This document shows, piece after piece, positions 1-64,000 of a stretch of 64,000 nt of DNA. Within the stretch, counting starts at the first letter, position 1, and the number at the start of each line of letters is the position of its first letter. The position numbers and the translations under genes were made by a program. A model generated the notes under the pieces. It had not been told where the DNA came from and made no database searches. It saw only the letters and a list, made by a program, of their open reading frames with translations. The stretch comes from Marinobacterium litorale DSM 23545 (lineage in GTDB: Bacteria > Pseudomonadota > Gammaproteobacteria > Pseudomonadales > Balneatricaceae): the NCBI RefSeq assembly GCF_000428985.1, contig NZ_AUAZ01000022.1, positions 1 to 64,000 on the forward strand, given 5' to 3'.

Positions 1-245
1 GTTGAGCGAGCAATAGGCTTGGCTCCGAGGTGGTAGAGCTTATGCCGCTGACTGGCGAGGCTGGACTCGATATCTCGAAGGCTTTGTCGGCCAGAAATCT
101 GGGACATCGCAATGCCAATGAACTGATCCCAGCGTGAAGCAGAACGGAGCTTTTGCCCTACATGATGCTCACGGGCCGTTCGCTCGAAATCATGTCTGGA
201 CAAGGGCTGGAGCAACTGATGAAACGCGGTGTTATGATGAGACAA
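1..245 (-). CDS. IS4-family transposase, N-terminal part (runs off the left edge)
   Basis: Read on the minus strand from a TTG at 245-243, the frame stays open to the window edge (about 81 residues). It contains RHDFERTAREHHVGQ, RWDQFIGIAMSQISG and RDIESSL, which I recognise as the N-terminal DUF4372-type domain that precedes the DDE catalytic domain in one group of IS4-family transposases. The catalytic residues would lie outside the window, so integrity cannot be judged. The start is a non-ATG codon placed at the foot of a long inverted repeat (244-312), a usual way of keeping transposase expression low. The neighbour ectD also points left, so it converges on this element from the right. 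Confidence 0.8.
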   Translation of the reverse strand, partial: MSHHNTAFHQLLQPLSRHDFERTAREHHVGQKLRSASRWDQFIGIAMSQISGRQSLRDIESSLASQRHKLYHLGAKPIARS

Positions 246-312
246 AGCCTGAATCCTTTGTGAGTAGAGTGTTTGGTCGCACTCTCATTTTACTCACTCG
301 GATTCAGGCTTT
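244..312. repeat. Nested inverted repeat at the IS end
   Basis: Outer arms of 13 bp (AAAGCCTGAATCC at 244-256, GGATTCAGGCTTT at 300-312) pair perfectly. Inside them GTGAGTA pairs with TACTCAC and GAGTG with CACTC. On the minus strand the right arm runs into the TTG start of the transposase, so transcripts entering from outside would fold over the start region. On the plus strand it is followed by a short T run and could also terminate transcription. The true IS terminus should lie just beyond, between about 313 and 345; no target duplication can be checked because the other end is missing. Confidence 0.7.
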
Positions 313-370
313 TTCATTTACTGCTATTTATGGGACAGCAGTGGCCTTCGGGCCCCCTTTTTCGTGGTGG

Positions 371-1288
371 TCAGCCTGCCTTTTTATGGGGGTGTGGTGA
401 CACAAGTGGCTCAATCTGCTCACGGGTGGCCAGGAACTCCGGGCGAGGCTTGGCCGGACCGAAGGGCTCGACAACCCGGTTGCTCATCGCGTTGTAGACA
501 AAGAACAGGTTGGAGCGCGGGCTGGCGGTGATGTTGCTGTTGGAGCCGTGCATTACGTTGCAGTCGAACAGCAGCACCGAACCGGCCTTGGCCTTGGCAT
601 ACTGCAGGCCATAGCGTTGCTGGAAGTCGTTGAGCGAGCCGCTGTCCGGTGTGCCGACAGTCTGGTTCTTCAGCGAGTCGCGGTAGTAGTCCTCGGGTGT
701 CTCCCCAACGCAGGCGATGTACTCTTTGTGAGAACCGGGCATCAGCATCAGTGATCCGTTAAATTCGTTGTTATCGGTGAGCAGGATAGACGCGCTCAGG
801 GCGCGCATACGTGGCATCCCATCCTCCACATGCCAGGTTTCAAAGTCGGAGTGCCAGTAGAAGTCCTTGCCGCTGAAGCCCGGTTTGAAATTGAGACGCG
901 ACTGGTGAATGTAGACCTCGTCATCGAGAATGAAGCGGGCTATGTCGGCAATACGAGGATCGGCTGCAACGCGGCTGTAGAGGTCGTTATTGCGGTGGAT
1001 CTGGAACACCGAACGCAAAGCGTTACCTTCCGGTTCGGTGATGGCTGCATCACTGGCCAGCAGCGCTTCGTCCTTCTGCATATTGGTCATTTCGGCCAGA
1101 AAACCGTTGACCTCGGCCTGGCTGAATACGTTAGGCAGCAGTAAAAATCCATCTCGCTCGTATTGGCGGATCAAGGTCTCGCTTATCGGTGCACGAAGGT
1201 AATCAGAGGCGAAAACCGTGGGTTCCTCGCGCTCGATAATCTCTGGCTTGGCTTGTTTGCGCGATGGATAGATATCATGCGTGCTCAT
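371..1288 (-). CDS. ectD: Ectoine hydroxylase
   Basis: Non-haem Fe(II)/2-oxoglutarate dioxygenase that converts ectoine to 5-hydroxyectoine, a cytoplasmic compatible solute. The 305-residue length is usual for the family. The EctD signature WHSDFETWH lies at about 145-153 and gives the iron ligands His146 and Asp148; the third ligand is His247 in MHGSN and Arg258 would bind 2-oxoglutarate. The start at 1288 has a strong GGGAGG ribosome site. No ectA, ectB or ectC is adjacent, so either ectoine genes lie elsewhere or ectoine is imported. The gene runs towards the truncated IS element. Function is assigned from family motifs; confidence is high. Confidence 0.95.
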   Translation of the reverse strand: MSTHDIYPSRKQAKPEIIEREEPTVFASDYLRAPISETLIRQYERDGFLLLPNVFSQAEVNGFLAEMTNMQKDEALLASDAAITEPEGNALRSVFQIHRNNDLYSRVAADPRIADIARFILDDEVYIHQSRLNFKPGFSGKDFYWHSDFETWHVEDGMPRMRALSASILLTDNNEFNGSLMLMPGSHKEYIACVGETPEDYYRDSLKNQTVGTPDSGSLNDFQQRYGLQYAKAKAGSVLLFDCNVMHGSNSNITASPRSNLFFVYNAMSNRVVEPFGPAKPRPEFLATREQIEPLVSPHPHKKAG

Positions 1289-1924
1289 TCGTTTCCTCCC
1301 TTTATTCTCGCGCGGTGCGGCTCGTATAGCCTCACAGCGCCCTGATGGATTCGCGAAATGTGGTCACGATTGAGGGGCCAAAACGATGACAAGCGTTCTT
1401 AGCCAGACACGCAGGCGGTGTCCAAAACAGGGGCACTGGTAATCGCCCGGCCCTGAGTCCGTGAACAGGTCTTCAGCCATGTCAAATACAACGATACACG
1501 CTGCTAGTCAGCGTAAACGGGGAAGCCGCGTTACCGGTGGCAGTGGATCTGCGCATGAGTTATCCGAAACGGCTAACCCCGGGTGACAGTGATCGCACGT
1601 GACCGCTCAAGAGAGGGGCGAACAGCCCGGCGGCGGTAGATGCACGTATCGATCGAGTTGTGAAGACTAAGGACTTCTTCACAGACTCCTCGTAACTCGG
1701 CGCATATTCTGTACGCTAAAAAGGGCTCTGTCAAAGGCGTGTATTTAAGTAGCACCCGGGCACTCACAGTGCGATGAATAGTGCACCGATTTTGCATGAA
1801 TCCGAGAAACCGGGCCGGAAACTGGCTTTCTCACGCCGATCCGACCTAACCTTGATCACACAGGCCGTCGTTTGACTCTCAGGGGTGCATCCTGCCGGCG
1901 CGTTGAAGAGGAATAGGAGACTGC
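1289..1924. other. Intergenic region between ectD and edd
   Basis: About 636 bases between divergent genes. I see no convincing coding region; the only sizeable minus-strand frame (1573-1797) has Arg-rich, family-free sequence. It must hold the ectD and edd promoters. An AT-rich stretch near 1739-1756 (TGTATTTAAGTAGCA) weakly resembles the half-sites of the HexR sugar-phosphate repressor, but symmetry is poor and I do not call it. Confidence 0.5.
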
Positions 1925-3757
1925 ATGAATCCCAGCGTCCTGCGTGTGACAGAGCGAATTATCGAACGTAGCCGGCACACCCGTAGTGATTATCTGGCGC
2001 GGATGGATCAGGCGCGCGGGCAGGGTGTGCATCGGACCGAGCTGTCCTGCGGTAACCTGGCCCATGGTTTTGCCGCGTGTGCACCCGGTGACAAGCAGCG
2101 ACTCAAACTGGCGCAGGGCGCCGATATCGCCATCGTCTCCGCCTACAACGATATGCTGTCTGCGCATCAGCCGTTGGCACGTTTTCCCAACCTGATTAAG
2201 GAGGCGGTGGCCGGAATGGGCGGCGTTGCCCAGTTTGCCGGCGGGGTGCCAGCGATGTGCGATGGGGTGACTCAGGGACAACCGGGGATGGAGTTAAGCC
2301 TGTTCAGCCGGGACACCATTGCCATGGCAACGGCAGTGGCCCTGTCGCATAACATGTTTGATGGTGTGCTCTGTCTCGGGGTCTGTGACAAGATCGTGCC
2401 GGGGCTGCTTATCGGTGCCCTGAGCTTTGGCCATTTACCCGTAATCTTTGTGCCCGCCGGTCCCATGCCTTCGGGACTCTCCAACCCGGAGAAGGCGCGA
2501 ATACGACAGCTGTACGCCGAGGGCAAGGTGGGGCGCGATGCATTGCTGGAGTGCGAGTCTCAGTCCTATCATGCGCCGGGCACCTGCACCTTTTACGGCA
2601 CAGCCAATTCCAATCAGCTGTTGATGGAGGTGATGGGACTGCATCTGCCGGGCACGGCCTTCGTCAATCCGGATACGCCGCTCAGGGACGCCTTAACGCA
2701 GGCAGCGGCGGAGCAGGTCTGCCGCATTACGGCACTGGGCCGGGACTATCGCCCGCTCTGTCAGGTGGTTGATGAGCGTGCGCTGGTGAATGGACTTGTG
2801 GCGCTGATGGCCACCGGAGGCTCTACCAACCACTGCCTGCATATGGTGGCTATTGCCCGTGCCGCCGGTGTATTGATCGATTGGGATGATTATGCCGAGC
2901 TCTCCCGCGCTACCCCTCTACTGACGCGGATCTATCCCAACGGTAGTGCGGATATCAATCACTTCCAGGCAGCGGGTGGTATGGCGTTGCTGATTCATCA
3001 GCTACTCAATGCGGGGCTGCTCCATGAGGCGGTCATGACCGTGTCAGGGCGCGGCCTGGGGGATTATACCCGTGAGCCTCGTCTGGAAGAGGGTAAACTG
3101 GTCTGGCGGGAAGGCCCCCATGAGTCACTCGATACCCGTGTCGTAGCTGATCTGGCGAAGCCTTTTGCACCGGATGGGGGCCTTAAATTGCTCACCGGTA
3201 ACCTGGGAAGGGCGACGATGAAGGTTTCGGCGGTCGAGCCCGAGCACCGCGTCGTCGAAGCGCCGGCCATCGTGATTGAAGATCAGGAAGCGCTTAAAGC
3301 GCTCTTTGACAGCGGAGAGCTTGAGCGAGACTTTGTGCTGGTTGTCCGTTTTCAGGGACCAGCAGCGAACGGGATGCCCGAGCTCCACAAGCTCACACCC
3401 TACCTGGGCGTTCTGCAGGATAAGGGTTTCCGGGTTGCGCTCGTGACCGATGGCCGGATGTCCGGTGCTTCGGGTAAGGTGCCCGCTGCGATTCATCTGA
3501 CACCAGAGGCATTGCGCGGAGGGCCTCTAAGCCGGGTGCGTGAAGGCGATATCATCCGTGTTGATGGCGATAACGGGACCCTGGCGGTAAAACTGACTGA
3601 CGATGAACTGAATGGCCGCGACGTGGTGACGTTGAATCGTCGGCAGCATCACTATGGTATGGGGCGCGAGCTGTTTGCCGGCATGCGCCAACTGGTAACG
3701 GGAGCGGAGCAGGGGGCCTGTACCCTTTTTGCCGACGCTGACGCCGAACACGGATAA
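1925..3757 (+). CDS. edd: 6-phosphogluconate dehydratase
   Basis: Entner-Doudoroff enzyme that dehydrates 6-phosphogluconate to 2-keto-3-deoxy-6-phosphogluconate in the cytoplasm, using an Fe-S cluster. It belongs to the IlvD/Edd family: GVCDKIVPG (cluster Cys), [10 protein letters not shown] and the C-terminal [15 protein letters not shown] are all present, and 610 residues is the usual length. The ATG at 1925 follows an AGGAG site. The gene for the next pathway step (eda) starts 14 bases downstream, and zwf and pgl, which make its substrate, follow, so these genes feed glucose-6-phosphate through the Entner-Doudoroff route. Confidence 0.96.
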
Positions 3758-3771
3758 CCAAGGGAGCAGCA

Positions 3772-4401
3772 ATGAGTACTGCAGTGGACAAGCTAATGAC
3801 CCTGTCGCCGGTGATACCGGTGCTTGTAATCGATCAACTGGACGATGCAGTGCCCCTGGCCCGGGCCCTGGTTGCCGGCGGTATCTCGGTACTGGAGGTG
3901 ACCTTGCGCACCCCGGTAGCGCTGGAAGCGATCCGTCTGATCAGTGAAGAGGTTAAAGGGGCGGTCGTTGGCGCAGGCACGTTGACCGATGCCCGTCAAT
4001 TTGCGGCCGTGCAAGCGGCCGGTGCGCAGTTTGCGATCAGTCCGGGTACCACAGAAAGTTTACTTGAGGCCGGGTTGGACTCCGATATCCCCTACCTGCC
4101 CGCAGTGGCGACTGTGTCGGAGATGATGGCCTGCATGGAACTGGGCTTTACCGGCTTCAAGCTTTTCCCGGCGGGTGCCGTCGGCGGTGTGCCTGCGCTT
4201 AAAGCGTTCGCCGGCCCTTTCCCTGATGTGCGCTTTTGCCCCACCGGTGGGGTCGGGCCGGATAACTACCGTGAATATCTGGCACTGCCCAATGTGAGCT
4301 GTGTTGGTGGCTCGTGGCTGGCGCCCCGGGCACTGGTCGCCGAGAACGATTGGAGTGCAATTCAGCGTCTGGCCACCGACGCAGTTACTCATTCTCGTTG
4401 A
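3772..4401 (+). CDS. eda: KDPG/KHG aldolase
   Basis: Class I aldolase of 209 residues that splits 2-keto-3-deoxy-6-phosphogluconate into pyruvate and glyceraldehyde-3-phosphate. The Schiff-base lysine lies in GFKLFPAGAVGG and the general acid/base glutamate in SVLEVTLRTP, both as in E. coli Eda. It follows edd by 14 bases and is surely co-transcribed. Its last 17 bases overlap the end of the convergent mutarotase gene, so the two transcripts are antisense at their 3' ends. Confidence 0.96.
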   Translation: MSTAVDKLMTLSPVIPVLVIDQLDDAVPLARALVAGGISVLEVTLRTPVALEAIRLISEEVKGAVVGAGTLTDARQFAAVQAAGAQFAISPGTTESLLEAGLDSDIPYLPAVATVSEMMACMELGFTGFKLFPAGAVGGVPALKAFAGPFPDVRFCPTGGVGPDNYREYLALPNVSCVGGSWLAPRALVAENDWSAIQRLATDAVTHSR

Positions 4402-5269
4402 GCTGCGATAGTGTCAGCGACAGGGTGTGTTGTTCATCCGGCATCAGGCGCACGCTGCGTTCGAGCGCGTTTCCCGCTTCAATGCAGATAAAACGGGAGC
4501 TTTGCTCCAGGGGGATATCTGACGGCAACAACTGGGTACCGGGGTTCCAGACAATGGTCGATTCGCTGCCTGACTTGATCAAAGCGAGGGTACGCTCCAT
4601 GACCCTGTCGACAAGCGCGATGGCGCTGTCACGGTGATCATATACTCTATCCAACGGTGGATGAGGTGTTAAAAGCTCCGTTGAGGGCTTGAGAGCGTAG
4701 TGTTCCAGCTTATCGAAGTAGCGGCAGGGGTGGAGCCCTTCTATCGATACCTGAGCGACATCGGCAATCGCCAGATAGCTGTGCAGCGCTTCGGTGTACT
4801 GAAACGCCTGCGAGCCGCAGTTTCGAGTCGTGAGTTGAAGTTGGAGTCGGTCGGTCAGGGTGACGCGCAGTTCCAGGTCGAAATTGGCGGGCCAGTAGGA
4901 GCGGCTTGATGGGCTATCGGTCAAACCGAGGGTCAGGCTTGAAGCGTCATCATCGGCGAAGGAGGAACGGACCTCCCAGAGCGTGGTGCGGGCAAAACCA
5001 TGGGCCGGAAAATCGGCTTGTTCGGGATGAGGGCCAAACCAGGGCCAGCAGATCGGTATGCCGCCGCGGATTGGCGCGCCGCTGCGAAAGCGGGCATCCG
5101 GGCTGAGCCAAAGCAGGTCCTCGCCACCGGCCGGACAAAACGACAGGACCTGAGCCCCCTGAAGCGAGATTGTCGCACGCCCTTTCGGGCTGCGGAGCGC
5201 ACACTGGGGAAGCTGTCCTGGCCCTGAGAAAAACTGCACCCGGTCTGCCAGTGTGAAGGGTTCAAACAT
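4385..5269 (-). CDS. D-hexose-6-phosphate mutarotase (YeaD-like)
   Basis: Aldose-1-epimerase superfamily protein of 294 residues that probably interconverts alpha and beta anomers of glucose-6-phosphate, the direct substrate of Zwf. Family sequence includes IRGGIPICWPWFG and HGFARTTLWEV. The frame is open further upstream to 5467, but that would run 130 bases into zwf; the ATG at 5269 has a clean GGAGGT site and begins the conserved region, so I use it. It is divergent from zwf with only 68 bases between, which suggests a shared control region. Confidence 0.88.
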   Translation of the reverse strand: MFEPFTLADRVQFFSGPGQLPQCALRSPKGRATISLQGAQVLSFCPAGGEDLLWLSPDARFRSGAPIRGGIPICWPWFGPHPEQADFPAHGFARTTLWEVRSSFADDDASSLTLGLTDSPSSRSYWPANFDLELRVTLTDRLQLQLTTRNCGSQAFQYTEALHSYLAIADVAQVSIEGLHPCRYFDKLEHYALKPSTELLTPHPPLDRVYDHRDSAIALVDRVMERTLALIKSGSESTIVWNPGTQLLPSDIPLEQSSRFICIEAGNALERSVRLMPDEQHTLSLTLSQLNENE

Positions 5270-5337
5270 ATCGACCTCCGTTATCAACAGGCTGTCTAAA
5301 CTGAAGCATAGTAGCCGCCAGCAGGGAGTAGAAAGCG

Positions 5338-6810
5338 ATGAGTCACGAGGACAAACCCTACCCAACCGATTTTGTACTCTTTGGCGCGCGCGGCGACCTG
5401 TCAATGCGCAAGCTCCTGCCGGCGCTTTTCCAGCTGCACCGAGCCGGGCTTTTGCATCCGGATACACGCATTGTCGGCGCTGCGCGGGGTGCTGACAGTG
5501 TAGAAGGGTTTCGCGATGAGGTCAGTGCGACGTTGAATCGCTATGTGAAACCGTCGGATCTCAAGGGCAGTGCCGGGCGGGACTTTCTGGAGCGGCTTGA
5601 TTATGTGGATGTGGATTTTACTGAGCCGGAGGGCTTTCGCCGGATCGCCGAGAAGGTCGATCACAGCCAACGGGTCATGGTTAACTATCTGGCCACACCA
5701 CCGGGTCTGTTTGGTGATATCTGCAGCCACCTTCACGCTGCCGGAGCCATCAGTGACAGCAGCCGTATCATTCTGGAAAAACCGATCGGACACGACCTGG
5801 CGAGCTCCCGGGAGATCAACGACAGGGTCTGTCGCTATTTTGATGAATCACGGGTGTATCGTATCGATCATTACCTGGGCAAAGAGACGGTACAGAACCT
5901 GATCGCGCTGCGCTTTGCCAATAACCTGTTTGGCTCGCAATGGAACCAGAACCATATCGATCATGTTCAGGTGACGGTAGCGGAAACCGTGGGTCTGGAG
6001 GGGCGCTGGAGCTATTACGACAGAACCGGACAGATGCGCGATATGGTCCAGAATCACCTGTTGCAGCTGCTTTGCATGGTAGCGATGGATCCGCCGAGCC
6101 AGCTGACTGCTGACGGTATTCGTGACGAAAAACTCAAGGTGCTACGGGCGTTACGACCGATAACCGCAGAGAACATCCACCGTCGGGCCGTCAGAGGACA
6201 ATACACGGCCGGTGCCGTGAAGGGGCAAAGCTGCCCGGGTTACCGGGAGGAGGAGGGCAGCGAAGGGAGTAGCAACACCGAAACCTTTGTCGCCCTGCGG
6301 ATCAATATCGATAACTGGCGCTGGGCCGGTGTGCCCTTCTATCTGCGCACCGGTAAACGGATGCCGACCAAGATGTCGGAAATCGTCATCGTGTACCGCA
6401 ACCAGCCCCATTACATCTTCGACCCGAAACAGAAAGGGGTGGTTACCAATAAGCTGATTATCCGGCTACAGCCTGATGAAGGGATTCGACTGCAAGTCGT
6501 CACCAAGAAGCAGAGCCTGGACCGGGGGATGGCGCTACACTCTCAGGCACTGAACCTTAATTTCTCCGAAGGTGAAGAGGATCAGCGTATCCCCGATGCC
6601 TACGAGCGCCTGATTCTGGAGGCGATGCGTGGCAACCAGTCATTGTTTGTCCGGCGGGACGAAGTAGAGGCCTCCTGGGTCTGGTGTGACGCCTTGATTG
6701 ACGCCTGGGAGGACAGCGGTGATGAAGTTCGCCCCTATTCCGCCGGGAGCTGGGGGCCGATCGGGTCGATTGCGTTAATTGAACGGGATGGGCGCTCCTG
6801 GCATGAGTAA
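5338..6810 (+). CDS. zwf: Glucose-6-phosphate 1-dehydrogenase
   Basis: Oxidises glucose-6-phosphate to 6-phosphogluconolactone with reduction of NADP+ (or NAD+). The N-terminal Rossmann signature [14 protein letters not shown] and the active-site [13 protein letters not shown] are intact, and 490 residues is standard. It begins the zwf-pgl pair and is divergent from the mutarotase gene. In a nitrogen fixer the NADPH made here can also support reductant supply, though that is inference. Confidence 0.96.
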
Positions 6811-6821
6811 GAGAGGTGCAC

Positions 6822-7523
6822 ATGGCTGATATTAAGGAGTATCCAAGCCGCGACGAACTGGAAGTCGCGCTCGCGGCCCGCGTTGAACAGGTTTTATCTG
6901 AAGCGGTGCGCGACAGAGGGCAGGGGGTGCTCGTGGTATCAGGCGGACGCACACCGGTCGCCCTGTTTGAACGACTCGCCGAACTGGCCCTGGACTGGCG
7001 CCATATCACCATTACACTGGCCGATGAACGCTGGGTTTCCCCAAACCATGCGGACAGCAACGAGCAGCTGGTCAGAAAACATCTGCTTTGCGGTGCTGCG
7101 TCCAAGGCACGTTTTGTACCGCTGTACGATCCGAAAGCCGCAACCGTCGAGGCGGGTGCTGACGAAGCGGAGCTGCTGCTTAGTTTGTTAGCGGATCCGT
7201 TTGATGTGTTGCTACTGGGAATGGGCGGCGATGGTCATACGGCATCCCTGTTTCCGGGTGCCGAACGCCTTCAGCATGCACTGACACCCAACCCGATGCG
7301 TGATTGCTGCTGGCAACAGCCGCCGGAATACGCCAGTCACCAGAGGATCACATTGACCCTGCCGAGATTACTGCGTTCACGTTTGATCTGCTTACACCTG
7401 AACGGCGATGACAAACGCGCGGTTTTAACCCGCGCGATGGCGGATGACGGCGTGGACGCGATGCCTGTCCGGGGCGTGTTAAAGCAGGAAAAAGTGCCGG
7501 TGGAGATCTACTGGGCCAGCTAA
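6822..7523 (+). CDS. pgl: 6-phosphogluconolactonase
   Basis: Hydrolyses the lactone made by Zwf to 6-phosphogluconate, the Edd substrate. The SugarP isomerase-type fold is shown by VSGGRTP near the N-terminus, LADERWV and the signature LLGMGGDGHTASLFPG. The frame can start at GTG 6816, but ATG 6822 is better spaced from the GAGAGGTG ribosome site, giving 233 residues. It follows zwf by 11 bases. It converges with the rnf operon on the other strand. Confidence 0.94.
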   Translation: MADIKEYPSRDELEVALAARVEQVLSEAVRDRGQGVLVVSGGRTPVALFERLAELALDWRHITITLADERWVSPNHADSNEQLVRKHLLCGAASKARFVPLYDPKAATVEAGADEAELLLSLLADPFDVLLLGMGGDGHTASLFPGAERLQHALTPNPMRDCCWQQPPEYASHQRITLTLPRLLRSRLICLHLNGDDKRAVLTRAMADDGVDAMPVRGVLKQEKVPVEIYWAS

Positions 7524-7550
7524 TTGCGAATTGCGCGTCAGTTTAACGGT

Positions 7551-7572
7551 GCGCCGGCCCGAAGGCCGACGC
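7551..7572. terminator. GC hairpin between convergent pgl and rnfH
   Basis: GCGCCGGCC and GGCCGACGC form a 9-bp stem (one mismatch) around a CGAA tetraloop. It lies midway between the two convergent stop codons. No T run follows on either strand, so rho-independent termination is uncertain. Confidence 0.35.
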
Positions 7573-7582
7573 CGCCAATGGA

Positions 7583-7852
7583 TTAATCGTCGTCATCATC
7601 GTCGTCGTCATCTTCATCCATGACGCGGACGATTTTACGGTATATTTCGACACGGTCGCCGTCGGCCAACTTGGCGCTCAGCTTGGCCATCTTGCCAAAG
7701 ACGCCGACTTTTTGCGTCTTGAGATTGATCTCCGGGAATTTGTGCAGAATTCCGGACTCGATAATCGCATCCTCGACCGTACTTTCATCCGCCAGCTCCA
7801 GGTTGATCCATTCCTGGCGGGATGGACTGGCGTAGGCTACAGCGATTTTCAT
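7583..7852 (-). CDS. rnfH: RnfH family protein (UPF0125)
   Basis: Small ubiquitin-fold protein of 89 residues, last gene of the rnf operon and overlapping rnfE by 4 bases. The family sequence MKIAVAYASPSRQEW and the GDRVEIYRKI end of the fold are present. Its job is unsettled in any organism; association with Rnf is by gene linkage. The C-terminus is a run of aspartates (about 10 of the last 12 residues) encoded by a GTC/ATC-type triplet repeat on the plus strand, which could vary in length by slippage. Confidence 0.88.
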   Translation of the reverse strand: MKIAVAYASPSRQEWINLELADESTVEDAIIESGILHKFPEINLKTQKVGVFGKMAKLSAKLADGDRVEIYRKIVRVMDEDDDDDDDDD

Positions 7853-8544
7853 ACAGCGCCCTCCAGTGAACTCTCGGCTGAGTTATCTGATTTCGCCCCG
7901 CGCGCTTCTATGACGCGGTCGATCACCCGCTTTCCGGCCAGCATCAGCCCGAGGCAGATAAATGCCCCCGGTGGCAGTATGAGCAGCAAGGTGCCGCCGT
8001 AATCCGGGAAGATCGACATCTCGATCACCGAAGCCCACTGACCCAATAGCAGTGATGCATCGGCGAACAGGGTGCCTGCGCCAAAGAATTCGCGCATGGC
8101 TCCGAGTACCACCAGAACCCAGGTGAAACCCAGTCCCATGGCCAGGCCATCAACCATCGAGGGCAGTACCTGCTGCTTGGATGCAAAGCTTTCTACGCGA
8201 CCCAGGATGGCACAGTTGGTGACGATCAGCGGGATAAACAGGCCCAACACCTTATACAGCTCATGCATCCAGGCGTTCAGGAACATATCGACCATGGTGA
8301 CCATCGCAGCAATCAGTACGATGAAGACGGGGATACGTACTTGGGGAGTAATCAAGCCGCGGATCAGCGAGACCAGCATATTAGAGGCCACCATAACGAC
8401 CAGCGACGCCAGTCCCATACCCAAGCCGTTACTGGCGGTGGTGGTGACGGCCAGCAGAGGACAGAGTGCCAGCATCTGGCTCATCACGACATTATTGTGC
8501 CAGAGGCCTTCACCCCACAGTTCTTTATATGACGGACCGCTCAT
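7849..8544 (-). CDS. rnfE: Rnf electron transport complex subunit E
   Basis: Integral membrane subunit, 231 residues, of the Rnf ferredoxin:NAD+ oxidoreductase. Its RnfA/RnfE-type sequence shows WHNNVVMSQMLALCPLLAVT at the N-terminus and TNCAILGRVESFA later; RnfA and RnfE are paralogues that hold a membrane Fe-S site between conserved cysteines (LALCP, TNCAI). It overlaps rnfG by 4 bases and rnfH by 4 bases. In diazotrophs the complex drives electrons uphill to the ferredoxin or flavodoxin that reduces nitrogenase. Confidence 0.95.
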   Translation of the reverse strand: MSGPSYKELWGEGLWHNNVVMSQMLALCPLLAVTTTASNGLGMGLASLVVMVASNMLVSLIRGLITPQVRIPVFIVLIAAMVTMVDMFLNAWMHELYKVLGLFIPLIVTNCAILGRVESFASKQQVLPSMVDGLAMGLGFTWVLVVLGAMREFFGAGTLFADASLLLGQWASVIEMSIFPDYGGTLLLILPPGAFICLGLMLAGKRVIDRVIEARGAKSDNSAESSLEGAV

Positions 8545-9227
8545 GGCTGTTCCTCCTCAATGGCTTCAGACTGCGCGAGCTCGGCTGCGGCCACCTGAAA
8601 GTGTTCGCGTTGCTGCTCGAATATCTTGAGACCCTCGTATACTGCGCCGACCACAGCACGTGGGGTAATCGTCGCCCCCGTGAACTGGTCAAACTGACCG
8701 CCATCTTTATTTACGGCCCAGTTTTTCTCGGGGGTATTCGCCAGCGAAAGTCCGTCAAAACTTTTCACCCAGTCATGCTTGGCGATCTCTATCTTGTCGC
8801 CCAGCCCCGGTGTTTCGGCATGCTTGACGGTTCGAACACCACTCAGCTCGCCATTGGCATCAACTCCGATGATCAGGACAATATCGCCGCTGTAGCCGTT
8901 GTGAGTGATAACCTCGTAGGCGGCACCGGTCATCTCACCGTTTTTGCTCGCCAGAAACACGGTGGGATCGCCGCCAAACGGGTTACCGTCAAGCTGAGTG
9001 GTCGCTTCCAGCGGATTGTTATCGTACATGCTGGCGGGGAGTACCTGATTGAGCATCGCCCGGCGATCTTCCTCGAGACGTGCCTGGATATCTTCACGGG
9101 TTCCGTGTTCCCCCATCATCAGCATGATACTGACCAGCATCGCCATGCCCCCGAGGAGGCCGGCCTGATATCCAATCCCCCGGGTATAGCTCGGAACCAG
9201 CGGGGTGGAGGTCATACCATTACTCAT
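8541..9227 (-). CDS. rnfG: Rnf electron transport complex subunit G
   Basis: Membrane-anchored FMN subunit of 228 residues. One N-terminal transmembrane segment (about 17-36) is followed by a periplasmic FMN-binding domain; the FMN is bound covalently by the threonine of FTGATIT near residue 185. Order rnfABCDGE is standard, and it overlaps rnfE by 4 bases. Confidence 0.95.
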   Translation of the reverse strand: MSNGMTSTPLVPSYTRGIGYQAGLLGGMAMLVSIMLMMGEHGTREDIQARLEEDRRAMLNQVLPASMYDNNPLEATTQLDGNPFGGDPTVFLASKNGEMTGAAYEVITHNGYSGDIVLIIGVDANGELSGVRTVKHAETPGLGDKIEIAKHDWVKSFDGLSLANTPEKNWAVNKDGGQFDQFTGATITPRAVVGAVYEGLKIFEQQREHFQVAAAELAQSEAIEEEQP

Positions 9228-9231
9228 CTGC

Positions 9232-10296
9232 TCACTCCTTACCCGAATTCAAAGGTTTGCCGGTGTAGCCGTAACCGTAAATACGTGGCCGGAAGTAGCG
9301 GTCGATAATCGGTGTCAGCGCATTCATGAACAACACCGCAAAACCGATCGCTTCCGGGAAGGAGCCCCAGCTGCGAATAATAAAGGCGACCACAGCGATA
9401 CCGGCGCCGAACATCAGTTGGCCGCTCTTGGTGGTTGGTGAGGTGACCATATCGGTGGCGATGAAAAAGGCCCCCAACATCATGCCCCCGGTGAGCAGGT
9501 GGAACACCGCGGGTTCAAAGCGTTCTGGGTGAATAACATTGAAAACGGTCGCCAGTACCGCCAGCGTTCCCAGCATCGCGACCGGGATATGCCAGGTGAT
9601 AACGCGCTTAAAGATCAGAAACAGGCCGCCGAGCAAAATAAGCAGGGCGGATGTCTCACCCATACTGCCGCGGGTGGAACCAAAGAGGTAATCGCCGGCA
9701 TTGTATATCTCGGGAATCGACTGGGTGACCGGTACATCCATGGTCAGTGCCGTTTTTACATGGCCAAGTGCTGTGGCGCCAGTAGCAGCGTCGGGAATCG
9801 GCATCGCCTCAAAGGTGATCATCAGGCCCTCAATAAAACTGGGTGCGTCGGCGCTGGTGATTGGTGTGACATCGATCCAGGTGGTCATCGGTACCGGGAA
9901 GGAGATCAGCAAACCGACGCGCGCGAGCATCGCCGGGTTGAATACGTTCTGGCCCAGACCTCCATAGAGATGCTTGCCGATCATAATGGCAAATGCCGTA
10001 CCCACCACAGCGATCCACCAGGGAGCCCAGGGGGGCAGGGTCATGGCGATCAGCCAGCCGGTGAGCAGGGCTGAACCGTCCTTACACGCCTGTAACGATC
10101 GTCCTGCCAGTTTCAGGCTGAGAAGCTCACAGCCAATGGCTGTGCCCAGGCAGAGTACAAACAGATTGATTGCTGGCCAGCCGAACAGGTAAAGCCCGAA
10201 CAGCGTCGCTGGTAACAGAGCCCCGCACACCAGCAACATGGTGCGCTGCACCGAGGTGCGGTTATGGGCGTGGGGGGAGGAGATCAACTGAGTCAT
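9232..10296 (-). CDS. rnfD: Rnf electron transport complex subunit D
   Basis: Polytopic membrane subunit of 354 residues with about nine hydrophobic segments. A second covalent FMN is expected at the threonine of DAATGATAL, the usual RnfD flavin motif. NqrB/RnfD-family sequence such as GGLGQNVFNPAM is clear. It overlaps rnfC by 4 bases and leads rnfG by 4 bases, so translation is probably coupled. Confidence 0.95.
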   Translation of the reverse strand: MTQLISSPHAHNRTSVQRTMLLVCGALLPATLFGLYLFGWPAINLFVLCLGTAIGCELLSLKLAGRSLQACKDGSALLTGWLIAMTLPPWAPWWIAVVGTAFAIMIGKHLYGGLGQNVFNPAMLARVGLLISFPVPMTTWIDVTPITSADAPSFIEGLMITFEAMPIPDAATGATALGHVKTALTMDVPVTQSIPEIYNAGDYLFGSTRGSMGETSALLILLGGLFLIFKRVITWHIPVAMLGTLAVLATVFNVIHPERFEPAVFHLLTGGMMLGAFFIATDMVTSPTTKSGQLMFGAGIAVVAFIIRSWGSFPEAIGFAVLFMNALTPIIDRYFRPRIYGYGYTGKPLNSGKE

Positions 10297-11822
10297 GATC
10301 CACTTTCCTCGCTGGCTTGTTCGGCTTCTTGTTTCGCCTTGGCCTCTTTTTCAGCTTTGGCACGCGCCTTGGCTTCTTTGGCTGCCTTGGCTTTCGCCGC
10401 TTTCTCGGCTTTAAGGCGGGCCTTTTCTTCCGCTTCACGTTCAAGGCGCGCCTTACGCGCCTCCGATAGCGACTTGGTCAGTTCGCCCTTGCGCTCCTGA
10501 ACCCGCTTCGCGCTCAGCTCCCCCTTGGCGAACTGGAAGTAGTGCACCAACGGGATATGGGAGGGACAAACGTAAGCACAGGAGCCACAGAGAATGCAGT
10601 CACGCAAACCAAACTCTTTGGCCCCATCGAAATCATCGCCTTTCGCGTGACGCGCCATCTCCAGGGGCACCAGGCCCATGGGACAGGCGGATACACAGCT
10701 GCCACAGCGTATGCAGGGGGATGCTTCGTTTTTGCTGATCTCGGGTGTCGCCAATGCGAGGATGCCGCTGGCGCCCTTGGTGATCGGGACATCGGCGGTA
10801 CGCAGAATCTGTCCCATCATCGGCCCGCCCATAACGATACGGGCCGGATCTTCGGTCAGTCCGCCACACTGTTCGAGCAGCCAGCTGACGGGTGTGCCCA
10901 GCAGGACTTCGACATTCTGAGGCGCCTCGATACAGGCACCGGAAACAGTGACCAGGCGCGAAATCAGCGGCTGATGTTCGTACAGCGCCTGATGGACGGC
11001 AAAAGCGGTGGCGACGTTATGCACCAGCGCGCCCACGTCGGAGCTGCGGCCGCCAGCCGGCACCTCTTTACCCATGATCGCCTGAATCAGCTGTTTGGCT
11101 GAACCCATTGGGTAGCGGGTCGGGATCGCCTGGATGGTGACGTCATCATAGTTGGCGGCTGCAGCCTGCATGGCCGCAATCGCTTCAGGCTTGTTATCTT
11201 CGATGCCGGCGACGATTCGGCGTGCACCAACCGCACGCTGAATCAGGCGTGCGCCGGAGATGATACCCTCGGCACGTTCGCGCATCAGCATATCGTCACA
11301 GGTCAGGTAGGGTTCGCACTCACTGCCATTCAGGATTAGGGTATCGATCTTCTGCCGGGCGCCGGACTTGAGTTTGAGCGCCGCCGGGAAGGTTGCACCA
11401 CCCAGGCCGACAATACCGGCCTGATCAACCCGGTCCGCAATCTCGCCCGGCTCCAGGGTCATCGGGTCCGCCAGCGGCTCAACCGGGACTGATTCGTCCA
11501 GGCCATCCGGCTCAATGGTGATCGCCTGAGTGGTCAGGCTGGACGGGTGCGGTGCCGTAATCTCGCCAACCGCCGTCACGGTGCCCGATGTCGGAGCATG
11601 CAGTGAGGCGCAGACGTCATCACCGGTCGAGGTGGCCAGTAACTCCCCCTTTTTAACCTGCTGCCCGACTTTAACGACCGGTTGAGCCGGCTTGCCCGCG
11701 TGTTGGCGCAATGGCAGGTTCAGTAGCGGGGGAATTCCCAGTTTTCGTACAGGCTGGCAGGTACTCTGTTCTTTGCGCTCTTCCGCATGAACCCCGCCAC
11801 GAATCTTGAGTTTATTGAACAT
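10293..11822 (-). CDS. rnfC: Rnf electron transport complex subunit C
   Basis: Peripheral NADH-binding subunit, 509 residues, with FMN and two [4Fe-4S] clusters. The glycine-rich GLGGATFPAALKL is the nucleotide site; the ferredoxin motifs CIRCGSCVSACP and CILCGSCAYVCPS lie at about 375-425. After about residue 430 there is an Ala/Lys/Glu-rich charged tail predicted to be coiled coil, a variable feature of proteobacterial RnfC. The start at 11822 is 3 bases from the end of rnfB. Confidence 0.95.
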   Translation of the reverse strand: MFNKLKIRGGVHAEERKEQSTCQPVRKLGIPPLLNLPLRQHAGKPAQPVVKVGQQVKKGELLATSTGDDVCASLHAPTSGTVTAVGEITAPHPSSLTTQAITIEPDGLDESVPVEPLADPMTLEPGEIADRVDQAGIVGLGGATFPAALKLKSGARQKIDTLILNGSECEPYLTCDDMLMRERAEGIISGARLIQRAVGARRIVAGIEDNKPEAIAAMQAAAANYDDVTIQAIPTRYPMGSAKQLIQAIMGKEVPAGGRSSDVGALVHNVATAFAVHQALYEHQPLISRLVTVSGACIEAPQNVEVLLGTPVSWLLEQCGGLTEDPARIVMGGPMMGQILRTADVPITKGASGILALATPEISKNEASPCIRCGSCVSACPMGLVPLEMARHAKGDDFDGAKEFGLRDCILCGSCAYVCPSHIPLVHYFQFAKGELSAKRVQERKGELTKSLSEARKARLEREAEEKARLKAEKAAKAKAAKEAKARAKAEKEAKAKQEAEQASEESGS

Positions 11823-11825
11823 AAC

Positions 11826-12350
11826 TTACGCCGCCGCCGGTTTGGGCCATTGCCAGTTATCGAGGGTTTCCTGTTCCGGATGCATACCGATGCAATCTTC
11901 CGGACAGGCGTCCACACACTTGCCGCAGCCGGTACAGGCATCGGCAAAGACCACATGGATCTGCTTGTTGGCGCCCATGATCGCGTCGGTGGGGCAGACG
12001 CGGTAGCAACGGCAGCATCCGGTACAGAGAGACTCTTCGATAGTGGCTGTCATCGGTTCAGAAGCCATGCCACTCAGGTCCGCATCCACGCCCAGTTTCT
12101 CGGCCAGCTGCTGTGCCAGCGCTCGGCCACCCGGGGGGCAGCAGGTGACTTCAGCTTCGCCATCAACCATCGCCTGGGCCGCACCACTGCATCCCGGGAA
12201 GCCGCATTGCCCGCAATGTGTACCGGGCAGCATGGACTCCACCTCCTTGACGATGGGGTTCTCTTCAACCGCGAAAATCTTATCGGCGTAACCGAGCAGG
12301 AAGCCCAGCGCCAGACCAAGCAGTGTCAGAACAGCAACAGCAGTAACCAT
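11826..12350 (-). CDS. rnfB: Rnf electron transport complex subunit B
   Basis: Ferredoxin-like subunit of 174 residues. An N-terminal transmembrane helix (about 1-25) is followed by a four-cysteine cluster motif (GTHCGQCGFPGC with a later CCPPGG) and two classical [4Fe-4S] motifs, CTGCCRCYRVCP and CTGCGKCVDACP. It passes electrons between RnfC and the membrane flavins or the external ferredoxin. It sits second in the operon, 29 bases after rnfA. Confidence 0.95.
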   Translation of the reverse strand: MVTAVAVLTLLGLALGFLLGYADKIFAVEENPIVKEVESMLPGTHCGQCGFPGCSGAAQAMVDGEAEVTCCPPGGRALAQQLAEKLGVDADLSGMASEPMTATIEESLCTGCCRCYRVCPTDAIMGANKQIHVVFADACTGCGKCVDACPEDCIGMHPEQETLDNWQWPKPAAA

Positions 12351-12379
12351 AGTGTGATTCTCCTTGCTTCAGAGACGGC

Positions 12380-12952
12380 TTAGACCAGGCCGCCAAAACC
12401 CATGAAAATCATCGACAGCAGACCCGCTGTCACAAGACCCACCGGCGTACCGGCAAATGTGGCTGGAACGTCGGACAGCGCCATACGCTCGCGCAGACCG
12501 GCAAAAATAATCAGGACCATAGAGAAGCCCAGGGAAGCGCCGATGCCATAAACCACGCTTTCAATAAAGCTGAGGCCTTCCTGGACGTTGATGAGAGCCA
12601 CGCCCAGCACCGCGCAGTTGGTGGTGATCAGAGGCAGGAAAATACCCAGCGTCTGGTGTAGCATCGGACTGGTTTTTTTCACCATCATCTCGGTGAACTG
12701 AACCACGGCAGCGACCACCAGGATGAATGAAATGATGCGCAGAAATTCAAGACCCAGCGGCTCGAGGATGTAGTACTCCATCAGCCAGCTGCTGACGCTG
12801 GAGAGCGTCAGCACGAAGGTGGTTGCCAGTCCCATACCCGTGGCTGTGCTGAATTTGTTGGACACGCCCATAAGCGGGCACAGCCCCAAGAATTTGACCA
12901 GAACCACGTTATTAACGAGGACTGTTCCGATTAGCAGAGTGATTAACTCCAT
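12380..12952 (-). CDS. rnfA: Rnf electron transport complex subunit A
   Basis: First gene of the rnf operon; integral membrane protein of 190 residues with six hydrophobic segments and the family sequence [20 protein letters not shown]. The frame is open from a TTG at 12961, but the ATG at 12952 has an AGGAG site at the right distance and matches the usual RnfA N-terminus. It is read divergently from nifL from a sigma-54 promoter at 13003-13018, marking this as the nif-regulated Rnf copy. Confidence 0.95.
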
Positions 12953-13002
12953 AGCGTGCAACTCCTTCAGGACACCCGTTGCGGATAACTCGTAACCGGT
13001 GC

Positions 13003-13018
13003 TGCACCAAGCATGCCA
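13003..13018 (-). promoter_or_regulatory. Sigma-54 promoter of the rnf operon
   Basis: On the minus strand TGGCATGCTTGGTGCA has GG and GC separated by exactly 10 bases, with a single mismatch to the TTGC part of the consensus. It lies 50 bases before the rnfA start and has NifA-type sites upstream at 13080 and 13122. Confidence 0.8.
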
Positions 13019-13079
13019 TGGGTAAATAATTGATTTAAAAGGATATGATGGGTAGATGGATCTGTTTGAATGGCGACAT

Positions 13080-13095
13080 TGTCGTTTTTGTAACA
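13080..13095. promoter_or_regulatory. NifA upstream activator site (TGT-N10-ACA)
   Basis: TGTCGTTTTTGTAACA matches the NifA consensus exactly. It lies about 60 bases from the rnfA sigma-54 promoter and about 95 bases from the nifL one, so it could serve both directions. Confidence 0.7.
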
Positions 13096-13121
13096 GATCG
13101 GTGCACGTGTGCCCCTTTTAG

Positions 13122-13137
13122 TGTCATATTGGTTACA
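13122..13137. promoter_or_regulatory. Second NifA upstream activator site
   Basis: TGTCATATTGGTTACA is a second exact TGT-N10-ACA site, 42 bases from the first (four helical turns, so both are on the same DNA face). It is about 50 bases from the nifL promoter and 105 from the rnfA one. Confidence 0.7.
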
Positions 13138-13188
13138 CAGGTGTCGCCGGACAGGTACTGAAAGCGACAAAAAGGGTTTCCCCATCAA

Positions 13189-13204
13189 TGGCGCGGTTAT
13201 TGCT
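13189..13204 (+). promoter_or_regulatory. Sigma-54 promoter of nifLA
   Basis: TGGCGCGGTTATTGCT is a full match to the -24/-12 consensus (GG-N10-GC), 39 bases before the nifL start. With the two NifA sites upstream this predicts autoactivation of nifLA. I looked for NtrC sites (GCAC-N7-GTGC) in 12953-13243 and did not find a good one. Confidence 0.85.
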
Positions 13205-13231
13205 TGACACCCCCCTATACCCGTCACCTAA

Positions 13232-14824
<1,593 letters not shown>

Positions 14825-14834
14825 GGAGGTGATG

Positions 14835-16451
14835 ATGACGACAAACGGAATTTTTACCCCCAGGAATCGCTCCGAGCTGCTTGACCGGCAGCTCAGTGTG
14901 TTAAGTATTGTCTGTCGTACCCTGACTCGCTCGCTGGACCTCAATGAAAGCCTGGCAGAGCTGCTGAAGGTGCTGCACGTTGAGGGGGGAATGAAACACG
15001 GTTTGGTGGCATTGATGGATCCCGAACTGGGTGAACTCTGTGTCAGTGCTGTCCACAGCGGTTCCGAGATGGTGCAGCAGGCAAAGAATGCGGTGCGCTA
15101 CCGCCGTGGTGAAGGGATTATCGGTACCATTCTGCAAAGCGGTCATTCGGTGGTGCTGCCCAAACTGGCATCGGAGCCTAAATTCCTGGATCGTCTCGCG
15201 CTGTATGACTGGGAAGCGCCTTTTATCGGAGTTCCGCTCAAGGATCAGAGCGGCGAGGTGATGGGGGTTCTCAGTGCTCAGCCAGCATCCGAACTGGAGG
15301 AGTTTCTGTCGGATGAATCTCGCTTTATGGAGATGGTCGGTAACCTGATCGTACAGGCGGTTCGATTGCTGTCACAGGTACAGACTCAGCAGCGTAACCT
15401 GACTGACGAGCGTGATGAACTGCGGCGAGCAGTGCGTGGCAAGTTCGGGTTTGAGAATCTGATGGTTGGCCATACGGTGCCGATGAAGCAGGTTTTTGAT
15501 CAGATTCGCCGTGTCGCGAAGTGGGATACCACGGTCCTGATCCGGGGTGAGTCCGGCACCGGTAAAGAGTTGGTGGCTTGTGCAATTCACTACAACTCAC
15601 CCAAGGCGCATAACCCCTTTGTTAAGCTCAACTGCGCTGCGCTGCCGGAAAACCTGCTCGAATCGGAGCTTTTCGGTCACGAAAAAGGGGCCTTCACCGG
15701 TGCTGTAAAGATGCGCCAGGGTCGTTTTGAACAGGCCGATGGCGGGACGCTGTTTCTGGATGAGATCGGAGAGATCTCGCCGCTGTTCCAGGCCAAACTG
15801 CTTCGGGTGCTGCAGGAAGGTGAGTTTGAGCGTGTCGGGGGCAACAAGACGATTCGCGTCAACGTACGGATCGTGGCAGCGACCAACCGGGATCTGGAAA
15901 ACGAGGTGCGCGAGGGGAACTTCCGCGAAGACCTCTATTATCGCTTGAACATCATGCCGATCAATCTGCCGGCCTTACGCGAGCGCAAAGCCGATATCCC
16001 TGAGTTGTGTAACTTCCTGCTGGAGAAGCTCTCCCAGAATCAGGGGCGCAAGCTGACTCTGGATGACGCGGCGGTGCGGGTGCTGATGGGACACGCCTGG
16101 CCCGGCAACGTGCGCGAACTGGAAAATGTATTGGAACGCGCCGCGATCATGACCGAGGACGGGGTTATCGAGCCCTCTATTCTCTCTCTCCAGGGGCTGG
16201 ATATGCAGCGCCAACCCGCACCGATGGCGCCTCAGGCACCGATAATGGCTCCGATCCCGCCTGCCGGAAGTTATGGCGGTGATACAGGGCGTTCTCTGGA
16301 TGATCCGGGCATGGACGAGCGTGAGCGGGTCATTGCCGCGCTGGAGCAGGCCGGCTGGGTCCAGGCCAAGGCGGCGCGGCTGTTGAACATGACACCGCGT
16401 CAGATCGCCTATCGCATTCAAACCATGAATATCGATGTGAAGAAAATCTGA
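14835..16451 (+). CDS. nifA: Nif-specific sigma-54 activator NifA
   Basis: Master activator of the nif promoters. An N-terminal GAF domain (about 20-180) is followed by an AAA+ domain with Walker A GESGTGKE, the sigma-54 contact loop GAFTGA and Walker [12 protein letters not shown], then a Pro-rich linker and a C-terminal helix-turn-helix ([19 protein letters not shown]). No Cys-x4-Cys linker is present, so it should not sense oxygen itself, agreeing with control by NifL. GTG 14829 and ATG 14832 and 14835 are all in frame; I take 14835 because it has the best spacing from GAGGAGG. Confidence 0.95.
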
Positions 16452-16471
16452 ACCTGTTTGAAGCTTCCAAT

Positions 16472-16494
16472 GGCGCCTCCGGGCGCCTTTTTTA
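16472..16494 (+). terminator. Rho-independent terminator after nifLA
   Basis: GGCGCC-TCCG-GGCGCC hairpin followed directly by seven T residues. It separates nifLA from the nifB promoter. Confidence 0.9.
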
Positions 16495-16529
16495 TATCTG
16501 GCCGCCGTGGGTTTTCGTCATAAAAGGTG

Positions 16530-16545
16530 TGTCGTAGATACGACA
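16530..16545. promoter_or_regulatory. NifA upstream activator site before nifB
   Basis: TGTCGTAGATACGACA is an exact TGT-N10-ACA site whose whole 16 bases are nearly palindromic. It lies 84 bases before the nifB -24 element. Confidence 0.8.
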
Positions 16546-16552
16546 ACCGCTA

Positions 16553-16574
16553 TTGATCTGTATCACAAAGCACA
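16553..16574. promoter_or_regulatory. Overlapping FNR/Anr-like box and second NifA site
   Basis: TTGATCTGTATCAC (16553-16566) matches the FNR/Anr consensus TTGAT-N4-ATCAA at all but the last base. It overlaps TGTATCACAAAGCACA (16559-16574), a second TGT-N10-ACA site. If both are used, an oxygen regulator and NifA would compete for the same DNA. Confidence 0.45.
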
Positions 16575-16628
16575 ACGAAATGACAGTTAAGCAAATTCAT
16601 TCGTCTTTATAAACAATAGGTTACGTCG

Positions 16629-16644
16629 TGGCCCGCCGATTGCA
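16629..16644 (+). promoter_or_regulatory. Sigma-54 promoter of the nifB operon
   Basis: TGGCCCGCCGATTGCA is a full -24/-12 match (GG-N10-GC), 67 bases before the nifB start. Confidence 0.88.
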
Positions 16645-16711
16645 ACCTCCTCAGCAGCAGGTGATCTGCATCTGACAACCGGCCCAAGGGGCCCGCAGAG
16701 GAGTGAATCCG

Positions 16712-18220
16712 ATGGAGTTGACAGTCCTGAACGAAACACAGAGCGAAAGCGGTGGGGGTTGCTCGTCCAGCTCTTGCGGCAGCAGCAACGATCAACTCGG
16801 CCATCTGCCCGATGCTATCAAGGAAAAGGTCCATAACCATCCTTGCTATTCGGAAGAGGCGCACCACTATTTTGCGCGTATGCATGTAGCCGTCGCACCG
16901 GCGTGCAATATTCAGTGTCATTACTGTAACCGTAAATACGACTGTGCCAACGAATCACGCCCGGGCGTCGTCTCCGAGCTGCTGACTCCGGATCAGGCCG
17001 TGAAGAAGACCAAAGCGGTCGCCGCGACCATTCCGCAGATGACCGTTCTTGGCATCGCGGGCCCTGGCGATCCTCTGGCCAACCCGGAACGCACGTTCGA
17101 GACATTCCGTCGCCTGAGTGCCGAAGCACCGGATATCAAGCTGTGTGTTTCCACCAACGGTCTGGCACTGCCGGATGCGGTTGAAGAACTGGCCCAGCAC
17201 AACATCGATCACGTGACGATCACCATCAACTGCGTGGATCCGGAGATCGGTGCCAAGATCTATCCGTGGATCTTCTGGAACAACCGTCGTATCCGCGGCA
17301 AGAAAGCGGCCAAAATCCTGATCGAGCAGCAGCAGAAAGGGCTAGAGATGCTGGTTGAACGCGGCATCCTGGTCAAGGTTAACTCCGTCATGATTCCGGG
17401 CGTCAACGACGATCACCTCAAGGAGGTGAGCCGGATCGTGAAGCAGAAGGGCGCTTTCCTGCACAACGTTATGCCGCTGATTGCCGAAGCCGAGCACGGT
17501 ACGTTCTACGGCGTCATGGGTCAGCGTGGTCCGTCCAACGAGGAGCTGATGGAGCTTCAGGACGAATGTGCCGGTGACATGAACATGATGCGTCACTGCC
17601 GTCAGTGCCGTGCCGACGCGGTGGGCCTGCTGGGCGAAGACCGTGGTGATGAGTTCACCATCGACAAGATCGAAGAGATGGAGATCGATTACGACGAAGC
17701 GATGAAGAAGCGCGCCGTGATCCATCAGGGTATCGCCGAAGAGCTCGCCGAGAAAGAGAAAAAGCGTGCTGCGCTGGCTGCGGTGAAGGTTCCCAGTGGG
17801 CCAAGCGTAGAGAACACGAACTTCCGCCCGGTGATGATGGCTGTGGCCACCAGTGGTGGCGGCATGATCAACCAGCACTTTGGGCATGCCACTGAGTTCC
17901 TGATCTATGAGGCTTCTTCTCAGGGCGTACGCTTTATCCAACACCGCAAGGTTGATCAGTACTGCATCGGTAACGATACCTGCGGCGAGAAGGAAAGCGC
18001 CCTGGCTGGCAGCATCCGCTCCCTGTCCGGTTGTGAAGTCGTCCTCTGTTCCAAAATTGGTTTTGAGCCTTGGGGGCTGCTCGAAGAGGCGGGTATTCAG
18101 CCCAATGGCGAGCATGCCATGGAGCCGATCGAGGAAGCGATTATCGCCGTCTATGAAGAGATGATCGCGACTGGGAAGCTCGACGAGTCCCGGGTAAGCG
18201 ATACCCAGATGAGCGCATGA
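16712..18220 (+). CDS. nifB: Nitrogenase FeMo-cofactor core enzyme NifB
   Basis: Radical-SAM enzyme that builds NifB-co, the 8Fe-9S-carbide precursor of FeMo-co. The radical-SAM cysteines are in CNIQCHYC (about residues 65-72) within PACNIQCHYCNRKYDC. A C-terminal NifX/NafY-like domain (about 370-490, with HFGHATEFLIYE) carries the product, the two-domain form usual in gammaproteobacteria. GTG 16703 is in frame, but ATG 16712 is better placed after AGAGGAG, giving 502 residues. It is the first gene of a long operon running to about 23030. Confidence 0.96.
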   Translation: MELTVLNETQSESGGGCSSSSCGSSNDQLGHLPDAIKEKVHNHPCYSEEAHHYFARMHVAVAPACNIQCHYCNRKYDCANESRPGVVSELLTPDQAVKKTKAVAATIPQMTVLGIAGPGDPLANPERTFETFRRLSAEAPDIKLCVSTNGLALPDAVEELAQHNIDHVTITINCVDPEIGAKIYPWIFWNNRRIRGKKAAKILIEQQQKGLEMLVERGILVKVNSVMIPGVNDDHLKEVSRIVKQKGAFLHNVMPLIAEAEHGTFYGVMGQRGPSNEELMELQDECAGDMNMMRHCRQCRADAVGLLGEDRGDEFTIDKIEEMEIDYDEAMKKRAVIHQGIAEELAEKEKKRAALAAVKVPSGPSVENTNFRPVMMAVATSGGGMINQHFGHATEFLIYEASSQGVRFIQHRKVDQYCIGNDTCGEKESALAGSIRSLSGCEVVLCSKIGFEPWGLLEEAGIQPNGEHAMEPIEEAIIAVYEEMIATGKLDESRVSDTQMSA

Positions 18221-18230
18221 GGAGGTCGTC

Positions 18231-18509
18231 ATGTCACTGAGCATTATCGATACGTGCGTCAACTGCTGGGCCTGTCTGGATGTCTGCCCCAGCGATGCGA
18301 TCTACGATGACAAGCCGCACTTCATGATCGATGCCAAGAAATGTACCGAGTGTGAAGGGGATCACGCCGATCCTCAGTGTGCGAGCATCTGCCCCATCGA
18401 AGGCGCCATTCTTGATGCAGCGGGCGAAGCGGTCAATCCGCCGGGCTCTCTGACCGGGATCCCGCCGGAGATGATGGAAAAGGCGATGGCTGAAATTCAG
18501 TCGCGTTAA
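18231..18509 (+). CDS. fdxN: NifB-associated 2[4Fe-4S] ferredoxin
   Basis: Ferredoxin of 92 residues with CVNCWACLDVCP and CTECEGDHADPQCASICP, the second motif having the long insert typical of the Allochromatium/Azotobacter FdxN type. In Azotobacter FdxN supports NifB activity, probably as electron donor for radical SAM chemistry. It starts 10 bases after nifB, behind a GAGGTCG ribosome site. Confidence 0.93.
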   Translation: MSLSIIDTCVNCWACLDVCPSDAIYDDKPHFMIDAKKCTECEGDHADPQCASICPIEGAILDAAGEAVNPPGSLTGIPPEMMEKAMAEIQSR

Positions 18510-18518
18510 GGGGGCGAT

Positions 18519-18941
18519 ATGGTGCAGGTGGTGTTTTACGAAAAGCCCGGTTGTATCAACAACCGTAAACAGAAAAAGTTGCTGGAAGAGGCGGGACACT
18601 CGCTGGATGCCCGCAATCTGCTGAAGGCTGACTGGACACCGCAAAGCCTGCGCCCGTTCCTGGGTGATGAGATTACCGGGTGGATCAACAAAAGCCACCC
18701 AGGCGTTAAGTCCGGTGAGGTATCGCTGGACTACAGCCAACCTGAAGCGGTTCTGGCACAGATGTGTGCTGATCCGCTCCTTATTCGACGCCCGTTGATG
18801 GATATCGACGGGCAGTGCTTGCAGGGCTTTGAGGCGGACCGTATAGATCAGATGATCGGTCTGACGCGTCTGCCTCAGGAAGACATCGAAAGCTGCCCCA
18901 AATCCCACAGTCGCGATGGCTGCCGGATGGAGGGTCAGTGA
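18519..18941 (+). CDS. nifO: NifO, ArsC/Spx-like thioredoxin-fold protein
   Basis: The 140-residue sequence begins VQVVFYEKPGCINNRKQKKLL, an ArsC/Spx-fold N-terminus with the single cysteine of the YEKPGC motif, and includes IRRPLMDIDG, also typical. The position between fdxN and nifQ is that of nifO in Azotobacter, where it affects molybdenum use and nitrate-related control. Its biochemical activity is not known. Its stop codon overlaps the nifQ start. Confidence 0.88.
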   Translation: MVQVVFYEKPGCINNRKQKKLLEEAGHSLDARNLLKADWTPQSLRPFLGDEITGWINKSHPGVKSGEVSLDYSQPEAVLAQMCADPLLIRRPLMDIDGQCLQGFEADRIDQMIGLTRLPQEDIESCPKSHSRDGCRMEGQ

Positions 18942-19537
18942 TGGCGATGGTGGCTTTGCAGGCAATGAGCCAGTTCGAGCGATTGATGGCGGTCGCGGCG
19001 GGTGGAGAAACCGGCCGTCATCTCGCTCACCTAATTCTCGGTCCACGCACGGGCGTGGGCGCCTTACCTTTTAATCTGGGGCTGGATGCATCGCGCTTTG
19101 ACGCGCTGGTCAACCGCTACTTCCCCGGCGCGGGCGATGAGCTCTTGCCGGAATGTGGCAGTGAACACCTGCTGGAGGCGCGCTCAGCCATGCGCGAAGA
19201 GCTGCTCGCCCTTCGGGATGACGAGCGAGTGGAGCTGGTGGATCTGCTGGAGGCATATCGTGTGAGCGAGGTTCCCGAGGAGCTGTCGATTATCATTGCG
19301 GCAGCCTGCCTGGGTGGCGATCACCTGTGGCGGGACCTGGGGCTGCCGGACAGAATAGCGCTGAGTGAGCTGATGGCGTTTGCCTATCCTGAGCTCAAGG
19401 CACTGAATGACCGCGATATGAAGTGGAAGCGCTTCTTCTATAAACAGCTCTGTGAGCGTGGCGGTGGCTATGTCTGCCGCGCGCCGAGCTGTGATCAGTG
19501 CAGTGCCTACAGCGATTGCTTCGGTCCCGAGGAGTGA
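18941..19537 (+). CDS. nifQ: Molybdenum-processing protein NifQ
   Basis: Supplies a Mo-Fe-S cluster as molybdenum donor to NifEN/NifH during FeMo-co synthesis. The 198 residues end with CRAPSCDQCSAYSDC, the conserved Cys-x4-Cys-x2-Cys-x5-Cys ligands. ATG 18941 overlaps the nifO stop (TGATG) and lies 8 bases from AGGG; GTG 18938 is a less likely start. Confidence 0.94.
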   Translation: MAMVALQAMSQFERLMAVAAGGETGRHLAHLILGPRTGVGALPFNLGLDASRFDALVNRYFPGAGDELLPECGSEHLLEARSAMREELLALRDDERVELVDLLEAYRVSEVPEELSIIIAAACLGGDHLWRDLGLPDRIALSELMAFAYPELKALNDRDMKWKRFFYKQLCERGGGYVCRAPSCDQCSAYSDCFGPEE

Positions 19538-19540
19538 TCC

Positions 19541-21130
19541 ATGTCCTTAACGGACGAAACGCCTGCTCTTGAGCAGTTGCACGCCTATCATCAGTTAACC
19601 AAACACCGTTTTGACGGTTATGCACCGGGCCCACAGACGCTGGACTGGGATGACCAGCCCAATGTGTTTCGGCATTTCGAAGGTGCTCCCCGGATCACAC
19701 TGCCGCTGGAGCGCGCCGAACAGGTGCTGGATGCGAAGATTCCGGCCAGTGCGATCCATTCCGGTCGTCTGGCACCGCAGCCACTTTCAATTGATACACT
19801 GAGCTGTTTTCTACGCTATGCCGCGGGGCTCACCGCATGGAAAGTGTTTGGGCCGGACCGGTGGTCACAAAGAACCAACCCCTCCAGCGGTAACCTCCAC
19901 CCGAGCGAGCTTTACCTGGTCCTGCCGGCCTGTGCGGACTGGGACGCCGGCATCTATCACTACGATGTACATGATCACGCGCTGGAACAACGGCTGGCGT
20001 TGGCGGCAGATCAAGTGAGTGGTGTCTCACTGATACTGACATCGGTCCTGCAGCGAGAGGCCTGGAAGTATGGCGAGCGCGGCTTACGCTACTGTTTGTT
20101 GGATAGCGGACATCTATTGGCTCAATGCCAGGTCGCGGCGGCGCTACTGGGTTGGCAATGGGCGACAGTGCGCACCGATCACACGCAGATTGCGGCGCTG
20201 GCGGGTATTGCCCGGCCCGAATTCGCCGGTGTCGAACCGGAGTACCCCGAGCTGCTATTGAGCTTGAACGGGGCCGATGTGGATTATGTCACCCTGGCGG
20301 AGCTCTGCAGCGAGAGTGACCTCTGGCAGGGGCAGCCAAGCAAGCTGGGGCCTCGTCCCCTCGAGCGCTGGCGCGAATGTGAGGCGGTGATAAACAGCTT
20401 TACGGAGTCGCCTGCCATCACTCTGGCTGAATCTCCGTCGCTTGAGATTGCGGTTCAGTCCGGGGCCTGCAACGCTATCGACACCATCATGCAGCGGCGC
20501 AGTGCTCAAGCTTACGACCATCAATATGTACTCAGTACCGAGCAGATTGGCCGTTTGCTGCACCCGCTTATGCCCGGGCAGAGTCGCCTCCAGACCACCG
20601 ATCCCCGGCTGCATCTACTGCTGTTTGTCCATAACGTCGAATCACTGGAGCCCGGGCTCTATCTGCTGCCCAGGACCACCCAGGCGGCCGATTCACTGGT
20701 ATCCGCAGCCTCCAAGTGGCCCGAGGGTCGGCGTGTGGAGTTTGCCGGCCTGGAACTGGTTCACCTTAAAACAGCCAATACCCGCAAGGCAGCTGCCCAG
20801 CTGTGCTGCAATCAAATGATCGCCGCGGCCAGCAGTATGACGTTAATGATGCTGGCCGAGTATGACTCAGCCCTGGCAGCCGGAGGCAGCAACGCCTACC
20901 AGCAGCTTTTCTACGAAGCGGGAATCCTGGGACAGTCTCTCTACCTCAGTGCCTCTGCTCAGGGGCTTAATGGCACTGGCATCGGGTGTTTCTTCGATGA
21001 CGGCGTTCACGAGTTGCTCGGCCTTAAAGATCAGAGCTATCAGGCGGTCTACGGATTTGCCGTGGGTGCCGGTAAACATGATGACCGTATCGCCGGATTG
21101 TCGGGATATCACCACCTTCACAAGGAGTAA
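19541..21130 (+). CDS. Tandem SagB/ThcOx-type nitroreductase-family flavoprotein
   Basis: A 529-residue protein with two nitroreductase-fold halves. The first (about 55-260) holds RTNPSSGNLHPSELYLVLP, the FMN/substrate signature of SagB-type dehydrogenases; the second (about 305-525) starts with IMQRRSAQAYD and has an Ala/Gly-rich AAGGSNAYQQLFYEAG region. SagB relatives oxidise thiazolines and oxazolines in peptide products, but no precursor peptide or cyclodehydratase is seen here. It sits between nifQ (4 bases upstream, with GAGGAG) and the rhodanese gene (3 bases downstream), so it is expressed with nifB. Substrate unknown; a flavin reductase or oxidase role tied to cofactor or sulfur chemistry is inference. 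Confidence 0.8.
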   Translation: MSLTDETPALEQLHAYHQLTKHRFDGYAPGPQTLDWDDQPNVFRHFEGAPRITLPLERAEQVLDAKIPASAIHSGRLAPQPLSIDTLSCFLRYAAGLTAWKVFGPDRWSQRTNPSSGNLHPSELYLVLPACADWDAGIYHYDVHDHALEQRLALAADQVSGVSLILTSVLQREAWKYGERGLRYCLLDSGHLLAQCQVAAALLGWQWATVRTDHTQIAALAGIARPEFAGVEPEYPELLLSLNGADVDYVTLAELCSESDLWQGQPSKLGPRPLERWRECEAVINSFTESPAITLAESPSLEIAVQSGACNAIDTIMQRRSAQAYDHQYVLSTEQIGRLLHPLMPGQSRLQTTDPRLHLLLFVHNVESLEPGLYLLPRTTQAADSLVSAASKWPEGRRVEFAGLELVHLKTANTRKAAAQLCCNQMIAAASSMTLMMLAEYDSALAAGGSNAYQQLFYEAGILGQSLYLSASAQGLNGTGIGCFFDDGVHELLGLKDQSYQAVYGFAVGAGKHDDRIAGLSGYHHLHKE

Positions 21131-21132
21131 AC

Positions 21133-21864
21133 ATGCCTGGAGTTAAGCGGATGTCTGTGCAGGATGCGCAGTCGCTTGTAGCGCATGGAGACGCGCTGGT
21201 TCTGGATATGCGTTCGGATCAGGAGTTTCAGTCGGCCCACCATCCGTTGGCGACGCACCTGACCGACGGCAATGTAAAGTCGTTGCTGATGAATACCCCC
21301 AAAACCCGACCGGTTCTGATCTACTGTGCTCAGGGCAATGCGAGTACGGAAATGGCCCGCCTGTTTACCGACTTTGGCTTTACCCGTTGTTACAGCCTGG
21401 AGGGCGGTTTTGCGGCCTGGAAACCCCACTGGATCCCGCGGGATACCTCAAAATGTTTGGAAGTCGACAATCCCGGCGAGTTTGGTATCACACAGTTGAT
21501 GCGCGCAGCCCACAGTGCCGATGCTCTGGAGGTGAGTCGGCTGATCTCTCTGGGGGCCGATGTGAACCGCCTTAACGATGATGGTAACAACGCGCTCTGG
21601 TTCGCCACACGCGCAGGAGACGCGGCCACCGTGCGCATCCTGCTGGATGCAGGTGTTGATTTTGATCATCAGAATGCCAACGGCGCTACACCTCTGATCT
21701 ACGCATCTGCTGCGGGCGAAACCGAAATGGTCCAGATGTTGCTGGCAGTAGGAGCAGATACCGACAAACGCACGCTGGATGATTTCACTGCATTAGACGT
21801 CGCGTGCAACCGGGAAATCATGAAGCTGCTGATGGCCGCATCGCAACAGGCGGTGGGCTCGTAA
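21133..21864 (+). CDS. Rhodanese domain fused to ankyrin repeats (RhdN-like)
   Basis: The first 105 residues form a rhodanese domain with active-site loop YCAQGNAS (catalytic Cys at about 59). Residues about 115-240 are ankyrin repeats, with GADVNRLNDDGNNALWFA and GVDFDHQNANGATPLIYA visible. In Azotobacter a rhodanese gene (rhdN) occupies the same place after nifQ and before a nif glutaredoxin; a role in sulfur delivery to Fe-S or FeMo-co assembly is proposed by context. The ankyrin part implies a protein partner. Confidence 0.85.
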   Translation: MPGVKRMSVQDAQSLVAHGDALVLDMRSDQEFQSAHHPLATHLTDGNVKSLLMNTPKTRPVLIYCAQGNASTEMARLFTDFGFTRCYSLEGGFAAWKPHWIPRDTSKCLEVDNPGEFGITQLMRAAHSADALEVSRLISLGADVNRLNDDGNNALWFATRAGDAATVRILLDAGVDFDHQNANGATPLIYASAAGETEMVQMLLAVGADTDKRTLDDFTALDVACNREIMKLLMAASQQAVGS

Positions 21865-21881
21865 CAACGAGGACGATAACC

Positions 21882-22199
21882 GTGAGTACTGAAGACAAAA
21901 TCCGCAAACAGCTCGCTGAAAACCCGATCATTCTCTACATGAAGGGAACCCCGGAAGAACCGCGCTGCGGTTTTTCCCGCAACGCGGTAGAGGCACTCAA
22001 GCCGCTGGGTAACAGCTTCGCCTTCGTCAACGTGCTGGAGGCGCCGTTTATTCGCGAGAAACTGCCGAATATCTCCAACTGGCCGACTTATCCGCAGCTG
22101 TTCGTCAAGGGCGAGCTGGTTGGCGGCAGCGATGTGATTGTCGAGATGGCTGAAGACGGCAGCTTGAAACCGATGCTGGATGCGGCGGGAGGTGCCTGA
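21882..22199 (+). CDS. Monothiol glutaredoxin, CGFS type (Grx5-nif)
   Basis: Protein of 105 residues with the CGFS active site (EEPRCGFSRNAVE) and the NWPTYPQLFVKGELVGGSD glutathione-binding region, as in GrxD/Grx5. Such proteins bind a glutathione-ligated [2Fe-2S] cluster at a dimer interface and hand it on. The frame is open from 21804, but the GTG at 21882 begins the conserved STEDKIRKQL and is preceded by GAGGAC; the extension would overlap the rhodanese gene. It overlaps bolA by one base, and Grx4-BolA pairs form cluster-bound heterodimers. Confidence 0.92.
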   Translation: MSTEDKIRKQLAENPIILYMKGTPEEPRCGFSRNAVEALKPLGNSFAFVNVLEAPFIREKLPNISNWPTYPQLFVKGELVGGSDVIVEMAEDGSLKPMLDAAGGA

Positions 22200-22465
22200 T
22201 GCTGACCTCTGATGTCGAAGCGACTATCGCCGAGGCGCTGCCTGATGCAGAGATCGATGTGACCGGAGAGGAGTGTAACTTCACCGTGACCATCATCAGT
22301 GAAAGTTTTGAAGGGCAGAATCTGATGCAGCGTCAGAAGGGGATCCTGGCCCTGTTCGACCTGGCCCTGAAGTCCGGGCGTCTGCATGCTCTGACCATCA
22401 AGGCCTATACGCCGGCTCAGTTCGCGGAAAAACAGAATACCCACCTGGTTCAGCTCGAGTGCTGA
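22199..22465 (+). CDS. BolA family protein
   Basis: Protein of 88 residues with the BolA/YrbA fold: FEGQNLMQRQKGILALFDL and the C-terminal HALTIKAYTPAQF. BolA-like proteins partner monothiol glutaredoxins in Fe-S trafficking or iron sensing, which fits the one-base overlap with the CGFS glutaredoxin gene. Being inside the nifB operon it is probably a nif-dedicated copy. Confidence 0.9.
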   Translation: MLTSDVEATIAEALPDAEIDVTGEECNFTVTIISESFEGQNLMQRQKGILALFDLALKSGRLHALTIKAYTPAQFAEKQNTHLVQLEC

Positions 22466-22495
22466 TCCGGTAACGTATAGATCGGAGGTGTTGTG

Positions 22496-22711
22496 ATGAA
22501 AACAATGGGCCTACAGGACGACACAAACCTGGCACTGGATCAGTTCCGGCAACTGGCCTGCGATCAGCAGGGTGCCTTGAGCAAAGGGTTGAGCCGCATG
22601 GCAATGTTAATGGCTGTTGGGCGCTACTGTCGCCATCGCCACCTCTCCATCGGTCGCCAGTCCACTTTCCAACGTAAATTTATGGATCAGGAGAGCCATC
22701 ATGAGTGTTGA
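22496..22711 (+). CDS. Small protein of unknown function in the nifB operon
   Basis: A 71-residue frame starting MKTMGLQDDTNLALDQF, rich in Arg and His in its middle (RMAMLMAVGRYCRHRHL). ATG 22496 is well spaced from GGAGGTG; GTG 22493 is an alternative. It overlaps the next gene by 11 bases. I recognise no family. The good ribosome site and operon position support it, but it could be a translated leader for the DUF3144 gene. Confidence 0.5.
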   Translation: MKTMGLQDDTNLALDQFRQLACDQQGALSKGLSRMAMLMAVGRYCRHRHLSIGRQSTFQRKFMDQESHHEC

Positions 22712-23030
22712 TGAAAATATGTTCGACGAGCAGTTCGTGGAAGCGACCAATAAACTGATCGAAATCGCGAACGAAATGGGTGGCAAGTACGGGGACCATA
22801 AGATGGGCGTCGCGTTCATCTATGCTGCCGCCCGCTTTAACGCCTACATCGCGGCAGGCAGCGTGACCAGCGCCGACGAACTGGCCGGAAAGCGCGAAAA
22901 GGCCGTGGAATACTTTACCGACCGTTTCCGTCAGCTCTACGACGGCAACCTGGTCGATTACATCTCCAACTTTGAAGCCTACATGGGCGAGGAACAAGCG
23001 CAGGAGACCGCAAAAGGGACCGCGCACTGA
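22701..23030 (+). CDS. DUF3144 family protein
   Basis: Protein of 109 residues matching DUF3144 by FVEATNKLIEIANE, GVAFIYAAARFNAYIAA and the C-terminal FTDRFRQLYDGNLVDYISNFEAY. The frame is open upstream from 22617, but ATG 22701 follows AGGAGAG and starts the conserved part. Function is unknown; it is soluble and all-helical by appearance. It is the last gene of the nifB operon before a GC-rich hairpin. Confidence 0.85.
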   Translation: MSVDENMFDEQFVEATNKLIEIANEMGGKYGDHKMGVAFIYAAARFNAYIAAGSVTSADELAGKREKAVEYFTDRFRQLYDGNLVDYISNFEAYMGEEQAQETAKGTAH

Positions 23031-23047
23031 TCGTTTACCACTATTGA

Positions 23048-23071
23048 GGCGGGCCGGGGGCCCGGCTCGCC
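23048..23071 (+). terminator. GC-rich hairpin at the end of the nifB operon
   Basis: GGCGGGCCGGG pairs with CCCGGCTCGCC across a 2-base loop (one G-T pair), 17 bases after the DUF3144 stop. No T run follows, so it may slow polymerase or protect the 3' end rather than act as a full intrinsic terminator. Confidence 0.45.
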
Positions 23072-23116
23072 GCAACTCTACCTACCTTAGAACCCCTCTC
23101 CAGCATTCGAGGAAGC

Positions 23117-23149
23117 GGCCGCAGCAAGGTTTTTTGCCATGCTGCGGCC
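23117..23149. repeat. Perfect 10-bp inverted repeat before norR
   Basis: GGCCGCAGCA and TGCTGCGGCC flank a 13-base loop containing six T. It is about 170 bases before norR and not attached to any promoter I can name. Confidence 0.6.
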
Positions 23150-23315
23150 TACCGAAGAATTCGTAACGGATCTGTTCCTTTGGCACTTTGATAGCGTCCG
23201 GATAAACGGATATCGTGCCCGCCATCTTAAAGCTGTATAATATATGCATTTTATAATAATGATTGTCGTAATGACTCTGTGTATTTGTTGTAGAAAGGAC
23301 ATCGGGATTGTTTGA

Positions 23316-24896
23316 ATGACTGTTTTTTCCATGGCGGATTCGGTGGTGTCGGTGGTCTCGGACCTGTCCCGCCAGATGGCACCGGAGACGCGTTTCGCGC
23401 GGCTGCTGCAGGCATTGTTGGAGGCCTTTCCCTGCGATGCGGCGGCGCTGCTGCAGCTGACAGACTCAGTGTTGTATCCGCTGGCGACCCGAGGTCTTTC
23501 TGATGACACTTCAGGGCGGACATTTGTGGTCGAGGAACATCCGCGCTTTGCACATATTCTGATGAGCAGAGAGCCGGTCCGTTTTATGGCCGACTCCGAG
23601 TTGCCGGACCCTTATGATGGATTGATCGATGAGGTGGATGAACCGCTGCATATCCACGACTGCATGGGGGTCGCGCTCTATATCGATGAACTGCCATGGG
23701 GAGTGCTGACGCTGGATGCGTTGGCACCCGGAACGTTCGATGGGATAGATCCACTGGAGCTGCGTGCCTTCGTGCGGCTGACGGAGGCCTCCATCCGTGT
23801 TTGTGAACTGATACAGTCGCTGCAAAAACGCTTTAATCACGAGCACGAGCACGAGGTGGCGCAGGTGCTGATCGCTGATTTGGGGCGGACCGAGATAATC
23901 GGTGATAGCCCAACAATCAAGGCGATGCTGCGTGAGCTTGATGTGGTGGCGACATCCGACCTGTCAGTGTTAATTACCGGTGAGACCGGGGTTGGCAAGG
24001 AGCTTGTGGCCCGCCATATACATGCCGCCTCGGCACGTACCGATGCACCACTGGTATATGTGAACTGTGCAGCGCTCCCGGAAAATCTGGTAGAGAGCGA
24101 GCTGTTTGGCCATACCCGCGGCGCTTTCTCCGGTGCCGATGGTGCCCGAACCGGTAAGTTCGAGTTGGCTCACGGGGGAACCCTGTTTCTCGACGAGATC
24201 GGTGAAATGCCCCTGGCCATGCAGCCCAAGTTACTGCGCGCACTGCAGAGTGGTGAAGTGCAGCGGGTTGGCAGCGACCGGTTCCACCAGGTGGATGTGC
24301 GTATTATCGCGGCAACAAACCGCGACCTGGCGCAGGAGGTGGCGGAGGGGCGGTTCCGCGCCGATCTGTACCATCGTCTCAGCGTCTATCCAATACAGGT
24401 ACCGCCGCTGCGTGAACGCGGGCGCGATATCCTGCGCCTGGCGGGTTACTTTCTCGAGTTGAACAGACGTCGCCTGGGGCTGCGATCACTGAGGTTGGAC
24501 AGCGGGGCTCGTGAGGCGCTGTTGGCTTACGACTGGCCTGGCAATGTGCGTGAGCTTGAGCATCTGTTAAGCCGGGCTGTACTGCGACTGAAAGCGGATG
24601 CCGGCAGCGGTGGACGAATTCAGAGCCTGACTGCCGGCCTGCTTGATCTGCCAGTGGCGCGGATAACCGAGTCGGAGTCACCTATCGCGCATCAAACGTT
24701 GGTATCCGGGTCGGAAGCGCGCTCCTTACGTGAGGCAACCGATCTGTTCCAGCGTAACCTGATTATCGAATGCTTGGCACGGCAAGGCCGTAATCGCGCG
24801 GCTGCCGCGCGGGAGCTGGGGCTGGATCCCGGAAACTTCAGTCGTTTGCTGAAGCGGTTACAGATCGATACCGCGGAGGTTGAATCTCTTGCCTGA
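23316..24896 (+). CDS. norR: NorR-type sigma-54 activator (nitric oxide responsive)
   Basis: Three-domain activator of 526 residues: an N-terminal GAF domain (about 20-180), AAA+ domain (GETGVGKE Walker [12 protein letters not shown] Walker B) and Fis-type helix-turn-helix (NRAAAARELGLDPGNFSRLLKRL). The GAF part keeps the residues that hold non-haem iron and sense NO in E. coli NorR, with PDPYDGL, HDCMG and LTLDAL. The sigma-54 contact loop reads GAFSGA instead of GAFTGA. Usual targets (norVW, hmp, norCB) are absent; the next gene, an HPP membrane protein, overlaps its stop. The start has no strong ribosome site. Confidence 0.85.
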   Translation: MTVFSMADSVVSVVSDLSRQMAPETRFARLLQALLEAFPCDAAALLQLTDSVLYPLATRGLSDDTSGRTFVVEEHPRFAHILMSREPVRFMADSELPDPYDGLIDEVDEPLHIHDCMGVALYIDELPWGVLTLDALAPGTFDGIDPLELRAFVRLTEASIRVCELIQSLQKRFNHEHEHEVAQVLIADLGRTEIIGDSPTIKAMLRELDVVATSDLSVLITGETGVGKELVARHIHAASARTDAPLVYVNCAALPENLVESELFGHTRGAFSGADGARTGKFELAHGGTLFLDEIGEMPLAMQPKLLRALQSGEVQRVGSDRFHQVDVRIIAATNRDLAQEVAEGRFRADLYHRLSVYPIQVPPLRERGRDILRLAGYFLELNRRRLGLRSLRLDSGAREALLAYDWPGNVRELEHLLSRAVLRLKADAGSGGRIQSLTAGLLDLPVARITESESPIAHQTLVSGSEARSLREATDLFQRNLIIECLARQGRNRAAAARELGLDPGNFSRLLKRLQIDTAEVESLA

Positions 24897-25872
24897 GCTC
24901 AAACAAGGTTCCAATCATTCCGATCCCCAAAGTGAAAAGAACAATTGCGTGCTCGCGGTACTTGGAATAGGCGAGGACACTACCGGACATACCGAAAAAC
25001 TGGTCTCCGGTTTTGGCGCGTTGCTGGGAATACTCGGGGTTTACTGGATATCCGGCTGGTATCTGGGACCGACAGCCACTGCCATGATGGTTGCGTCGAT
25101 GGGTGCAACCGCCGTGTTGTTGTTTGCGGTGCCACATGGGGCGTTATCTCAACCCTGGCCGTTGTTGGGCGGACACCTGCTGTCAGCGTTTGTTGGTGTC
25201 AGTTGTCAGATGTTGTTGCCGGAAAGCCCGTTGACGCCTGCGATCGCAGTGGGTTTATCGATAGCGATCATGCACTACCTGCGCTGTATTCATCCGCCAG
25301 GCGGCGCTACCGCTTTGACCGCCGTGATTGGGGGAGACGCGATACATTCATTGGGTTTCGGTTATCTGCTGAACCCGGTTTTGCTGAATTTGATCGGGAT
25401 CTTGTTGGTTGCACTGTTGTTCAACAACCTTTTCGCCTGGCGACGTTATCCTGCGGTGCTTGCTCGGCGGCCGGTGGATAGCGCAGTGCCGCCGCGAGAT
25501 AGACATAGCAGTATGCTTACACATGAAGATCTGGCGGCTGCCATGGAGAAAATCAACTCATATGTGGACGTGACCTCCGAGGAACTGGCGGAGCTGTTCG
25601 ATCTGGCGGTTGAGCATGCTGCGCAGGCGCATCAAGACGCCGACCCGTTGGTTATCGGCGCGTATTACAGTAACGGGCAGCTGGGGGCGCAGTGGGCTGT
25701 CCGGCAGATCCTGGATGGGCCGGAGCGAATGGAGTTAGAGCGGGAGCGGCTGGTGTTCAAGAATGTTGCCGGTGCCGGCAGCTACACGACAGGAGTTTCG
25801 ACGATACGCGAGTTTAAGGAATGGGCTCGGTTTACGGTCGAATTCAACGGTGAGCGTTGGGTGCGCAGTTAG
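24889..25872 (+). CDS. HPP family membrane protein
   Basis: The N-terminal half (about 40-195) has four hydrophobic segments and the family hallmark CIHPPGGATALTAVIGG. The C-terminal soluble part (about 210-327) has no clear catalytic motif. HPP proteins are suspected transporters; plant members move nitrite across the chloroplast envelope, so nitrite or related anions are a possible cargo. The start is uncertain: TTG 24880 and TTG 24889 are in frame, and the second is better spaced from GGAGG; both overlap the norR end, implying translational coupling. Confidence 0.8.
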   Translation: MPELKQGSNHSDPQSEKNNCVLAVLGIGEDTTGHTEKLVSGFGALLGILGVYWISGWYLGPTATAMMVASMGATAVLLFAVPHGALSQPWPLLGGHLLSAFVGVSCQMLLPESPLTPAIAVGLSIAIMHYLRCIHPPGGATALTAVIGGDAIHSLGFGYLLNPVLLNLIGILLVALLFNNLFAWRRYPAVLARRPVDSAVPPRDRHSSMLTHEDLAAAMEKINSYVDVTSEELAELFDLAVEHAAQAHQDADPLVIGAYYSNGQLGAQWAVRQILDGPERMELERERLVFKNVAGAGSYTTGVSTIREFKEWARFTVEFNGERWVRS

Positions 25873-25896
25873 CGCCTTTCTTTGCGTGATAAAAGG

Positions 25897-25931
25897 GCCC
25901 CGCGACGGCCGAGTTTGGACAGGCGCGGGGC
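25897..25931. terminator. Inverted repeat between convergent genes
   Basis: GCCCCGCG and CGCGGGGC form an 8-bp stem around a 19-base loop, between the ends of the HPP gene (25872) and the minus-strand SIR2-like gene (25938). It could serve both transcripts but lacks clear T runs. Confidence 0.45.
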
Positions 25932-25937
25932 ATCAGA

Positions 25938-26777
25938 TCAAGCCATTGCCTGGGCTGTTTCAGGGCTTAGCAGCACGTCCCAGTCCTGCTCAATAATTTC
26001 AATCTTCTTCAGTGCGCAGAAGCGGCGTTCTTTATCCGTGGGCTCGGGAATGAATGCCCAACCGGCCGGTTCATCGGCGGCATAGATAATGTCGCTCATC
26101 ACCATACGCTCGGTATCGCGGGTGAAACGCATACCCAGGAACAGGTACTGCTTCTCTTTGCGGTAGTCTTTCAGGAAGTCCGGAATCGCGAAGCCACCCA
26201 TCAGCTCGGTGATGTAATCGACAAAGTCGGCATCGGCGGCGATGTAGTTGGCTTCCGGTTTCGGTGCACCCAGTGGTTTGAAGACGATCGGCAGACTGGG
26301 GTTAACCTGATCAAGCTGGACTTCGCTGTAGCTGCTTCCATCATAATGGAACAGCTTGAATCGATAGTCAGATGCTGTAATGCGTGCCACACCCATAACC
26401 AGTGTGTGCTCACAATCAGCGTAGGTGTCGAGAAGTTGGGTGTCGCGGTTTACATCGATCACATAGTTGGGCTTGAGATCGGCGATCCAGTCGTGCAGCT
26501 GTCCACGGGTCCATTCTTTCTCGCCGTAGGTTTCATTCAGGAAACGCTGAACGAAAGAGCGCCCCTTTTTATTCTCCATATTCATGGCCGCACGTGGGAA
26601 CTCATACATCAGGCGCGGAGCCATCGGCTGTCCGTTGTTCATGGCCAGGATCAGGCTGTCACTGTCAGCCGGAATCGGGCTGCCATCCTGCATGTTCTTA
26701 ACGTCCTTTAGGGCGCCTGCCCCCAGGTAGGGGACGATCTTTCCGCTCTGAATACCTTCGACTAACTCTTTATACAT
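25938..26777 (-). CDS. SIR2-like domain protein with degenerate catalytic site, NifA-controlled
   Basis: A 279-residue protein with a Sir2-type Rossmann fold. SGKIVPYLGAGAL (about 11-23) is the NAD-binding glycine loop, NYVIDVNRDTQLLD (about 104-117) stands where SIR2-like proteins have T-N-Y/F-D-x-L-L, and KQYLFLGMRFTRDTERM (about 212-228) matches the later LFLGxSLxD motif. Where active proteins have K-L-H-G with the catalytic histidine, this one reads FKPLGAPKP, with no histidine, so deacetylase or NADase activity is doubtful. ATG 26777 has GGAAGG upstream; the open frame to 26834 lacks support. It is divergent from nifH and has its own sigma-54 promoter and NifA sites. Function unknown. 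Confidence 0.75.
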   Translation of the reverse strand: MYKELVEGIQSGKIVPYLGAGALKDVKNMQDGSPIPADSDSLILAMNNGQPMAPRLMYEFPRAAMNMENKKGRSFVQRFLNETYGEKEWTRGQLHDWIADLKPNYVIDVNRDTQLLDTYADCEHTLVMGVARITASDYRFKLFHYDGSSYSEVQLDQVNPSLPIVFKPLGAPKPEANYIAADADFVDYITELMGGFAIPDFLKDYRKEKQYLFLGMRFTRDTERMVMSDIIYAADEPAGWAFIPEPTDKERRFCALKKIEIIEQDWDVLLSPETAQAMA

Positions 26778-26861
26778 GCCAGTACCTTCCAGACAGTTTG
26801 GGTTTTTAAAGCCGCACCACCTGACGTCTGTCACGGGTAGAAACGGGCCTTACATATAGGC

Positions 26862-26877
26862 TGCAATTGTTGCGCCA
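26862..26877 (-). promoter_or_regulatory. Sigma-54 promoter of the SIR2-like gene
   Basis: On the minus strand TGGCGCAACAATTGCA is a full -24/-12 match (GG-N10-GC), 85 bases before the ATG at 26777. Confidence 0.85.
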
Positions 26878-26948
26878 CAGCTAAGTGTCTGTATTACCGA
26901 TAAATTTGACGACTATTAGTGGGGTCGGCACATCAAGACCTGAGAGTT

Positions 26949-26964
26949 TGTCGTAATTTCGACA
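26949..26964. promoter_or_regulatory. NifA upstream activator site between nifH and the SIR2-like gene
   Basis: TGTCGTAATTTCGACA is an exact TGT-N10-ACA site and largely palindromic. It is 71 bases from the minus-strand sigma-54 promoter and 146 from that of nifH. Confidence 0.75.
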
Positions 26965-26997
26965 GAGGTATATGGCCTGACAAAGAACAGGGGTTTT

Positions 26998-27013
26998 TGT
27001 TGGGCTTACGACA
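26998..27013. promoter_or_regulatory. NifA upstream activator site for nifH
   Basis: TGTTGGGCTTACGACA is an exact TGT-N10-ACA site 97 bases before the nifH -24 element, the usual distance. The DNA between (27050-27110) is AT-rich and bendable; an IHF site is plausible but not scored. Confidence 0.75.
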
Positions 27014-27071
27014 GCTTGGGGTGGGGTTGTCGTTACAAAACAGGTCCGCAAAAACCGAAAAACAAAACTAA

Positions 27072-28091
<1,020 letters not shown>

Positions 28092-28110
28092 GTATTGCAC
28101 GTTGTCGGCA

Positions 28111-28150
28111 GGACGGGCGGTCTCTCGGTATTACCCGGGGGCGCCCGCTC
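28111..28150 (+). other. Stem-loop in the nifH-nifD spacer
   Basis: CGGGCG (28114-28119) pairs with CGCCCG (28142-28147) across a 22-base loop, 22 bases after the nifH stop. Stem-loops here are commonly thought to stabilise nifH mRNA or attenuate nifDK, giving the excess of NifH that the cell needs; here that is inference. Confidence 0.4.
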
Positions 28151-28212
28151 CGAGGACGAACATGGGGCAGATTAGCCTCTGTTCGCAACCCAACATGTAA
28201 AGGAGACAGGTC

Positions 28213-29694
28213 ATGTCTGTCATGTCACGTGAAGAGACTGAAGCGCTCATCAACGAAGTGCTCGAAGTCTATCCTGCAAAAGCTAAAAAAGACCGTTCCA
28301 AGCACCTGACTGCCAACGATCACGAAGTTGAACAGTCCAAGAAATGCATCACTTCCAACAAGAAGTCCCTGCCGGGTGTCATGACCATTCGTGGTTGTGC
28401 CTACGCGGGTTCCCGCGGTGTGGTTTGGGGTCCGATCAAGGATATGATCCACATTTCTCACGGTCCGGTCGGCTGCGGTCAGTACTCCCGTTCTGGTCGT
28501 CGTAACTACTACATCGGTACGACCGGTGTTAACGCCTTCGTTACCATGAACTTCACCTCCGATTTCCAGGAGAAGGACATCGTATTCGGCGGCGACAAGA
28601 AGCTGGCTAAGCTGATCGAAGAGATCGAGCAGCTGTTCCCGCTCAACAAGGGGATCTCCATCCAGTCTGAGTGCCCGATCGGTCTGATCGGTGATGACAT
28701 CGAAGCAGTCGCCAAGAAAGCAGCGGCAGCTACCGGCAAAACCGTTGTACCGGTTCGCTGTGAAGGCTTCCGCGGTGTTTCTCAGTCCCTGGGTCACCAC
28801 ATCGCTAACGACGCGATCCGTGACTGGGCGCTGGGTAAGCGTGATGATGACAACAGCTTTGAAACCACTCCTTATGATGTAGCCATCATCGGTGACTACA
28901 ACATCGGTGGTGACGCCTGGTCTTCCCGCATCCTGCTGGAAGAGATGGGTCTGCGCGTTGTGGCTCAGTGGTCCGGTGACGGCACCATCTCCGAGATGGA
29001 GCTGACCCCGAAGGTCAAGCTGAACCTGGTTCACTGCTACCGCTCCATGAACTACATCTCTCGTCACATGGAAGAGAAGTACGGTATTCCCTGGATGGAG
29101 TACAACTTCTTCGGTCCGACCAAGACTGACGAGTCTCTGCGTAAGATCGCTTCTTTCTTCGATGAAACGATTCAGAAGAAAGCTGAAGAGGTCATCGCCA
29201 AGTACAAGCTCGAATACCAGACAGTCATCGACAAGTACAAGCCGCGCCTGGAAGGCAAAAAAGTCATGCTGTACATCGGTGGTCTGCGTCCGCGTCACGT
29301 GATCGGCGCTTACGAAGATCTGGGTATGGAAGTGGTTGGTACCGGTTACGAGTTCGCTCATAACGATGACTACGACCGCACCATCAAGGAAATGGGTAAC
29401 GCGACCCTGATCTACGATGACGTGACTGGCTACGAATTCGAAGAATTCGTTAAGAAGATCAAGCCTGACCTGATCGGTTCTGGTGTTAAAGAGAAGTACA
29501 TCTTCCAGAAGATGGGTATTCCTTTCCGTCAGATGCACAGCTGGGACTACTCAGGTCCGTACCACGGCTACGATGGTTTCGCCATCTTCGCCCGCGATAT
29601 GGACATGACCCTGAACAACCCGTGCTGGAAGAAGCTTCAGGCTCCCTGGAAAGCAGACGCGGCTGAAGATTCCGCCGTTGCTGCCAGCGCCTGA
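28213..29694 (+). CDS. nifD: Nitrogenase molybdenum-iron protein alpha chain
   Basis: The 493-residue subunit that carries FeMo-co and shares the P-cluster with NifK. The P-cluster cysteines lie in [21 protein letters not shown] and [11 protein letters not shown]; the FeMo-co ligands are the cysteine near the middle ([12 protein letters not shown] region with the preceding VHCYRS) and the histidine of [15 protein letters not shown]. The start at 28213 follows AGGAGA. Codon bias is as strong as in nifH. Confidence 0.98.
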
Positions 29695-29791
29695 GTCGGC
29701 TGCTAAAGGTTCGCGGCGCATGCGTCGCGAACCCCACTACCCACTTTGACCCGTCAGTTCACAGATTAGTGGCGCGGGAGGAGAGAAAGAA

Positions 29792-31363
29792 ATGAGTCAG
29801 TCAGTTGATAACATCAAGCCGAGCTATCCGCTTTTCCTTGAAGATGACTACCAGGATATGCTGGCCAAAAAGCGCGATGACTTCGAAGAGAAGCATCCGC
29901 AGTCCAAAATCGACGAAGTATTCGAGTGGACAACCACCAAAGAGTATCAGGACCTGAACTTCCAGCGTGAAGCGCTGACAGTTAACCCGGCTAAAGCCTG
30001 TCAGCCGCTGGGTGCCGTTCTCTGCTCACTGGGCTTTGAAAAGACCCTGCCTTACGTGCACGGTTCCCAGGGTTGTGTTGCTTACTTCCGTACCTACTTC
30101 AACCGTCACTTCAAGGAGCCGATCGCAACCGTATCTGACTCCATGACCGAAGATGCGGCGGTATTCGGTGGCCAGAAGAACATGTTCGACGGCCTGGAAA
30201 ACGCCAAAGCACTGTACAAGCCGGAAATGATTGCCGTTTCCACCACCTGTATGGCAGAGGTTATCGGTGACGACCTGAACGCCTTCATCGGTAACGCCAA
30301 GAAGGAAGGTCACGTCGATCAGGACTACCCGGTTCCGTTCGCGCATACGCCGAGCTTCGTCGGCAGCCACACCACTGGCTGGGACAACATGTTCGAAGGT
30401 ATCGCACGTTACTTTACCCTGAACTACATGGAAGATAAGGAAGTGGGTAAGAGCGGCAAGCTGAACATCGTGCCGGGCTTCGAAACTTACCTGGGTAACT
30501 ACCGTGTCATGAAGCGCATGATGGCCGATATGGGCGTTGACGCGACCCTGCTGTCTGATCCTTCAGAAGTGCTTGATACGCCGGCTGATGGCCAGTTCCG
30601 CATGTACGAAGGCGGCACTACCATGGACGAGATCAAGGAAGCGCCGAACGCTCTGAACACCATCCTGCTGCAGCCGTGGCAGCTGGTTAAGACCAAGAAG
30701 TACGTGACCACCACCTGGAACCACGATGTACCCAAGCTCAAGATCCCGATGGGCCTGGAATACACCGATGAATTCCTGATGAAGGTTTCCGAGATCACCG
30801 GCAAGCCGATCGGTAAGACTCTGGAGCTTGAGCGTGGCCGTCTGGTCGACATGATGACCGACTCCCACACCTGGCTGCATGGCAAGAAGTTCGCACTTTA
30901 CGGTGATGCTGACTTCGTCATGGGTCTGACCAAGTTCCTGCTGGAGCTGGGTGCTGAGCCGATTCATATTCTCTGCAACCACGCTAACAAGCGTTGGAAG
31001 AAAGAGATGGAAGCGATTCTGGCCGAGTCTCCGTACGGTGCCGAGAGCGAAGTTCACATCGGTAAGGACCTGTGGCACATGCGTTCCCTGTGCTTCACCA
31101 ACAAGCCGGACTTCCTGATTGGTAACTCTTACGGTAAAGATATTTCCCGCGACACCCTGTACAAGGGCAAGGAGCACGAAGTACCGCTGATCCGTCTGGG
31201 CTTCCCGATCTTCGATCGCCACCACCTGCATCGTCAGACCACCCTCGGCTACGAAGGTGCTATGCAGATGCTGACCACCATCGTGAATGCTGTCCTGGAA
31301 CGTCTCGACGACGATACCCGTGGCATGCAGACCACCGACTTCAACTACGATCTGGTTCGTTAA
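29792..31363 (+). CDS. nifK: Nitrogenase molybdenum-iron protein beta chain
   Basis: The 523-residue partner of NifD in the alpha2-beta2 dinitrogenase. P-cluster cysteines are in PAKACQPLGAV, HGSQGCVAYFR and STTCMAEVIGDD, and the FNRHFKEP sequence is typical. It includes the N-terminal extension found in Mo-nitrogenase of the Azotobacter type. It starts 97 bases after nifD behind GGAGGAG. Confidence 0.98.
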   Translation: MSQSVDNIKPSYPLFLEDDYQDMLAKKRDDFEEKHPQSKIDEVFEWTTTKEYQDLNFQREALTVNPAKACQPLGAVLCSLGFEKTLPYVHGSQGCVAYFRTYFNRHFKEPIATVSDSMTEDAAVFGGQKNMFDGLENAKALYKPEMIAVSTTCMAEVIGDDLNAFIGNAKKEGHVDQDYPVPFAHTPSFVGSHTTGWDNMFEGIARYFTLNYMEDKEVGKSGKLNIVPGFETYLGNYRVMKRMMADMGVDATLLSDPSEVLDTPADGQFRMYEGGTTMDEIKEAPNALNTILLQPWQLVKTKKYVTTTWNHDVPKLKIPMGLEYTDEFLMKVSEITGKPIGKTLELERGRLVDMMTDSHTWLHGKKFALYGDADFVMGLTKFLLELGAEPIHILCNHANKRWKKEMEAILAESPYGAESEVHIGKDLWHMRSLCFTNKPDFLIGNSYGKDISRDTLYKGKEHEVPLIRLGFPIFDRHHLHRQTTLGYEGAMQMLTTIVNAVLERLDDDTRGMQTTDFNYDLVR

Positions 31364-31388
31364 TCGAGCACTGAGTCGAGTTGTAAAA

Positions 31389-31412
31389 AACCGGGGTCAT
31401 CAGACCCCGGTT
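31389..31412 (+). terminator. Strong stem-loop between nifK and nifT
   Basis: AACCGGGGTC and GACCCCGGTT pair perfectly (10 bp, ATCA loop), followed by GTTTCTCC. With a broken T run it looks like a partial terminator, likely lowering nifT-nifY expression relative to nifHDK and shielding the nifHDK mRNA 3' end. Confidence 0.6.
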
Positions 31413-31446
31413 GTTTCTCCACCTAGCCGTAAAGCCGGAGGCCTCC

Positions 31447-31659
31447 ATGCCTAACGTAATGATCCGTAAAGACAACGAGGGCAAGATGACCCTCTACGTC
31501 GCCAAAAAGGACCAGGAAGACGAAATCGCCAGCATTGAATTTGAAGGCGATGACAAATGGGGCGGCTTGATCGAGCTGACCGATGGTACCAAGTACTTTA
31601 TCGATCCCCTTGATACGACTCCCAAACTCCCGATTACCTTGCGCGCGCGCAGGGGATGA
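31447..31659 (+). CDS. nifT: NifT (FixU) protein
   Basis: Small 70-residue protein starting MPNVMIRKDNEGKMTLYVAKK, the NifT/FixU sequence. Function is not established and mutants in other species usually fix nitrogen. ATG 31447 follows GGAGG; the open frame upstream to 31411 would enter the stem-loop and is not used. Confidence 0.93.
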   Translation: MPNVMIRKDNEGKMTLYVAKKDQEDEIASIEFEGDDKWGGLIELTDGTKYFIDPLDTTPKLPITLRARRG

Positions 31660-31669
31660 GGTGACTGAT

Positions 31670-32389
31670 ATGGCTGCAGATAAACTTTCCCCCGAAGTTG
31701 CTCTGCGTATCGGTTTGGCAGCGCGTGCGCTGCCCGACACAGATGCGAAACGTCTGATGACTGTCCTGGTTGATGCCTGCGGTTTACCGATCACGCCGAC
31801 TAAGCTGGGTCGCCTGAAAGTGCCCAAGCTGAAAGCGGCGGCTGATGGCGAACTCGCGGAGATCGAAGTTCAACACCTCAAGGCAGCACTCAATCTGCTC
31901 AAGGGTATTGGCGTCAAAATGGATCAGGCTGAAGAGCCTCTCCCCGATACACAGCCGTATAGCGAAGGCGATATGCCCGGGTCTATCCGTGTAGCCTGCG
32001 CTTCCAACCACGACACCCAAATCGACGGTCATTTCGGCTCCTGTGCCCGGTTCCTGGTCTATCAGGTATCGGACAGTGAAAGCCGTTTGATCGATGTCCG
32101 CGCCGCGGGACGCCCGCCCGAGGAAGAGGACAAAAACGCTTACCGTGCCGATCTGATCAAGGATTGTCAGTTGCTTTACACCGTTTCGATCGGTGGACCG
32201 GCGGCTGCCAAGATCGTACGCGCCGGGATTCACCCGGTGAAAATGCCCAACAGCGGAGAAGCCGGAGAAACCATGGAAACCCTGAAAGGGGTGATCGGCA
32301 CTAATCCGCCACCCTGGCTTGCAAAGGTCATGGGCTTCAAAGCGGAAGAGCGGGTGCGCTTCGCCACCGAAGAGGAGGAAACCGCATGA
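31670..32389 (+). CDS. nifY: NifY, dinitrogenase/FeMo-co binding protein
   Basis: A 239-residue protein with an N-terminal helical domain (about 5-95) and a C-terminal NifX/NafY-like cofactor-binding domain (about 105-215, with CASNHDTQIDGHFGSCARFLVYQV). NifY binds apo-dinitrogenase and helps FeMo-co insertion. ATG 31670 is 8 bases from GAGG; the open frame upstream overlaps nifT and is not the start. It overlaps the next gene by 4 bases. Confidence 0.92.
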   Translation: MAADKLSPEVALRIGLAARALPDTDAKRLMTVLVDACGLPITPTKLGRLKVPKLKAAADGELAEIEVQHLKAALNLLKGIGVKMDQAEEPLPDTQPYSEGDMPGSIRVACASNHDTQIDGHFGSCARFLVYQVSDSESRLIDVRAAGRPPEEEDKNAYRADLIKDCQLLYTVSIGGPAAAKIVRAGIHPVKMPNSGEAGETMETLKGVIGTNPPPWLAKVMGFKAEERVRFATEEEETA

Positions 32390-32661
32390 TTACAGAAGAC
32401 GTTTTGAATGAGATCTGTGATTTCGCCTCTTCCCAAGTGATTGGCGAGGAGCTGGTCGCTGAACTGCGCATCAAGTACCCGGACTACCACTTTACCTGGT
32501 GCTTTGATGACGACATTGGTGCCACCGCCAAGCCCTGGGCCGAGCGCCCCACGTTCAACCTGTATCTGGTGAACTCCGCGGACCACTGCTCCAAGTTGTC
32601 CAACGATCCGGGCTCTGCATCCGGCATTGTCGTGGCTGAGGTAATTGCCGATGACGACTGA
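32386..32661 (+). CDS. DUF6129-type nif-associated small protein
   Basis: Acidic 91-residue protein (ITEDVLNEICDFASSQVIGEE, then YPDYHFTWCFDDDIG), matching the small ORF found between nifY and lrv in Azotobacter. Function unknown. It overlaps nifY by 4 bases and lrv by 11 bases, so all three are translationally coupled. Confidence 0.8.
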   Translation: MITEDVLNEICDFASSQVIGEELVAELRIKYPDYHFTWCFDDDIGATAKPWAERPTFNLYLVNSADHCSKLSNDPGSASGIVVAEVIADDD

Positions 32662-33412
32662 TCGTAACGACGGCGATCTCACGCCGGTCGCCGATTGTCG
32701 TTTTTGTCGTTACAAGACCGATCTGCTGCTATCCGGGCGCTGTGTGCCCGGAGATATCTGCATTGCTGCACATAGTGGGCGGCAGATCGACCGCTTCCTG
32801 CGCATCAACCCGCACCTGGCGATCTACTACCTGCAGGACTCCTTCTGGGAAAGGCGCGCCATCGCCGTTCGCTACGCGCCCCTTGAAGCACTGGACAAGC
32901 TGATCCGCGACCCGGACGAAGCCGTCCGTCGTGCTGTGGCTTACCGTTTGCCCCGCGAAAAGCTGCTCGCGCTGGTAGAGGACGAAGACCGGGAAGTTCG
33001 CATCACCGTGGCTGACCGTATTCCGCCTGAACATCTGGAAAAGCTGGCGGACGACCCCGACTACCTGGTCCGTGCCTATGTGACCCAGCGCCTGCCGCAG
33101 GGCCGCCTGTTCCGCATGATCCGTGATCCCGATCGGCAGGTCCGTAAACTGGTCGCCCGCCGTCTGCCGGAAGTCAGCCTGGGGCTGATGATGAACGACC
33201 CGGAAGCGGAAGTACGCCGCATAGTGGCGGATCGTCTTGAAGGCGACGCTGTTGTGCCCATGCTGAAGGATGATGACTGGACCGTGCGTCTGGCCGCCGC
33301 TCTTGATGCACCGCTTGAAGCACTGGAAGCACTCAGGGATGATCCTGATCCAGAGGTTCGTGATCTGGTTGCAACTCGGCTGAAAGATGCAGGGGAGAAG
33401 GGTAGCGACTGA
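32651..33412 (+). CDS. 4Fe4S-containing leucine-rich-repeat-variant protein (LRV)
   Basis: The 253-residue protein has an N-terminal four-cysteine cluster site (CRFC, then CVPGDIC) followed by about eight 24-residue LRV repeats with the D-x-D/E-x-x-V-R pattern (for example DPDEAVRRAVAYRLP and DDPDYLVRAYVTQRLP). The Azotobacter orthologue has a known helical superhelix structure but no known function; a scaffold role near nitrogenase assembly is inferred. ATG 32651 is preferred to TTG 32645. It is the last gene before the inserted block. Confidence 0.92.
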   Translation: MTTDRNDGDLTPVADCRFCRYKTDLLLSGRCVPGDICIAAHSGRQIDRFLRINPHLAIYYLQDSFWERRAIAVRYAPLEALDKLIRDPDEAVRRAVAYRLPREKLLALVEDEDREVRITVADRIPPEHLEKLADDPDYLVRAYVTQRLPQGRLFRMIRDPDRQVRKLVARRLPEVSLGLMMNDPEAEVRRIVADRLEGDAVVPMLKDDDWTVRLAAALDAPLEALEALRDDPDPEVRDLVATRLKDAGEKGSD

Positions 33413-33990
33413 GCTGCCTTCTTCTTTTGCGTTTTAGCTCCCTTTAAATCTGGTTATACCTTCGCCTTCTGTCTTCGTAAGCCAGTGCCGGTTTCGCCGC
33501 GTGGCGAGTCAAGGGACTTGTGCGGACAAGTCCCTTAACAATCCCAAGCCGCCCCTCAGTTTGACCCGCTCCGCGGGTTTCCCTGCGCGTCTCGCCTGAA
33601 AGAGCGGGACAGGCAACTCGCTCCTTTGTCGCTCAAACATCCTGTCCCTTGTTTCTCTTTCAGCCTGCGATGCTCGGCTGCACTGAAGGGGAGTAGGGCT
33701 GCGGTTAGCTTGATGGGGCGCGATTCCTTCTTGCTCGTTTTGTCATTGGCTTATGCGTATTTTTGACTGGAAACGCGGTGTAAATTGGTCCAGTATCAAG
33801 GCATTAAGGAACTGCCGGTGCGTGATAGTGCGCACGGCGCTGCATCAAAACGCGCATGCTTGTTTTCATCGGAAGAGAATGGCTGTGGTACCTAGATTTC
33901 CCTTTCTCTTCAATTGATTAGCGTAGCTGTCCGGAACTCAGCACTGCGTGTGAATGCGCATGCGCAGTATTAAAACTGTTAAGCTCTATT
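33413..33990. other. Non-coding, highly structured left flank of the inserted block
   Basis: No gene is visible. It holds three strong inverted repeats: AAGGGACTTGT/ACAAGTCCCTT with a 4-base loop (33511-33536), ACCCGC/GCGGGT (33564-33578), and a long composite hairpin in which CTGAAAGAG pairs with CTCTTTCAG and GGGACAGG with CCTGTCCC (33596-33663). From about 33740 the sequence turns AT-richer. GTTAAGC at 33978-33984 fits the right core of an attC site, but no left core is recognisable before it. The composition differs from the flanking nif genes. Confidence 0.6.
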
Positions 33991-34007
33991 GTTGCGTGGT
34001 GCGCAAC
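33991..34007. promoter_or_regulatory. Probable higBA operator
   Basis: GTTGCG-TGGTG-CGCAAC, a perfect 6-bp inverted repeat 16 bases before higB, where HigA or the HigBA complex would bind for autorepression. Confidence 0.5.
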
Positions 34008-34023
34008 GTGCTAGCATTCCCTC

Positions 34024-34302
34024 ATGATTAAATCATTCCGTCACAAAGGACTGAAACGGTTCTACTCGACTGGCAACACGTCTGGCATACAGCCTGATCA
34101 CGCCAAGAAACTGCGTATGCAGCTGGCTGCTCTGGATACAGCCACTTCGGTGGAAGACATGGACATTCCTGGTTTCCGGCTTCATCCATTGAAGGGCAAA
34201 GACAAAGGACGGTGGTCGATTCGGGTCAACGGAAACTGGCGCATGACGTTCGAATTTCAGGACGGCAACGCCTACATTCTTGATTATGAGGATTATCACT
34301 AA
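34024..34302 (+). CDS. higB: HigB-type toxin (RelE/ParE fold)
   Basis: Ribosome-dependent mRNA interferase of 92 residues: MIKSFRHKGLKRFYSTGN at the N-terminus, LHPLKGKDKGRWSIRVNGNWRM in the core and DYEDYH at the end, all typical of HigB. Toxin before antitoxin is the normal higBA order, and the stop overlaps the higA start by one base. HigBA is a common passenger of integron cassettes. Confidence 0.92.
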   Translation: MIKSFRHKGLKRFYSTGNTSGIQPDHAKKLRMQLAALDTATSVEDMDIPGFRLHPLKGKDKGRWSIRVNGNWRMTFEFQDGNAYILDYEDYH

Positions 34303-34595
34303 TGACTATGCATAATCCGCCGCATCCTGGTGAATTCATTCGGGAGGTGTACCTGGAGCCTTTCGGTATCAGTTCCCGTCAGCTTGCTTCCAGTCTGGGG
34401 GTCTCTCCCTCCACTTTGTCTCGGCTGCTCAAAGGGGATAGTGGTATTAGCCCGGAAATGTCGCTTCGGCTATCCAAGGTTCTCGGACGTTCTCCTGAGA
34501 GTTGGTTGGCGATGCAGGATATGTACGATCTATGGGTGGCCCGCAACACGGTCAACCTGGATGGAATCCATCCCTTGGACTTCGATGCAGCTTAA
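34302..34595 (+). CDS. higA: HigA-type antitoxin
   Basis: XRE-family helix-turn-helix protein of 97 residues with HPGEFIREVYLEPFGIS and QLASSLGVSPSTLSRLLKG. It neutralises HigB and represses the operon through the inverted repeat at 33991. Its TAA stop lies inside the left core (GCTTAAC) of the attC-like site that follows, as is common at cassette ends. Confidence 0.92.
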   Translation: MTMHNPPHPGEFIREVYLEPFGISSRQLASSLGVSPSTLSRLLKGDSGISPEMSLRLSKVLGRSPESWLAMQDMYDLWVARNTVNLDGIHPLDFDAA

Positions 34596-34661
34596 CCAGT
34601 GGCTGTTGCCGGACGCGCCTCCGCTGGCACTCCGGCACGCCGCAAAGCCAGGGCGTTAAAT
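34590..34661 (+). mobile_element. attC-like recombination site 1
   Basis: Left core GCTTAAC (fits RYYYAAC) and right core GTTAAAT (fits GTTRRRY) are 72 bases apart outside to outside. Inside, TGGCT pairs with AGCCA and TGCCGG with CCGGCA, so the single strand can fold as attC sites do. It ends the higBA unit. Confidence 0.65.
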
Positions 34662-34915
34662 CAGTAGTGATACCGGAGTTGGGCGATAAGCAAAGCGTCA
34701 TCCGTGATTTTGTAAACTATTCGGTGTTCTTCATTGATCCGGCGAGACCAGTATCCGGCGAGGCTGTGTTTGAGGGGCTCTGGTTTGCCAACACCTTCGC
34801 AGGGCTCTCGCTTGATCTCTTTGATCAGCTTGTTGATTCGGTTAAGAATCTTTTTGTCGGTTTTCTGCCAGTACAGATAGTCTTCCCAGGCGTGCTCGGA
34901 GAAGATGAGTTTCAT
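34661..34915 (-). CDS. yoeB: YoeB-type toxin
   Basis: Txe/YoeB-family ribosome-dependent mRNA endonuclease, 84 residues. The sequence MKLIFSEHAWEDYLYWQ, the core GKPEPLKHSLAGYWSRRI and the C-terminal LRYHY with its catalytic histidine are all present. It overlaps yefM by 4 bases. The pair runs against the direction of its neighbours, which is possible because toxin-antitoxin cassettes carry their own promoter. Confidence 0.93.
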   Translation of the reverse strand: MKLIFSEHAWEDYLYWQKTDKKILNRINKLIKEIKREPCEGVGKPEPLKHSLAGYWSRRINEEHRIVYKITDDALLIAQLRYHY

Positions 34916-35163
34916 TCAAGAAGTTCCTTTTCTTGACCATCGCCTTGCTCCAGCTCGGCAACGGATTCCAGCAAACGCCGTGCGTTTTTTGGTGCGCGCA
35001 GAAGGTATGCAGTTTCTTGCAGCGCCTCGTAGTCTTCCAGGGAGATCATTACTACTGACGGCGATTTGCTCCGGGTGATGATGACAGGTGAATGGTCTTC
35101 ACAGACCTGCTCCATGGTTTTTGCTAGATTGGTTCTGGCGGCTGTGTAGCTAATGGCATCCAT
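34912..35163 (-). CDS. yefM: YefM-type antitoxin
   Basis: Phd/YefM-family antitoxin of 83 residues: DAISYTAARTNLAKTMEQV and VMISLEDYEALQETAYLL. It binds YoeB and represses its own promoter. ATG 35163 begins the conserved part; the frame open to 35226 would enter the operator and attC region and is not used. Confidence 0.93.
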   Translation of the reverse strand: MDAISYTAARTNLAKTMEQVCEDHSPVIITRSKSPSVVMISLEDYEALQETAYLLRAPKNARRLLESVAELEQGDGQEKELLE

Positions 35164-35172
35164 AAGGTTGTT

Positions 35173-35202
35173 CCTGTACAGGATTCTGTTCATGGACAGA
35201 AT
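35173..35202. promoter_or_regulatory. Probable YefM operator
   Basis: Two adjacent palindromes: CCTGTACAGG (35173-35182), containing the TGTACA core that YefM binds in E. coli, and ATTCTGT-TCATGG-ACAGAAT (35183-35202). They lie directly upstream of yefM. Confidence 0.65.
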
Positions 35203-35217
35203 ACCGTACGCCACAGA

Positions 35218-35295
35218 ATTTAACAATCGGCTGCACAGCGACCGACTTTCCGCCGCTTCATGACTCCAAACCGGCGCGTGAGCTGGACGTTATTT
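35218..35295 (+). mobile_element. attC-like recombination site 2
   Basis: Left core ATTTAAC fits the consensus; right core GTTATTT keeps GTT but deviates in two bases. Length 78 bases. Its interior shares a GACCGACTTTCCGCC stretch with site 3, and GGCTGCAC can pair imperfectly with the facing GTGAGCT. It ends the yefM-yoeB unit. Confidence 0.5.
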
Positions 35296-35311
35296 CTTTT
35301 GAGGTATAACT

Positions 35312-35794
35312 GTGCTAAGCGATAGACAGAAAAAGTATCGAGACCGCGCTAACCGTGCGCGACGAGAGCTTCTTAAAGAACAGGAGAAATTTCGCGCGAT
35401 TTCGGATGGCTCAGGGAAACGCTACCGGGTGTGCGTTGACTTTGTGCTTAGCGGTGCTCCAGAAAAAGCAGTCGAGTTCTTGAACTGGTTCGAGACAGAG
35501 TTTCCGGATGACGTTGGTGAGCCCGCGTTTCTATTATATGCTGCGTTGGCCTACTACCGGGTGGGGGCTTTGGGGAAAGCGCAGGGATACCTACTGGATA
35601 CGATGTTAAGCAACATATACCTACTTCCCTATTTGTTTTCGCGACCAATTCCCAAACAAGACATGTGGCACTCATCTAATTGGGCACAGCCAGACTACAT
35701 CGAGAACATTAAAGAACTTCTCGAAGGGCCAACTAGTCAAGAGCGGCAGTGGTTCCAAGAGCGGTTCGAGGATGAACGCTTCACGAGCATTTGA
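35312..35794 (+). CDS. Unknown cassette protein, TPR-like
   Basis: A 160-residue protein starting at GTG 35312 behind GAGGT. It has a basic helical N-terminus (DRQKKYRDRANRARRELLKEQ) and a helical middle (GEPAFLLYAALAYYRVGALGKAQGYLLD) that resembles a tetratricopeptide pair. I do not recognise a family. It lies alone between attC-like sites 2 and 3, as a one-gene cassette would. Confidence 0.65.
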   Translation: MLSDRQKKYRDRANRARRELLKEQEKFRAISDGSGKRYRVCVDFVLSGAPEKAVEFLNWFETEFPDDVGEPAFLLYAALAYYRVGALGKAQGYLLDTMLSNIYLLPYLFSRPIPKQDMWHSSNWAQPDYIENIKELLEGPTSQERQWFQERFEDERFTSI

Positions 35795-35905
35795 AGCAAG
35801 TACATAGAAACATTTCACGCATTACAGCATGTGAAAGATTTGGATTCCCGCGGTCGTATTCTTAAGGGGTGGCGGGACTATGTTTCTTCGTCTCGTGCAA
35901 ACGAG

Positions 35906-35983
35906 ATATAACCAGTGGCAGCACGCTGACCGCTTTTCCGCCATGCTGGGGCTCTGAATCGGCACATGTGCCAAGCGTTAGAG
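35906..35983 (+). mobile_element. attC-like recombination site 3
   Basis: Left core ATATAAC and right core GTTAGAG each differ from consensus at one position; length 78 bases, the same as site 2. It begins AACCAGTGGC like site 1 and shares GACCGCTTTTCCGCC with site 2. TGGCA pairs with TGCCA and CAGCA with TGCTG. Confidence 0.6.
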
Positions 35984-36000
35984 AAATTTAGTGATGGAAA

Positions 36001-36330
36001 ATGACCCACAAGAATCTTCATAAATTATGTGACATTGCTACGGAAGCGCATACTCGTTTTCAGAATGAGATAAAGGATATTGATCCGATCGTTGGGGTCA
36101 GCAAAAGCATGCGCGCTAGCGGTGTACCTGCGGACGTGATGACGATAGATTGCCTGAAGAATGGAAAAAGAATCATATTAATATTACATGACGATAAACC
36201 AGATACTATTAACTACCAATTCGCTTGGCGCGACAGAGATTTTGATAATGAATTTACAGAAATATCCTTTGATGATCTTACGGAGAGTGTTTTTTTAGAT
36301 TGGATGAAACGCTATTTTGTCGAGCACTAG
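36001..36330 (+). CDS. Unknown cassette protein
   Basis: A 109-residue acidic protein (NLHKLCDIATEAHTRFQNEI, later IILILHDDKPDTINYQF). Its DNA is clearly AT-richer than the nif genes, with runs such as ATCATATTAATATTACATG. ATG 36001 lies 18 bases after the attC-like site 3 core. No family recognised; a C-terminal FDDLTESVFLDWMKRYF amphipathic part is the only visible feature. Confidence 0.6.
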   Translation: MTHKNLHKLCDIATEAHTRFQNEIKDIDPIVGVSKSMRASGVPADVMTIDCLKNGKRIILILHDDKPDTINYQFAWRDRDFDNEFTEISFDDLTESVFLDWMKRYFVEH

Positions 36331-36381
36331 ACGACGAGCGGCTGGTGAAAGTTATAGGGTAATGGAGGCACAGAAAGTAGC

Positions 36382-37071
36382 ATGAAGACCATAGGACTGA
36401 TCGGTGGGATGAGCTGGGAGAGCACAGTCGGCTACTACAGAGAAATTAACGAACGGGTCAAGAACTCCCTGGGCGGGCTTCATTCGGCGAAAATCGTTCT
36501 CCACAGTGTCGATTTTGATCCGATTGAAAAGCTCCAGCATAAGGGGGATTGGGCGGGCACGGCTGAGATACTTATCGGCGCTGCCAAAAGTGTAGAGGCC
36601 GCTGGTGCTGATTTTGTGCTGATCTGTACTAACACCATGCATAAGGTCGCGCCAGATATTGAGCGGAGTATTAACATACCCCTCCTGCATATCGCGGATG
36701 CTACGGCTGAACTGCTTGTGAAGGACGGGGTTAAAAAGGTGGGGCTGCTAGGCACGGCGTTTACCATGGAGCAGGATTTTTACAAAGGCCGCCTGTCTGA
36801 AGAGTATGGCCTTGAAGTTGTCACACCCGGTGAGGCGGATCGAAAGCGGGTGCATGAAATAATCTATAACGAGCTTTGCCTGGGGACTATCAATCCCGAG
36901 TCTCGGCAAGAGTACCTGCGTATTGTTAACGAGCTGTCAAAATCCGGCGCTGATGCAGTTATTCTGGGGTGTACTGAAATCGGTATGTTAATCACGCAGG
37001 CCCATACTGATATTCTACTGTATGATACGACAGCCATCCATGCCGCAAAGGCGGTAGAGTGGGCAATATAG
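36382..37071 (+). CDS. Aspartate/glutamate racemase family protein
   Basis: A 229-residue protein of the YgeA/RacX type, a cofactor-independent racemase. Both catalytic cysteines are present, in LICTNTMHKVAP (about 80) and VILGCTEIGMLI (about 196), and the N-terminal IGLIGGMSWESTVGYY is typical. Substrate range of the group is broad (aspartate, lysine, arginine and others), so no symbol is given. D-amino-acid production can matter for peptidoglycan or biofilm, by inference. Confidence 0.88.
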   Translation: MKTIGLIGGMSWESTVGYYREINERVKNSLGGLHSAKIVLHSVDFDPIEKLQHKGDWAGTAEILIGAAKSVEAAGADFVLICTNTMHKVAPDIERSINIPLLHIADATAELLVKDGVKKVGLLGTAFTMEQDFYKGRLSEEYGLEVVTPGEADRKRVHEIIYNELCLGTINPESRQEYLRIVNELSKSGADAVILGCTEIGMLITQAHTDILLYDTTAIHAAKAVEWAI

Positions 37072-37147
37072 CTATTAAATCAAGGAGGGATTTAAGCTTG
37101 GCTAAAATTGTCCGCCGAGTCGAGCGTTATATTCCATGGAGGGAAAT

Positions 37148-37573
37148 ATGGAAATAATAGCGATCATTCTCCTCATACCGTTTGTCGGATTGGCGGTACT
37201 GCATCTGTATTGGGCGCTCGGCGGGACGTTCGGAATGTCAGCAGCCCTCCCTGAGATAGATGGGGCACCCGTCTTCAGGCCTGGAGCAGCGGCAACGATT
37301 GCGGTTGCATTCGTGCTCACTGGCTTCGCCCTGATAGCGTTCGTTCTCGGGTTCGGGGCCAGTTACGCGCCGGCTCTTACTCCGTATGCCGCTTTTCTCG
37401 GCTTCGCTGTTGGAGGCGTACTCGTCCTGCGGGCGGTTGGCGAGTTCAAGTATGTTGGTTTTTTCAAGCGAGTGAAGGGCTCGAAGTTCGCAGCGTATGA
37501 CAGCTGGCTGTTTTCGCCTTTTTGCTTGTTAGCTGGCGGGGCGTTTTTAGCGCTGGCGGCGGGCAGGATATAA
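37148..37573 (+). CDS. DUF3995 membrane protein
   Basis: A 141-residue protein with four hydrophobic segments (about 1-22, 46-68, 74-98, 117-138) and the DUF3995 sequence HLYWALGG near residue 20 plus FKRVKGSKFAAYDSWLFSPFC. Function unknown. ATG 37148 follows GGAGGG; ATG 37136 is in frame but lacks a site. DUF3995 genes are frequent in integron arrays as I recall, consistent with the setting. Confidence 0.75.
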   Translation: MEIIAIILLIPFVGLAVLHLYWALGGTFGMSAALPEIDGAPVFRPGAAATIAVAFVLTGFALIAFVLGFGASYAPALTPYAAFLGFAVGGVLVLRAVGEFKYVGFFKRVKGSKFAAYDSWLFSPFCLLAGGAFLALAAGRI

Positions 37574-37611
37574 CCCTTAGGGCAGGTGGCAGAACTTATG
37601 ATTGCCAAAAC

Positions 37612-38148
37612 ATGAAATTTTCGACGTATAGCGAATCTGATCGACAGGAAATAGAGTCCCTGTTTACCCGAACGTTCTCAGACTCAGAAGGTGAGGCTGA
37701 GGGGAAGCTGATAGGGAATTTGGTCCACGAGTTGATGAACGGTACCAAAGCGGAAGACATTTTCGGGTTCGTCGCTACCGAACAAGGGCATATTGTCGGT
37801 TGTATCTTTTTCACCCGGTTATCGTTCGGCTGCTCCGTAAACGCTTTTATGTTGTCACCGGTTGCCGTTGTTACAGGTCATCAGGGCAAAGGCGTTGGCC
37901 AAGCGCTGATTAATTTTGGTATCGAGCGTTTACGTGAGCAGGACGTCGAACTCATTTTTACCTATGGTGATCCGAACTTCTATTCGAAGGTGGGTTTTAA
38001 GCACGTACCTCAAGAGGTTGCGGCTGCGCCGTTTAAACTAACTTATCCAGAGGGCTGGCTGGGACAGTCGTTGGATGGAAGCCGTCTTGAAACCCCACTT
38101 GGACAGGCTTGTTGCGTTGACGCATTCAATGATCTTCAGTATTGGTAA
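37612..38148 (+). CDS. GNAT family N-acetyltransferase
   Basis: Protein of 178 residues with the acetyl-CoA loop VTGHQGKGVGQALINFGIERL (motif A, Q/R-x-x-G-x-G/A) at about 88-108 and FYSKVGFKHVP later, the YhbS-like arrangement. The acyl acceptor is unknown. The frame is open from 37522, but that would overlap the DUF3995 gene; ATG 37612 starts the domain. It is the last gene before the nifE control region. Confidence 0.85.
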   Translation: MKFSTYSESDRQEIESLFTRTFSDSEGEAEGKLIGNLVHELMNGTKAEDIFGFVATEQGHIVGCIFFTRLSFGCSVNAFMLSPVAVVTGHQGKGVGQALINFGIERLREQDVELIFTYGDPNFYSKVGFKHVPQEVAAAPFKLTYPEGWLGQSLDGSRLETPLGQACCVDAFNDLQYW

Positions 38149-38226
38149 AACTGTCCGCACGACCTGCATACACCCCGATTGTCACTAACCTGCCAGAGCA
38201 CCTCACATCCCCGCGATTGTCACCTT

Positions 38227-38242
38227 TGTAGGCTTTGTAACA
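38227..38242. promoter_or_regulatory. NifA upstream activator site before nifE
   Basis: TGTAGGCTTTGTAACA is an exact TGT-N10-ACA site 45 bases before the nifE -24 element. Confidence 0.65.
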
Positions 38243-38286
38243 CCTCTCCTCATCGCTACAGCGTCGTAAAAACAATAACTTATCAG

Positions 38287-38302
38287 TGGCATACCGGTTG
38301 CA
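38287..38302 (+). promoter_or_regulatory. Sigma-54 promoter of the nifENX operon
   Basis: TGGCATACCGGTTGCA is a full -24/-12 match, 51 bases before the nifE ATG. It gives nifENX NifA-dependent transcription independent of the nifHDK operon and of the inserted block. Confidence 0.88.
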
Positions 38303-38353
38303 GTACAGCTTTGTAGATTGAGTTCCAAAGCGACTTCACAACCGGAGGGTCCA

Positions 38354-39778
38354 ATGAAAGCCAAGGATATTGCCGAGCTGCTCGACGAGCCAGCCTGCGA
38401 GCACAACAAGAAAGAGAAATCCGGTTGTGCTAAGCCCAAGCCTGGCGCGTCGGCCGGTGGTTGTGCGTTTGATGGCGCGCAGATTGCGCTGCTGCCCATC
38501 GCTGATGTGGCCCATATTGTTCACGGCCCTATCGCCTGTGCCGGTAGCTCCTGGGATAACCGGGGTACCCGTTCCAGCGGTCCGACACTTTACCGGGTGG
38601 GGATGACCACCGATCTGACCGAGCAGGATGTGATCATGGGGCGGGGCGAAAAGCGTCTGTTCCACTCCATCAAGCAGGCGATCGACAGCTACAGCCCCAA
38701 TGCGGTTTTTGTCTACAACACCTGTGTGCCGGCGCTGATCGGTGATGATGTGGATGCGGTCTGCAAAGCGGCCACGGAGCGCTGGGGCGTGCCGGTGGTG
38801 CCGGTGGATGGTGCCGGTTTTTATGGCACCAAAAACCTGGGTAACCGTATCGCCGGTGAGGCGATGTTCAAGCATGTGATCGGTACCCGCGACCCTGACC
38901 CGATTCCCGATTCAGTGCAGCGCGAAGGCATCAAAATCCACGATGTGAACCTGGTCGGTGAATACAACATCGCCGGTGAGTTCTGGCATGTGTTGCCGCT
39001 GCTCGATGAGTTGGGTATCCGCGTGCTCTGCACTCTGTCCGGCGATGCCCGCTTCCGCGAAGTGCAGACCATGCACAAAGCTGAATGCACCATGATGGTC
39101 TGCTCCAAGGCGATGGTGAACGTCGCCCGCAAGATGGAAGACAAGTACGGCATTCCCTGGTTTGAGGGCAGCTTCTACGGCATCACCGATACCTCCCAGG
39201 CGCTGCGTGATTTCGCCCGTCTGATCGGCGATCCGGACCTGACCGCCCGCACCGAGGCAGTGATCGAGCGTGAAGAAGCCCGTGTCCGCGCTCAGCTTGA
39301 GCCCTGGCGCGAGCGCCTCGGCGGCAAGCGCGTTCTGCTCTACACCGGCGGCGTGAAGTCCTGGTCGGTGGTCTCCGCTCTGCAGGATCTGGGTATGAAG
39401 GTGGTCGCCACCGGTACCAAGAAGTCCACCGAGGAGGATAAGGCCCGGATCCGCGAGCTGATGGGTGAAGACACCAAGATGATCGAGGAGGGCGGTGCCA
39501 AGGAGCTGATCAATATCGTCCATGAGTACAAGGCCGACATCCTGATTGCCGGTGGTCGTAACCTCTACACCGCACTCAAGGCGCGTATCCCGTTCCTCGA
39601 TATCAACCAGGAACGTGAATTCGGCTACGCCGGATACACCGGGATGCTCGAGCTGGTGCGTCAACTGGCGCTGACCATCGAAAGCCCGATCTGGCCGGCT
39701 GTTCGTGAACCGGCTCCCTGGGGCGAACGCGACGACAGCATCGAACCGCTCAACCTCAATGAGGTGTCCAATGGCTGA
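38354..39778 (+). CDS. nifE: FeMo-co scaffold protein NifE
   Basis: NifD paralogue of 474 residues; with NifN it forms the scaffold on which NifB-co is matured to FeMo-co. Cluster cysteines lie in [19 protein letters not shown] and [12 protein letters not shown], and [10 protein letters not shown] is characteristic. ATG 38354 follows GGAGG and gives the normal N-terminus; the frame open from 38318 has no site. It overlaps nifN by 8 bases. Confidence 0.97.
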
Positions 39779-41156
39779 GATTCAGAAGCGTAAAAAACCG
39801 CTGGCGGTTAATCCGCTCAAAGCCAGCCAGGCCATGGGCGCGGCGCTGGCCTACCTGGGCTTTAACCGTTCCATGCCGCTGATGCACGGAAGCCAGGGCT
39901 GCACCGCCTTCGCCAAGGTGTTTTTCGTACGGCATTTCCGTGAGCCCATACCGCTGCAAACCACGGCGATGGACCAGGTGTCATCGATCATGGGCGCGGA
40001 TGATAACGTGGTCGAAGCCCTGAGTGTGATCAGTGAAAAGCAAAAGCCCGCTTTGATCGGACTGTGTAGTACCGGGCTTGCCGAAACCCAGGGCACCGAT
40101 ATGCGCGGTGCCGTGAAAGAGTTCCGGCGCAAGTTTCCCCAGTTCGACAAGGTGGCCGTGGTGGCTGCCAATACACCGGATTTCAGCGGCTGTTTCGAAA
40201 CCGGTTTTGCGCTGGCGATGAAAGAGATCATTGGCACATTGATCCCGGAGAGCGACCGTGCCGGACTGCGTCAGCGTCAGGTCAATGTGATCTGTGGTAC
40301 GCATCTGACACCGGGTGATCTGGAGTTTATTTCCGAGAGCATCGAGAGCTTCGGCCTGCGCCCGCTGCTGATTCCGGATCTGTCCAAGTCGCTGGATGGC
40401 CACCTGCCCACTGAAGAGTACAGCCCGCTGACCACCGGTGGCCTCACGATGGATGAGCTGGCCACATCGGTGGAGAGCAAAGCGACACTGGTCATTGGCG
40501 AGTCGATGCATGAAACCGGTGCGTTGCTTGAGCAGCGTAGCGGCGTTCCGACCACCTACTTCCCACATCTTCACAGCCTCGCCGAAGTAGACCGCTGGAT
40601 GATGACGCTGTCCGAGTTGTCCGGTGAGGACGTACCGCAGCGCTGGCGCCGCCATCGCAGCCAGCTTCAGGATGCGATGCTGGATACCCATTTCATGTTG
40701 GGCCACTTGAAGGTCGCGATCGCGGCAGATCCGGATCTGTTACTCGCTCTACACGATCTGATCGTGAGCATGGGTGGGCAGGTTGTCACGGCGGTTGCTC
40801 CGGCTAAAGGTCCGGCACTCAAAACGCTGGCGATGCCCGTGGTTCAGGTCGGAGATCTGGAAGATCTGGAAATCGATGCCCGTGAAACCGGTGCCGAAAT
40901 GCTGATTGGGAACAGCCATCTGGTTGAGCCTGCTCATCGCCTGCATAAACCGCTGCTGCGCGCCGGCTTCCCGCAATACGACTACGTGGGTGGCTTCCAG
41001 CGGGTCTGGTGTGGTTACCGGGGTATCCAGCAGACGCTGTTCGATATCGCCAATCTGAAGTTGTCCCAGCACGAAGAGATTGCGGCTTACCGTTCAATCT
41101 ACGCCCAGAAACGCGACGACGAACCGGCCCAGGGGATGAGGGCTGCGGGAGCTTGA
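39771..41156 (+). CDS. nifN: FeMo-co scaffold protein NifN
   Basis: NifK paralogue of 461 residues and partner of NifE. It shows [37 protein letters not shown] and [12 protein letters not shown]. The frame extends back to 39705 inside nifE; ATG 39771 overlaps the nifE stop and starts the conserved [17 protein letters not shown]. Confidence 0.97.
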
Positions 41157-41157
41157 T

Positions 41158-41628
41158 ATGACACCGCTGACGCGGCGGCTTGAAGTCGTCGAGAGTGCGG
41201 AGGAGATCGACATACTGCGTGTCGCCTTCGCGACAACCGATCGGGAATATGTGAACCAGCACTTTGGTTCCGCCAAGGCGTTCACGATCTATGGCGTTAA
41301 CGAAAACCGTGCGCGGTTGTTGTCGGTCTGTGAATTTGCCGATTTCGCCGAGGACGATAACGAAGACCGTCTGCCGGTGAAGATCGAGCAGCTCAAAGAG
41401 TGTGCTGCCGTGTATTGCCGTGCCTGTGGCGCATCGGCGGTCCGCCAGCTGCTGGCGGAGGGTATTCAGCCGGTGCGTGTGACCGATGAGACGTCGATCG
41501 CGGATCTGCTTGGCGCCTTGCAGGAGGAGCTGAAAGCCGGGCCTTCCTCCTGGCTGGCCAAGGCGATTAAACGCCACTCCGGCACCGGACGTTTTGATTC
41601 GATGGAAGCGGAAGGCTGGGACGATTAG
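41158..41628 (+). CDS. nifX: NifX, FeMo-co precursor carrier
   Basis: A 156-residue NifX/NafY-family protein that binds NifB-co and passes it to NifEN. The core reads RVAFATTDREYVNQHFGSAKAFTIY. It starts one base after the nifN stop. Confidence 0.95.
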   Translation: MTPLTRRLEVVESAEEIDILRVAFATTDREYVNQHFGSAKAFTIYGVNENRARLLSVCEFADFAEDDNEDRLPVKIEQLKECAAVYCRACGASAVRQLLAEGIQPVRVTDETSIADLLGALQEELKAGPSSWLAKAIKRHSGTGRFDSMEAEGWDD

Positions 41629-41660
41629 TCCGGCTCGCTTCAAACCTTTGGAGAACGACT

Positions 41661-42128
41661 ATGAGCGAAATGTGTGTTGAAGAAGGCGCGGTTGCGCAGG
41701 CAAGCCCGTTTGTCAAACAGATCGTCGTGCAGCTGCGTGCCATGGATAGCTACGGCACTTATGACACCTGGAGCGACGAGAAAGTCCTGGATCCGATGAT
41801 CCTGACCAAAGAGCGTCGTCGTGAGATCCCGGTGGTTGGTGATCCTGATGAAGTGGTCGTCGCGCGGGTCAAGGCTTACTACAACGCCATTGCCGTGCGT
41901 ATTGAGCAGGAGTGCGGGCTGATGGCTGTACCGATGATGAACCTGTCCCATGAAGGTTTCGGCCGGGCGCTGGTTATGGTCGGCAAACTGGTTGTCGTCG
42001 ATAAGGCGCTGCGTGATGTGCATCGCTTTGGTTTCGACTCTCTGGAAAAACTCGATGCTGAGGGCGAAAAAATGGTGGCCCGAGCCACCGCCACCATCGA
42101 GAAATTCCGCGCTGCCGCAGAAGATTGA
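41661..42128 (+). CDS. NifX-associated protein (DUF269)
   Basis: A 155-residue protein of the DUF269 family found directly after nifX in most diazotrophs (FVKQIVVQLRAMDSYGTYD, then LMVGKLVVVDKALRDVHRFGF-type C-terminus). Function unknown. ATG 41661 follows GGAGAACG. Confidence 0.92.
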   Translation: MSEMCVEEGAVAQASPFVKQIVVQLRAMDSYGTYDTWSDEKVLDPMILTKERRREIPVVGDPDEVVVARVKAYYNAIAVRIEQECGLMAVPMMNLSHEGFGRALVMVGKLVVVDKALRDVHRFGFDSLEKLDAEGEKMVARATATIEKFRAAAED

Positions 42129-42153
42129 TGTAAAGACGTTTTAGGAGGGGGAT

Positions 42154-42360
42154 ATGTCCGACGAAGAACTGAAAAAACTGCAGAAAGAGGCTCGTAAGGC
42201 CAAGCGTATCGCCACGGAGTGCGCTTCTCAGGTGCATGACGTAGTCGAGGATAGCCTCTGGACCGAGTATGAGAGCCTGCCCGCGCTGGCTCAGAAAACC
42301 GTTGATGCCTGTCTGGCCTGGAAAGAGGCTCAGGCAAAACTGGAGGCAGCCGAAGGCTGA
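42154..42360 (+). CDS. CCE_0567-type metalloprotein (DUF683)
   Basis: A 68-residue, all-helical protein (SDEELKKLQKEARKAKRIAT, then HDVVEDSLWTEYESLPALA) of the DUF683 family. A cyanobacterial member forms a two-helix metal-binding fold. It follows the DUF269 gene in many nif clusters. The ribosome site GGAGGGGG is strong. Confidence 0.9.
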   Translation: MSDEELKKLQKEARKAKRIATECASQVHDVVEDSLWTEYESLPALAQKTVDACLAWKEAQAKLEAAEG

Positions 42361-42377
42361 TCGAGGAGTAAGGAATA

Positions 42378-42683
42378 ATGTCTGCAGAGCTGATTAAGGG
42401 GCGCACTCGTGGTGGAGACGAGTGGATCCCGAGTTTTATTACCGATCTGAACCAGTCAACCTGCATCGGTTGTGGCCGTTGCTACAAGGTGTGTCCGCGT
42501 GATGTGTTCGAGCTGGTCGACCGTGGCGAAGCGCTGGCCGATGACGATGATGACTGGGATGACGATGACGACGATGAAATGAAGGTGATGGCGATTGCCA
42601 ATGCCAACGATTGCATCGGCTGCGAGTCCTGCTATCGCGTTTGCCCGAAACAGTGCCACAGCCACGAACAGGCGGCGGCCTGA
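42378..42683 (+). CDS. fdxB: Nif-specific ferredoxin III
   Basis: A 101-residue 2[4Fe-4S] ferredoxin: CIGCGRCYKVCP and CIGCESCYRVCPKQC. Between them lies an unusually acidic stretch of about 14 aspartates with one tryptophan (residues about 54-68), absent from many FdxB proteins. Likely an electron donor in FeMo-co or nitrogenase chemistry; specific partner unknown. Confidence 0.92.
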   Translation: MSAELIKGRTRGGDEWIPSFITDLNQSTCIGCGRCYKVCPRDVFELVDRGEALADDDDDWDDDDDDEMKVMAIANANDCIGCESCYRVCPKQCHSHEQAAA

Positions 42684-42713
42684 TAACACTCACTGATCGA
42701 TAGGAGCAGGACC

Positions 42714-43037
42714 ATGCCAAGACCTCAGGCTCACGTATTCGTATGCGGCCAGCAGCGCCCCGACGGACATCCACGCGGAAGCTGTGGTGCCGAAGGTGCC
42801 TCAGCGGTTGCTCAGGCGTTTTCCGAGGAGATCGCCAAGCGCAATCTGTTCCAGCAGTTTGCAGTCACACCGACCGGCTGCCTGGGCCCCTGCCATCTGG
42901 GCGCCAATGTTCTGGTGTATCCCGGGTCCCACCTCTACAAGCAGGTGAAGGCTGAGGATGTGAATCGCATCATCGAAGAGCACCTGATCGGTGGTACACC
43001 GGTGGCCGAACTGCTCGCGCCTGAAGCTGAGTGGTAA
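42714..43037 (+). CDS. Thioredoxin-like [2Fe-2S] ferredoxin (Shethna FeSI type)
   Basis: A 107-residue protein with CGQQRPDGHPRGSCG at the N-terminus and PTGCLGPCHLGANVLVYP later, the four cysteine ligands of the thioredoxin-fold [2Fe-2S] ferredoxins. Azotobacter has one (Shethna protein I) in the same region of its nif cluster. Role in nitrogen fixation is not settled. Confidence 0.9.
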   Translation: MPRPQAHVFVCGQQRPDGHPRGSCGAEGASAVAQAFSEEIAKRNLFQQFAVTPTGCLGPCHLGANVLVYPGSHLYKQVKAEDVNRIIEEHLIGGTPVAELLAPEAEW

Positions 43038-43046
43038 AGCTGTAGC

Positions 43047-43090
43047 GGGGTCGGTACGTCTCTGGGCGATACCGGCCCCCGTTTCGGGGG
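43047..43090 (+). other. Two overlapping hairpins before the 124-residue gene
   Basis: GGGGTCGGTA (43047-43056) pairs with TACCGGCCCC (43070-43079, one G-T pair). CCCCC (43076-43080) can instead pair with GGGGG (43086-43090), which is next to the ribosome site of the gene at 43097. The two folds exclude each other. Confidence 0.5.
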
Positions 43091-43096
43091 AACACC

Positions 43097-43471
43097 ATGG
43101 ATCAATCTACCGAAAAGTTGTTGGCGCACTACCAGCCACTGCTGGACGCCGCCTGTGTGGCAGGGCGGGAGCAACTGGAGCGCAGTGGCTTTGATATCTC
43201 CCTGATGCCGTCAATCGAGACCTTTTCGTTTGAGCGACAACCGGATCCGTTTACCCAGCAGGAAACGCTTAATGGTCGTTGGGGTGAAGCCCAGGGACAG
43301 CGGCGCGCGAACCTGGTTATCAACGCGGACGGCTCGTTGTTGATGGAGTGCGATCTGTTGTGCCCGCATCCGCGCCACGAAGGACGCTGGGCGGAGCAGG
43401 TCAGTATCTGGGGGCGTGACGCCGGTAATTTGAAAGCTGAAATCAGCCTGCTGGCGGAGCTGGAGGGTTAA
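43097..43471 (+). CDS. Unknown nif-cluster protein, 124 residues
   Basis: The sequence has an N-terminal helix (STEKLLAHYQPLLDAACVAGREQL) and a beta-rich remainder (ANLVINADGSLLMECDLLC). I do not recognise a family. It ends 3 bases before the DUF364 gene, so it is part of the nifENX operon. Confidence 0.75.
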   Translation: MDQSTEKLLAHYQPLLDAACVAGREQLERSGFDISLMPSIETFSFERQPDPFTQQETLNGRWGEAQGQRRANLVINADGSLLMECDLLCPHPRHEGRWAEQVSIWGRDAGNLKAEISLLAELEG

Positions 43472-43474
43472 CCG

Positions 43475-44248
43475 GTGACTGCCCGGATTTACACTTCGCT
43501 GCGCGAGGAGGCGGCTGCGTGCCCGGCATTCCAGGCACCGGTCGAGCGTGTTTGTATCGGCCAGGTCTGGACATTGGTTCAGGTGGCCGGGCTTACCGGT
43601 CTGTGTATGTCACCGCAAAGCTACTCCAGAACCCTTGGCTGGTCCGGGGAGCTGACCGGTCAGCCGGCCTCAATGCTGATCGACTGGCTCGATAGCTGGC
43701 AACCGTTCGAATCGGTGCTGGCCGTGGCCACATTGAACGCCGTGTTGTCCGGGTCTGAAACGGCACAAAGGCTACAACGCTGGTCTGAACCACTGGGCAC
43801 CGGAAATCTGGCCGTCTTTGAAGCCCTGAAGCATCGGCTGCAGGGGCAGGTCAGCGTGATTGGACGCTACCCCGGATTGAATGTGCCACTTGAGGGAATC
43901 GACTTTCACTGTATCGAGCGCATACCCGGCGAGCAGGATTACCCCGATCAAGCCGCCGAATACCTGCTTCCCGAGAGCCACTGGGCGTTTATCACCGCCA
44001 GCGCCCTGGCCAACAAAACGCTGCCCCGGCTGTTAACGCTGAGCCAGAACAGCCAGACCGTTCTGATGGGACCGAGTATGCCCTGGAGTTCGGTATGGCA
44101 GAGTGTCGGCGTTGATTTGATAGCCGGCATCGTTGTCGACGATGCGGACAGGCTTTGGCGCACTGTGGCCGAGGCGGGCGGTGTCCGAATATTCCAGGGC
44201 GGTGTGTCCTATCGCTTACTGGATCTGCACGCAGAACAAGGAGAATAA
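43475..44248 (+). CDS. DUF364 family protein (putative metal chelation)
   Basis: A 257-residue protein with the DUF364 fold: GLTGLCMSPQSYS near residue 40 and a Rossmann-like C-terminal half (VSVIGRYPGL, then SQTVLMGPSMPWSS). Family members are proposed to bind or chelate heavy metals, and several sit near molybdenum or nif genes, which suggests handling of Mo or Fe; this is inference. It starts with GTG behind GGAGGGTTAACC. Confidence 0.8.
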   Translation: MTARIYTSLREEAAACPAFQAPVERVCIGQVWTLVQVAGLTGLCMSPQSYSRTLGWSGELTGQPASMLIDWLDSWQPFESVLAVATLNAVLSGSETAQRLQRWSEPLGTGNLAVFEALKHRLQGQVSVIGRYPGLNVPLEGIDFHCIERIPGEQDYPDQAAEYLLPESHWAFITASALANKTLPRLLTLSQNSQTVLMGPSMPWSSVWQSVGVDLIAGIVVDDADRLWRTVAEAGGVRIFQGGVSYRLLDLHAEQGE

Positions 44249-44250
44249 AC

Positions 44251-44658
44251 ATGCGTGTTATTGTTGCGCACCTGCATACGCTGAGTGCCCGGCTGCACTT
44301 CTGGATGGTGGAGTACGCTGAAGGCAGCTCCGTCTGTTTACCAAAGCCCCTGGCGCCGCTTTCGACACTGCATACCGATCATGAACCTACCGAAGCCGTG
44401 CCACATCCGGCGCAGATGATACGGCCCATTGCGGAGCGTCTCGGCCTTGAGCCTGAGGATCTGAGTGTTGCCAGCGCCTCTCTGGGGTGGGTGGAGTCGC
44501 CGGGCGAGTGGGCGCCGGTGGCGCTGCTTCGCATCGACGGCGACCAATTGCCCGAGCTGGAAGGCGGCACGTTTATTTCCCTGATGGATCTGTTGAAGGT
44601 CCCGATCACTGAGCGCATGTTACTGCGCGAGGCCTACGAAGCACTGCTGGGTCACTGA
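44251..44658 (+). CDS. Unknown nif-cluster protein, 135 residues
   Basis: ATG 44251 follows AAGGAG and starts MRVIVAHLHTLSARLHFWMV. The rest (LEPEDLSVASASLGWVESPG, then PELEGGTFISLMDLLKVPITE) has no family I can name. It follows the DUF364 gene by 2 bases and ends the nifENX operon; the next promoter is 145 bases on. Confidence 0.75.
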   Translation: MRVIVAHLHTLSARLHFWMVEYAEGSSVCLPKPLAPLSTLHTDHEPTEAVPHPAQMIRPIAERLGLEPEDLSVASASLGWVESPGEWAPVALLRIDGDQLPELEGGTFISLMDLLKVPITERMLLREAYEALLGH

Positions 44659-44681
44659 TCCGGCCCCCCCTGTAAACGACA

Positions 44682-44697
44682 TGTAGCAAACCCGACA
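44682..44697. promoter_or_regulatory. NifA upstream activator site before iscA-nifUS
   Basis: TGTAGCAAACCCGACA is an exact TGT-N10-ACA site 106 bases before the -24 element. Confidence 0.7.
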
Positions 44698-44802
44698 CTT
44701 TGCCCCATTGTTGCTTTGTCATTGCCGACAATACTACCCATTTTTTTCGTGTGGCAATTTCTATCCGACTGAAATACAAGGTTTAATTCTTTAAACGTCG
44801 TC

Positions 44803-44818
44803 TGGCACCGCGCTTGCA
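44803..44818 (+). promoter_or_regulatory. Sigma-54 promoter of iscA-nifUS
   Basis: TGGCACCGCGCTTGCA is a full -24/-12 match (GG-N10-GC), 41 bases before the iscA ATG. Confidence 0.9.
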
Positions 44819-44858
44819 CCCACCTTGGCAAGCAACTCGATCCCGCGAGGAGAAGGCG

Positions 44859-45182
44859 ATGATACAGCTCACAGAAAACGCAATCGGTGCAGTAACCCGT
44901 TTTATTGAAAATGCCGGCAAGCCCGTTGCCGGTTTGCGCATCCGTGTTGATGGAGGTGGCTGCTCAGGCTTCCAGTACGGCATGAAGCTCGAAGAGAGTG
45001 CGGCAGACGACGACCAGATCGTCGAGATTGGCGGTCTCAAGATTCTGATCGACCCCAACAGCCAGCCGCTGCTGGATAACGTCACCGTAGACTTCCTCGA
45101 TGGTCTCGATGGGAGTGGATTCAAATTTGAAAACCCGAACGCCACCCAGAGCTGCGGTTGCGGCAAATCGTTCGCGTGTTAA
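44859..45182 (+). CDS. Nif-type IscA, Fe-S assembly A-type carrier
   Basis: A 107-residue HesB/IscA protein with the three conserved cysteines in DGGGCSGFQYG and SCGCGKSF. It carries iron or Fe-S clusters for nitrogenase maturation. ATG 44859 follows GAGGAG. It leads nifU by 38 bases, the same arrangement as iscA-nif in Azotobacter. Confidence 0.93.
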   Translation: MIQLTENAIGAVTRFIENAGKPVAGLRIRVDGGGCSGFQYGMKLEESAADDDQIVEIGGLKILIDPNSQPLLDNVTVDFLDGLDGSGFKFENPNATQSCGCGKSFAC

Positions 45183-45220
45183 TCGCCTAACCGGCAGAAA
45201 TCGACTGAGGAGTTCAAGCG

Positions 45221-46123
45221 ATGTGGGATTATTCCGAAAAGGTTAAAGAACATTTTTACGATCCGAAAAATGCCGGTGCAGTCGAAGGCGCCAACGGGGT
45301 CGGTGATGTGGGTTCGATCAGCTGTGGTGACGCGCTGCGTCTGACCCTGAAAGTTGATCCGGAAACCGAAGTGATTCTGGATGCCGGCTTCCAGACGTTC
45401 GGTTGTGGTTCCGCTATTGCTTCTTCATCCGCCCTGACCGAAATGATCAAGGGGATGACCCTGGATGACGCGCTGAAAATCAGCAACCAGGATATCGCGG
45501 ACTACCTGGATGGCCTGCCGCCGGAAAAGATGCACTGCTCGGTTATGGGCCGTGAAGCTCTGCAGGCGGCAGTCGCCAACTACCGCGGTGAAGTCTGGGA
45601 AGATGATCATGAAGAGGGTGCGCTGGTTTGTAAGTGCTTCGCCATCGATGAAGTGATGATCGAAGACACCATTCGTGCCAACAATCTGAGCACCGTTGAA
45701 GAGGTGACCAACTACACCAAAGCCGGTGGTGGTTGCTCCTCTTGCCATGAAGGTATCGAGAATATCCTGACGCGTGTGATGGCTGAGCGCGGGGAAACCT
45801 TCTCCGCAGGAGGCGCTGTTCCTGCCCCGGCACCCGCAGCGGCAGCTGCCAAGCCGGGCAAAATGACCACGCTGCAGCGTATCCGCAAGATCGAACAGAT
45901 TCTGGAATCGATCCGTCCGGCTCTGCAGGCGGATAATGGTGATGTTGAGCTGGTCGATGTGGACGGTAACACGATTTACGTGAATCTGACCGGCGCCTGC
46001 ACCGGCTGCCAGATGGCCGCCATGACCATGGGTGGTATCCAGCAGCGTCTGATCGAAGATCTCGGTGAATTCGTCAAAGTTGTTCCGGCACCGAAAGAGT
46101 CACTGGTTAGCATGGGAGCGTGA
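45221..46123 (+). CDS. nifU: Nitrogenase Fe-S scaffold NifU
   Basis: Three-domain scaffold of 300 residues. The N-terminal IscU-like domain (1-130) has cysteines in [17 protein letters not shown] and MHCSVMG; the middle domain (about 135-180) binds a permanent [2Fe-2S] cluster with CKCFAIDE and [10 protein letters not shown]; after an Ala/Pro linker the C-terminal Nfu domain (about 220-295) has CTGCQMA. It builds clusters for NifH and NifB-co using sulfur from NifS. Confidence 0.96.
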
Positions 46124-46125
46124 AG

Positions 46126-47334
46126 ATGAGCGATATCTATCTCGACAACAACGCCACAACCATGGTCGATCCGGCCGTGTTCGACGAGATGAAACCGTAC
46201 TTCTGCGAGCAGTTCGGTAACCCGTCCTCCTTGCATAACTTCGGTAACAAGGTTGGTTTCGCACTGAAAAAAGCGCGCAAGCAGGTCCAGGATCTGATCG
46301 GTGCGGAGCACGACTCCGAGATCATCTTCACCTCCTGCGGTACCGAGTCTGATTCCACCGCTATCCTGTCTGCACTTAAAGCGCAGCCGGAACGTAAAGA
46401 GATCATCACTACGGTGGTTGAGCACCCGGCGGTTCTGACGCTGTGCGAGTACCTGGAGACCGAAGGCTATACCGTTCACAAGCTCGAAGTGGATTCCAAG
46501 GGCCGCCTGGATCTGGACAAGTACAAGTCCCTGCTGAGTGACAATGTTGCTGTGGTCAGCGTGATGTGGGCCAACAATGAGAGCGGAACGCTGTTCCCGG
46601 TTGAAGAGATGGCGCAGATGGCGGCACAAGCCGGTGTCATGTTCCATACCGATGCGGTGCAGGCGGTGGGTAAGCTGCCGATTAACCTGAAAGAGAGTGC
46701 AATCAGCATGCTGTCTCTGTCAGGCCACAAACTGCACGCGCCCAAGGGGATCGGTGTGCTCTACCTGCGCCGCGGTGTTCGCTATCGTCCGCTGCTGCGC
46801 GGTGGTCATCAGGAGCGTGGTCGTCGTGCCGGTACTGAGAACGCTGCCGCTATCGTGGGGTTGGGCAAGGCCTGCGAGATGGCTGCCGAGCACATGGCGT
46901 TCGAAAACACCCAGGTGAAGGCGATGCGTGATCGTCTGGAAGAGGGCCTGCTGGCCGCGATTCCGAACTGCTTTGTTACCGGTGATCCGGACAACCGTCT
47001 GCCGAATACCGCCAGCATCGCATTTGAGTACATCGAGGGTGAAGCGATTCTGCTGCTGCTGAACAAGGTAGGTATCGCAGCCTCGTCCGGTTCTGCATGC
47101 ACCTCAGGTTCGCTGGAGCCGTCTCATGTCATGCGTGCCATGGGTATTCCCTACACGGCCGCTCATGGCACGGTGCGTTTCTCATTCTCACGCTACAATA
47201 CCATGGAAGAGGTGGAGCGGGTGATCAAAGAAGTCCCGCCGATCGTGGCGAAGCTGCGTAAGCTCTCCCCCTACTGGGGCGAGAACGGGCCGGTGGAGAA
47301 CCCGGGCGAGGCGTTCGCACCGGTCTACGCCTGA
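46126..47334 (+). CDS. nifS: Cysteine desulfurase NifS
   Basis: PLP enzyme of 402 residues that supplies sulfur to NifU. The PLP lysine is in SLSGHKLHAPKG and the reactive cysteine in SSGSACTSGSLEPSHV. ATG 46126 lies 2 bases after the nifU stop; GTG 46120 is less likely. A strong terminator follows, so nifV, nifW, nifZ and nifM, which commonly come next, are not in this operon. Confidence 0.96.
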   Translation: MSDIYLDNNATTMVDPAVFDEMKPYFCEQFGNPSSLHNFGNKVGFALKKARKQVQDLIGAEHDSEIIFTSCGTESDSTAILSALKAQPERKEIITTVVEHPAVLTLCEYLETEGYTVHKLEVDSKGRLDLDKYKSLLSDNVAVVSVMWANNESGTLFPVEEMAQMAAQAGVMFHTDAVQAVGKLPINLKESAISMLSLSGHKLHAPKGIGVLYLRRGVRYRPLLRGGHQERGRRAGTENAAAIVGLGKACEMAAEHMAFENTQVKAMRDRLEEGLLAAIPNCFVTGDPDNRLPNTASIAFEYIEGEAILLLLNKVGIAASSGSACTSGSLEPSHVMRAMGIPYTAAHGTVRFSFSRYNTMEEVERVIKEVPPIVAKLRKLSPYWGENGPVENPGEAFAPVYA

Positions 47335-47361
47335 TCCCACCCTTTTTCCAAGTCACCATTT

Positions 47362-47391
47362 AACGGAGGCCTTTGTGCCTCCGTTTTTTTG
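47362..47391 (+). terminator. Rho-independent terminator after nifS
   Basis: AACGGAGGC and GCCTCCGTT form a 9-bp stem with a CTTTGT loop, followed by seven T. It closes the nif regulon in this window. Confidence 0.92.
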
Positions 47392-47445
47392 TCGACTCTT
47401 CACTTGCCCCCCGAATGGCCTGCTGTGCATTTTTCCTGACTACCC

Positions 47446-47461
47446 TGGCATGTTCTATGCT
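47446..47461 (+). promoter_or_regulatory. Possible sigma-54 promoter before the chemoreceptor gene
   Basis: TGGCATGTTCTATGCT has GG-N10-GC spacing with one mismatch in the -12 part. It is 183 bases before the chemoreceptor start and no TGT-N10-ACA site is obvious upstream, so it may be chance. Otherwise 47392-47643 shows only AT-rich non-coding DNA. Confidence 0.3.
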
Positions 47462-47643
47462 GTTCTCTGGCCTGTCGCCGTTAATTCAGGTGAATTTTAT
47501 TAATATTTTCCAATAGTCAGGTTTATTGCACTATATTTCCCATCTTTAATGGTGGGTTTGCATTTTTTAGATGCATTCGTTGCACACCTTTGGTGCGTCA
47601 CAAGGCGTAGATCATTCGCTCAAAGCTGGAGTAGTCGGGTTCC

Positions 47644-49800
47644 ATGAGGCTCAATATCACCATAAAGCAGTCCTTGGTGGCAGGGCTGGCGATCAACTTA
47701 CTGTCACTGATTGTGTTCGGCCTGATCGCTTTCCAGGCGATTGCAACGCTCAATGGTAATCAGCGGGAGCTGAGCCTGAGCGCGCTGTTTGAAACCCAGG
47801 GACGCAATATCAGTCAGTCCGTCGGTGCCGTTATGGCACATAACAGCCGATTGTTGTCGGCGGATTCACCGCAAGAGCTGGAAACGCTGGAGCGGCAGGC
47901 GGATGTGACGCTGTTCGAGCGGGCACTGGCCGAAGACCGCACGATCGTTTCGCAGCTCGAACTCCCGGATGCCAGGCGGCAGACTTTGATGCAGCAGCTT
48001 GAGCAGCTGGAATCCCGTTTTGATGGGTTTAAAGCCCAAAGCGACCGTCTTTATGGGCAGTGGATGGATATCCTGTCGCTGGAGCAGAGGATGCCCGAGC
48101 TGATCGGTGAGATCGACACGCAGACCGATGAGGCGATCAGCCAGATCGAATCGCTGACTACGGACCTGGGGCATCTGGTCACCCGGCAGGGGCGTCAGTT
48201 TGCACGGAGTGTTCGCAGCCTGCGTAATGTGGAACGCTCCGTATTGAATGAGCTACGTGCCGGGTTTCAGGAGATTGTATTCGGTAACGAGCCCAAGGCG
48301 AGGGGCGTCAGCGAGGAAGTCCGGACCGATATTGTGAAGCTCACCGCTCTGTCGCGCCGGATTTTGCTGGTGCAGGATCCGGAGGCGTTACTCAAATTGC
48401 GTGATGAGGCGCTTGCCCCTCTGGCGGAGACGCTGAGTGCGAAGCTGGAACATCTGGCGACGCTGCTGCATGACCAGCCGTCCATGCAGGAGAAAGCTAC
48501 AGCGCTGGCCGAGCGCTACGGCGCCATCATGCAACGCGTGATGGGCAATGACGATGCGCTCTACGAGATGAAGACCCGTCAGTTATCTCAGGCGGCGGCA
48601 TTGCGGGCGCTGGATGACCAGTTGGGCCAGTCCAGAAGCGCCGTGCTGGCAACGCTGGATCAGCTGTCGCAGAGCGCGCAGGCGGTGGTTCGTGATGTTG
48701 AGGCCTCATCATCGTCCACCGCGTCTACGGCACGTACCATGCTGCTGATTGGCGGCCTGATTGTCGCCGCGCTGATGTTGGCGGTGGGGGTTCTGCTGCT
48801 GCGACGCATTATCAAACCGCTCCAGTTTATCTCCCACCGGATGGATGAGATTGCCAATGGGGATGGTGATCTGACCGCTCGAATCAAGCTGGATCGGGCA
48901 GATGAAATGGGTCAGCTAGCGAGCAATTTCAACGCCTTTGTCGCCGTAATTCAGGACCTTGTCCGCAAAACCTCTCAGGCGGGTCAGCATGTCTCGATGA
49001 CCACCGAGCAGACAGCGGCACGCACGGAGACCATGACCGCCGAGGTGTACGAGCAGAAGCGCGAGGTGGACACGGTTGTGTCCGCGGTCCATGAAATGGC
49101 CAAGAGTCTGGAGGAGGTGGCCGCGAACGTGGCTGCTACCTCCGAGTCCGCCAGCCGGGTGGATGGGCTGGCTCAGCAGGGGCGCGGTGAGGTCGATAGC
49201 GCCATTGAGCGGATCCGGCAGGTCGCCCAGTGTGTCGAGGAGGGAACGGCCGTTGTTGGTCAGCTTAATGAGGACAGCCAGTCCATTGGCGAAGTCCTGG
49301 AAGTGATCCGCCAGATCTCCGAGCAGACCAATCTGCTGGCTCTCAACGCCGCGATTGAAGCGGCACGGGCCGGTGAAGCAGGCCGAGGTTTTGCCGTGGT
49401 GGCGGATGAAGTGCGTACGCTGGCGCAAAAAACCCATGATTCCACCGCCAGTATCCAGTCGATTATTGAACAGTTACAGCGCAACGCCACCGGTGCTAAT
49501 GAGGCGATACGCCGCGGTTATGAAGAGTCATTGATCGCCGTAGAGCAGGCCGATAGAACCGGTCAGTCGCTGGCGCAGGTAACAGCCTCCATTGCCGATA
49601 TCCGGTTGATGGCTGAACAGGTTGCTGCTGCCACCGAAGAGCAGTCTGCTGTGGCGAATGATATAAACGGACACATGGCATCCATCGCGCGTGTTACAGA
49701 AACCACATCCGAGCAGGTTGGAGAAATTCGGGAGGATTTCATCCGCCTGCAAAGTCAGTCGAAAGAGCTGGATGCGGTTGTGGGGGCGTTCAAGATCTGA
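47644..49800 (+). CDS. Methyl-accepting chemotaxis protein
   Basis: Transmembrane chemoreceptor of 718 residues. Transmembrane segments lie at about 10-32 and 363-385, enclosing a long helical periplasmic domain (about 33-362), followed by HAMP ([23 protein letters not shown] region) and the signalling hairpin with [32 protein letters not shown]-type tip (about 560-590). The helical sensor has no family I can name. It lies directly after the nif terminator. Confidence 0.93.
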
Positions 49801-49820
49801 GCGGTGTGCCGGAGCGCGGC

Positions 49821-50384
49821 TCAGTTTACGGCCGGCTCCGGCTCATACGGCTCGATTCTGTAGGCCTCGAGCCGGTATCCGGCTGTACCCAGCTCATGCT
49901 GGTAGGTATCAACGGTCAGTTCTCCGGTAATCCAGACGGCGTCGTAAAGGCTTTCGATCTGTGTGCCCGGTTCAAAATGGGTATCGATGATCTGATTGGA
50001 GGGCGGAGGTGGCGTATGGATACAGGCACCGAAGTAGGGTACCAGGAAGAAACGATCGATGCGTTGATCCTCGCCCGATAGCGGCACCACGAAACCGGGA
50101 ATCTTGACCATCCGGCCATCGAGTTCACTGACCACCGGTGCAGATGCCAGTACCTGATGCATTTGATCGAGCATGGAAATCGCCTGTGCGTCGCCATCCT
50201 GAATCGAGTTAACCCGGTCTTCGGACATGCCGTACAGTTCTTCAAAGCTCAAGGAGTAGTCCGGCGGCATCAAGGCGTCCCAGGTGATCTCTTCCACCGT
50301 TTTACCGTTCAGCGTCTGGGCACCGGCCGTATTTGCCAATAGCAGCAGTGTCAAAAGTGGGGCTTTCCACAGGGACATTCTCAT
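49821..50384 (-). CDS. Exported DUF3299 protein
   Basis: A 187-residue protein with a signal peptide (APLLTLLLLANTAGAQ, cleavage after GA-Q at about 22). The mature part has KIPGFVVPLSG and FLVPYFGACIHTPPPPSNQI, the DUF3299 signature with one conserved cysteine. Members are commonly next to DUF2796 and MacB-type ABC genes, as here, so it probably acts in the envelope with them; substrate unknown. Confidence 0.85.
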   Translation of the reverse strand: MRMSLWKAPLLTLLLLANTAGAQTLNGKTVEEITWDALMPPDYSLSFEELYGMSEDRVNSIQDGDAQAISMLDQMHQVLASAPVVSELDGRMVKIPGFVVPLSGEDQRIDRFFLVPYFGACIHTPPPPSNQIIDTHFEPGTQIESLYDAVWITGELTVDTYQHELGTAGYRLEAYRIEPYEPEPAVN

Positions 50385-50403
50385 GGTGAGTGTATCGCTC
50401 CAG

Positions 50404-51657
50404 TCAGTATCGTGGGCTTAAGCCGTCGCTTAGTGTTAAACGCCAGGCACGCCACGCCGGTATGATGCCGGCGAGGGCTCCAGACAGTAGAACGCCCAGT
50501 GCGATCCATCCTATCGAATCGGGCCAGTCCGTGGTGAGGTAGACTCCTAACAGCCGCTGGAGTTCGTCGCCGAAAGTAATCAATGCGCCCCACAAAGTGG
50601 CGAGCCCGAGGGCCAGACCGGCGGCGGTCAGCAAGGTCGCCTCGATCAGAACCAATACCAGCAGGTGGTGAGGCGAGGCACCGATTGCTCGCAATAGAGC
50701 CAGTTCTCTGCGCCGCTGCTCCATGCCGGTCAGGAGCACGCCCAGCATGCCGGTCAAGCCGGCCAGCACAACGCAGGCCGAGATACTGAGCATCGCCTGT
50801 TCGGCGCCACGGATGATTTTCCATAACGCCTGCAGCGCCACACCCGGGAGGATGGCCAGGAGCGGTTCGCCGGTATACGCGTTGATCGCCCGCTGCAGGT
50901 GGAACACTTGGGTTTTGGATTTCAGGCCGACCAGCATGGCCGTGATTTGGGTGGGCGTGAGGTCTTGGCTACTCAGTTTTTCCTTATCAATCCTGACACC
51001 CGGCATGGGTACGCCTGCTCGCCAACCCAGGTGAATGGCAGTAATCGACTCAAGACTGACATAGAGTGAACGGTCCACCGGTGTGCCGGTGGCGGCCAGA
51101 ATACCGACCACTTCAAAGGGTTGATCCTTATGTTGGCTGAAGCTGACCTGGCCCAGCCCGTGGGAGACTATGATCCGGTCACCGATGCTGTAACCCAGCT
51201 CTCTGGCTACGTCGGCACCGAGGGTCACCTGATGCAGGCCATCGAAGCCCTTGCCCGAGGAAAACGTCAGCGGGCGCTCGCTGCCAAAGCGGTAGTGGGT
51301 GAAAAAGCGCTTGTCGGTGCCCACTACACGGAAGCCGCGGTGCGAGTCGCCCAGGGACAGAGGAATAGCCCAATCGACGGCGGGATCACCGGCGATCTTT
51401 TCATAGCTCTGCCAGCGAATGTTGTTGGTTGGTGACCCCAGGTGAAAGACGGAATAGAACATCAGTTCCACCTGGCCTGAGCGAGCACCAACAATGAGGT
51501 CCGTGCCTGAAACAGTGTTGAAAAAGCCGCTGCGCATATCCTGGCGGATCTTCTCCACGCCGGCCAGGAGCAGCACACTGACCGCGATTGTCAGTATGCA
51601 GAGAACGGCGGCTGCCCTGCGGTTGGTCAGGCTTTTCCAGGCCAGTCCGATCAGCAT
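50404..51657 (-). CDS. FtsX/MacB-type ABC transporter permease
   Basis: A 417-residue permease with one N-terminal transmembrane segment (about 15-35), a periplasmic MacB-like core domain (about 40-260) and three further segments near 285, 340 and 385, the four-segment type VII ABC layout. It overlaps the ATPase gene by 7 bases. Such permeases often perform mechanical work or lipoprotein handling rather than import. Confidence 0.9.
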   Translation of the reverse strand: MLIGLAWKSLTNRRAAAVLCILTIAVSVLLLAGVEKIRQDMRSGFFNTVSGTDLIVGARSGQVELMFYSVFHLGSPTNNIRWQSYEKIAGDPAVDWAIPLSLGDSHRGFRVVGTDKRFFTHYRFGSERPLTFSSGKGFDGLHQVTLGADVARELGYSIGDRIIVSHGLGQVSFSQHKDQPFEVVGILAATGTPVDRSLYVSLESITAIHLGWRAGVPMPGVRIDKEKLSSQDLTPTQITAMLVGLKSKTQVFHLQRAINAYTGEPLLAILPGVALQALWKIIRGAEQAMLSISACVVLAGLTGMLGVLLTGMEQRRRELALLRAIGASPHHLLVLVLIEATLLTAAGLALGLATLWGALITFGDELQRLLGVYLTTDWPDSIGWIALGVLLSGALAGIIPAWRAWRLTLSDGLSPRY

Positions 51658-52367
51658 CGCTGGATCTCCGTAGATTGATACAGGCTGGCGAAGCGGTGTT
51701 CCGCGTCGAACTGAGCGGCCAGCTCCGTATCGTGACTGACAAACAGCAGAGCGCTGCCGTTACTTTCGCATTCGCGCTTGAGCAGGGCGATAAAACGCGC
51801 ACTGTTGTCCCGATCCAGAGCCGATGTCGGCTCATCGGCGATTATCAGCGGCGGGTTGCCGATCAGAGCCCGAGCGGCAGCGACGCGCTGCTGCTGACCG
51901 ATAGACAGCGTGACGGTATCGCGTTGAGTCTCGCTCAGTTCGCCCAGGCCCAGCTCGTCCAGTAGCCGTCTGGCCTGGGCCTCAACCGAACCGTCACGTT
52001 CAACGGCCCGGCGTTTTCTGATGTCGGAAAAGCCGCAACCGAGCACAACATTCTCGAGCGGTGACAGCCAGGGCAGCAGGTTGAACTGCTGGAACACCAA
52101 CCCGATATGGTCGGCTCGCCATCGGTCTCGCTGACGTTGTGACAGGGCGCTCAGGTCCTGTCCGCACACCGATATTGATCCCTGATAGCCTGTTTGCACA
52201 CCGGCTATCAGGTTAAGCAGGGTGCTTTTACCACTACCGGAGGGCCCGGCAACAAACAGACTGGACCGCTGCGGTAAGGCTAACGCACGGATTTCGAGCA
52301 GGGGAGCTTTCGCGCCCGGCCAGCTAAACATCAGGTCCCGAATGTGAATCGCACGCTCATCACTCAT
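51651..52367 (-). CDS. ABC transporter ATP-binding protein (LolD/MacB type)
   Basis: A 238-residue ATPase with Walker A AGPSGSGKSTLLN, Q-loop VFQQFNLLPWL, signature LSIGQQQRVAAAR and Walker B PPLIIADEPTSAL. It overlaps both the permease gene and the upstream zinc-protein gene (4 bases), so the four minus-strand genes 52993-49821 form one operon. Confidence 0.93.
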   Translation of the reverse strand: MSDERAIHIRDLMFSWPGAKAPLLEIRALALPQRSSLFVAGPSGSGKSTLLNLIAGVQTGYQGSISVCGQDLSALSQRQRDRWRADHIGLVFQQFNLLPWLSPLENVVLGCGFSDIRKRRAVERDGSVEAQARRLLDELGLGELSETQRDTVTLSIGQQQRVAAARALIGNPPLIIADEPTSALDRDNSARFIALLKRECESNGSALLFVSHDTELAAQFDAEHRFASLYQSTEIQRC

Positions 52368-52993
52368 GGCATCTGCAGTACCGGTTGAGATCGGTTGAGT
52401 TCAACGGAGGTTTGCCGCTCGCCGACCATATCGACCGTGATCTGTTCAATCGCCGGGAAGCGGTCAAAAAGGGTTAAACGGGCAGTTTTCAGCTTCTCCG
52501 GATCGGCACACACAAGCGTGTATTCAACGTTGATATCCTGATGTTGTTCGCCAGCATTTTCCTCATGCTCATGCTCATGCTCATGCTCATGCTCATGCTC
52601 ATGTTCATGTTCATGTTCATGTTCATGTTCATGTTCGTGCTCATTCGCCGTCTCAGCCAAGTTAACCTGTCCCAGGCTCACCGTACTCAGCGAGCAATCA
52701 GCGGCAGCGGGCAACTCGATCCAGGTGCCTGGATCTCGCAGCGTATCGATCAGACTTTCCATCGCGGCCTGCTCCTCCGACGTTTCGGGTTGATGCTCAA
52801 ATCCGATCAGATTGTAGGCGGGGCTCATCAGGTTGATCACAAGCTGTTGTTGGTCCAATACAAGCTGGATACGTGCCTCTCCATGGACATGGGGCGTCAA
52901 CGCGCTCTGCGCCCAGACCGAGGTGCAGGCGCTCAGTGCCAGAATCGAGGTGATTTTTCCAAGAGGTGACCGTTTTTTTCCAAGAGGTGACAT
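52364..52993 (-). CDS. DUF2796 (ZrgA-like) His-rich zinc protein
   Basis: A 209-residue exported protein. The signal region ends ILALSACTSVWAQS, which could be a lipobox (LSAC) or a signal peptidase I site (VWA-Q). HVHGEARIQLVLDQQQLVINLMSP is the DUF2796 hallmark. Residues about 118-146 alternate Glu-His some fourteen times, a plain metal-binding tract. DUF2796 proteins such as Vibrio ZrgA are zinc-regulated and bind zinc; the Zur-like box upstream agrees. The N-terminus repeats SPLGKK/SPLGK from a 12-base direct repeat. Confidence 0.88.
   Translation of the reverse strand: MSPLGKKRSPLGKITSILALSACTSVWAQSALTPHVHGEARIQLVLDQQQLVINLMSPAYNLIGFEHQPETSEEQAAMESLIDTLRDPGTWIELPAAADCSLSTVSLGQVNLAETANEHEHEHEHEHEHEHEHEHEHEHEHEHEENAGEQHQDINVEYTLVCADPEKLKTARLTLFDRFPAIEQITVDMVGERQTSVELNRSQPVLQMP
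52563..52644. repeat. Hexanucleotide repeat encoding the Glu-His tract
   Basis: About 13-14 tandem copies of ATGCTC, then ATGTTC (plus strand), coding GAG/GAA-CAT/CAC on the minus strand. Six-base units keep the frame, so slippage would change the number of Glu-His pairs without breaking the protein. Confidence 0.9.
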
Positions 52994-53020
52994 AGTGGGC
53001 TCTCTCGACTGATCGATAAA

Positions 53021-53043
53021 TGGTAATGTTATATTATAACTAT
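53021..53043. promoter_or_regulatory. Zur-like operator
   Basis: GTTATA-T-TATAAC (53028-53040) is a perfect palindrome embedded in AATGTTATATTATAACTAT, close to the E. coli Zur box (GAAATGTTATANTATAACATTTC). It lies 35 bases before the zinc-protein start, where zinc-loaded Zur would repress the operon. Confidence 0.75.
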
Positions 53044-53185
53044 ATCTTGCAGCGGGCGGGTTGGCCAGCTAGATATTTGTGGGGGCCCTGAGTGTCGGCG
53101 GCGCTGACAGGGAGTGTAGTGATCCCGTCAGGCATGGTACTCTAGGCTCGCTTTTTGTTCCCTGGGGAGAAGGTGCAATCCACCC

Positions 53186-53971
53186 GTGAGTACTTTGCAA
53201 AACCGCGAGGCGAAAGTCGGGCCTCTATTCCGATTCAAAAACGCACGTGTATCTCTTAACGAGTTGATCTTGCTCGATTATGAGCCCGATCGGTTGCATC
53301 ATGACCTGGCTGAGCATGCCGGTCGTTTGCCGTCGCTGTTCCGTCAGATGCCGATACTGATAAACCTTGAGCAGCTACCGGACGATGTCGCTTTGCCGTC
53401 GCTGGAGCAATTGCTGGGAATCTGCCGTGAAAACGCGCTGAACCCGGTGGGGATCAGAGGTAATAGCCGTTATGATAGCGCCTTGATTGCCGAGCTGGGA
53501 CTGGCGGATTTTGGCAGTGGCGGTCGTGAAAAAACGGCTGCGCCGGCCGAGAGTGAGCCGGTGGAGGCCGTTGCACCGGCAGAGCCGGAAAGCGAGCCTG
53601 CCCAAGCGGAGCCAGAGTCTGCCGAGGTACCGCATGCGACCGGCGGCCAGACACGCCTGATCACCGCTCCGGTGCGCTCGGGTCAGCAGATTTATGCGGC
53701 CGGTGGCGACCTGATTGTGTTGTCATCGGTGGGTGCCGGTGCTGAAGTGATGGCCGATGGCAATATCCATATCTATGGTCCGCTGCGAGGCAGGGCCATG
53801 GCCGGCGTTAAAGGTAACAGTGAAGCGCGGATTTTCTGCCAGAGCCTGGAGGCAGAGCTGGTCTCCATCGCCGGATACTTTAAAACCAGTGAGGATCTGA
53901 TGAGTGATCACTGGAAGCAGCCGGTACAGGCCTGGCTAAGCGGCACCAAGCTGGATACGGCACCGCTGTAA
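53186..53971 (+). CDS. minC: Septum site-determining protein MinC
   Basis: FtsZ-polymerisation inhibitor of 261 residues: N-terminal FtsZ-binding domain (about 8-105), a Pro/Glu/Ala-rich linker (about 112-150) and a C-terminal beta-helix that dimerises and binds MinD (TAPVRSGQQIYAAGGDLIVL, GADGNIH-type turns, IHIYGPLRGRAMAG). It starts with GTG. Order minCDE is normal. Confidence 0.94.
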   Translation: MSTLQNREAKVGPLFRFKNARVSLNELILLDYEPDRLHHDLAEHAGRLPSLFRQMPILINLEQLPDDVALPSLEQLLGICRENALNPVGIRGNSRYDSALIAELGLADFGSGGREKTAAPAESEPVEAVAPAEPESEPAQAEPESAEVPHATGGQTRLITAPVRSGQQIYAAGGDLIVLSSVGAGAEVMADGNIHIYGPLRGRAMAGVKGNSEARIFCQSLEAELVSIAGYFKTSEDLMSDHWKQPVQAWLSGTKLDTAPL

Positions 53972-54031
53972 CATTGTTTGAAGCAAGTTTGGGTTGCAGT
54001 CTTTTTGAATCAGTTTATGGAATCTGTCTGA

Positions 54032-54844
54032 ATGGCTGAGATTATTGTTGTAACGTCCGGTAAGGGCGGGGTCGGCAAAACCACCAGTAGTGCCGCGATC
54101 GGTACTGGGCTGGCGCTACGTGGCCACAAAACGGTACTGGTGGATTTTGACGTGGGTTTGCGCAACCTGGATCTGATCATGGGGTGCGAACGCCGCGTGG
54201 TGTTCGATCTGGTTAACGTGATAAATGAAGAGGCGACGCTGAATCAGGCGCTGATCCGTGACAAGCGTACCGAGGGGCTCTACATTCTGCCCGCATCTCA
54301 GACCAGGGATAAGGATGCGCTGACTCAGGATGGTGTTGAGCGTGTGCTGAAGGAGCTTTCTGAAACCTTCGATTACATCGTCTGCGACTCGCCGGCGGGT
54401 ATCGAGCGTGGAGCTCATCTGGCGCTCTATTTCGCCGATACCGCGATTGTGGTGACCAACCCCGAGGTGAGCTCAGTGCGTGACTCCGATCGTATTCTGG
54501 GTGTGCTGCAGAGCAAGTCACGCAAGGCCGAGGATGGCGGGCAGGTTCGCGAACACCTGCTGCTGACGCGCTATAACCCGTCACGGGTGCAGGCGGGTGA
54601 GATGCTGAGTGTGGAGGATGTCCGGGAGATTCTGGCGATCCCTCTGCTTGGTGTGATCCCCGAGTCGGAAGCGGTGCTCAAGGCGTCCAACCAGGGGCAG
54701 CCGGTTGTGCTTGATGATGCCAGCGATGCGGGCCAGGCGTACCTGGATGCGATTGGCCGCTTCCTGGGTGAAGAGCGCGAGCATCGTTTTCTTGAAGTAC
54801 AGCGCAAGGGGCTATTCAGCCGCGTATTCGGACGGAAGGGCTAA
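54032..54844 (+). CDS. minD: Septum site-determining protein MinD
   Basis: Membrane-associated ATPase of 270 residues with the deviant Walker [15 protein letters not shown] and [19 protein letters not shown]. The C-terminal [13 protein letters not shown] is the amphipathic membrane helix. It recruits MinC and oscillates with MinE. It overlaps minE by one base. Confidence 0.97.
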
Positions 54845-55101
54845 TGGGTATTCTGAGTTATTTCCGCTCCAAGAAGCAGACATCGGCCAGTGTCGCCAAG
54901 GAGCGCCTGCAGGTGCTGGTTGCTTATGAACGCAACCAGCGCACCCAGCCGGAATATCTGCCGCAGATGCAGCAGGAGATTCTTGCGGTAATCGCGCGCT
55001 ATGTGGATGTGTCGGTGGATGATGTGCAGATCAATCTGGATGAAGATTGTTCAATTCTTGAGCTGAACGTCACGCTGCCGGAACACCGCGGTCAGGACTA
55101 A
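54844..55101 (+). CDS. minE: Cell division topological specificity factor MinE
   Basis: An 85-residue protein with the N-terminal membrane/MinD-binding part ([23 protein letters not shown]) and the C-terminal specificity domain ([19 protein letters not shown]). It stimulates MinD ATPase and drives pole-to-pole oscillation. It converges on astB, 24 bases away. Confidence 0.96.
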
Positions 55102-55125
55102 ACACCGCCTCGAAGCTGGCGTGGT

Positions 55126-56454
55126 TTACAGGAACGGGGCGTAGAGAGATTCCAGTTTCAGTATCCGAGCCAGCTCTTCGAGTGCGGTCTTGGACTCCCG
55201 TGCCAGTTGTGGGTCCGCAAGATCCATAAGTGTCAGACGGTCCCGATAGTGGCGTTCGACCCAGTCGACCAGCGTGGCAAGGCGTGTCTTGGTCAACAGG
55301 CTTTCGGGTTTGACGGCGGCCAGTTCCCGGTCATTCAATATCACGCGAAGCCGCAGGCAGGCAGGGCCGCCCCCGTTTGCCATACTCTGGCGCAGGTTGA
55401 TTGTCTCCACGCGATCGATGCCGGTGCCTGTCGCCGTCAGTGTGTCGAGATAGCGCCGCACTGGCTCCACGTCCAGACATTCTGTCGGGGCCAGCAGGCG
55501 GCACTCCCCTGATGGCAGTGTCAGCAGCTGCGAGTTAAACAGGTAGCTGCGTACCGCATCCTCCACGCTCACCCGGCTTTGGGGCACCTCGATCATCCTC
55601 AGCCCTGTTCCCAACGCATCCTCCAGGTTGGACTTCATCGCCTCTGGCTCGGCGAATGCCTGTTCATGGTAGAACAGGCTCATGCCGTTGCCGACGGCGA
55701 TCACATCGTTATGAAAAACGCCCTGATCGATAGCCTGTGGGTTCTGCTGCACAAAAAATGCACAGCCTTTCTTGAGACGATGACGCCGTGCCAGCGCCAG
55801 ATTGGCCTCCAGCGTTTGTCGGGCGGGGTAGTGCTGCGGTTTACGCATCGTACCGGGTTGAGAGCCGTGTACGAAGAGTTGTACGCCCGGGCTCTCCAGT
55901 GAGGTAGCGAGCCGGGTATGATTGGCCGCCCCCTCATCAGCGAAGCGCGCACAGGCCGGTAACGGTGGATGATGAACGAAGTAGTCGGGGTCGGGGAATG
56001 TGGTTTTGAGCAGCTCGGCTGTAAAGGCGGCTTCCAGGCTGCGGTGGAAGTTGCTGATCAGGTTGGCCGGTGAAAAGTGAACCCGACCATCCGCGCTGTC
56101 GGCGCTGGGCGAAACGGTCGCGGCATTCGCCGCCCACATGGCCGAGGCGGAATAACACCCCGCCAGTAGTTCCGGAGCGTCGGAGGCTGCCTCCTCTAAT
56201 ACACGCTGGTCACTGCCGCAAAAGCCGAGCTGGCGCAAGGCCTTCAGGTCGGGACGTGGGTGAGGGGGCAGGATGCCCTGGGTCAGGCCCAGTTCCATCA
56301 GCCGCGACATTTTGAGTAACCCCTGCAGCGCGGCTTCCTTTGGGTTGGAGGCCTGGTGGCGGTGTTGGCTGGAGGCGCGATTGCCATAAGAGAGCCCGGC
56401 GTAGTTATGCGTCGGTCCCACCAAACCGTCGAAGTTGACTTCCCGCGCGCCCAT
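55126..56454 (-). CDS. astB: N-succinylarginine dihydrolase
   Basis: Second enzyme of the arginine succinyltransferase pathway: converts N2-succinylarginine to succinylornithine, CO2 and ammonia. The 442 residues match AstB from the start (REVNFDGLVGPTHNYAGLSYGN) through NGGGPACLRLRV with the catalytic cysteine. Last gene of the operon, directly abutting astD. Confidence 0.95.
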   Translation of the reverse strand: MGAREVNFDGLVGPTHNYAGLSYGNRASSQHRHQASNPKEAALQGLLKMSRLMELGLTQGILPPHPRPDLKALRQLGFCGSDQRVLEEAASDAPELLAGCYSASAMWAANAATVSPSADSADGRVHFSPANLISNFHRSLEAAFTAELLKTTFPDPDYFVHHPPLPACARFADEGAANHTRLATSLESPGVQLFVHGSQPGTMRKPQHYPARQTLEANLALARRHRLKKGCAFFVQQNPQAIDQGVFHNDVIAVGNGMSLFYHEQAFAEPEAMKSNLEDALGTGLRMIEVPQSRVSVEDAVRSYLFNSQLLTLPSGECRLLAPTECLDVEPVRRYLDTLTATGTGIDRVETINLRQSMANGGGPACLRLRVILNDRELAAVKPESLLTKTRLATLVDWVERHYRDRLTLMDLADPQLARESKTALEELARILKLESLYAPFL

Positions 56455-57930
56455 TTAGAGTGTCTCCAGCGTTAAACCGGGGGGTAACTTGGCAGGGGGT
56501 GCTAAGGTTTCGCGCTCGAGACCTGAGACGGGGTAAGCGCAGTAATCCGCCGCGTACCACGCACTGGGCCTGTGGTTGCCGCTGCCTTTGATGCCGCCGA
56601 AGGGCGCTTCGGAACTGGCACCGGTGAGCGCAAGATTCCAGTTAACGATGCCGGCGCGGATCTCCCGTTGAAATTGCTGATATTCGTCAGGCTGATCGCT
56701 GAGCAGACCTGCGGACAGACCGTAGCGTGTCGCATTGGCCAGCGCCAGAGCCTGATTAAAGTCATCATAGCGTTGTACCTGGAGCAGTGGGCCGAAATAT
56801 TCTTCATCGGGTAGTGCGTTGATAGCCGATACATCAATCAGCCCGGGGCTGAGCATGGCGGCACAGTCGTCTGCACGCTCCAGCCTCAATACGGCTTTCC
56901 CGCCGAGCTCAAGCAGCCGGGATTGGGCCTCCAGCAGTGCATTGGCGGCGCTGTTTGAGATCAGGCAGCCCATGAAAGGCTGAGGCTCATCGTCAAACAG
57001 TCCGACCTTCAGGTGGCGTAAAGCCTGCTCCAGCTGATCCAGAAAGCGCTCGCCCTGCGCCGTGTTCGGGATCAGCAGGCGTCGGGCACAGGTACAGCGC
57101 TGACCGGCACTCAGGTAGGCCGACTGAATGGTTTCAAATACGGCGGCGCGCAGGTTTGAGGTTTGGCCCAGTATCAGCGGGTTATTGCCGCCCATCTCGA
57201 GGGCGAGAATTTTCTCCGGTTGTCCGGCAAACTGGCGGTGCAGACTATGGCCGGTCTGGCTGGATCCGGTAAATAGAGCGCCGTCGATCCCGGGCTGTTC
57301 TGCCAACGCTTTAGCCGTATCGACAGCGCCCTGCACCAGATTGATAACGCCTGAGGGTAAGCCTGCATCGCACCAGAGCTCAACCATCAACTGGGCAAAC
57401 CGGGGTGTTAACTCACTGGGCTTGAAAACCACCGTATTGCCGGCGAGCAGCGCCGGTACGATGTGACCGTTGGGTAGATGGCCGGGGAAGTTATAGGGTC
57501 CGAAGACAGCCAGTACGCCGTGGGGGCGATGGCGCAGGACCGAGTGGCCGCGGGGGTGTTCAGCCTGATGCTCACCGGTGCGCACCTGGGCGGATCGGAT
57601 TGAAATCTCGATTTTGCCGATCATGGCGGTGATTTCGGTATCTGCCTCCCAGAGCGGCTTGCCGGTCTCTTCGCCCAGTGCGTACGCCAGACGTGCGCGA
57701 TTTTCTTCGAGTCGTCTGGCAAAATGCCGACACAGCTCTATCCGCGGTTCGCTGCCCAGTTCGGACCAATGAAGGAAGGCTTGCCGAGCGCTGGCAACGG
57801 CCATCGCGACCTGCTCCTTCGAGGCGCTTCTGCCGTGCCAAAGTACGCGGGAGCGACCCGGGTCGACGGAGATCAACTCGTCACCTTCGCCGGCAATCCA
57901 CTGGTTGGCGATCAGAAGTTGTTCGTTCAT
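56455..57930 (-). CDS. astD: Succinylglutamate-semialdehyde dehydrogenase
   Basis: NAD-dependent aldehyde dehydrogenase of 491 residues for the fourth step of the pathway. It has ALEMGGNNPLIL, the catalytic cysteine in SAGQRCTCARR and FGPYNFPGHLPNGHIVPALL, all typical of AstD. It lies 3 bases after the M20 peptidase gene and one base before astB. Confidence 0.95.
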   Translation of the reverse strand: MNEQLLIANQWIAGEGDELISVDPGRSRVLWHGRSASKEQVAMAVASARQAFLHWSELGSEPRIELCRHFARRLEENRARLAYALGEETGKPLWEADTEITAMIGKIEISIRSAQVRTGEHQAEHPRGHSVLRHRPHGVLAVFGPYNFPGHLPNGHIVPALLAGNTVVFKPSELTPRFAQLMVELWCDAGLPSGVINLVQGAVDTAKALAEQPGIDGALFTGSSQTGHSLHRQFAGQPEKILALEMGGNNPLILGQTSNLRAAVFETIQSAYLSAGQRCTCARRLLIPNTAQGERFLDQLEQALRHLKVGLFDDEPQPFMGCLISNSAANALLEAQSRLLELGGKAVLRLERADDCAAMLSPGLIDVSAINALPDEEYFGPLLQVQRYDDFNQALALANATRYGLSAGLLSDQPDEYQQFQREIRAGIVNWNLALTGASSEAPFGGIKGSGNHRPSAWYAADYCAYPVSGLERETLAPPAKLPPGLTLETL

Positions 57931-57933
57931 CGT

Positions 57934-59178
57934 TTAACCTCCGTTCAGATGAGGCCAGAGAACCGAGTCAAGTTCACCCCTGGCAACGGCCAGCAGAAAA
58001 CTGGCGGTAAGCTGGGCCCGGCGGCTGAGACTGCTAACGATCAGAAACTCATCGGCGCTATGGATAGAGCCACCCTCCGCCCCCAGGGTGTCGATATTGG
58101 GTAACCCCGCGGCTGCCAGGTTGTTGCCGTCGCAGCAGCCACCGGTGGGCTTTATCTGGGTCGGTATTTCGAGCGTGGAGGCACAGTGGCACAAGAGCTT
58201 GAACAGGGCTTGATTGGCCGGTGTCAGCCGCTTGGGGTGACGGCTGAAACTTCCCTCTATCTCCAGCGAATAGCCCTCTCGGCCGTTCAGTCCCAGTGCG
58301 AGTCGTGACAGTTGCTGGTGCAGCCAGTGTTCATCGTCGTGACTTTGGGTGCGGATGTTGAATTGTGCCACGGCTAAGTCCGGTACCCGGTTGAGCGGGA
58401 CGTCGGTATGGAAACGGGCCGGGTTGATACTGACACCCTGACGCCGGCCATTGAGGTTGTCCAGCTCGATAATCAGGTCGCAGAGGGCGCGCAGTGCGTT
58501 GCGCCCGTTTTCGATTTCACGGCCGGCATGGGCCGTACGTCCGCGAACTATCAGCGTAAAGTTACCACTGCCTTTGCGCTCGCCGGCATAGGCGCCGTCC
58601 GGGAGTAATGGCTCGAACACCAGCCCGAGCTTGGCCGTTTCCGCGGCCTCGCGCAGCAGGTCGGCAGAGCAGGGGGAGCCGATCTCCTCGTCGGGATTCA
58701 TGATCACGCGCCAGCCCAGCTGCTCGGCCTCGGGGTGCTGCTCCAGTGCCATCAGGGCGGTCAGCAAGATCAGCAGGCCGCCTTTCATATCGGTGACCCC
58801 GGGGCCGTTCAGGCGCTCATCGTCGAGCCAACGGGTTTGCTGGAACGGATCGTTGTCTGCGAATACGGTGTCCAGGTGTCCGCATAGCAGTATCTGGCGC
58901 GGCGAGTCGGGACGTTTGATCAGCGAGAGAGCCGGTCCGAGTTCCCGCTCTTCACGTTCGCCATTCAGATTCACCGTTCTGAAAGCGGGTAGCGCGATCT
59001 TTTCAACCTGGGCGTTGAGCGGTCGCGCGATCTCCACTAGAGCCTGGGCGACCTGAGACACACCCTGGGCGTTGAAAGTACCTGAATTGATCTGAGCCAG
59101 CTGCTGGGTCTGTTCCAGCATCCAGCTTTGGCGGCTTGATATCCAGCTCAGTAACGCCTGATCGGACTGCGCATTCAC
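57934..59178 (-). CDS. M20 family metallopeptidase/deacylase in the ast operon
   Basis: A 414-residue di-zinc hydrolase of the carboxypeptidase G2/ArgE type: LLCGHLDTVFADN (metal His and catalytic Asp), GPGVTDMKGGLL (bridging Asp), NPDEEIGSP (catalytic and metal Glu) and a dimerisation insert from about 190. It lies between astC and astD where astA is usual, and no astE is seen. It may stand in for AstE by removing succinate from succinylglutamate, or act on another N-acyl amino acid; this is inference. ATG 59178 follows GGGAGG. Confidence 0.85.
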   Translation of the reverse strand: MNAQSDQALLSWISSRQSWMLEQTQQLAQINSGTFNAQGVSQVAQALVEIARPLNAQVEKIALPAFRTVNLNGEREERELGPALSLIKRPDSPRQILLCGHLDTVFADNDPFQQTRWLDDERLNGPGVTDMKGGLLILLTALMALEQHPEAEQLGWRVIMNPDEEIGSPCSADLLREAAETAKLGLVFEPLLPDGAYAGERKGSGNFTLIVRGRTAHAGREIENGRNALRALCDLIIELDNLNGRRQGVSINPARFHTDVPLNRVPDLAVAQFNIRTQSHDDEHWLHQQLSRLALGLNGREGYSLEIEGSFSRHPKRLTPANQALFKLLCHCASTLEIPTQIKPTGGCCDGNNLAAAGLPNIDTLGAEGGSIHSADEFLIVSSLSRRAQLTASFLLAVARGELDSVLWPHLNGG

Positions 59179-59270
59179 GGAACGCCTCCCATCGTCTGCT
59201 TTCTCCGATCAGTATTGGTCAGATCGGGGGAAAACGACAGTTGGCGTTCCCGAATACTCTGTGAGGGCGG

Positions 59271-60494
59271 TTAACCGTTGCCAAGAAAGCGCACAATGGC
59301 GCGATCAAACCGGGTCATCGACTCCTGGATATCGTTGTCCGGGATAATCAGAGAAGGTGCCAGACGGATTACATCGGGCCCCGCCATCAGCACCATGACG
59401 CCCTGCTCCAGTGCCAGGGCCAGGAGTTCCCGGGCGCGCCCCTTGTACGGTTCAGCCAGCTCGGCGCCGAGCAGAAGTCCCTGCCCACGGATATCGCTGA
59501 ACAGGCCATGCTCACCGTTGAGTGCCCGTAATTCGTCAATGAACAGCTGGGATTTGCGTTTAACGCCGGCCATCAGCTCGGGGTTGTCCAGCGTATCCAG
59601 CAGGGCCAGTGCCACGGCGCAGCCCAATGGGTTGCCGCCGTAGGTGGTACCGTGGGTGCCCACGGAAAAACTGGTGGCGATCTGTCGCGTCGTCAGCATC
59701 GCCCCGATCGGGAATCCGCCGCCGAGCCCCTTGGCGCTGGTGAGGATATCCGGCGTTACGCCGGTTTCCATGTAGGCATATAGCGAGCCGGTTCGGCCTG
59801 CACCGCTCTGTACTTCGTCGAAGATCAGCAGCGCACCGTGCTGGTCGCAGAGTTCACGGGCTGCTTTGAGAAACTCGGCATGGGCCGGGACCACGCCGCC
59901 TTCACCGATGATCGGCTCAACAATTACTGCGCAGGTGCGCTCCGAGACCGTATCTTTCAGTGCCTGGACATCGTTGTAGGGCAGGTGGGTGATGCCTGCA
60001 GGAACCGGCTCGAACCCCTGGCGGTACTTGAGCTGGCCGCCGACGCTGACGGTAAACAGGGTGCGCCCGTGAAAGCTGCCGGTAAAGGAGATGATCTCAT
60101 GCTTGCCAGCGTCGCTGCCCGCATGGTCATAGGCGTACTTGCGCGCCAGTTTGAGGGCTGCTTCGTTGGCCTCCGCACCGGAGCTGCAGAAAAAGACCTG
60201 TTCTGCGAACGTCAACTCGGTCAGACGTTGTGCCAGCCTTAATGCCGGCTCGTTGGTGTAGAGGTTACTCAGGTGCCACACCTGATCGGCCTGGTCCTGC
60301 AGTGCGCGCAGCAGGGCCGGATGGCGGTGGCCCAGGGCATTGACGGCGATACCGCCGGCCAAGTCGATATATTCGCGCCCGCTCTGGTCCCAGAGCCGGG
60401 AGCCTTCACCACGTACCGGGATAACGTCGAGTGGGGCGAAACAGGGGACCATCACTTGATCGAACAATGCCCGATCGACAGGGGAGTTATTCAT
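59271..60494 (-). CDS. astC: Succinylornithine/acetylornithine aminotransferase
   Basis: PLP class III aminotransferase of 407 residues (ArgD/AstC group). The PLP lysine is in TSAKGLGGGFPIGAM and SGAEANEAALKLARKYA and FHGRTLFTVSVGGQ are present. Sequence alone does not separate AstC from ArgD; the operon with astD and astB favours succinylornithine transamination. First gene of the operon, 92 bases before the M20 gene. Confidence 0.9.
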   Translation of the reverse strand: MNNSPVDRALFDQVMVPCFAPLDVIPVRGEGSRLWDQSGREYIDLAGGIAVNALGHRHPALLRALQDQADQVWHLSNLYTNEPALRLAQRLTELTFAEQVFFCSSGAEANEAALKLARKYAYDHAGSDAGKHEIISFTGSFHGRTLFTVSVGGQLKYRQGFEPVPAGITHLPYNDVQALKDTVSERTCAVIVEPIIGEGGVVPAHAEFLKAARELCDQHGALLIFDEVQSGAGRTGSLYAYMETGVTPDILTSAKGLGGGFPIGAMLTTRQIATSFSVGTHGTTYGGNPLGCAVALALLDTLDNPELMAGVKRKSQLFIDELRALNGEHGLFSDIRGQGLLLGAELAEPYKGRARELLALALEQGVMVLMAGPDVIRLAPSLIIPDNDIQESMTRFDRAIVRFLGNG

Positions 60495-60662
60495 GGCTGA
60501 CCTCAGCGTCCTTAGCTTTGAAATAAGCGTATGTCGCGGCGCTCTTGTCGTCCAGCAATAAACCTTTATCTGACAAAGCTGTGTTTCATCAAACTGTAAT
60601 AATAGTCAACGACCATCGAGGTAGAATGTGGCCGCTAAAAATCATTGAGCTGAGGATACCCC

Positions 60663-60938
60663 ATGAAGTTCAGCAAAGAGGACAAGGGGTTCGTAACCTG
60701 GTGGATCGATCGTCAGTTTGCGGACAACCCGTTATTTCCGGGCAAATGTGTTGTGGAAGGAAAGAACGGTAAGCCTGGTGTCAGTAAGGATCATGTAAAG
60801 GCCTACAAAGCCTGGCGTAAAACCTCGCCAAAGCGCTCGCAGATCCAGGATTGGATCGATACATGGATGGACAAGCAGGATCGCAAGGTGCTCAAGCAGG
60901 CGCTGGAAGCCAAAGCCAGGGAAGAAACCGCGTCCTGA
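60663..60938 (+). CDS. Small basic protein of unknown function
   Basis: A 91-residue, Lys/Trp-rich protein (MKFSKEDKGFVTWWIDRQFAD, then HVKAYKAWRKTSPKRSQIQDWID) ending in a charged helix. ATG 60663 lies 8 bases after GAGGATAC. No family recognised. It stands alone between the divergent astC gene and the chemoreceptor. Confidence 0.75.
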   Translation: MKFSKEDKGFVTWWIDRQFADNPLFPGKCVVEGKNGKPGVSKDHVKAYKAWRKTSPKRSQIQDWIDTWMDKQDRKVLKQALEAKAREETAS

Positions 60939-61121
60939 GAGTCGTCATCGCCGCCGATAACTCTAAAAAACGGCGTGATGGCGTACTCCTTCGTTTTTAT
61001 ACCCGCTCTAAATACAACAATCTCCTGTACTGACGCAGATCAACAGCGTTTTTTATTCTCACTGTAAGAGATGTGTGTAATATAGTAACAACCGCTCGTT
61101 TTAAAGGGAGTTTGTTGTTCT

Positions 61122-62882
61122 ATGTCCACTTCGGTCGCTTTTCACCGCACATTGCGATTCCGTATCGGCAAGCTTATTGAGCGTGCCCTGTCGGCGGTCG
61201 GTCTCAGGTCGCTCAATTCTCAATACACCTTTTCCTACCTGCTGATTCTTCTCCTGACCCTGACGCTGGGTGGACTCGGCTGGTATGCGCTGGATAGTCA
61301 ATGGCAAGCGTTCGACCAGGCGCAGCGGTCGCTGCTGACGGAGGTCGAGTCTCAGCTGGCTGCTATTGGTGGAGATCAGGCGCAGCGGGTGCTCGATACC
61401 GTGAGTGCACATCAGGCCCAGGTGCTTGAGCTGCAACGTGAAAATACCGAAAACGTGCAGTTCTGGCTGCTGATCGTTGTTGTCTCTTTGCTGGGGCTCA
61501 ATGTCTTCGGTCGCGTGTTCGGCCTCACGGTACTGATGCGGCAGATTGCTAACCTGCGTGATCACCTGCGTTTGCTGGGCGGCCATGATTTTTCAACGCC
61601 CATTGAGGTCGATAACCCCAACAATGAGGTGGGCCAGAACTACAAGGCGTATAACGATATTGTGCTGGAGATCGGGCAGTTGGTGCATAAGGTGACGCTG
61701 ACTTCCGGACGGATAAATACCGCTGCAGATCAGGTGGTCACCACGCTGAATGACACGGATCGCGGGGTGCGTGAACAGCAGGCATCCATCGAGCAGGTGG
61801 CTACGGCAATCAATGAAATGGCAGCGACGGTTCAGGAGGTGGCGCAGCATGCCACCAGCGCCGCGTCCGCCGCGGAGCAAGCCAGCAGTTCCGCCCACGA
61901 TGGTCAGCGCCTGATGGCGCATACGGTGGACAGCATCGATGACGTGGCACGCCAGGTGGAGAGTGCCAGCCAGGTAATCGGTACCCTGGCCGATGATTCC
62001 CGGGAGGTGAGTCAGATTCTGGTCGTGATCACCAATATCGCCGAACAGACCAATCTGTTGGCGCTGAACGCGGCGATTGAGGCTGCGCGGGCAGGCGAGC
62101 AGGGCCGCGGTTTTGCGGTTGTGGCCGATGAGGTGCGAACGCTGGCTCAGCGGACGCAGGAATCCATCGAGAATATTCGAGCCATCGTCGAGCGGTTGGA
62201 GGGCGGTGCCGAATCGGCCGTGAAGGCGATGGATCAAAGCCGCGATGCTGCCGACAAAACAGCCCGGGACGCACATCAGACCCGTGAATCTCTGGAGCAG
62301 ATCGTGGCGGCCGTGGGGGTCATACTGGATATGAACACCCAAATTGCCACAGCGGCGGAGGAGCAAAGCCAGGTCGCTCAGGATATGGATCACAACATCA
62401 GTGATATCTCTCTGCAGTCTCGCCGCACCGCGGATTATGCCAAGCAGACGGTGGATGCAACCGATCAGATATCCGGCCATATCCAGAAATTGATGGAGGA
62501 GCTGGGCCGGTTCAAGACCAATGTGCAGGGGGTGGATCTTGGGGCGGCCAAGTCGGCTCACCTCTCCTGGAAAGTGCGTTTGCGCAGCTATTTGGACGGC
62601 AAGGCCACGCTGACGCTGAAGGAAGCGGTGTCGCATCGGGATTGTGCGTTCGGCAAGTGGTATTACAGCGAAGGTCTTGATCGGTATTCGGCTATCCCCG
62701 AAATGAAGCAGATCGAAAAACCCCACGAAGAGCTCCATGCACTGGTTAAAAGGGCGATTGAGCTCAAGGAGCAGGGCGACTTCGCCGGTGCCGAGTCGCT
62801 TTACGATCAGGTTTCTTCAATTTCTGCGCGTATTGTGGAGCGTCTCAATACTATTGAAGATCGGATTGAGGAGAGGGCCTGA
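61122..62882 (+). CDS. Methyl-accepting chemotaxis protein with C-terminal CZB domain
   Basis: A 586-residue receptor. Two transmembrane segments (about 36-58 and 115-140) enclose a short periplasmic part, followed by the signalling domain with [20 protein letters not shown] (about 305-325). The last 110 residues are a chemoreceptor zinc-binding domain with [30 protein letters not shown] and PHEELHALV, giving the His3-Cys zinc site. CZB receptors respond to zinc or oxidants such as hypochlorous acid in studied bacteria. Confidence 0.94.
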
Positions 62883-62910
62883 CCCTCTCCACTGACGTTC
62901 AACGCGTGTT

Positions 62911-64000
62911 TCAAGAGCTGCTCAAACCCCGTTGCCAGAAGTTGTCCGATAATTTCCGAAGATCCCCGGAAAGCAGGGCCAGGGTTTGGGCAGCGCTTTC
63001 GGTCTGGCAGCTTTCCTGCTGAAACTGATCGGATCCATCCCGAATCGCGCTGACATTCCGACTGATCTCTTCACTGGTTTGACTCTGTTGCTCCACCGCA
63101 GAGGCGATCTGCGTTGTCCAGTCGCTAATGGAGTCGACGCTGGCTGCGATCTCGTGCAGGGTTTTGCCTGCCTTCTGAGCCTGTTCCACAGTCTGTTTGG
63201 CCAGCGTCCGGCTCTGTTCCATGGTTTGGACGGCTCGCATGGAGTGCTGGCGTAACGCGCTGAGCGTGCCCTGTATCTCTTCGGTGGAGCTTTGCGCCCG
63301 AATTGCCAGGGTACGGACCTCGTCGGCCACCACGGCGAATCCGCGTCCCTGCTCTCCGGCCCGGGCCGCCTCGATCGCTGCATTGAGGGCCAGAAGGTTG
63401 GTTTGTTCCGCAATCGAGGTAATGGCGTCCAGCACGTTGGTGATCTGGTCCGCGCTGGAGCCCAGCTCGCCGATGACAAGTGCAGTCTGCTCCACTTCCG
63501 TAGCCAGTTGTTCAATCGCCTGCTGTGCCTGATCCACGTTAACGCTTCCCGAGCGCGCGAGCTGGTTGGAGCTTTCAGAGCTGACGGCGCTTTGTTGGGC
63601 GTGTTCCGCGACTTCGTGAATGCAGGCTGCCATTTCGTTTATTGCGGCTGCGACCTGGTCCGTTTCCTGCTGCTGGCGCTTGATACTTTCGACCTCCTTT
63701 TCCACGGCAGCGGCGAGTCGGTCGGCGTTGGTTTGCAACTGTCGCGAGGTATCCTGAATGCGTCCGGCGATGGCACGGGCCTCTGTTTGCAGATAGTTGA
63801 CGACGAAGGCGAGCTGTCCGGCGTCATCATCGCGGCCGGTGTAGATCCAGCTTGCCAGCGGGTCATCGATGACCTCCCGTGACCGACGGATCTCTCGGTT
63901 TACCGACCAGACGCTAAGCAGCCCGAGGCTGGCAGACAGAGAGGAAACCATAATCGCCATTAACAGGGCCAGCGCCGGATCCAGATCGGTAAGCAGCAGC
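62911..64000 (-). CDS. Aer-like chemoreceptor, C-terminal part (runs off the right edge)
   Basis: The frame is open through 64000 on the minus strand, so the N-terminus is missing; an internal ATG at 63960 is not the real start. The visible part begins with hydrophobic residues ([21 protein letters not shown]), then [21 protein letters not shown], a HAMP-like sequence typical of PAS-type aerotaxis receptors, and the signalling domain with [24 protein letters not shown] sensor upstream is expected but not seen. It converges on the CZB receptor gene. Confidence 0.85.

Follow-up and report, generated by a model that had tools for sequence, protein, structure and literature searches.

Clusters of attC sites without an integrase (CALINs) are already known. 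By the default of IntegronFinder 2, a cluster needs two or more attC sites (PMC9024848). CALINs are usually counted by attC alone, and this makes it hard to tell off-target insertion from loss of the integrase gene, intI. The sedentary chromosomal integron is a second point of comparison. A third is the Delta-attI cassettes of mobile class 1 and class 2 integrons. These carry attI sequence away from the intI-attI junction; according to PMC12901181, they are mostly short stretches of attI that follow a cassette gene within an array.

In the open-licence literature we found no description of dispersed or orphan attI platforms, including the integron passages of PMC9024848, PMC12901181, PMC8618304 and PMC12444791. 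PMC10127599, too, appears to concern integrons. No title among the matches listed links an integron to a nif cluster. In the same literature, Marinobacterium and integrons occur together in one study, on sulfonamides in a river.

Here we describe a locus of a marine Marinobacterium in a window of 64 kb, the whole stretch of DNA that was analysed. The locus lies between lrv and nifE. The lrv gene (32672-33412, plus strand) encodes a leucine-rich-repeat-variant protein with an FeS4 domain (Pfam LRV 1.9e-37, LRV_FeS 4.6e-9). On the right, nifE (38354-39778, plus strand) is followed by nifN (TIGR01283 4.2e-216, TIGR01285 5.1e-173). We conclude, with a probability of roughly 0.85, that the locus is a small integron without an integrase gene, consisting of attI and three cassettes.

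The locus resembles a CALIN: it has three attC sites (37-44 bits in our own model) and no neighbouring integron-integrase, either on its contig or within 33301-38400. In contrast to a CALIN, it has an attI region before the first cassette. With a sedentary chromosomal integron it shares attI, attC cassettes, toxin-antitoxin cassettes and a chromosomal place. It differs from one in that the intI gene of a complete integron is missing, in having three attC cassettes, and in being one of four attI-block loci in a genome in which no intact intI was found. Delta-attI cassettes have attI sequence away from the junction as well, whereas platforms of the window's type are attI regions of 250 to 370 bp that stand ahead of cassettes at separate chromosomal loci.

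The first-pass annotation had read the DNA from 33978 to 38160 as an attC cluster that landed in the nif regulon. Its integron-cassette interpretation is supported: attC model scores and cassette boundaries bear out integron-type cassettes inside the nif region. The extent needs correction at both ends. Only 33978-35983 carries attC sites, and the rest has none that can be detected. Position 33978 is indeed a boundary, as the attI cut falls at this G, but the attI region to its left (33732-33978) belongs to the feature. What lies in the regulon is better read as an integrase-less integron than as an attC cluster alone.

The attC covariance model is our own build, not that of IntegronFinder. 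It was built from 48 attC sites in integron arrays of other genomes, with the sites of the window left out. The model matches exactly three places in the 64 kb, all on the plus strand: attC1 (34590-34661, 72 bases, 37.6 bits, E = 7.6e-7), attC2 (35218-35295, 78 bases, 44.5 bits, E = 1.6e-8) and attC3 (35906-35983, 78 bases, 37.2 bits, E = 9.7e-7). These are the places and lengths proposed in the first-pass annotation. With default filters there is no fourth match in the 64 kb up to an E value of 10. With filters off, the next best score between 33400 and 38350 is 7.1 bits. Four control loci of the same gene neighbourhood (L010-L013, 82.9 kb) contain no match up to an E value of 5, and the three scores lie far above background in both window and controls.

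Plain folding of the single strands gives no support either way (z from -0.59 to +1.06 over six folds). The case for the sites therefore lies with the covariance model and the boundaries of the cassettes, and folding energy adds nothing to it. Rfam returned nothing relevant, only three weak matches. Four other genomes (G060, G246, G012 and G128) have close copies of attC2 no more than about 5 kb away from intI. The window's own genome has further attC loci on contigs C24, C5 and C46.

Each of the three cassettes ends in an attC site, and all three sites have the same orientation (plus strand). Cassette 1 (33979-34655, plus strand) carries a toxin-antitoxin pair, HigB (34024-34302) and HigA (34302-34595), together with attC1. 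It shares its left end with copies in three other genomes (G067, G225 and G155, 86-93% identity), where the homology begins at the attI/attC cut base. The homology reaches the end of attC in G067 and G225; in G155 similarity fades inside the site. A fourth copy (G206, 92% identity) begins at a contig end and continues through attC.

Cassette 2 (34656-35289) has its genes on the minus strand and attC2 on the plus strand. Its genes form a second toxin-antitoxin pair, YoeB (34661-34915) and YefM (34912-35163), so that family matches confirm the two pairs reported earlier, one of them on the opposite strand. Copies with matching ends and 90-93% identity occur in G143, G197 and G176, and the copy in G176 lies 8 kb from a stop-free intI on the same contig. 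Cassette 3 (35290-35977, plus strand) consists of an ORF of 160 amino acids (35312-35794), for which family searches found no family, and attC3.

To the left of cassette 1 lies a region of about 250 bp that we assign to a class-B attI (33732-33978, plus strand; presumed cut after G33978). In two related Marinobacterium genomes (G004:C30 and G007:C7; loci L059 and L060), which share 203-206 bp with the window at 73-79% identity, an intact intI is separated from its cassettes by the same block. IntI-B, the integrase of these loci, shows 45-47% identity with the remaining IntI proteins in the comparison. The attI core GCGCATGCGCAGTATTAAAA is found at 33956-33975 and matches at 20 of 20 bases, with zero such matches expected. 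The left part of the region, where a LexA-type box sits in other copies, is absent from the window. Together with the sharp G/TTA end, the match to attI in intact integrons places a putative attI site next to the first cassette.

The consensus end of the block, ATTAAAATGTTA, resembles the attI2 core AATAAAATGTTRRRY as quoted in PMC12901181. In the window this end reads AAAACTGTTA, with one base more than the consensus AAAATGTTA. A scan of 33400-38360 for the sigma70 consensus, which covers promoters of this type only, finds one site (35508) against 4.2 expected, and none in the attI region.

The claim that the window has no integrase stands: TIGR02249 has no match on contig C21, which runs through the locus. 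The genome-wide search that had been suggested finds no match over cut-off in any of the 64 contigs of the draft genome, and thus no intact intI; an intI outside the assembly is possible. The genome does hold a fragment of 70 IntI residues on contig C13. A second fragment, on C36, was rejected because it matches only the C-terminal part common to other tyrosine recombinases. Between 33301 and 38400 there is no detectable IntI remnant; eight Marinobacterium IntI proteins gave only short tblastn matches there (best E = 0.24), which we do not accept. As there is no remnant at the locus, we infer the loss of intI there rather than see it.

How attI and cassettes came to stand apart from intI can be explained in another way. 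Between lrv and the attI region, 16 bases from the latter, lies a structured repeat of about 220 bp from a separate family (33484-33715). At least seven further copies are found in the same genome (two on C9, the others on C22, C26, C33, C34 and C56). Recombination between such copies, for example, could have moved an attI with its cassettes, severed from an intI elsewhere in the genome, to the present place. Among loci L157-L208, the window and G002:C10 are the only ones where repeat and attI block are neighbours, and the two pairs align over 468 bp at 73.5% identity, in keeping with such a move. So is the finding that part of the repeat adjoins lrv in L009, from which it follows that the repeat probably predates the insert. 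However, the window and G002:C10 show no clear likeness in the short stretch that separates repeat from attI, and the cassettes are not reported a second time in the genome. We regard this rearrangement as possible but would not favour it.

The attI block is common beyond the window. It has four places in the window's own genome (the others on C14, C19 and C35), and 81 places in 28 of 116 genomes of the family. A full intI lies within 1.5 kb at only 4 of the 42 places examined, against 38 without one. Besides G004:C30 and G007:C7, a full intI stands beside the block in G308 and in G254, where the block match covers 33 bp only. At 19 of the 42 attI-like places there is no attC nearby. Seven copies, whose flanks differ, start at one common left end, some 354-380 bp away from the cut.

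Hence one could argue that the block is a separate dispersed element, such as a promoter, a non-coding RNA gene or a mobile unit before accessory or defence genes, which came to neighbour intI by capture at a few loci. The other end of the block speaks against this. In 23 of 28 aligned copies the right end is GTT at the cut with unrelated sequence after it (it is not GTT in the remaining five). The 17 right flanks compared have no sequence in common, as expected for an attI with changing cassettes. Furthermore, all 36 attC matches near the 42 places lie downstream on the same strand, and none upstream. We therefore consider a separate element unlikely. A two-ended transposon was also rejected: the 17 right flanks have no common end, and inspection by eye showed no terminal inverted repeats.

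Some right flanks do share stretches with one another. These are 3 kb between G280 and G279, pieces of 35-65 bp in three pairs, and a stretch of 359 bp at the far end of contigs C14 and C35. The 3-kb stretch probably reflects the same chromosomal neighbourhood.

At a locus with a cupin gene, the attI block occupies the same place in two species and a degenerate block in a third, and the genes behind it differ. A candidate empty site at this locus (G282:C7) was discarded because it carries a degenerate block. The sole plasmid match, on pF076 of Pseudomonas aeruginosa, closely matches the cupin locus of G245, ends at attI, where a transposase gene cuts it off, and comes without any attC on the plasmid. 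We read it as the transfer of a chromosomal cupin stretch, not of an attI unit alone, and dropped it as a case of independent plasmid mobility. Two unit copies used as queries gave no match in phages or E. coli genomes, and the exact 20-base core gave none in viral contigs.

The ratio of 38 to 4 places, the seven shared left ends and the cupin locus suggest, tentatively, a distributed integron in the family including Marinobacterium. It would comprise many non-autonomous attI platforms scattered over the chromosomes. Each would be a separate unit that ends at the attI cut, measures at most about 370 bp and has its own short, changing set of cassettes. They might be served in trans by one or a few integrases, or be left as landing sites, and the window would hold one that reached the nif region. 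We think this less probable than not by some distance. If orphan attI sites do take cassettes in trans, several platforms per genome would share one enzyme, and integron capacity would have to be counted differently.

Cury et al., cited in PMC8618304, proposed three ways in which CALINs may arise, and off-target insertion is one of them. On this view, an IntI from elsewhere would have used an attG-type secondary site between lrv and nifE and inserted the cassettes there one after another, producing an ordinary CALIN without a platform. A whole-genome search with the block finds no copy at the attC loci on C24, C5 and C46, as this route would have it. The window is different: a secondary site would not carry the 250-bp region that adjoins an intact intI elsewhere. 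Off-target insertion is thus very improbable here, and the attI in place largely answers the question of off-target insertion versus lost intI. The attI sequence (about 250 bp, core GCGCATGCGCAGTATTAAAATG/TTA) lets many other loci be tested likewise. That the attC-like cores arose by chance among ordinary accessory genes, of which toxin-antitoxin pairs, GNAT and racemase genes are common examples, is refuted by the covariance scores, the empty controls and the cassette-exact homology in other genomes.

For the integrase-less integron that we favour, the following history would fit. A class-B-type integron, whose IntI is intact in the two other Marinobacterium genomes, may once have stood here or been carried here. 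Its IntI would have captured cassettes at attI by attI x attC recombination via the folded attC strand. At some later point the divergent intI would have disappeared, and the left part of the attI region with it. With its two toxin-antitoxin cassettes the array may be lost more slowly. As the draft genome shows no intact intI, the array should be static; only an integrase that arrives or works in trans would change that.

The last 2.2 kb of the block (36001-38148) hold four genes, all on the plus strand, and no attC detectable by the covariance model with filters off. An ORF of 109 amino acids (36001-36330) belongs to no accepted family and has no attC after it. It is followed by an aspartate/glutamate racemase-like gene (36382-37071; Asp_Glu_race 2.7e-44, TIGR00035 over cut-off), a DUF3995 unit (37123-37573; DUF3995 6.6e-28) and a GNAT acetyltransferase gene (37600-38148; Acetyltransf_7 4.6e-10). 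A cassette-type boundary, GCGTTATAT (about 37124-37132), marks the start of the DUF3995 unit. G245 has an 84% DNA match over exactly the span of this unit, and GCGTTATAT precedes it there too. The covariance model gives the unit no attC score. Judging from its boundaries, the unit is a probable cassette with decayed attC sites. A degenerate attC sought by eye at 37090-37132 was not accepted, as the model gives it no support. The DUF3995 protein has matches in 5 of 293 genomes of the order, its own included.

The inserted DNA interrupts no nif gene and ends before the promoter of nifE. To its right lie a TGT-N10-ACA motif (38227-38242, plus strand), which we take to be a NifA-type upstream activator site, and TGGCATACCGGTTGCA (38287-38302, plus strand), presumably a sigma54-type promoter. 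Both forms are present in all six Marinobacterium loci. The insertion would be tolerated because nifE keeps this promoter of its own. The window's gene block is no conserved resident of the lrv-nifE gap, as it is absent from the five other Marinobacterium loci examined. One of these five has a different relic integron in the gap, in the opposite orientation. Hence the gap upstream of nifE has received integron DNA at least twice, with the nifE promoter retained.

In the window, lrv (32672-33412) and nifE (38354-39778) are 4.9 kb apart. From left to right, the gap contains a repeat of 220 bp, an attI region of 250 bp (33732-33978), three attC cassettes, four more genes and the nifE promoter. 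At 38227-38302 nifE is preceded by a NifA-type site and a promoter of sigma54 type, and sites of such form are present at six of six Marinobacterium loci, so the inserted DNA sits left of the promoter of nifE. The repeat (33484-33715) is strongly structured and has at least seven further copies in the same genome; two of them, on contig C9, lie in inverted orientation about 0.8 kb apart.

The attC sites were identified with a covariance model trained on arrays adjoining integron integrase genes (intI) in further genomes from this order and genus. Of 113 candidates, 87 remained without similar ones and 48 were used. Twelve sites were removed by hand, being doubtful or too like those of the window (including two near-copies), and sites longer than 85 bases were excluded. 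The structure of the model covaries (score 0.394 versus 0.157 in shuffles). Across the 64-kb window it yields three matches and no fourth up to E 10: attC1 (34590-34661, 37.6 bits), attC2 (35218-35295, 44.5 bits) and attC3 (35906-35983, 37.2 bits). With filters off, the best other score in the lrv-nifE gap is 7.1 bits. In 82.9 kb of lrv-nifE loci from four named species, the model has zero matches up to E 5.

The region left of cassette 1 recurs in the same genome on contigs C14, C19 and C35, and on C14 and C19 it directly precedes other attC cassettes. The same block lies between intI and its cassettes in two other genomes (G004:C30 and G007:C7), whose intI genes score far above the cut-off of the integrase profile TIGR02249 and have no stops. 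We call this attI type class B, and a different type class A. Between block and intI, G004 has a LexA-type box, CTGT-N8-ACAG. The window lacks this end; the 220-bp repeat now occupies that side. Ten aligned copies end near one common point, after which the sequences diverge. When 28 copies are lined up by their right end, the cut shows GTT in 23 and something else in five. The window matches the 20-base attI core with zero mismatches and has one additional base between core and cut.

Homologues of the cassettes were sought by a DNA search with 33978-38160 against 244 genomes of the order, and the ends of the units found coincide with the predicted cassette ends. For cassette 1 (HigB/HigA, 33979-34655), homology in G067, G225 and G155 begins at base 33978, left of which the sequence is unrelated. 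It extends to the end of attC in G067 and G225 and fades within the site in G155; in G206 it begins at a contig end. In G225, a genome of another genus, the HigBA cassette sits directly on a class-A attI (L109:5973-6667), on a contig (C11) without intI at E 1e-60 or better. Cassette 2 (YoeB/YefM, minus strand, 34656-35289) also occurs in G143, G197 and G176, the last with a stop-free intI 8 kb away on the same contig. Copies of attC2 alone lie close to intI in G060, G246, G012 and G128. Cassette 3 (a 160-aa ORF, 35290-35977) terminates in attC3 and has no homologue among the matches listed. The covariance model finds no attC in the genes at 36001-38148. Nevertheless, the DUF3995 unit was probably once a cassette, because an 84% match in G245 spans exactly 37123-37573 and GCGTTATAT precedes it there as in the window.

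No intact intI was found in the genome (4.38 Mb in 64 contigs): TIGR02249 gives eight weak matches, none above the cut-off. It exceeds the cut-off in five of eight genus genomes, in G002 only with internal stops. Contig C13 is the site of a further integron relic, with a 70-residue IntI piece (TIGR02249 2.3e-20) and attC nearby (24.4 bits). This fragment (96322-96531), which shares 67% identity over 66 residues with IntI from G004:C8, belongs to a third class and is followed by a gene with attC at about 97539-97626. In total, attC loci occur on at least seven contigs (C46, C14, C24, C5, C19, C21 and C13), a lower bound because 150 of 997 candidates were scored.

Integrase-less arrays are attributed to three routes in PMC8618304: off-target insertion, loss of intI and rearrangement. 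The attI in front of the cassettes argues against off-target insertion. Either intI may have been lost in place, or a piece of attI and cassettes may have been transported here, perhaps via the 220-bp repeat.

Elsewhere, the attI block occurs at 22 places, spread over nine of 38 relatives. With a different copy as query, we count 81 places (as rows) in 28 of 116 family genomes. We examined 42 of these together with the adjoining 1.5 kb to the left and right (43 rows, as one place is listed twice). attC is present at 23, and all 36 matches (up to E 1 or 0.1) lie downstream on the strand of the block, none upstream. A full-length intI lies beside the block at four places, at one of which (G254) the block matches over just 33 bp; three have an intI fragment, two of them (G262, G288) with a class-A attI. 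Many block matches are short; the 30 places with at least 120 bp include 18 with attC, three with full intI and one with a fragment. Thirteen longer stretches contain 19 attC matches, all on the strand of the block, and three of the 13 have no attC. Seven copies, whose flanks differ, have a left end in common, about 354-380 bp away from the cut. A 370-bp copy finds matches in 7 of 390 genomes of the order; all seven belong to this family, and five match over nearly full length.

At the protein level, lrv shows 91-94% identity with its counterparts in M. mangrovicola, M. lutimaris, M. zhoushanense, M. ramblicola and one Marinobacterium MAG. In all five, the lrv-nifE contents differ from those of the window. 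In M. mangrovicola the gap holds a band-7 gene and one other gene, and in M. zhoushanense ETF and oxidoreductase genes (profile matches); the ORFs of M. lutimaris and M. ramblicola look alike by eye. The MAG (CSMAG_1284, locus L009) carries a second, different relic integron at 10738-14619. It comprises a decayed class-A intI on the plus strand (two pieces, TIGR02249 8e-13 and 1e-9), its own attI type, attI-A (13631-13645), two attC sites on the minus strand (12657-12729, 48.1 bits; 11900-11959, 28.2 bits) and a transposase gene next to the 220-bp repeat. Window and MAG share sequence up to window position 33576 and again from 38169, with nothing convincing between. Judged from these sequences, one gap took in two integron classes, in opposite orientations.

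At a cupin-gene locus, the attI block occupies the same place in G245 and G044, and a degenerate block is found in G282; the downstream genes differ. The P. aeruginosa plasmid pF076 (L241:5101-6836) carries a stretch closely similar to the cupin/attI locus of a Marinobacterium relative. There it is interrupted at attI by a transposase gene that shares its Pfam families with the one in the MAG. On C19 of the window's genome, a long attI unit directly follows a phage-type integrase gene (L152:6956-8907); behind this unit come an attC cassette and a gene resembling ThsB/TIR (Thoeris family, PADLOC 1.1e-67). On C14 (L149:1921-6652), the attI block precedes two attC sites and genes matching DUF2326/PDC-M68B and NucC-like, possibly defence cargo.
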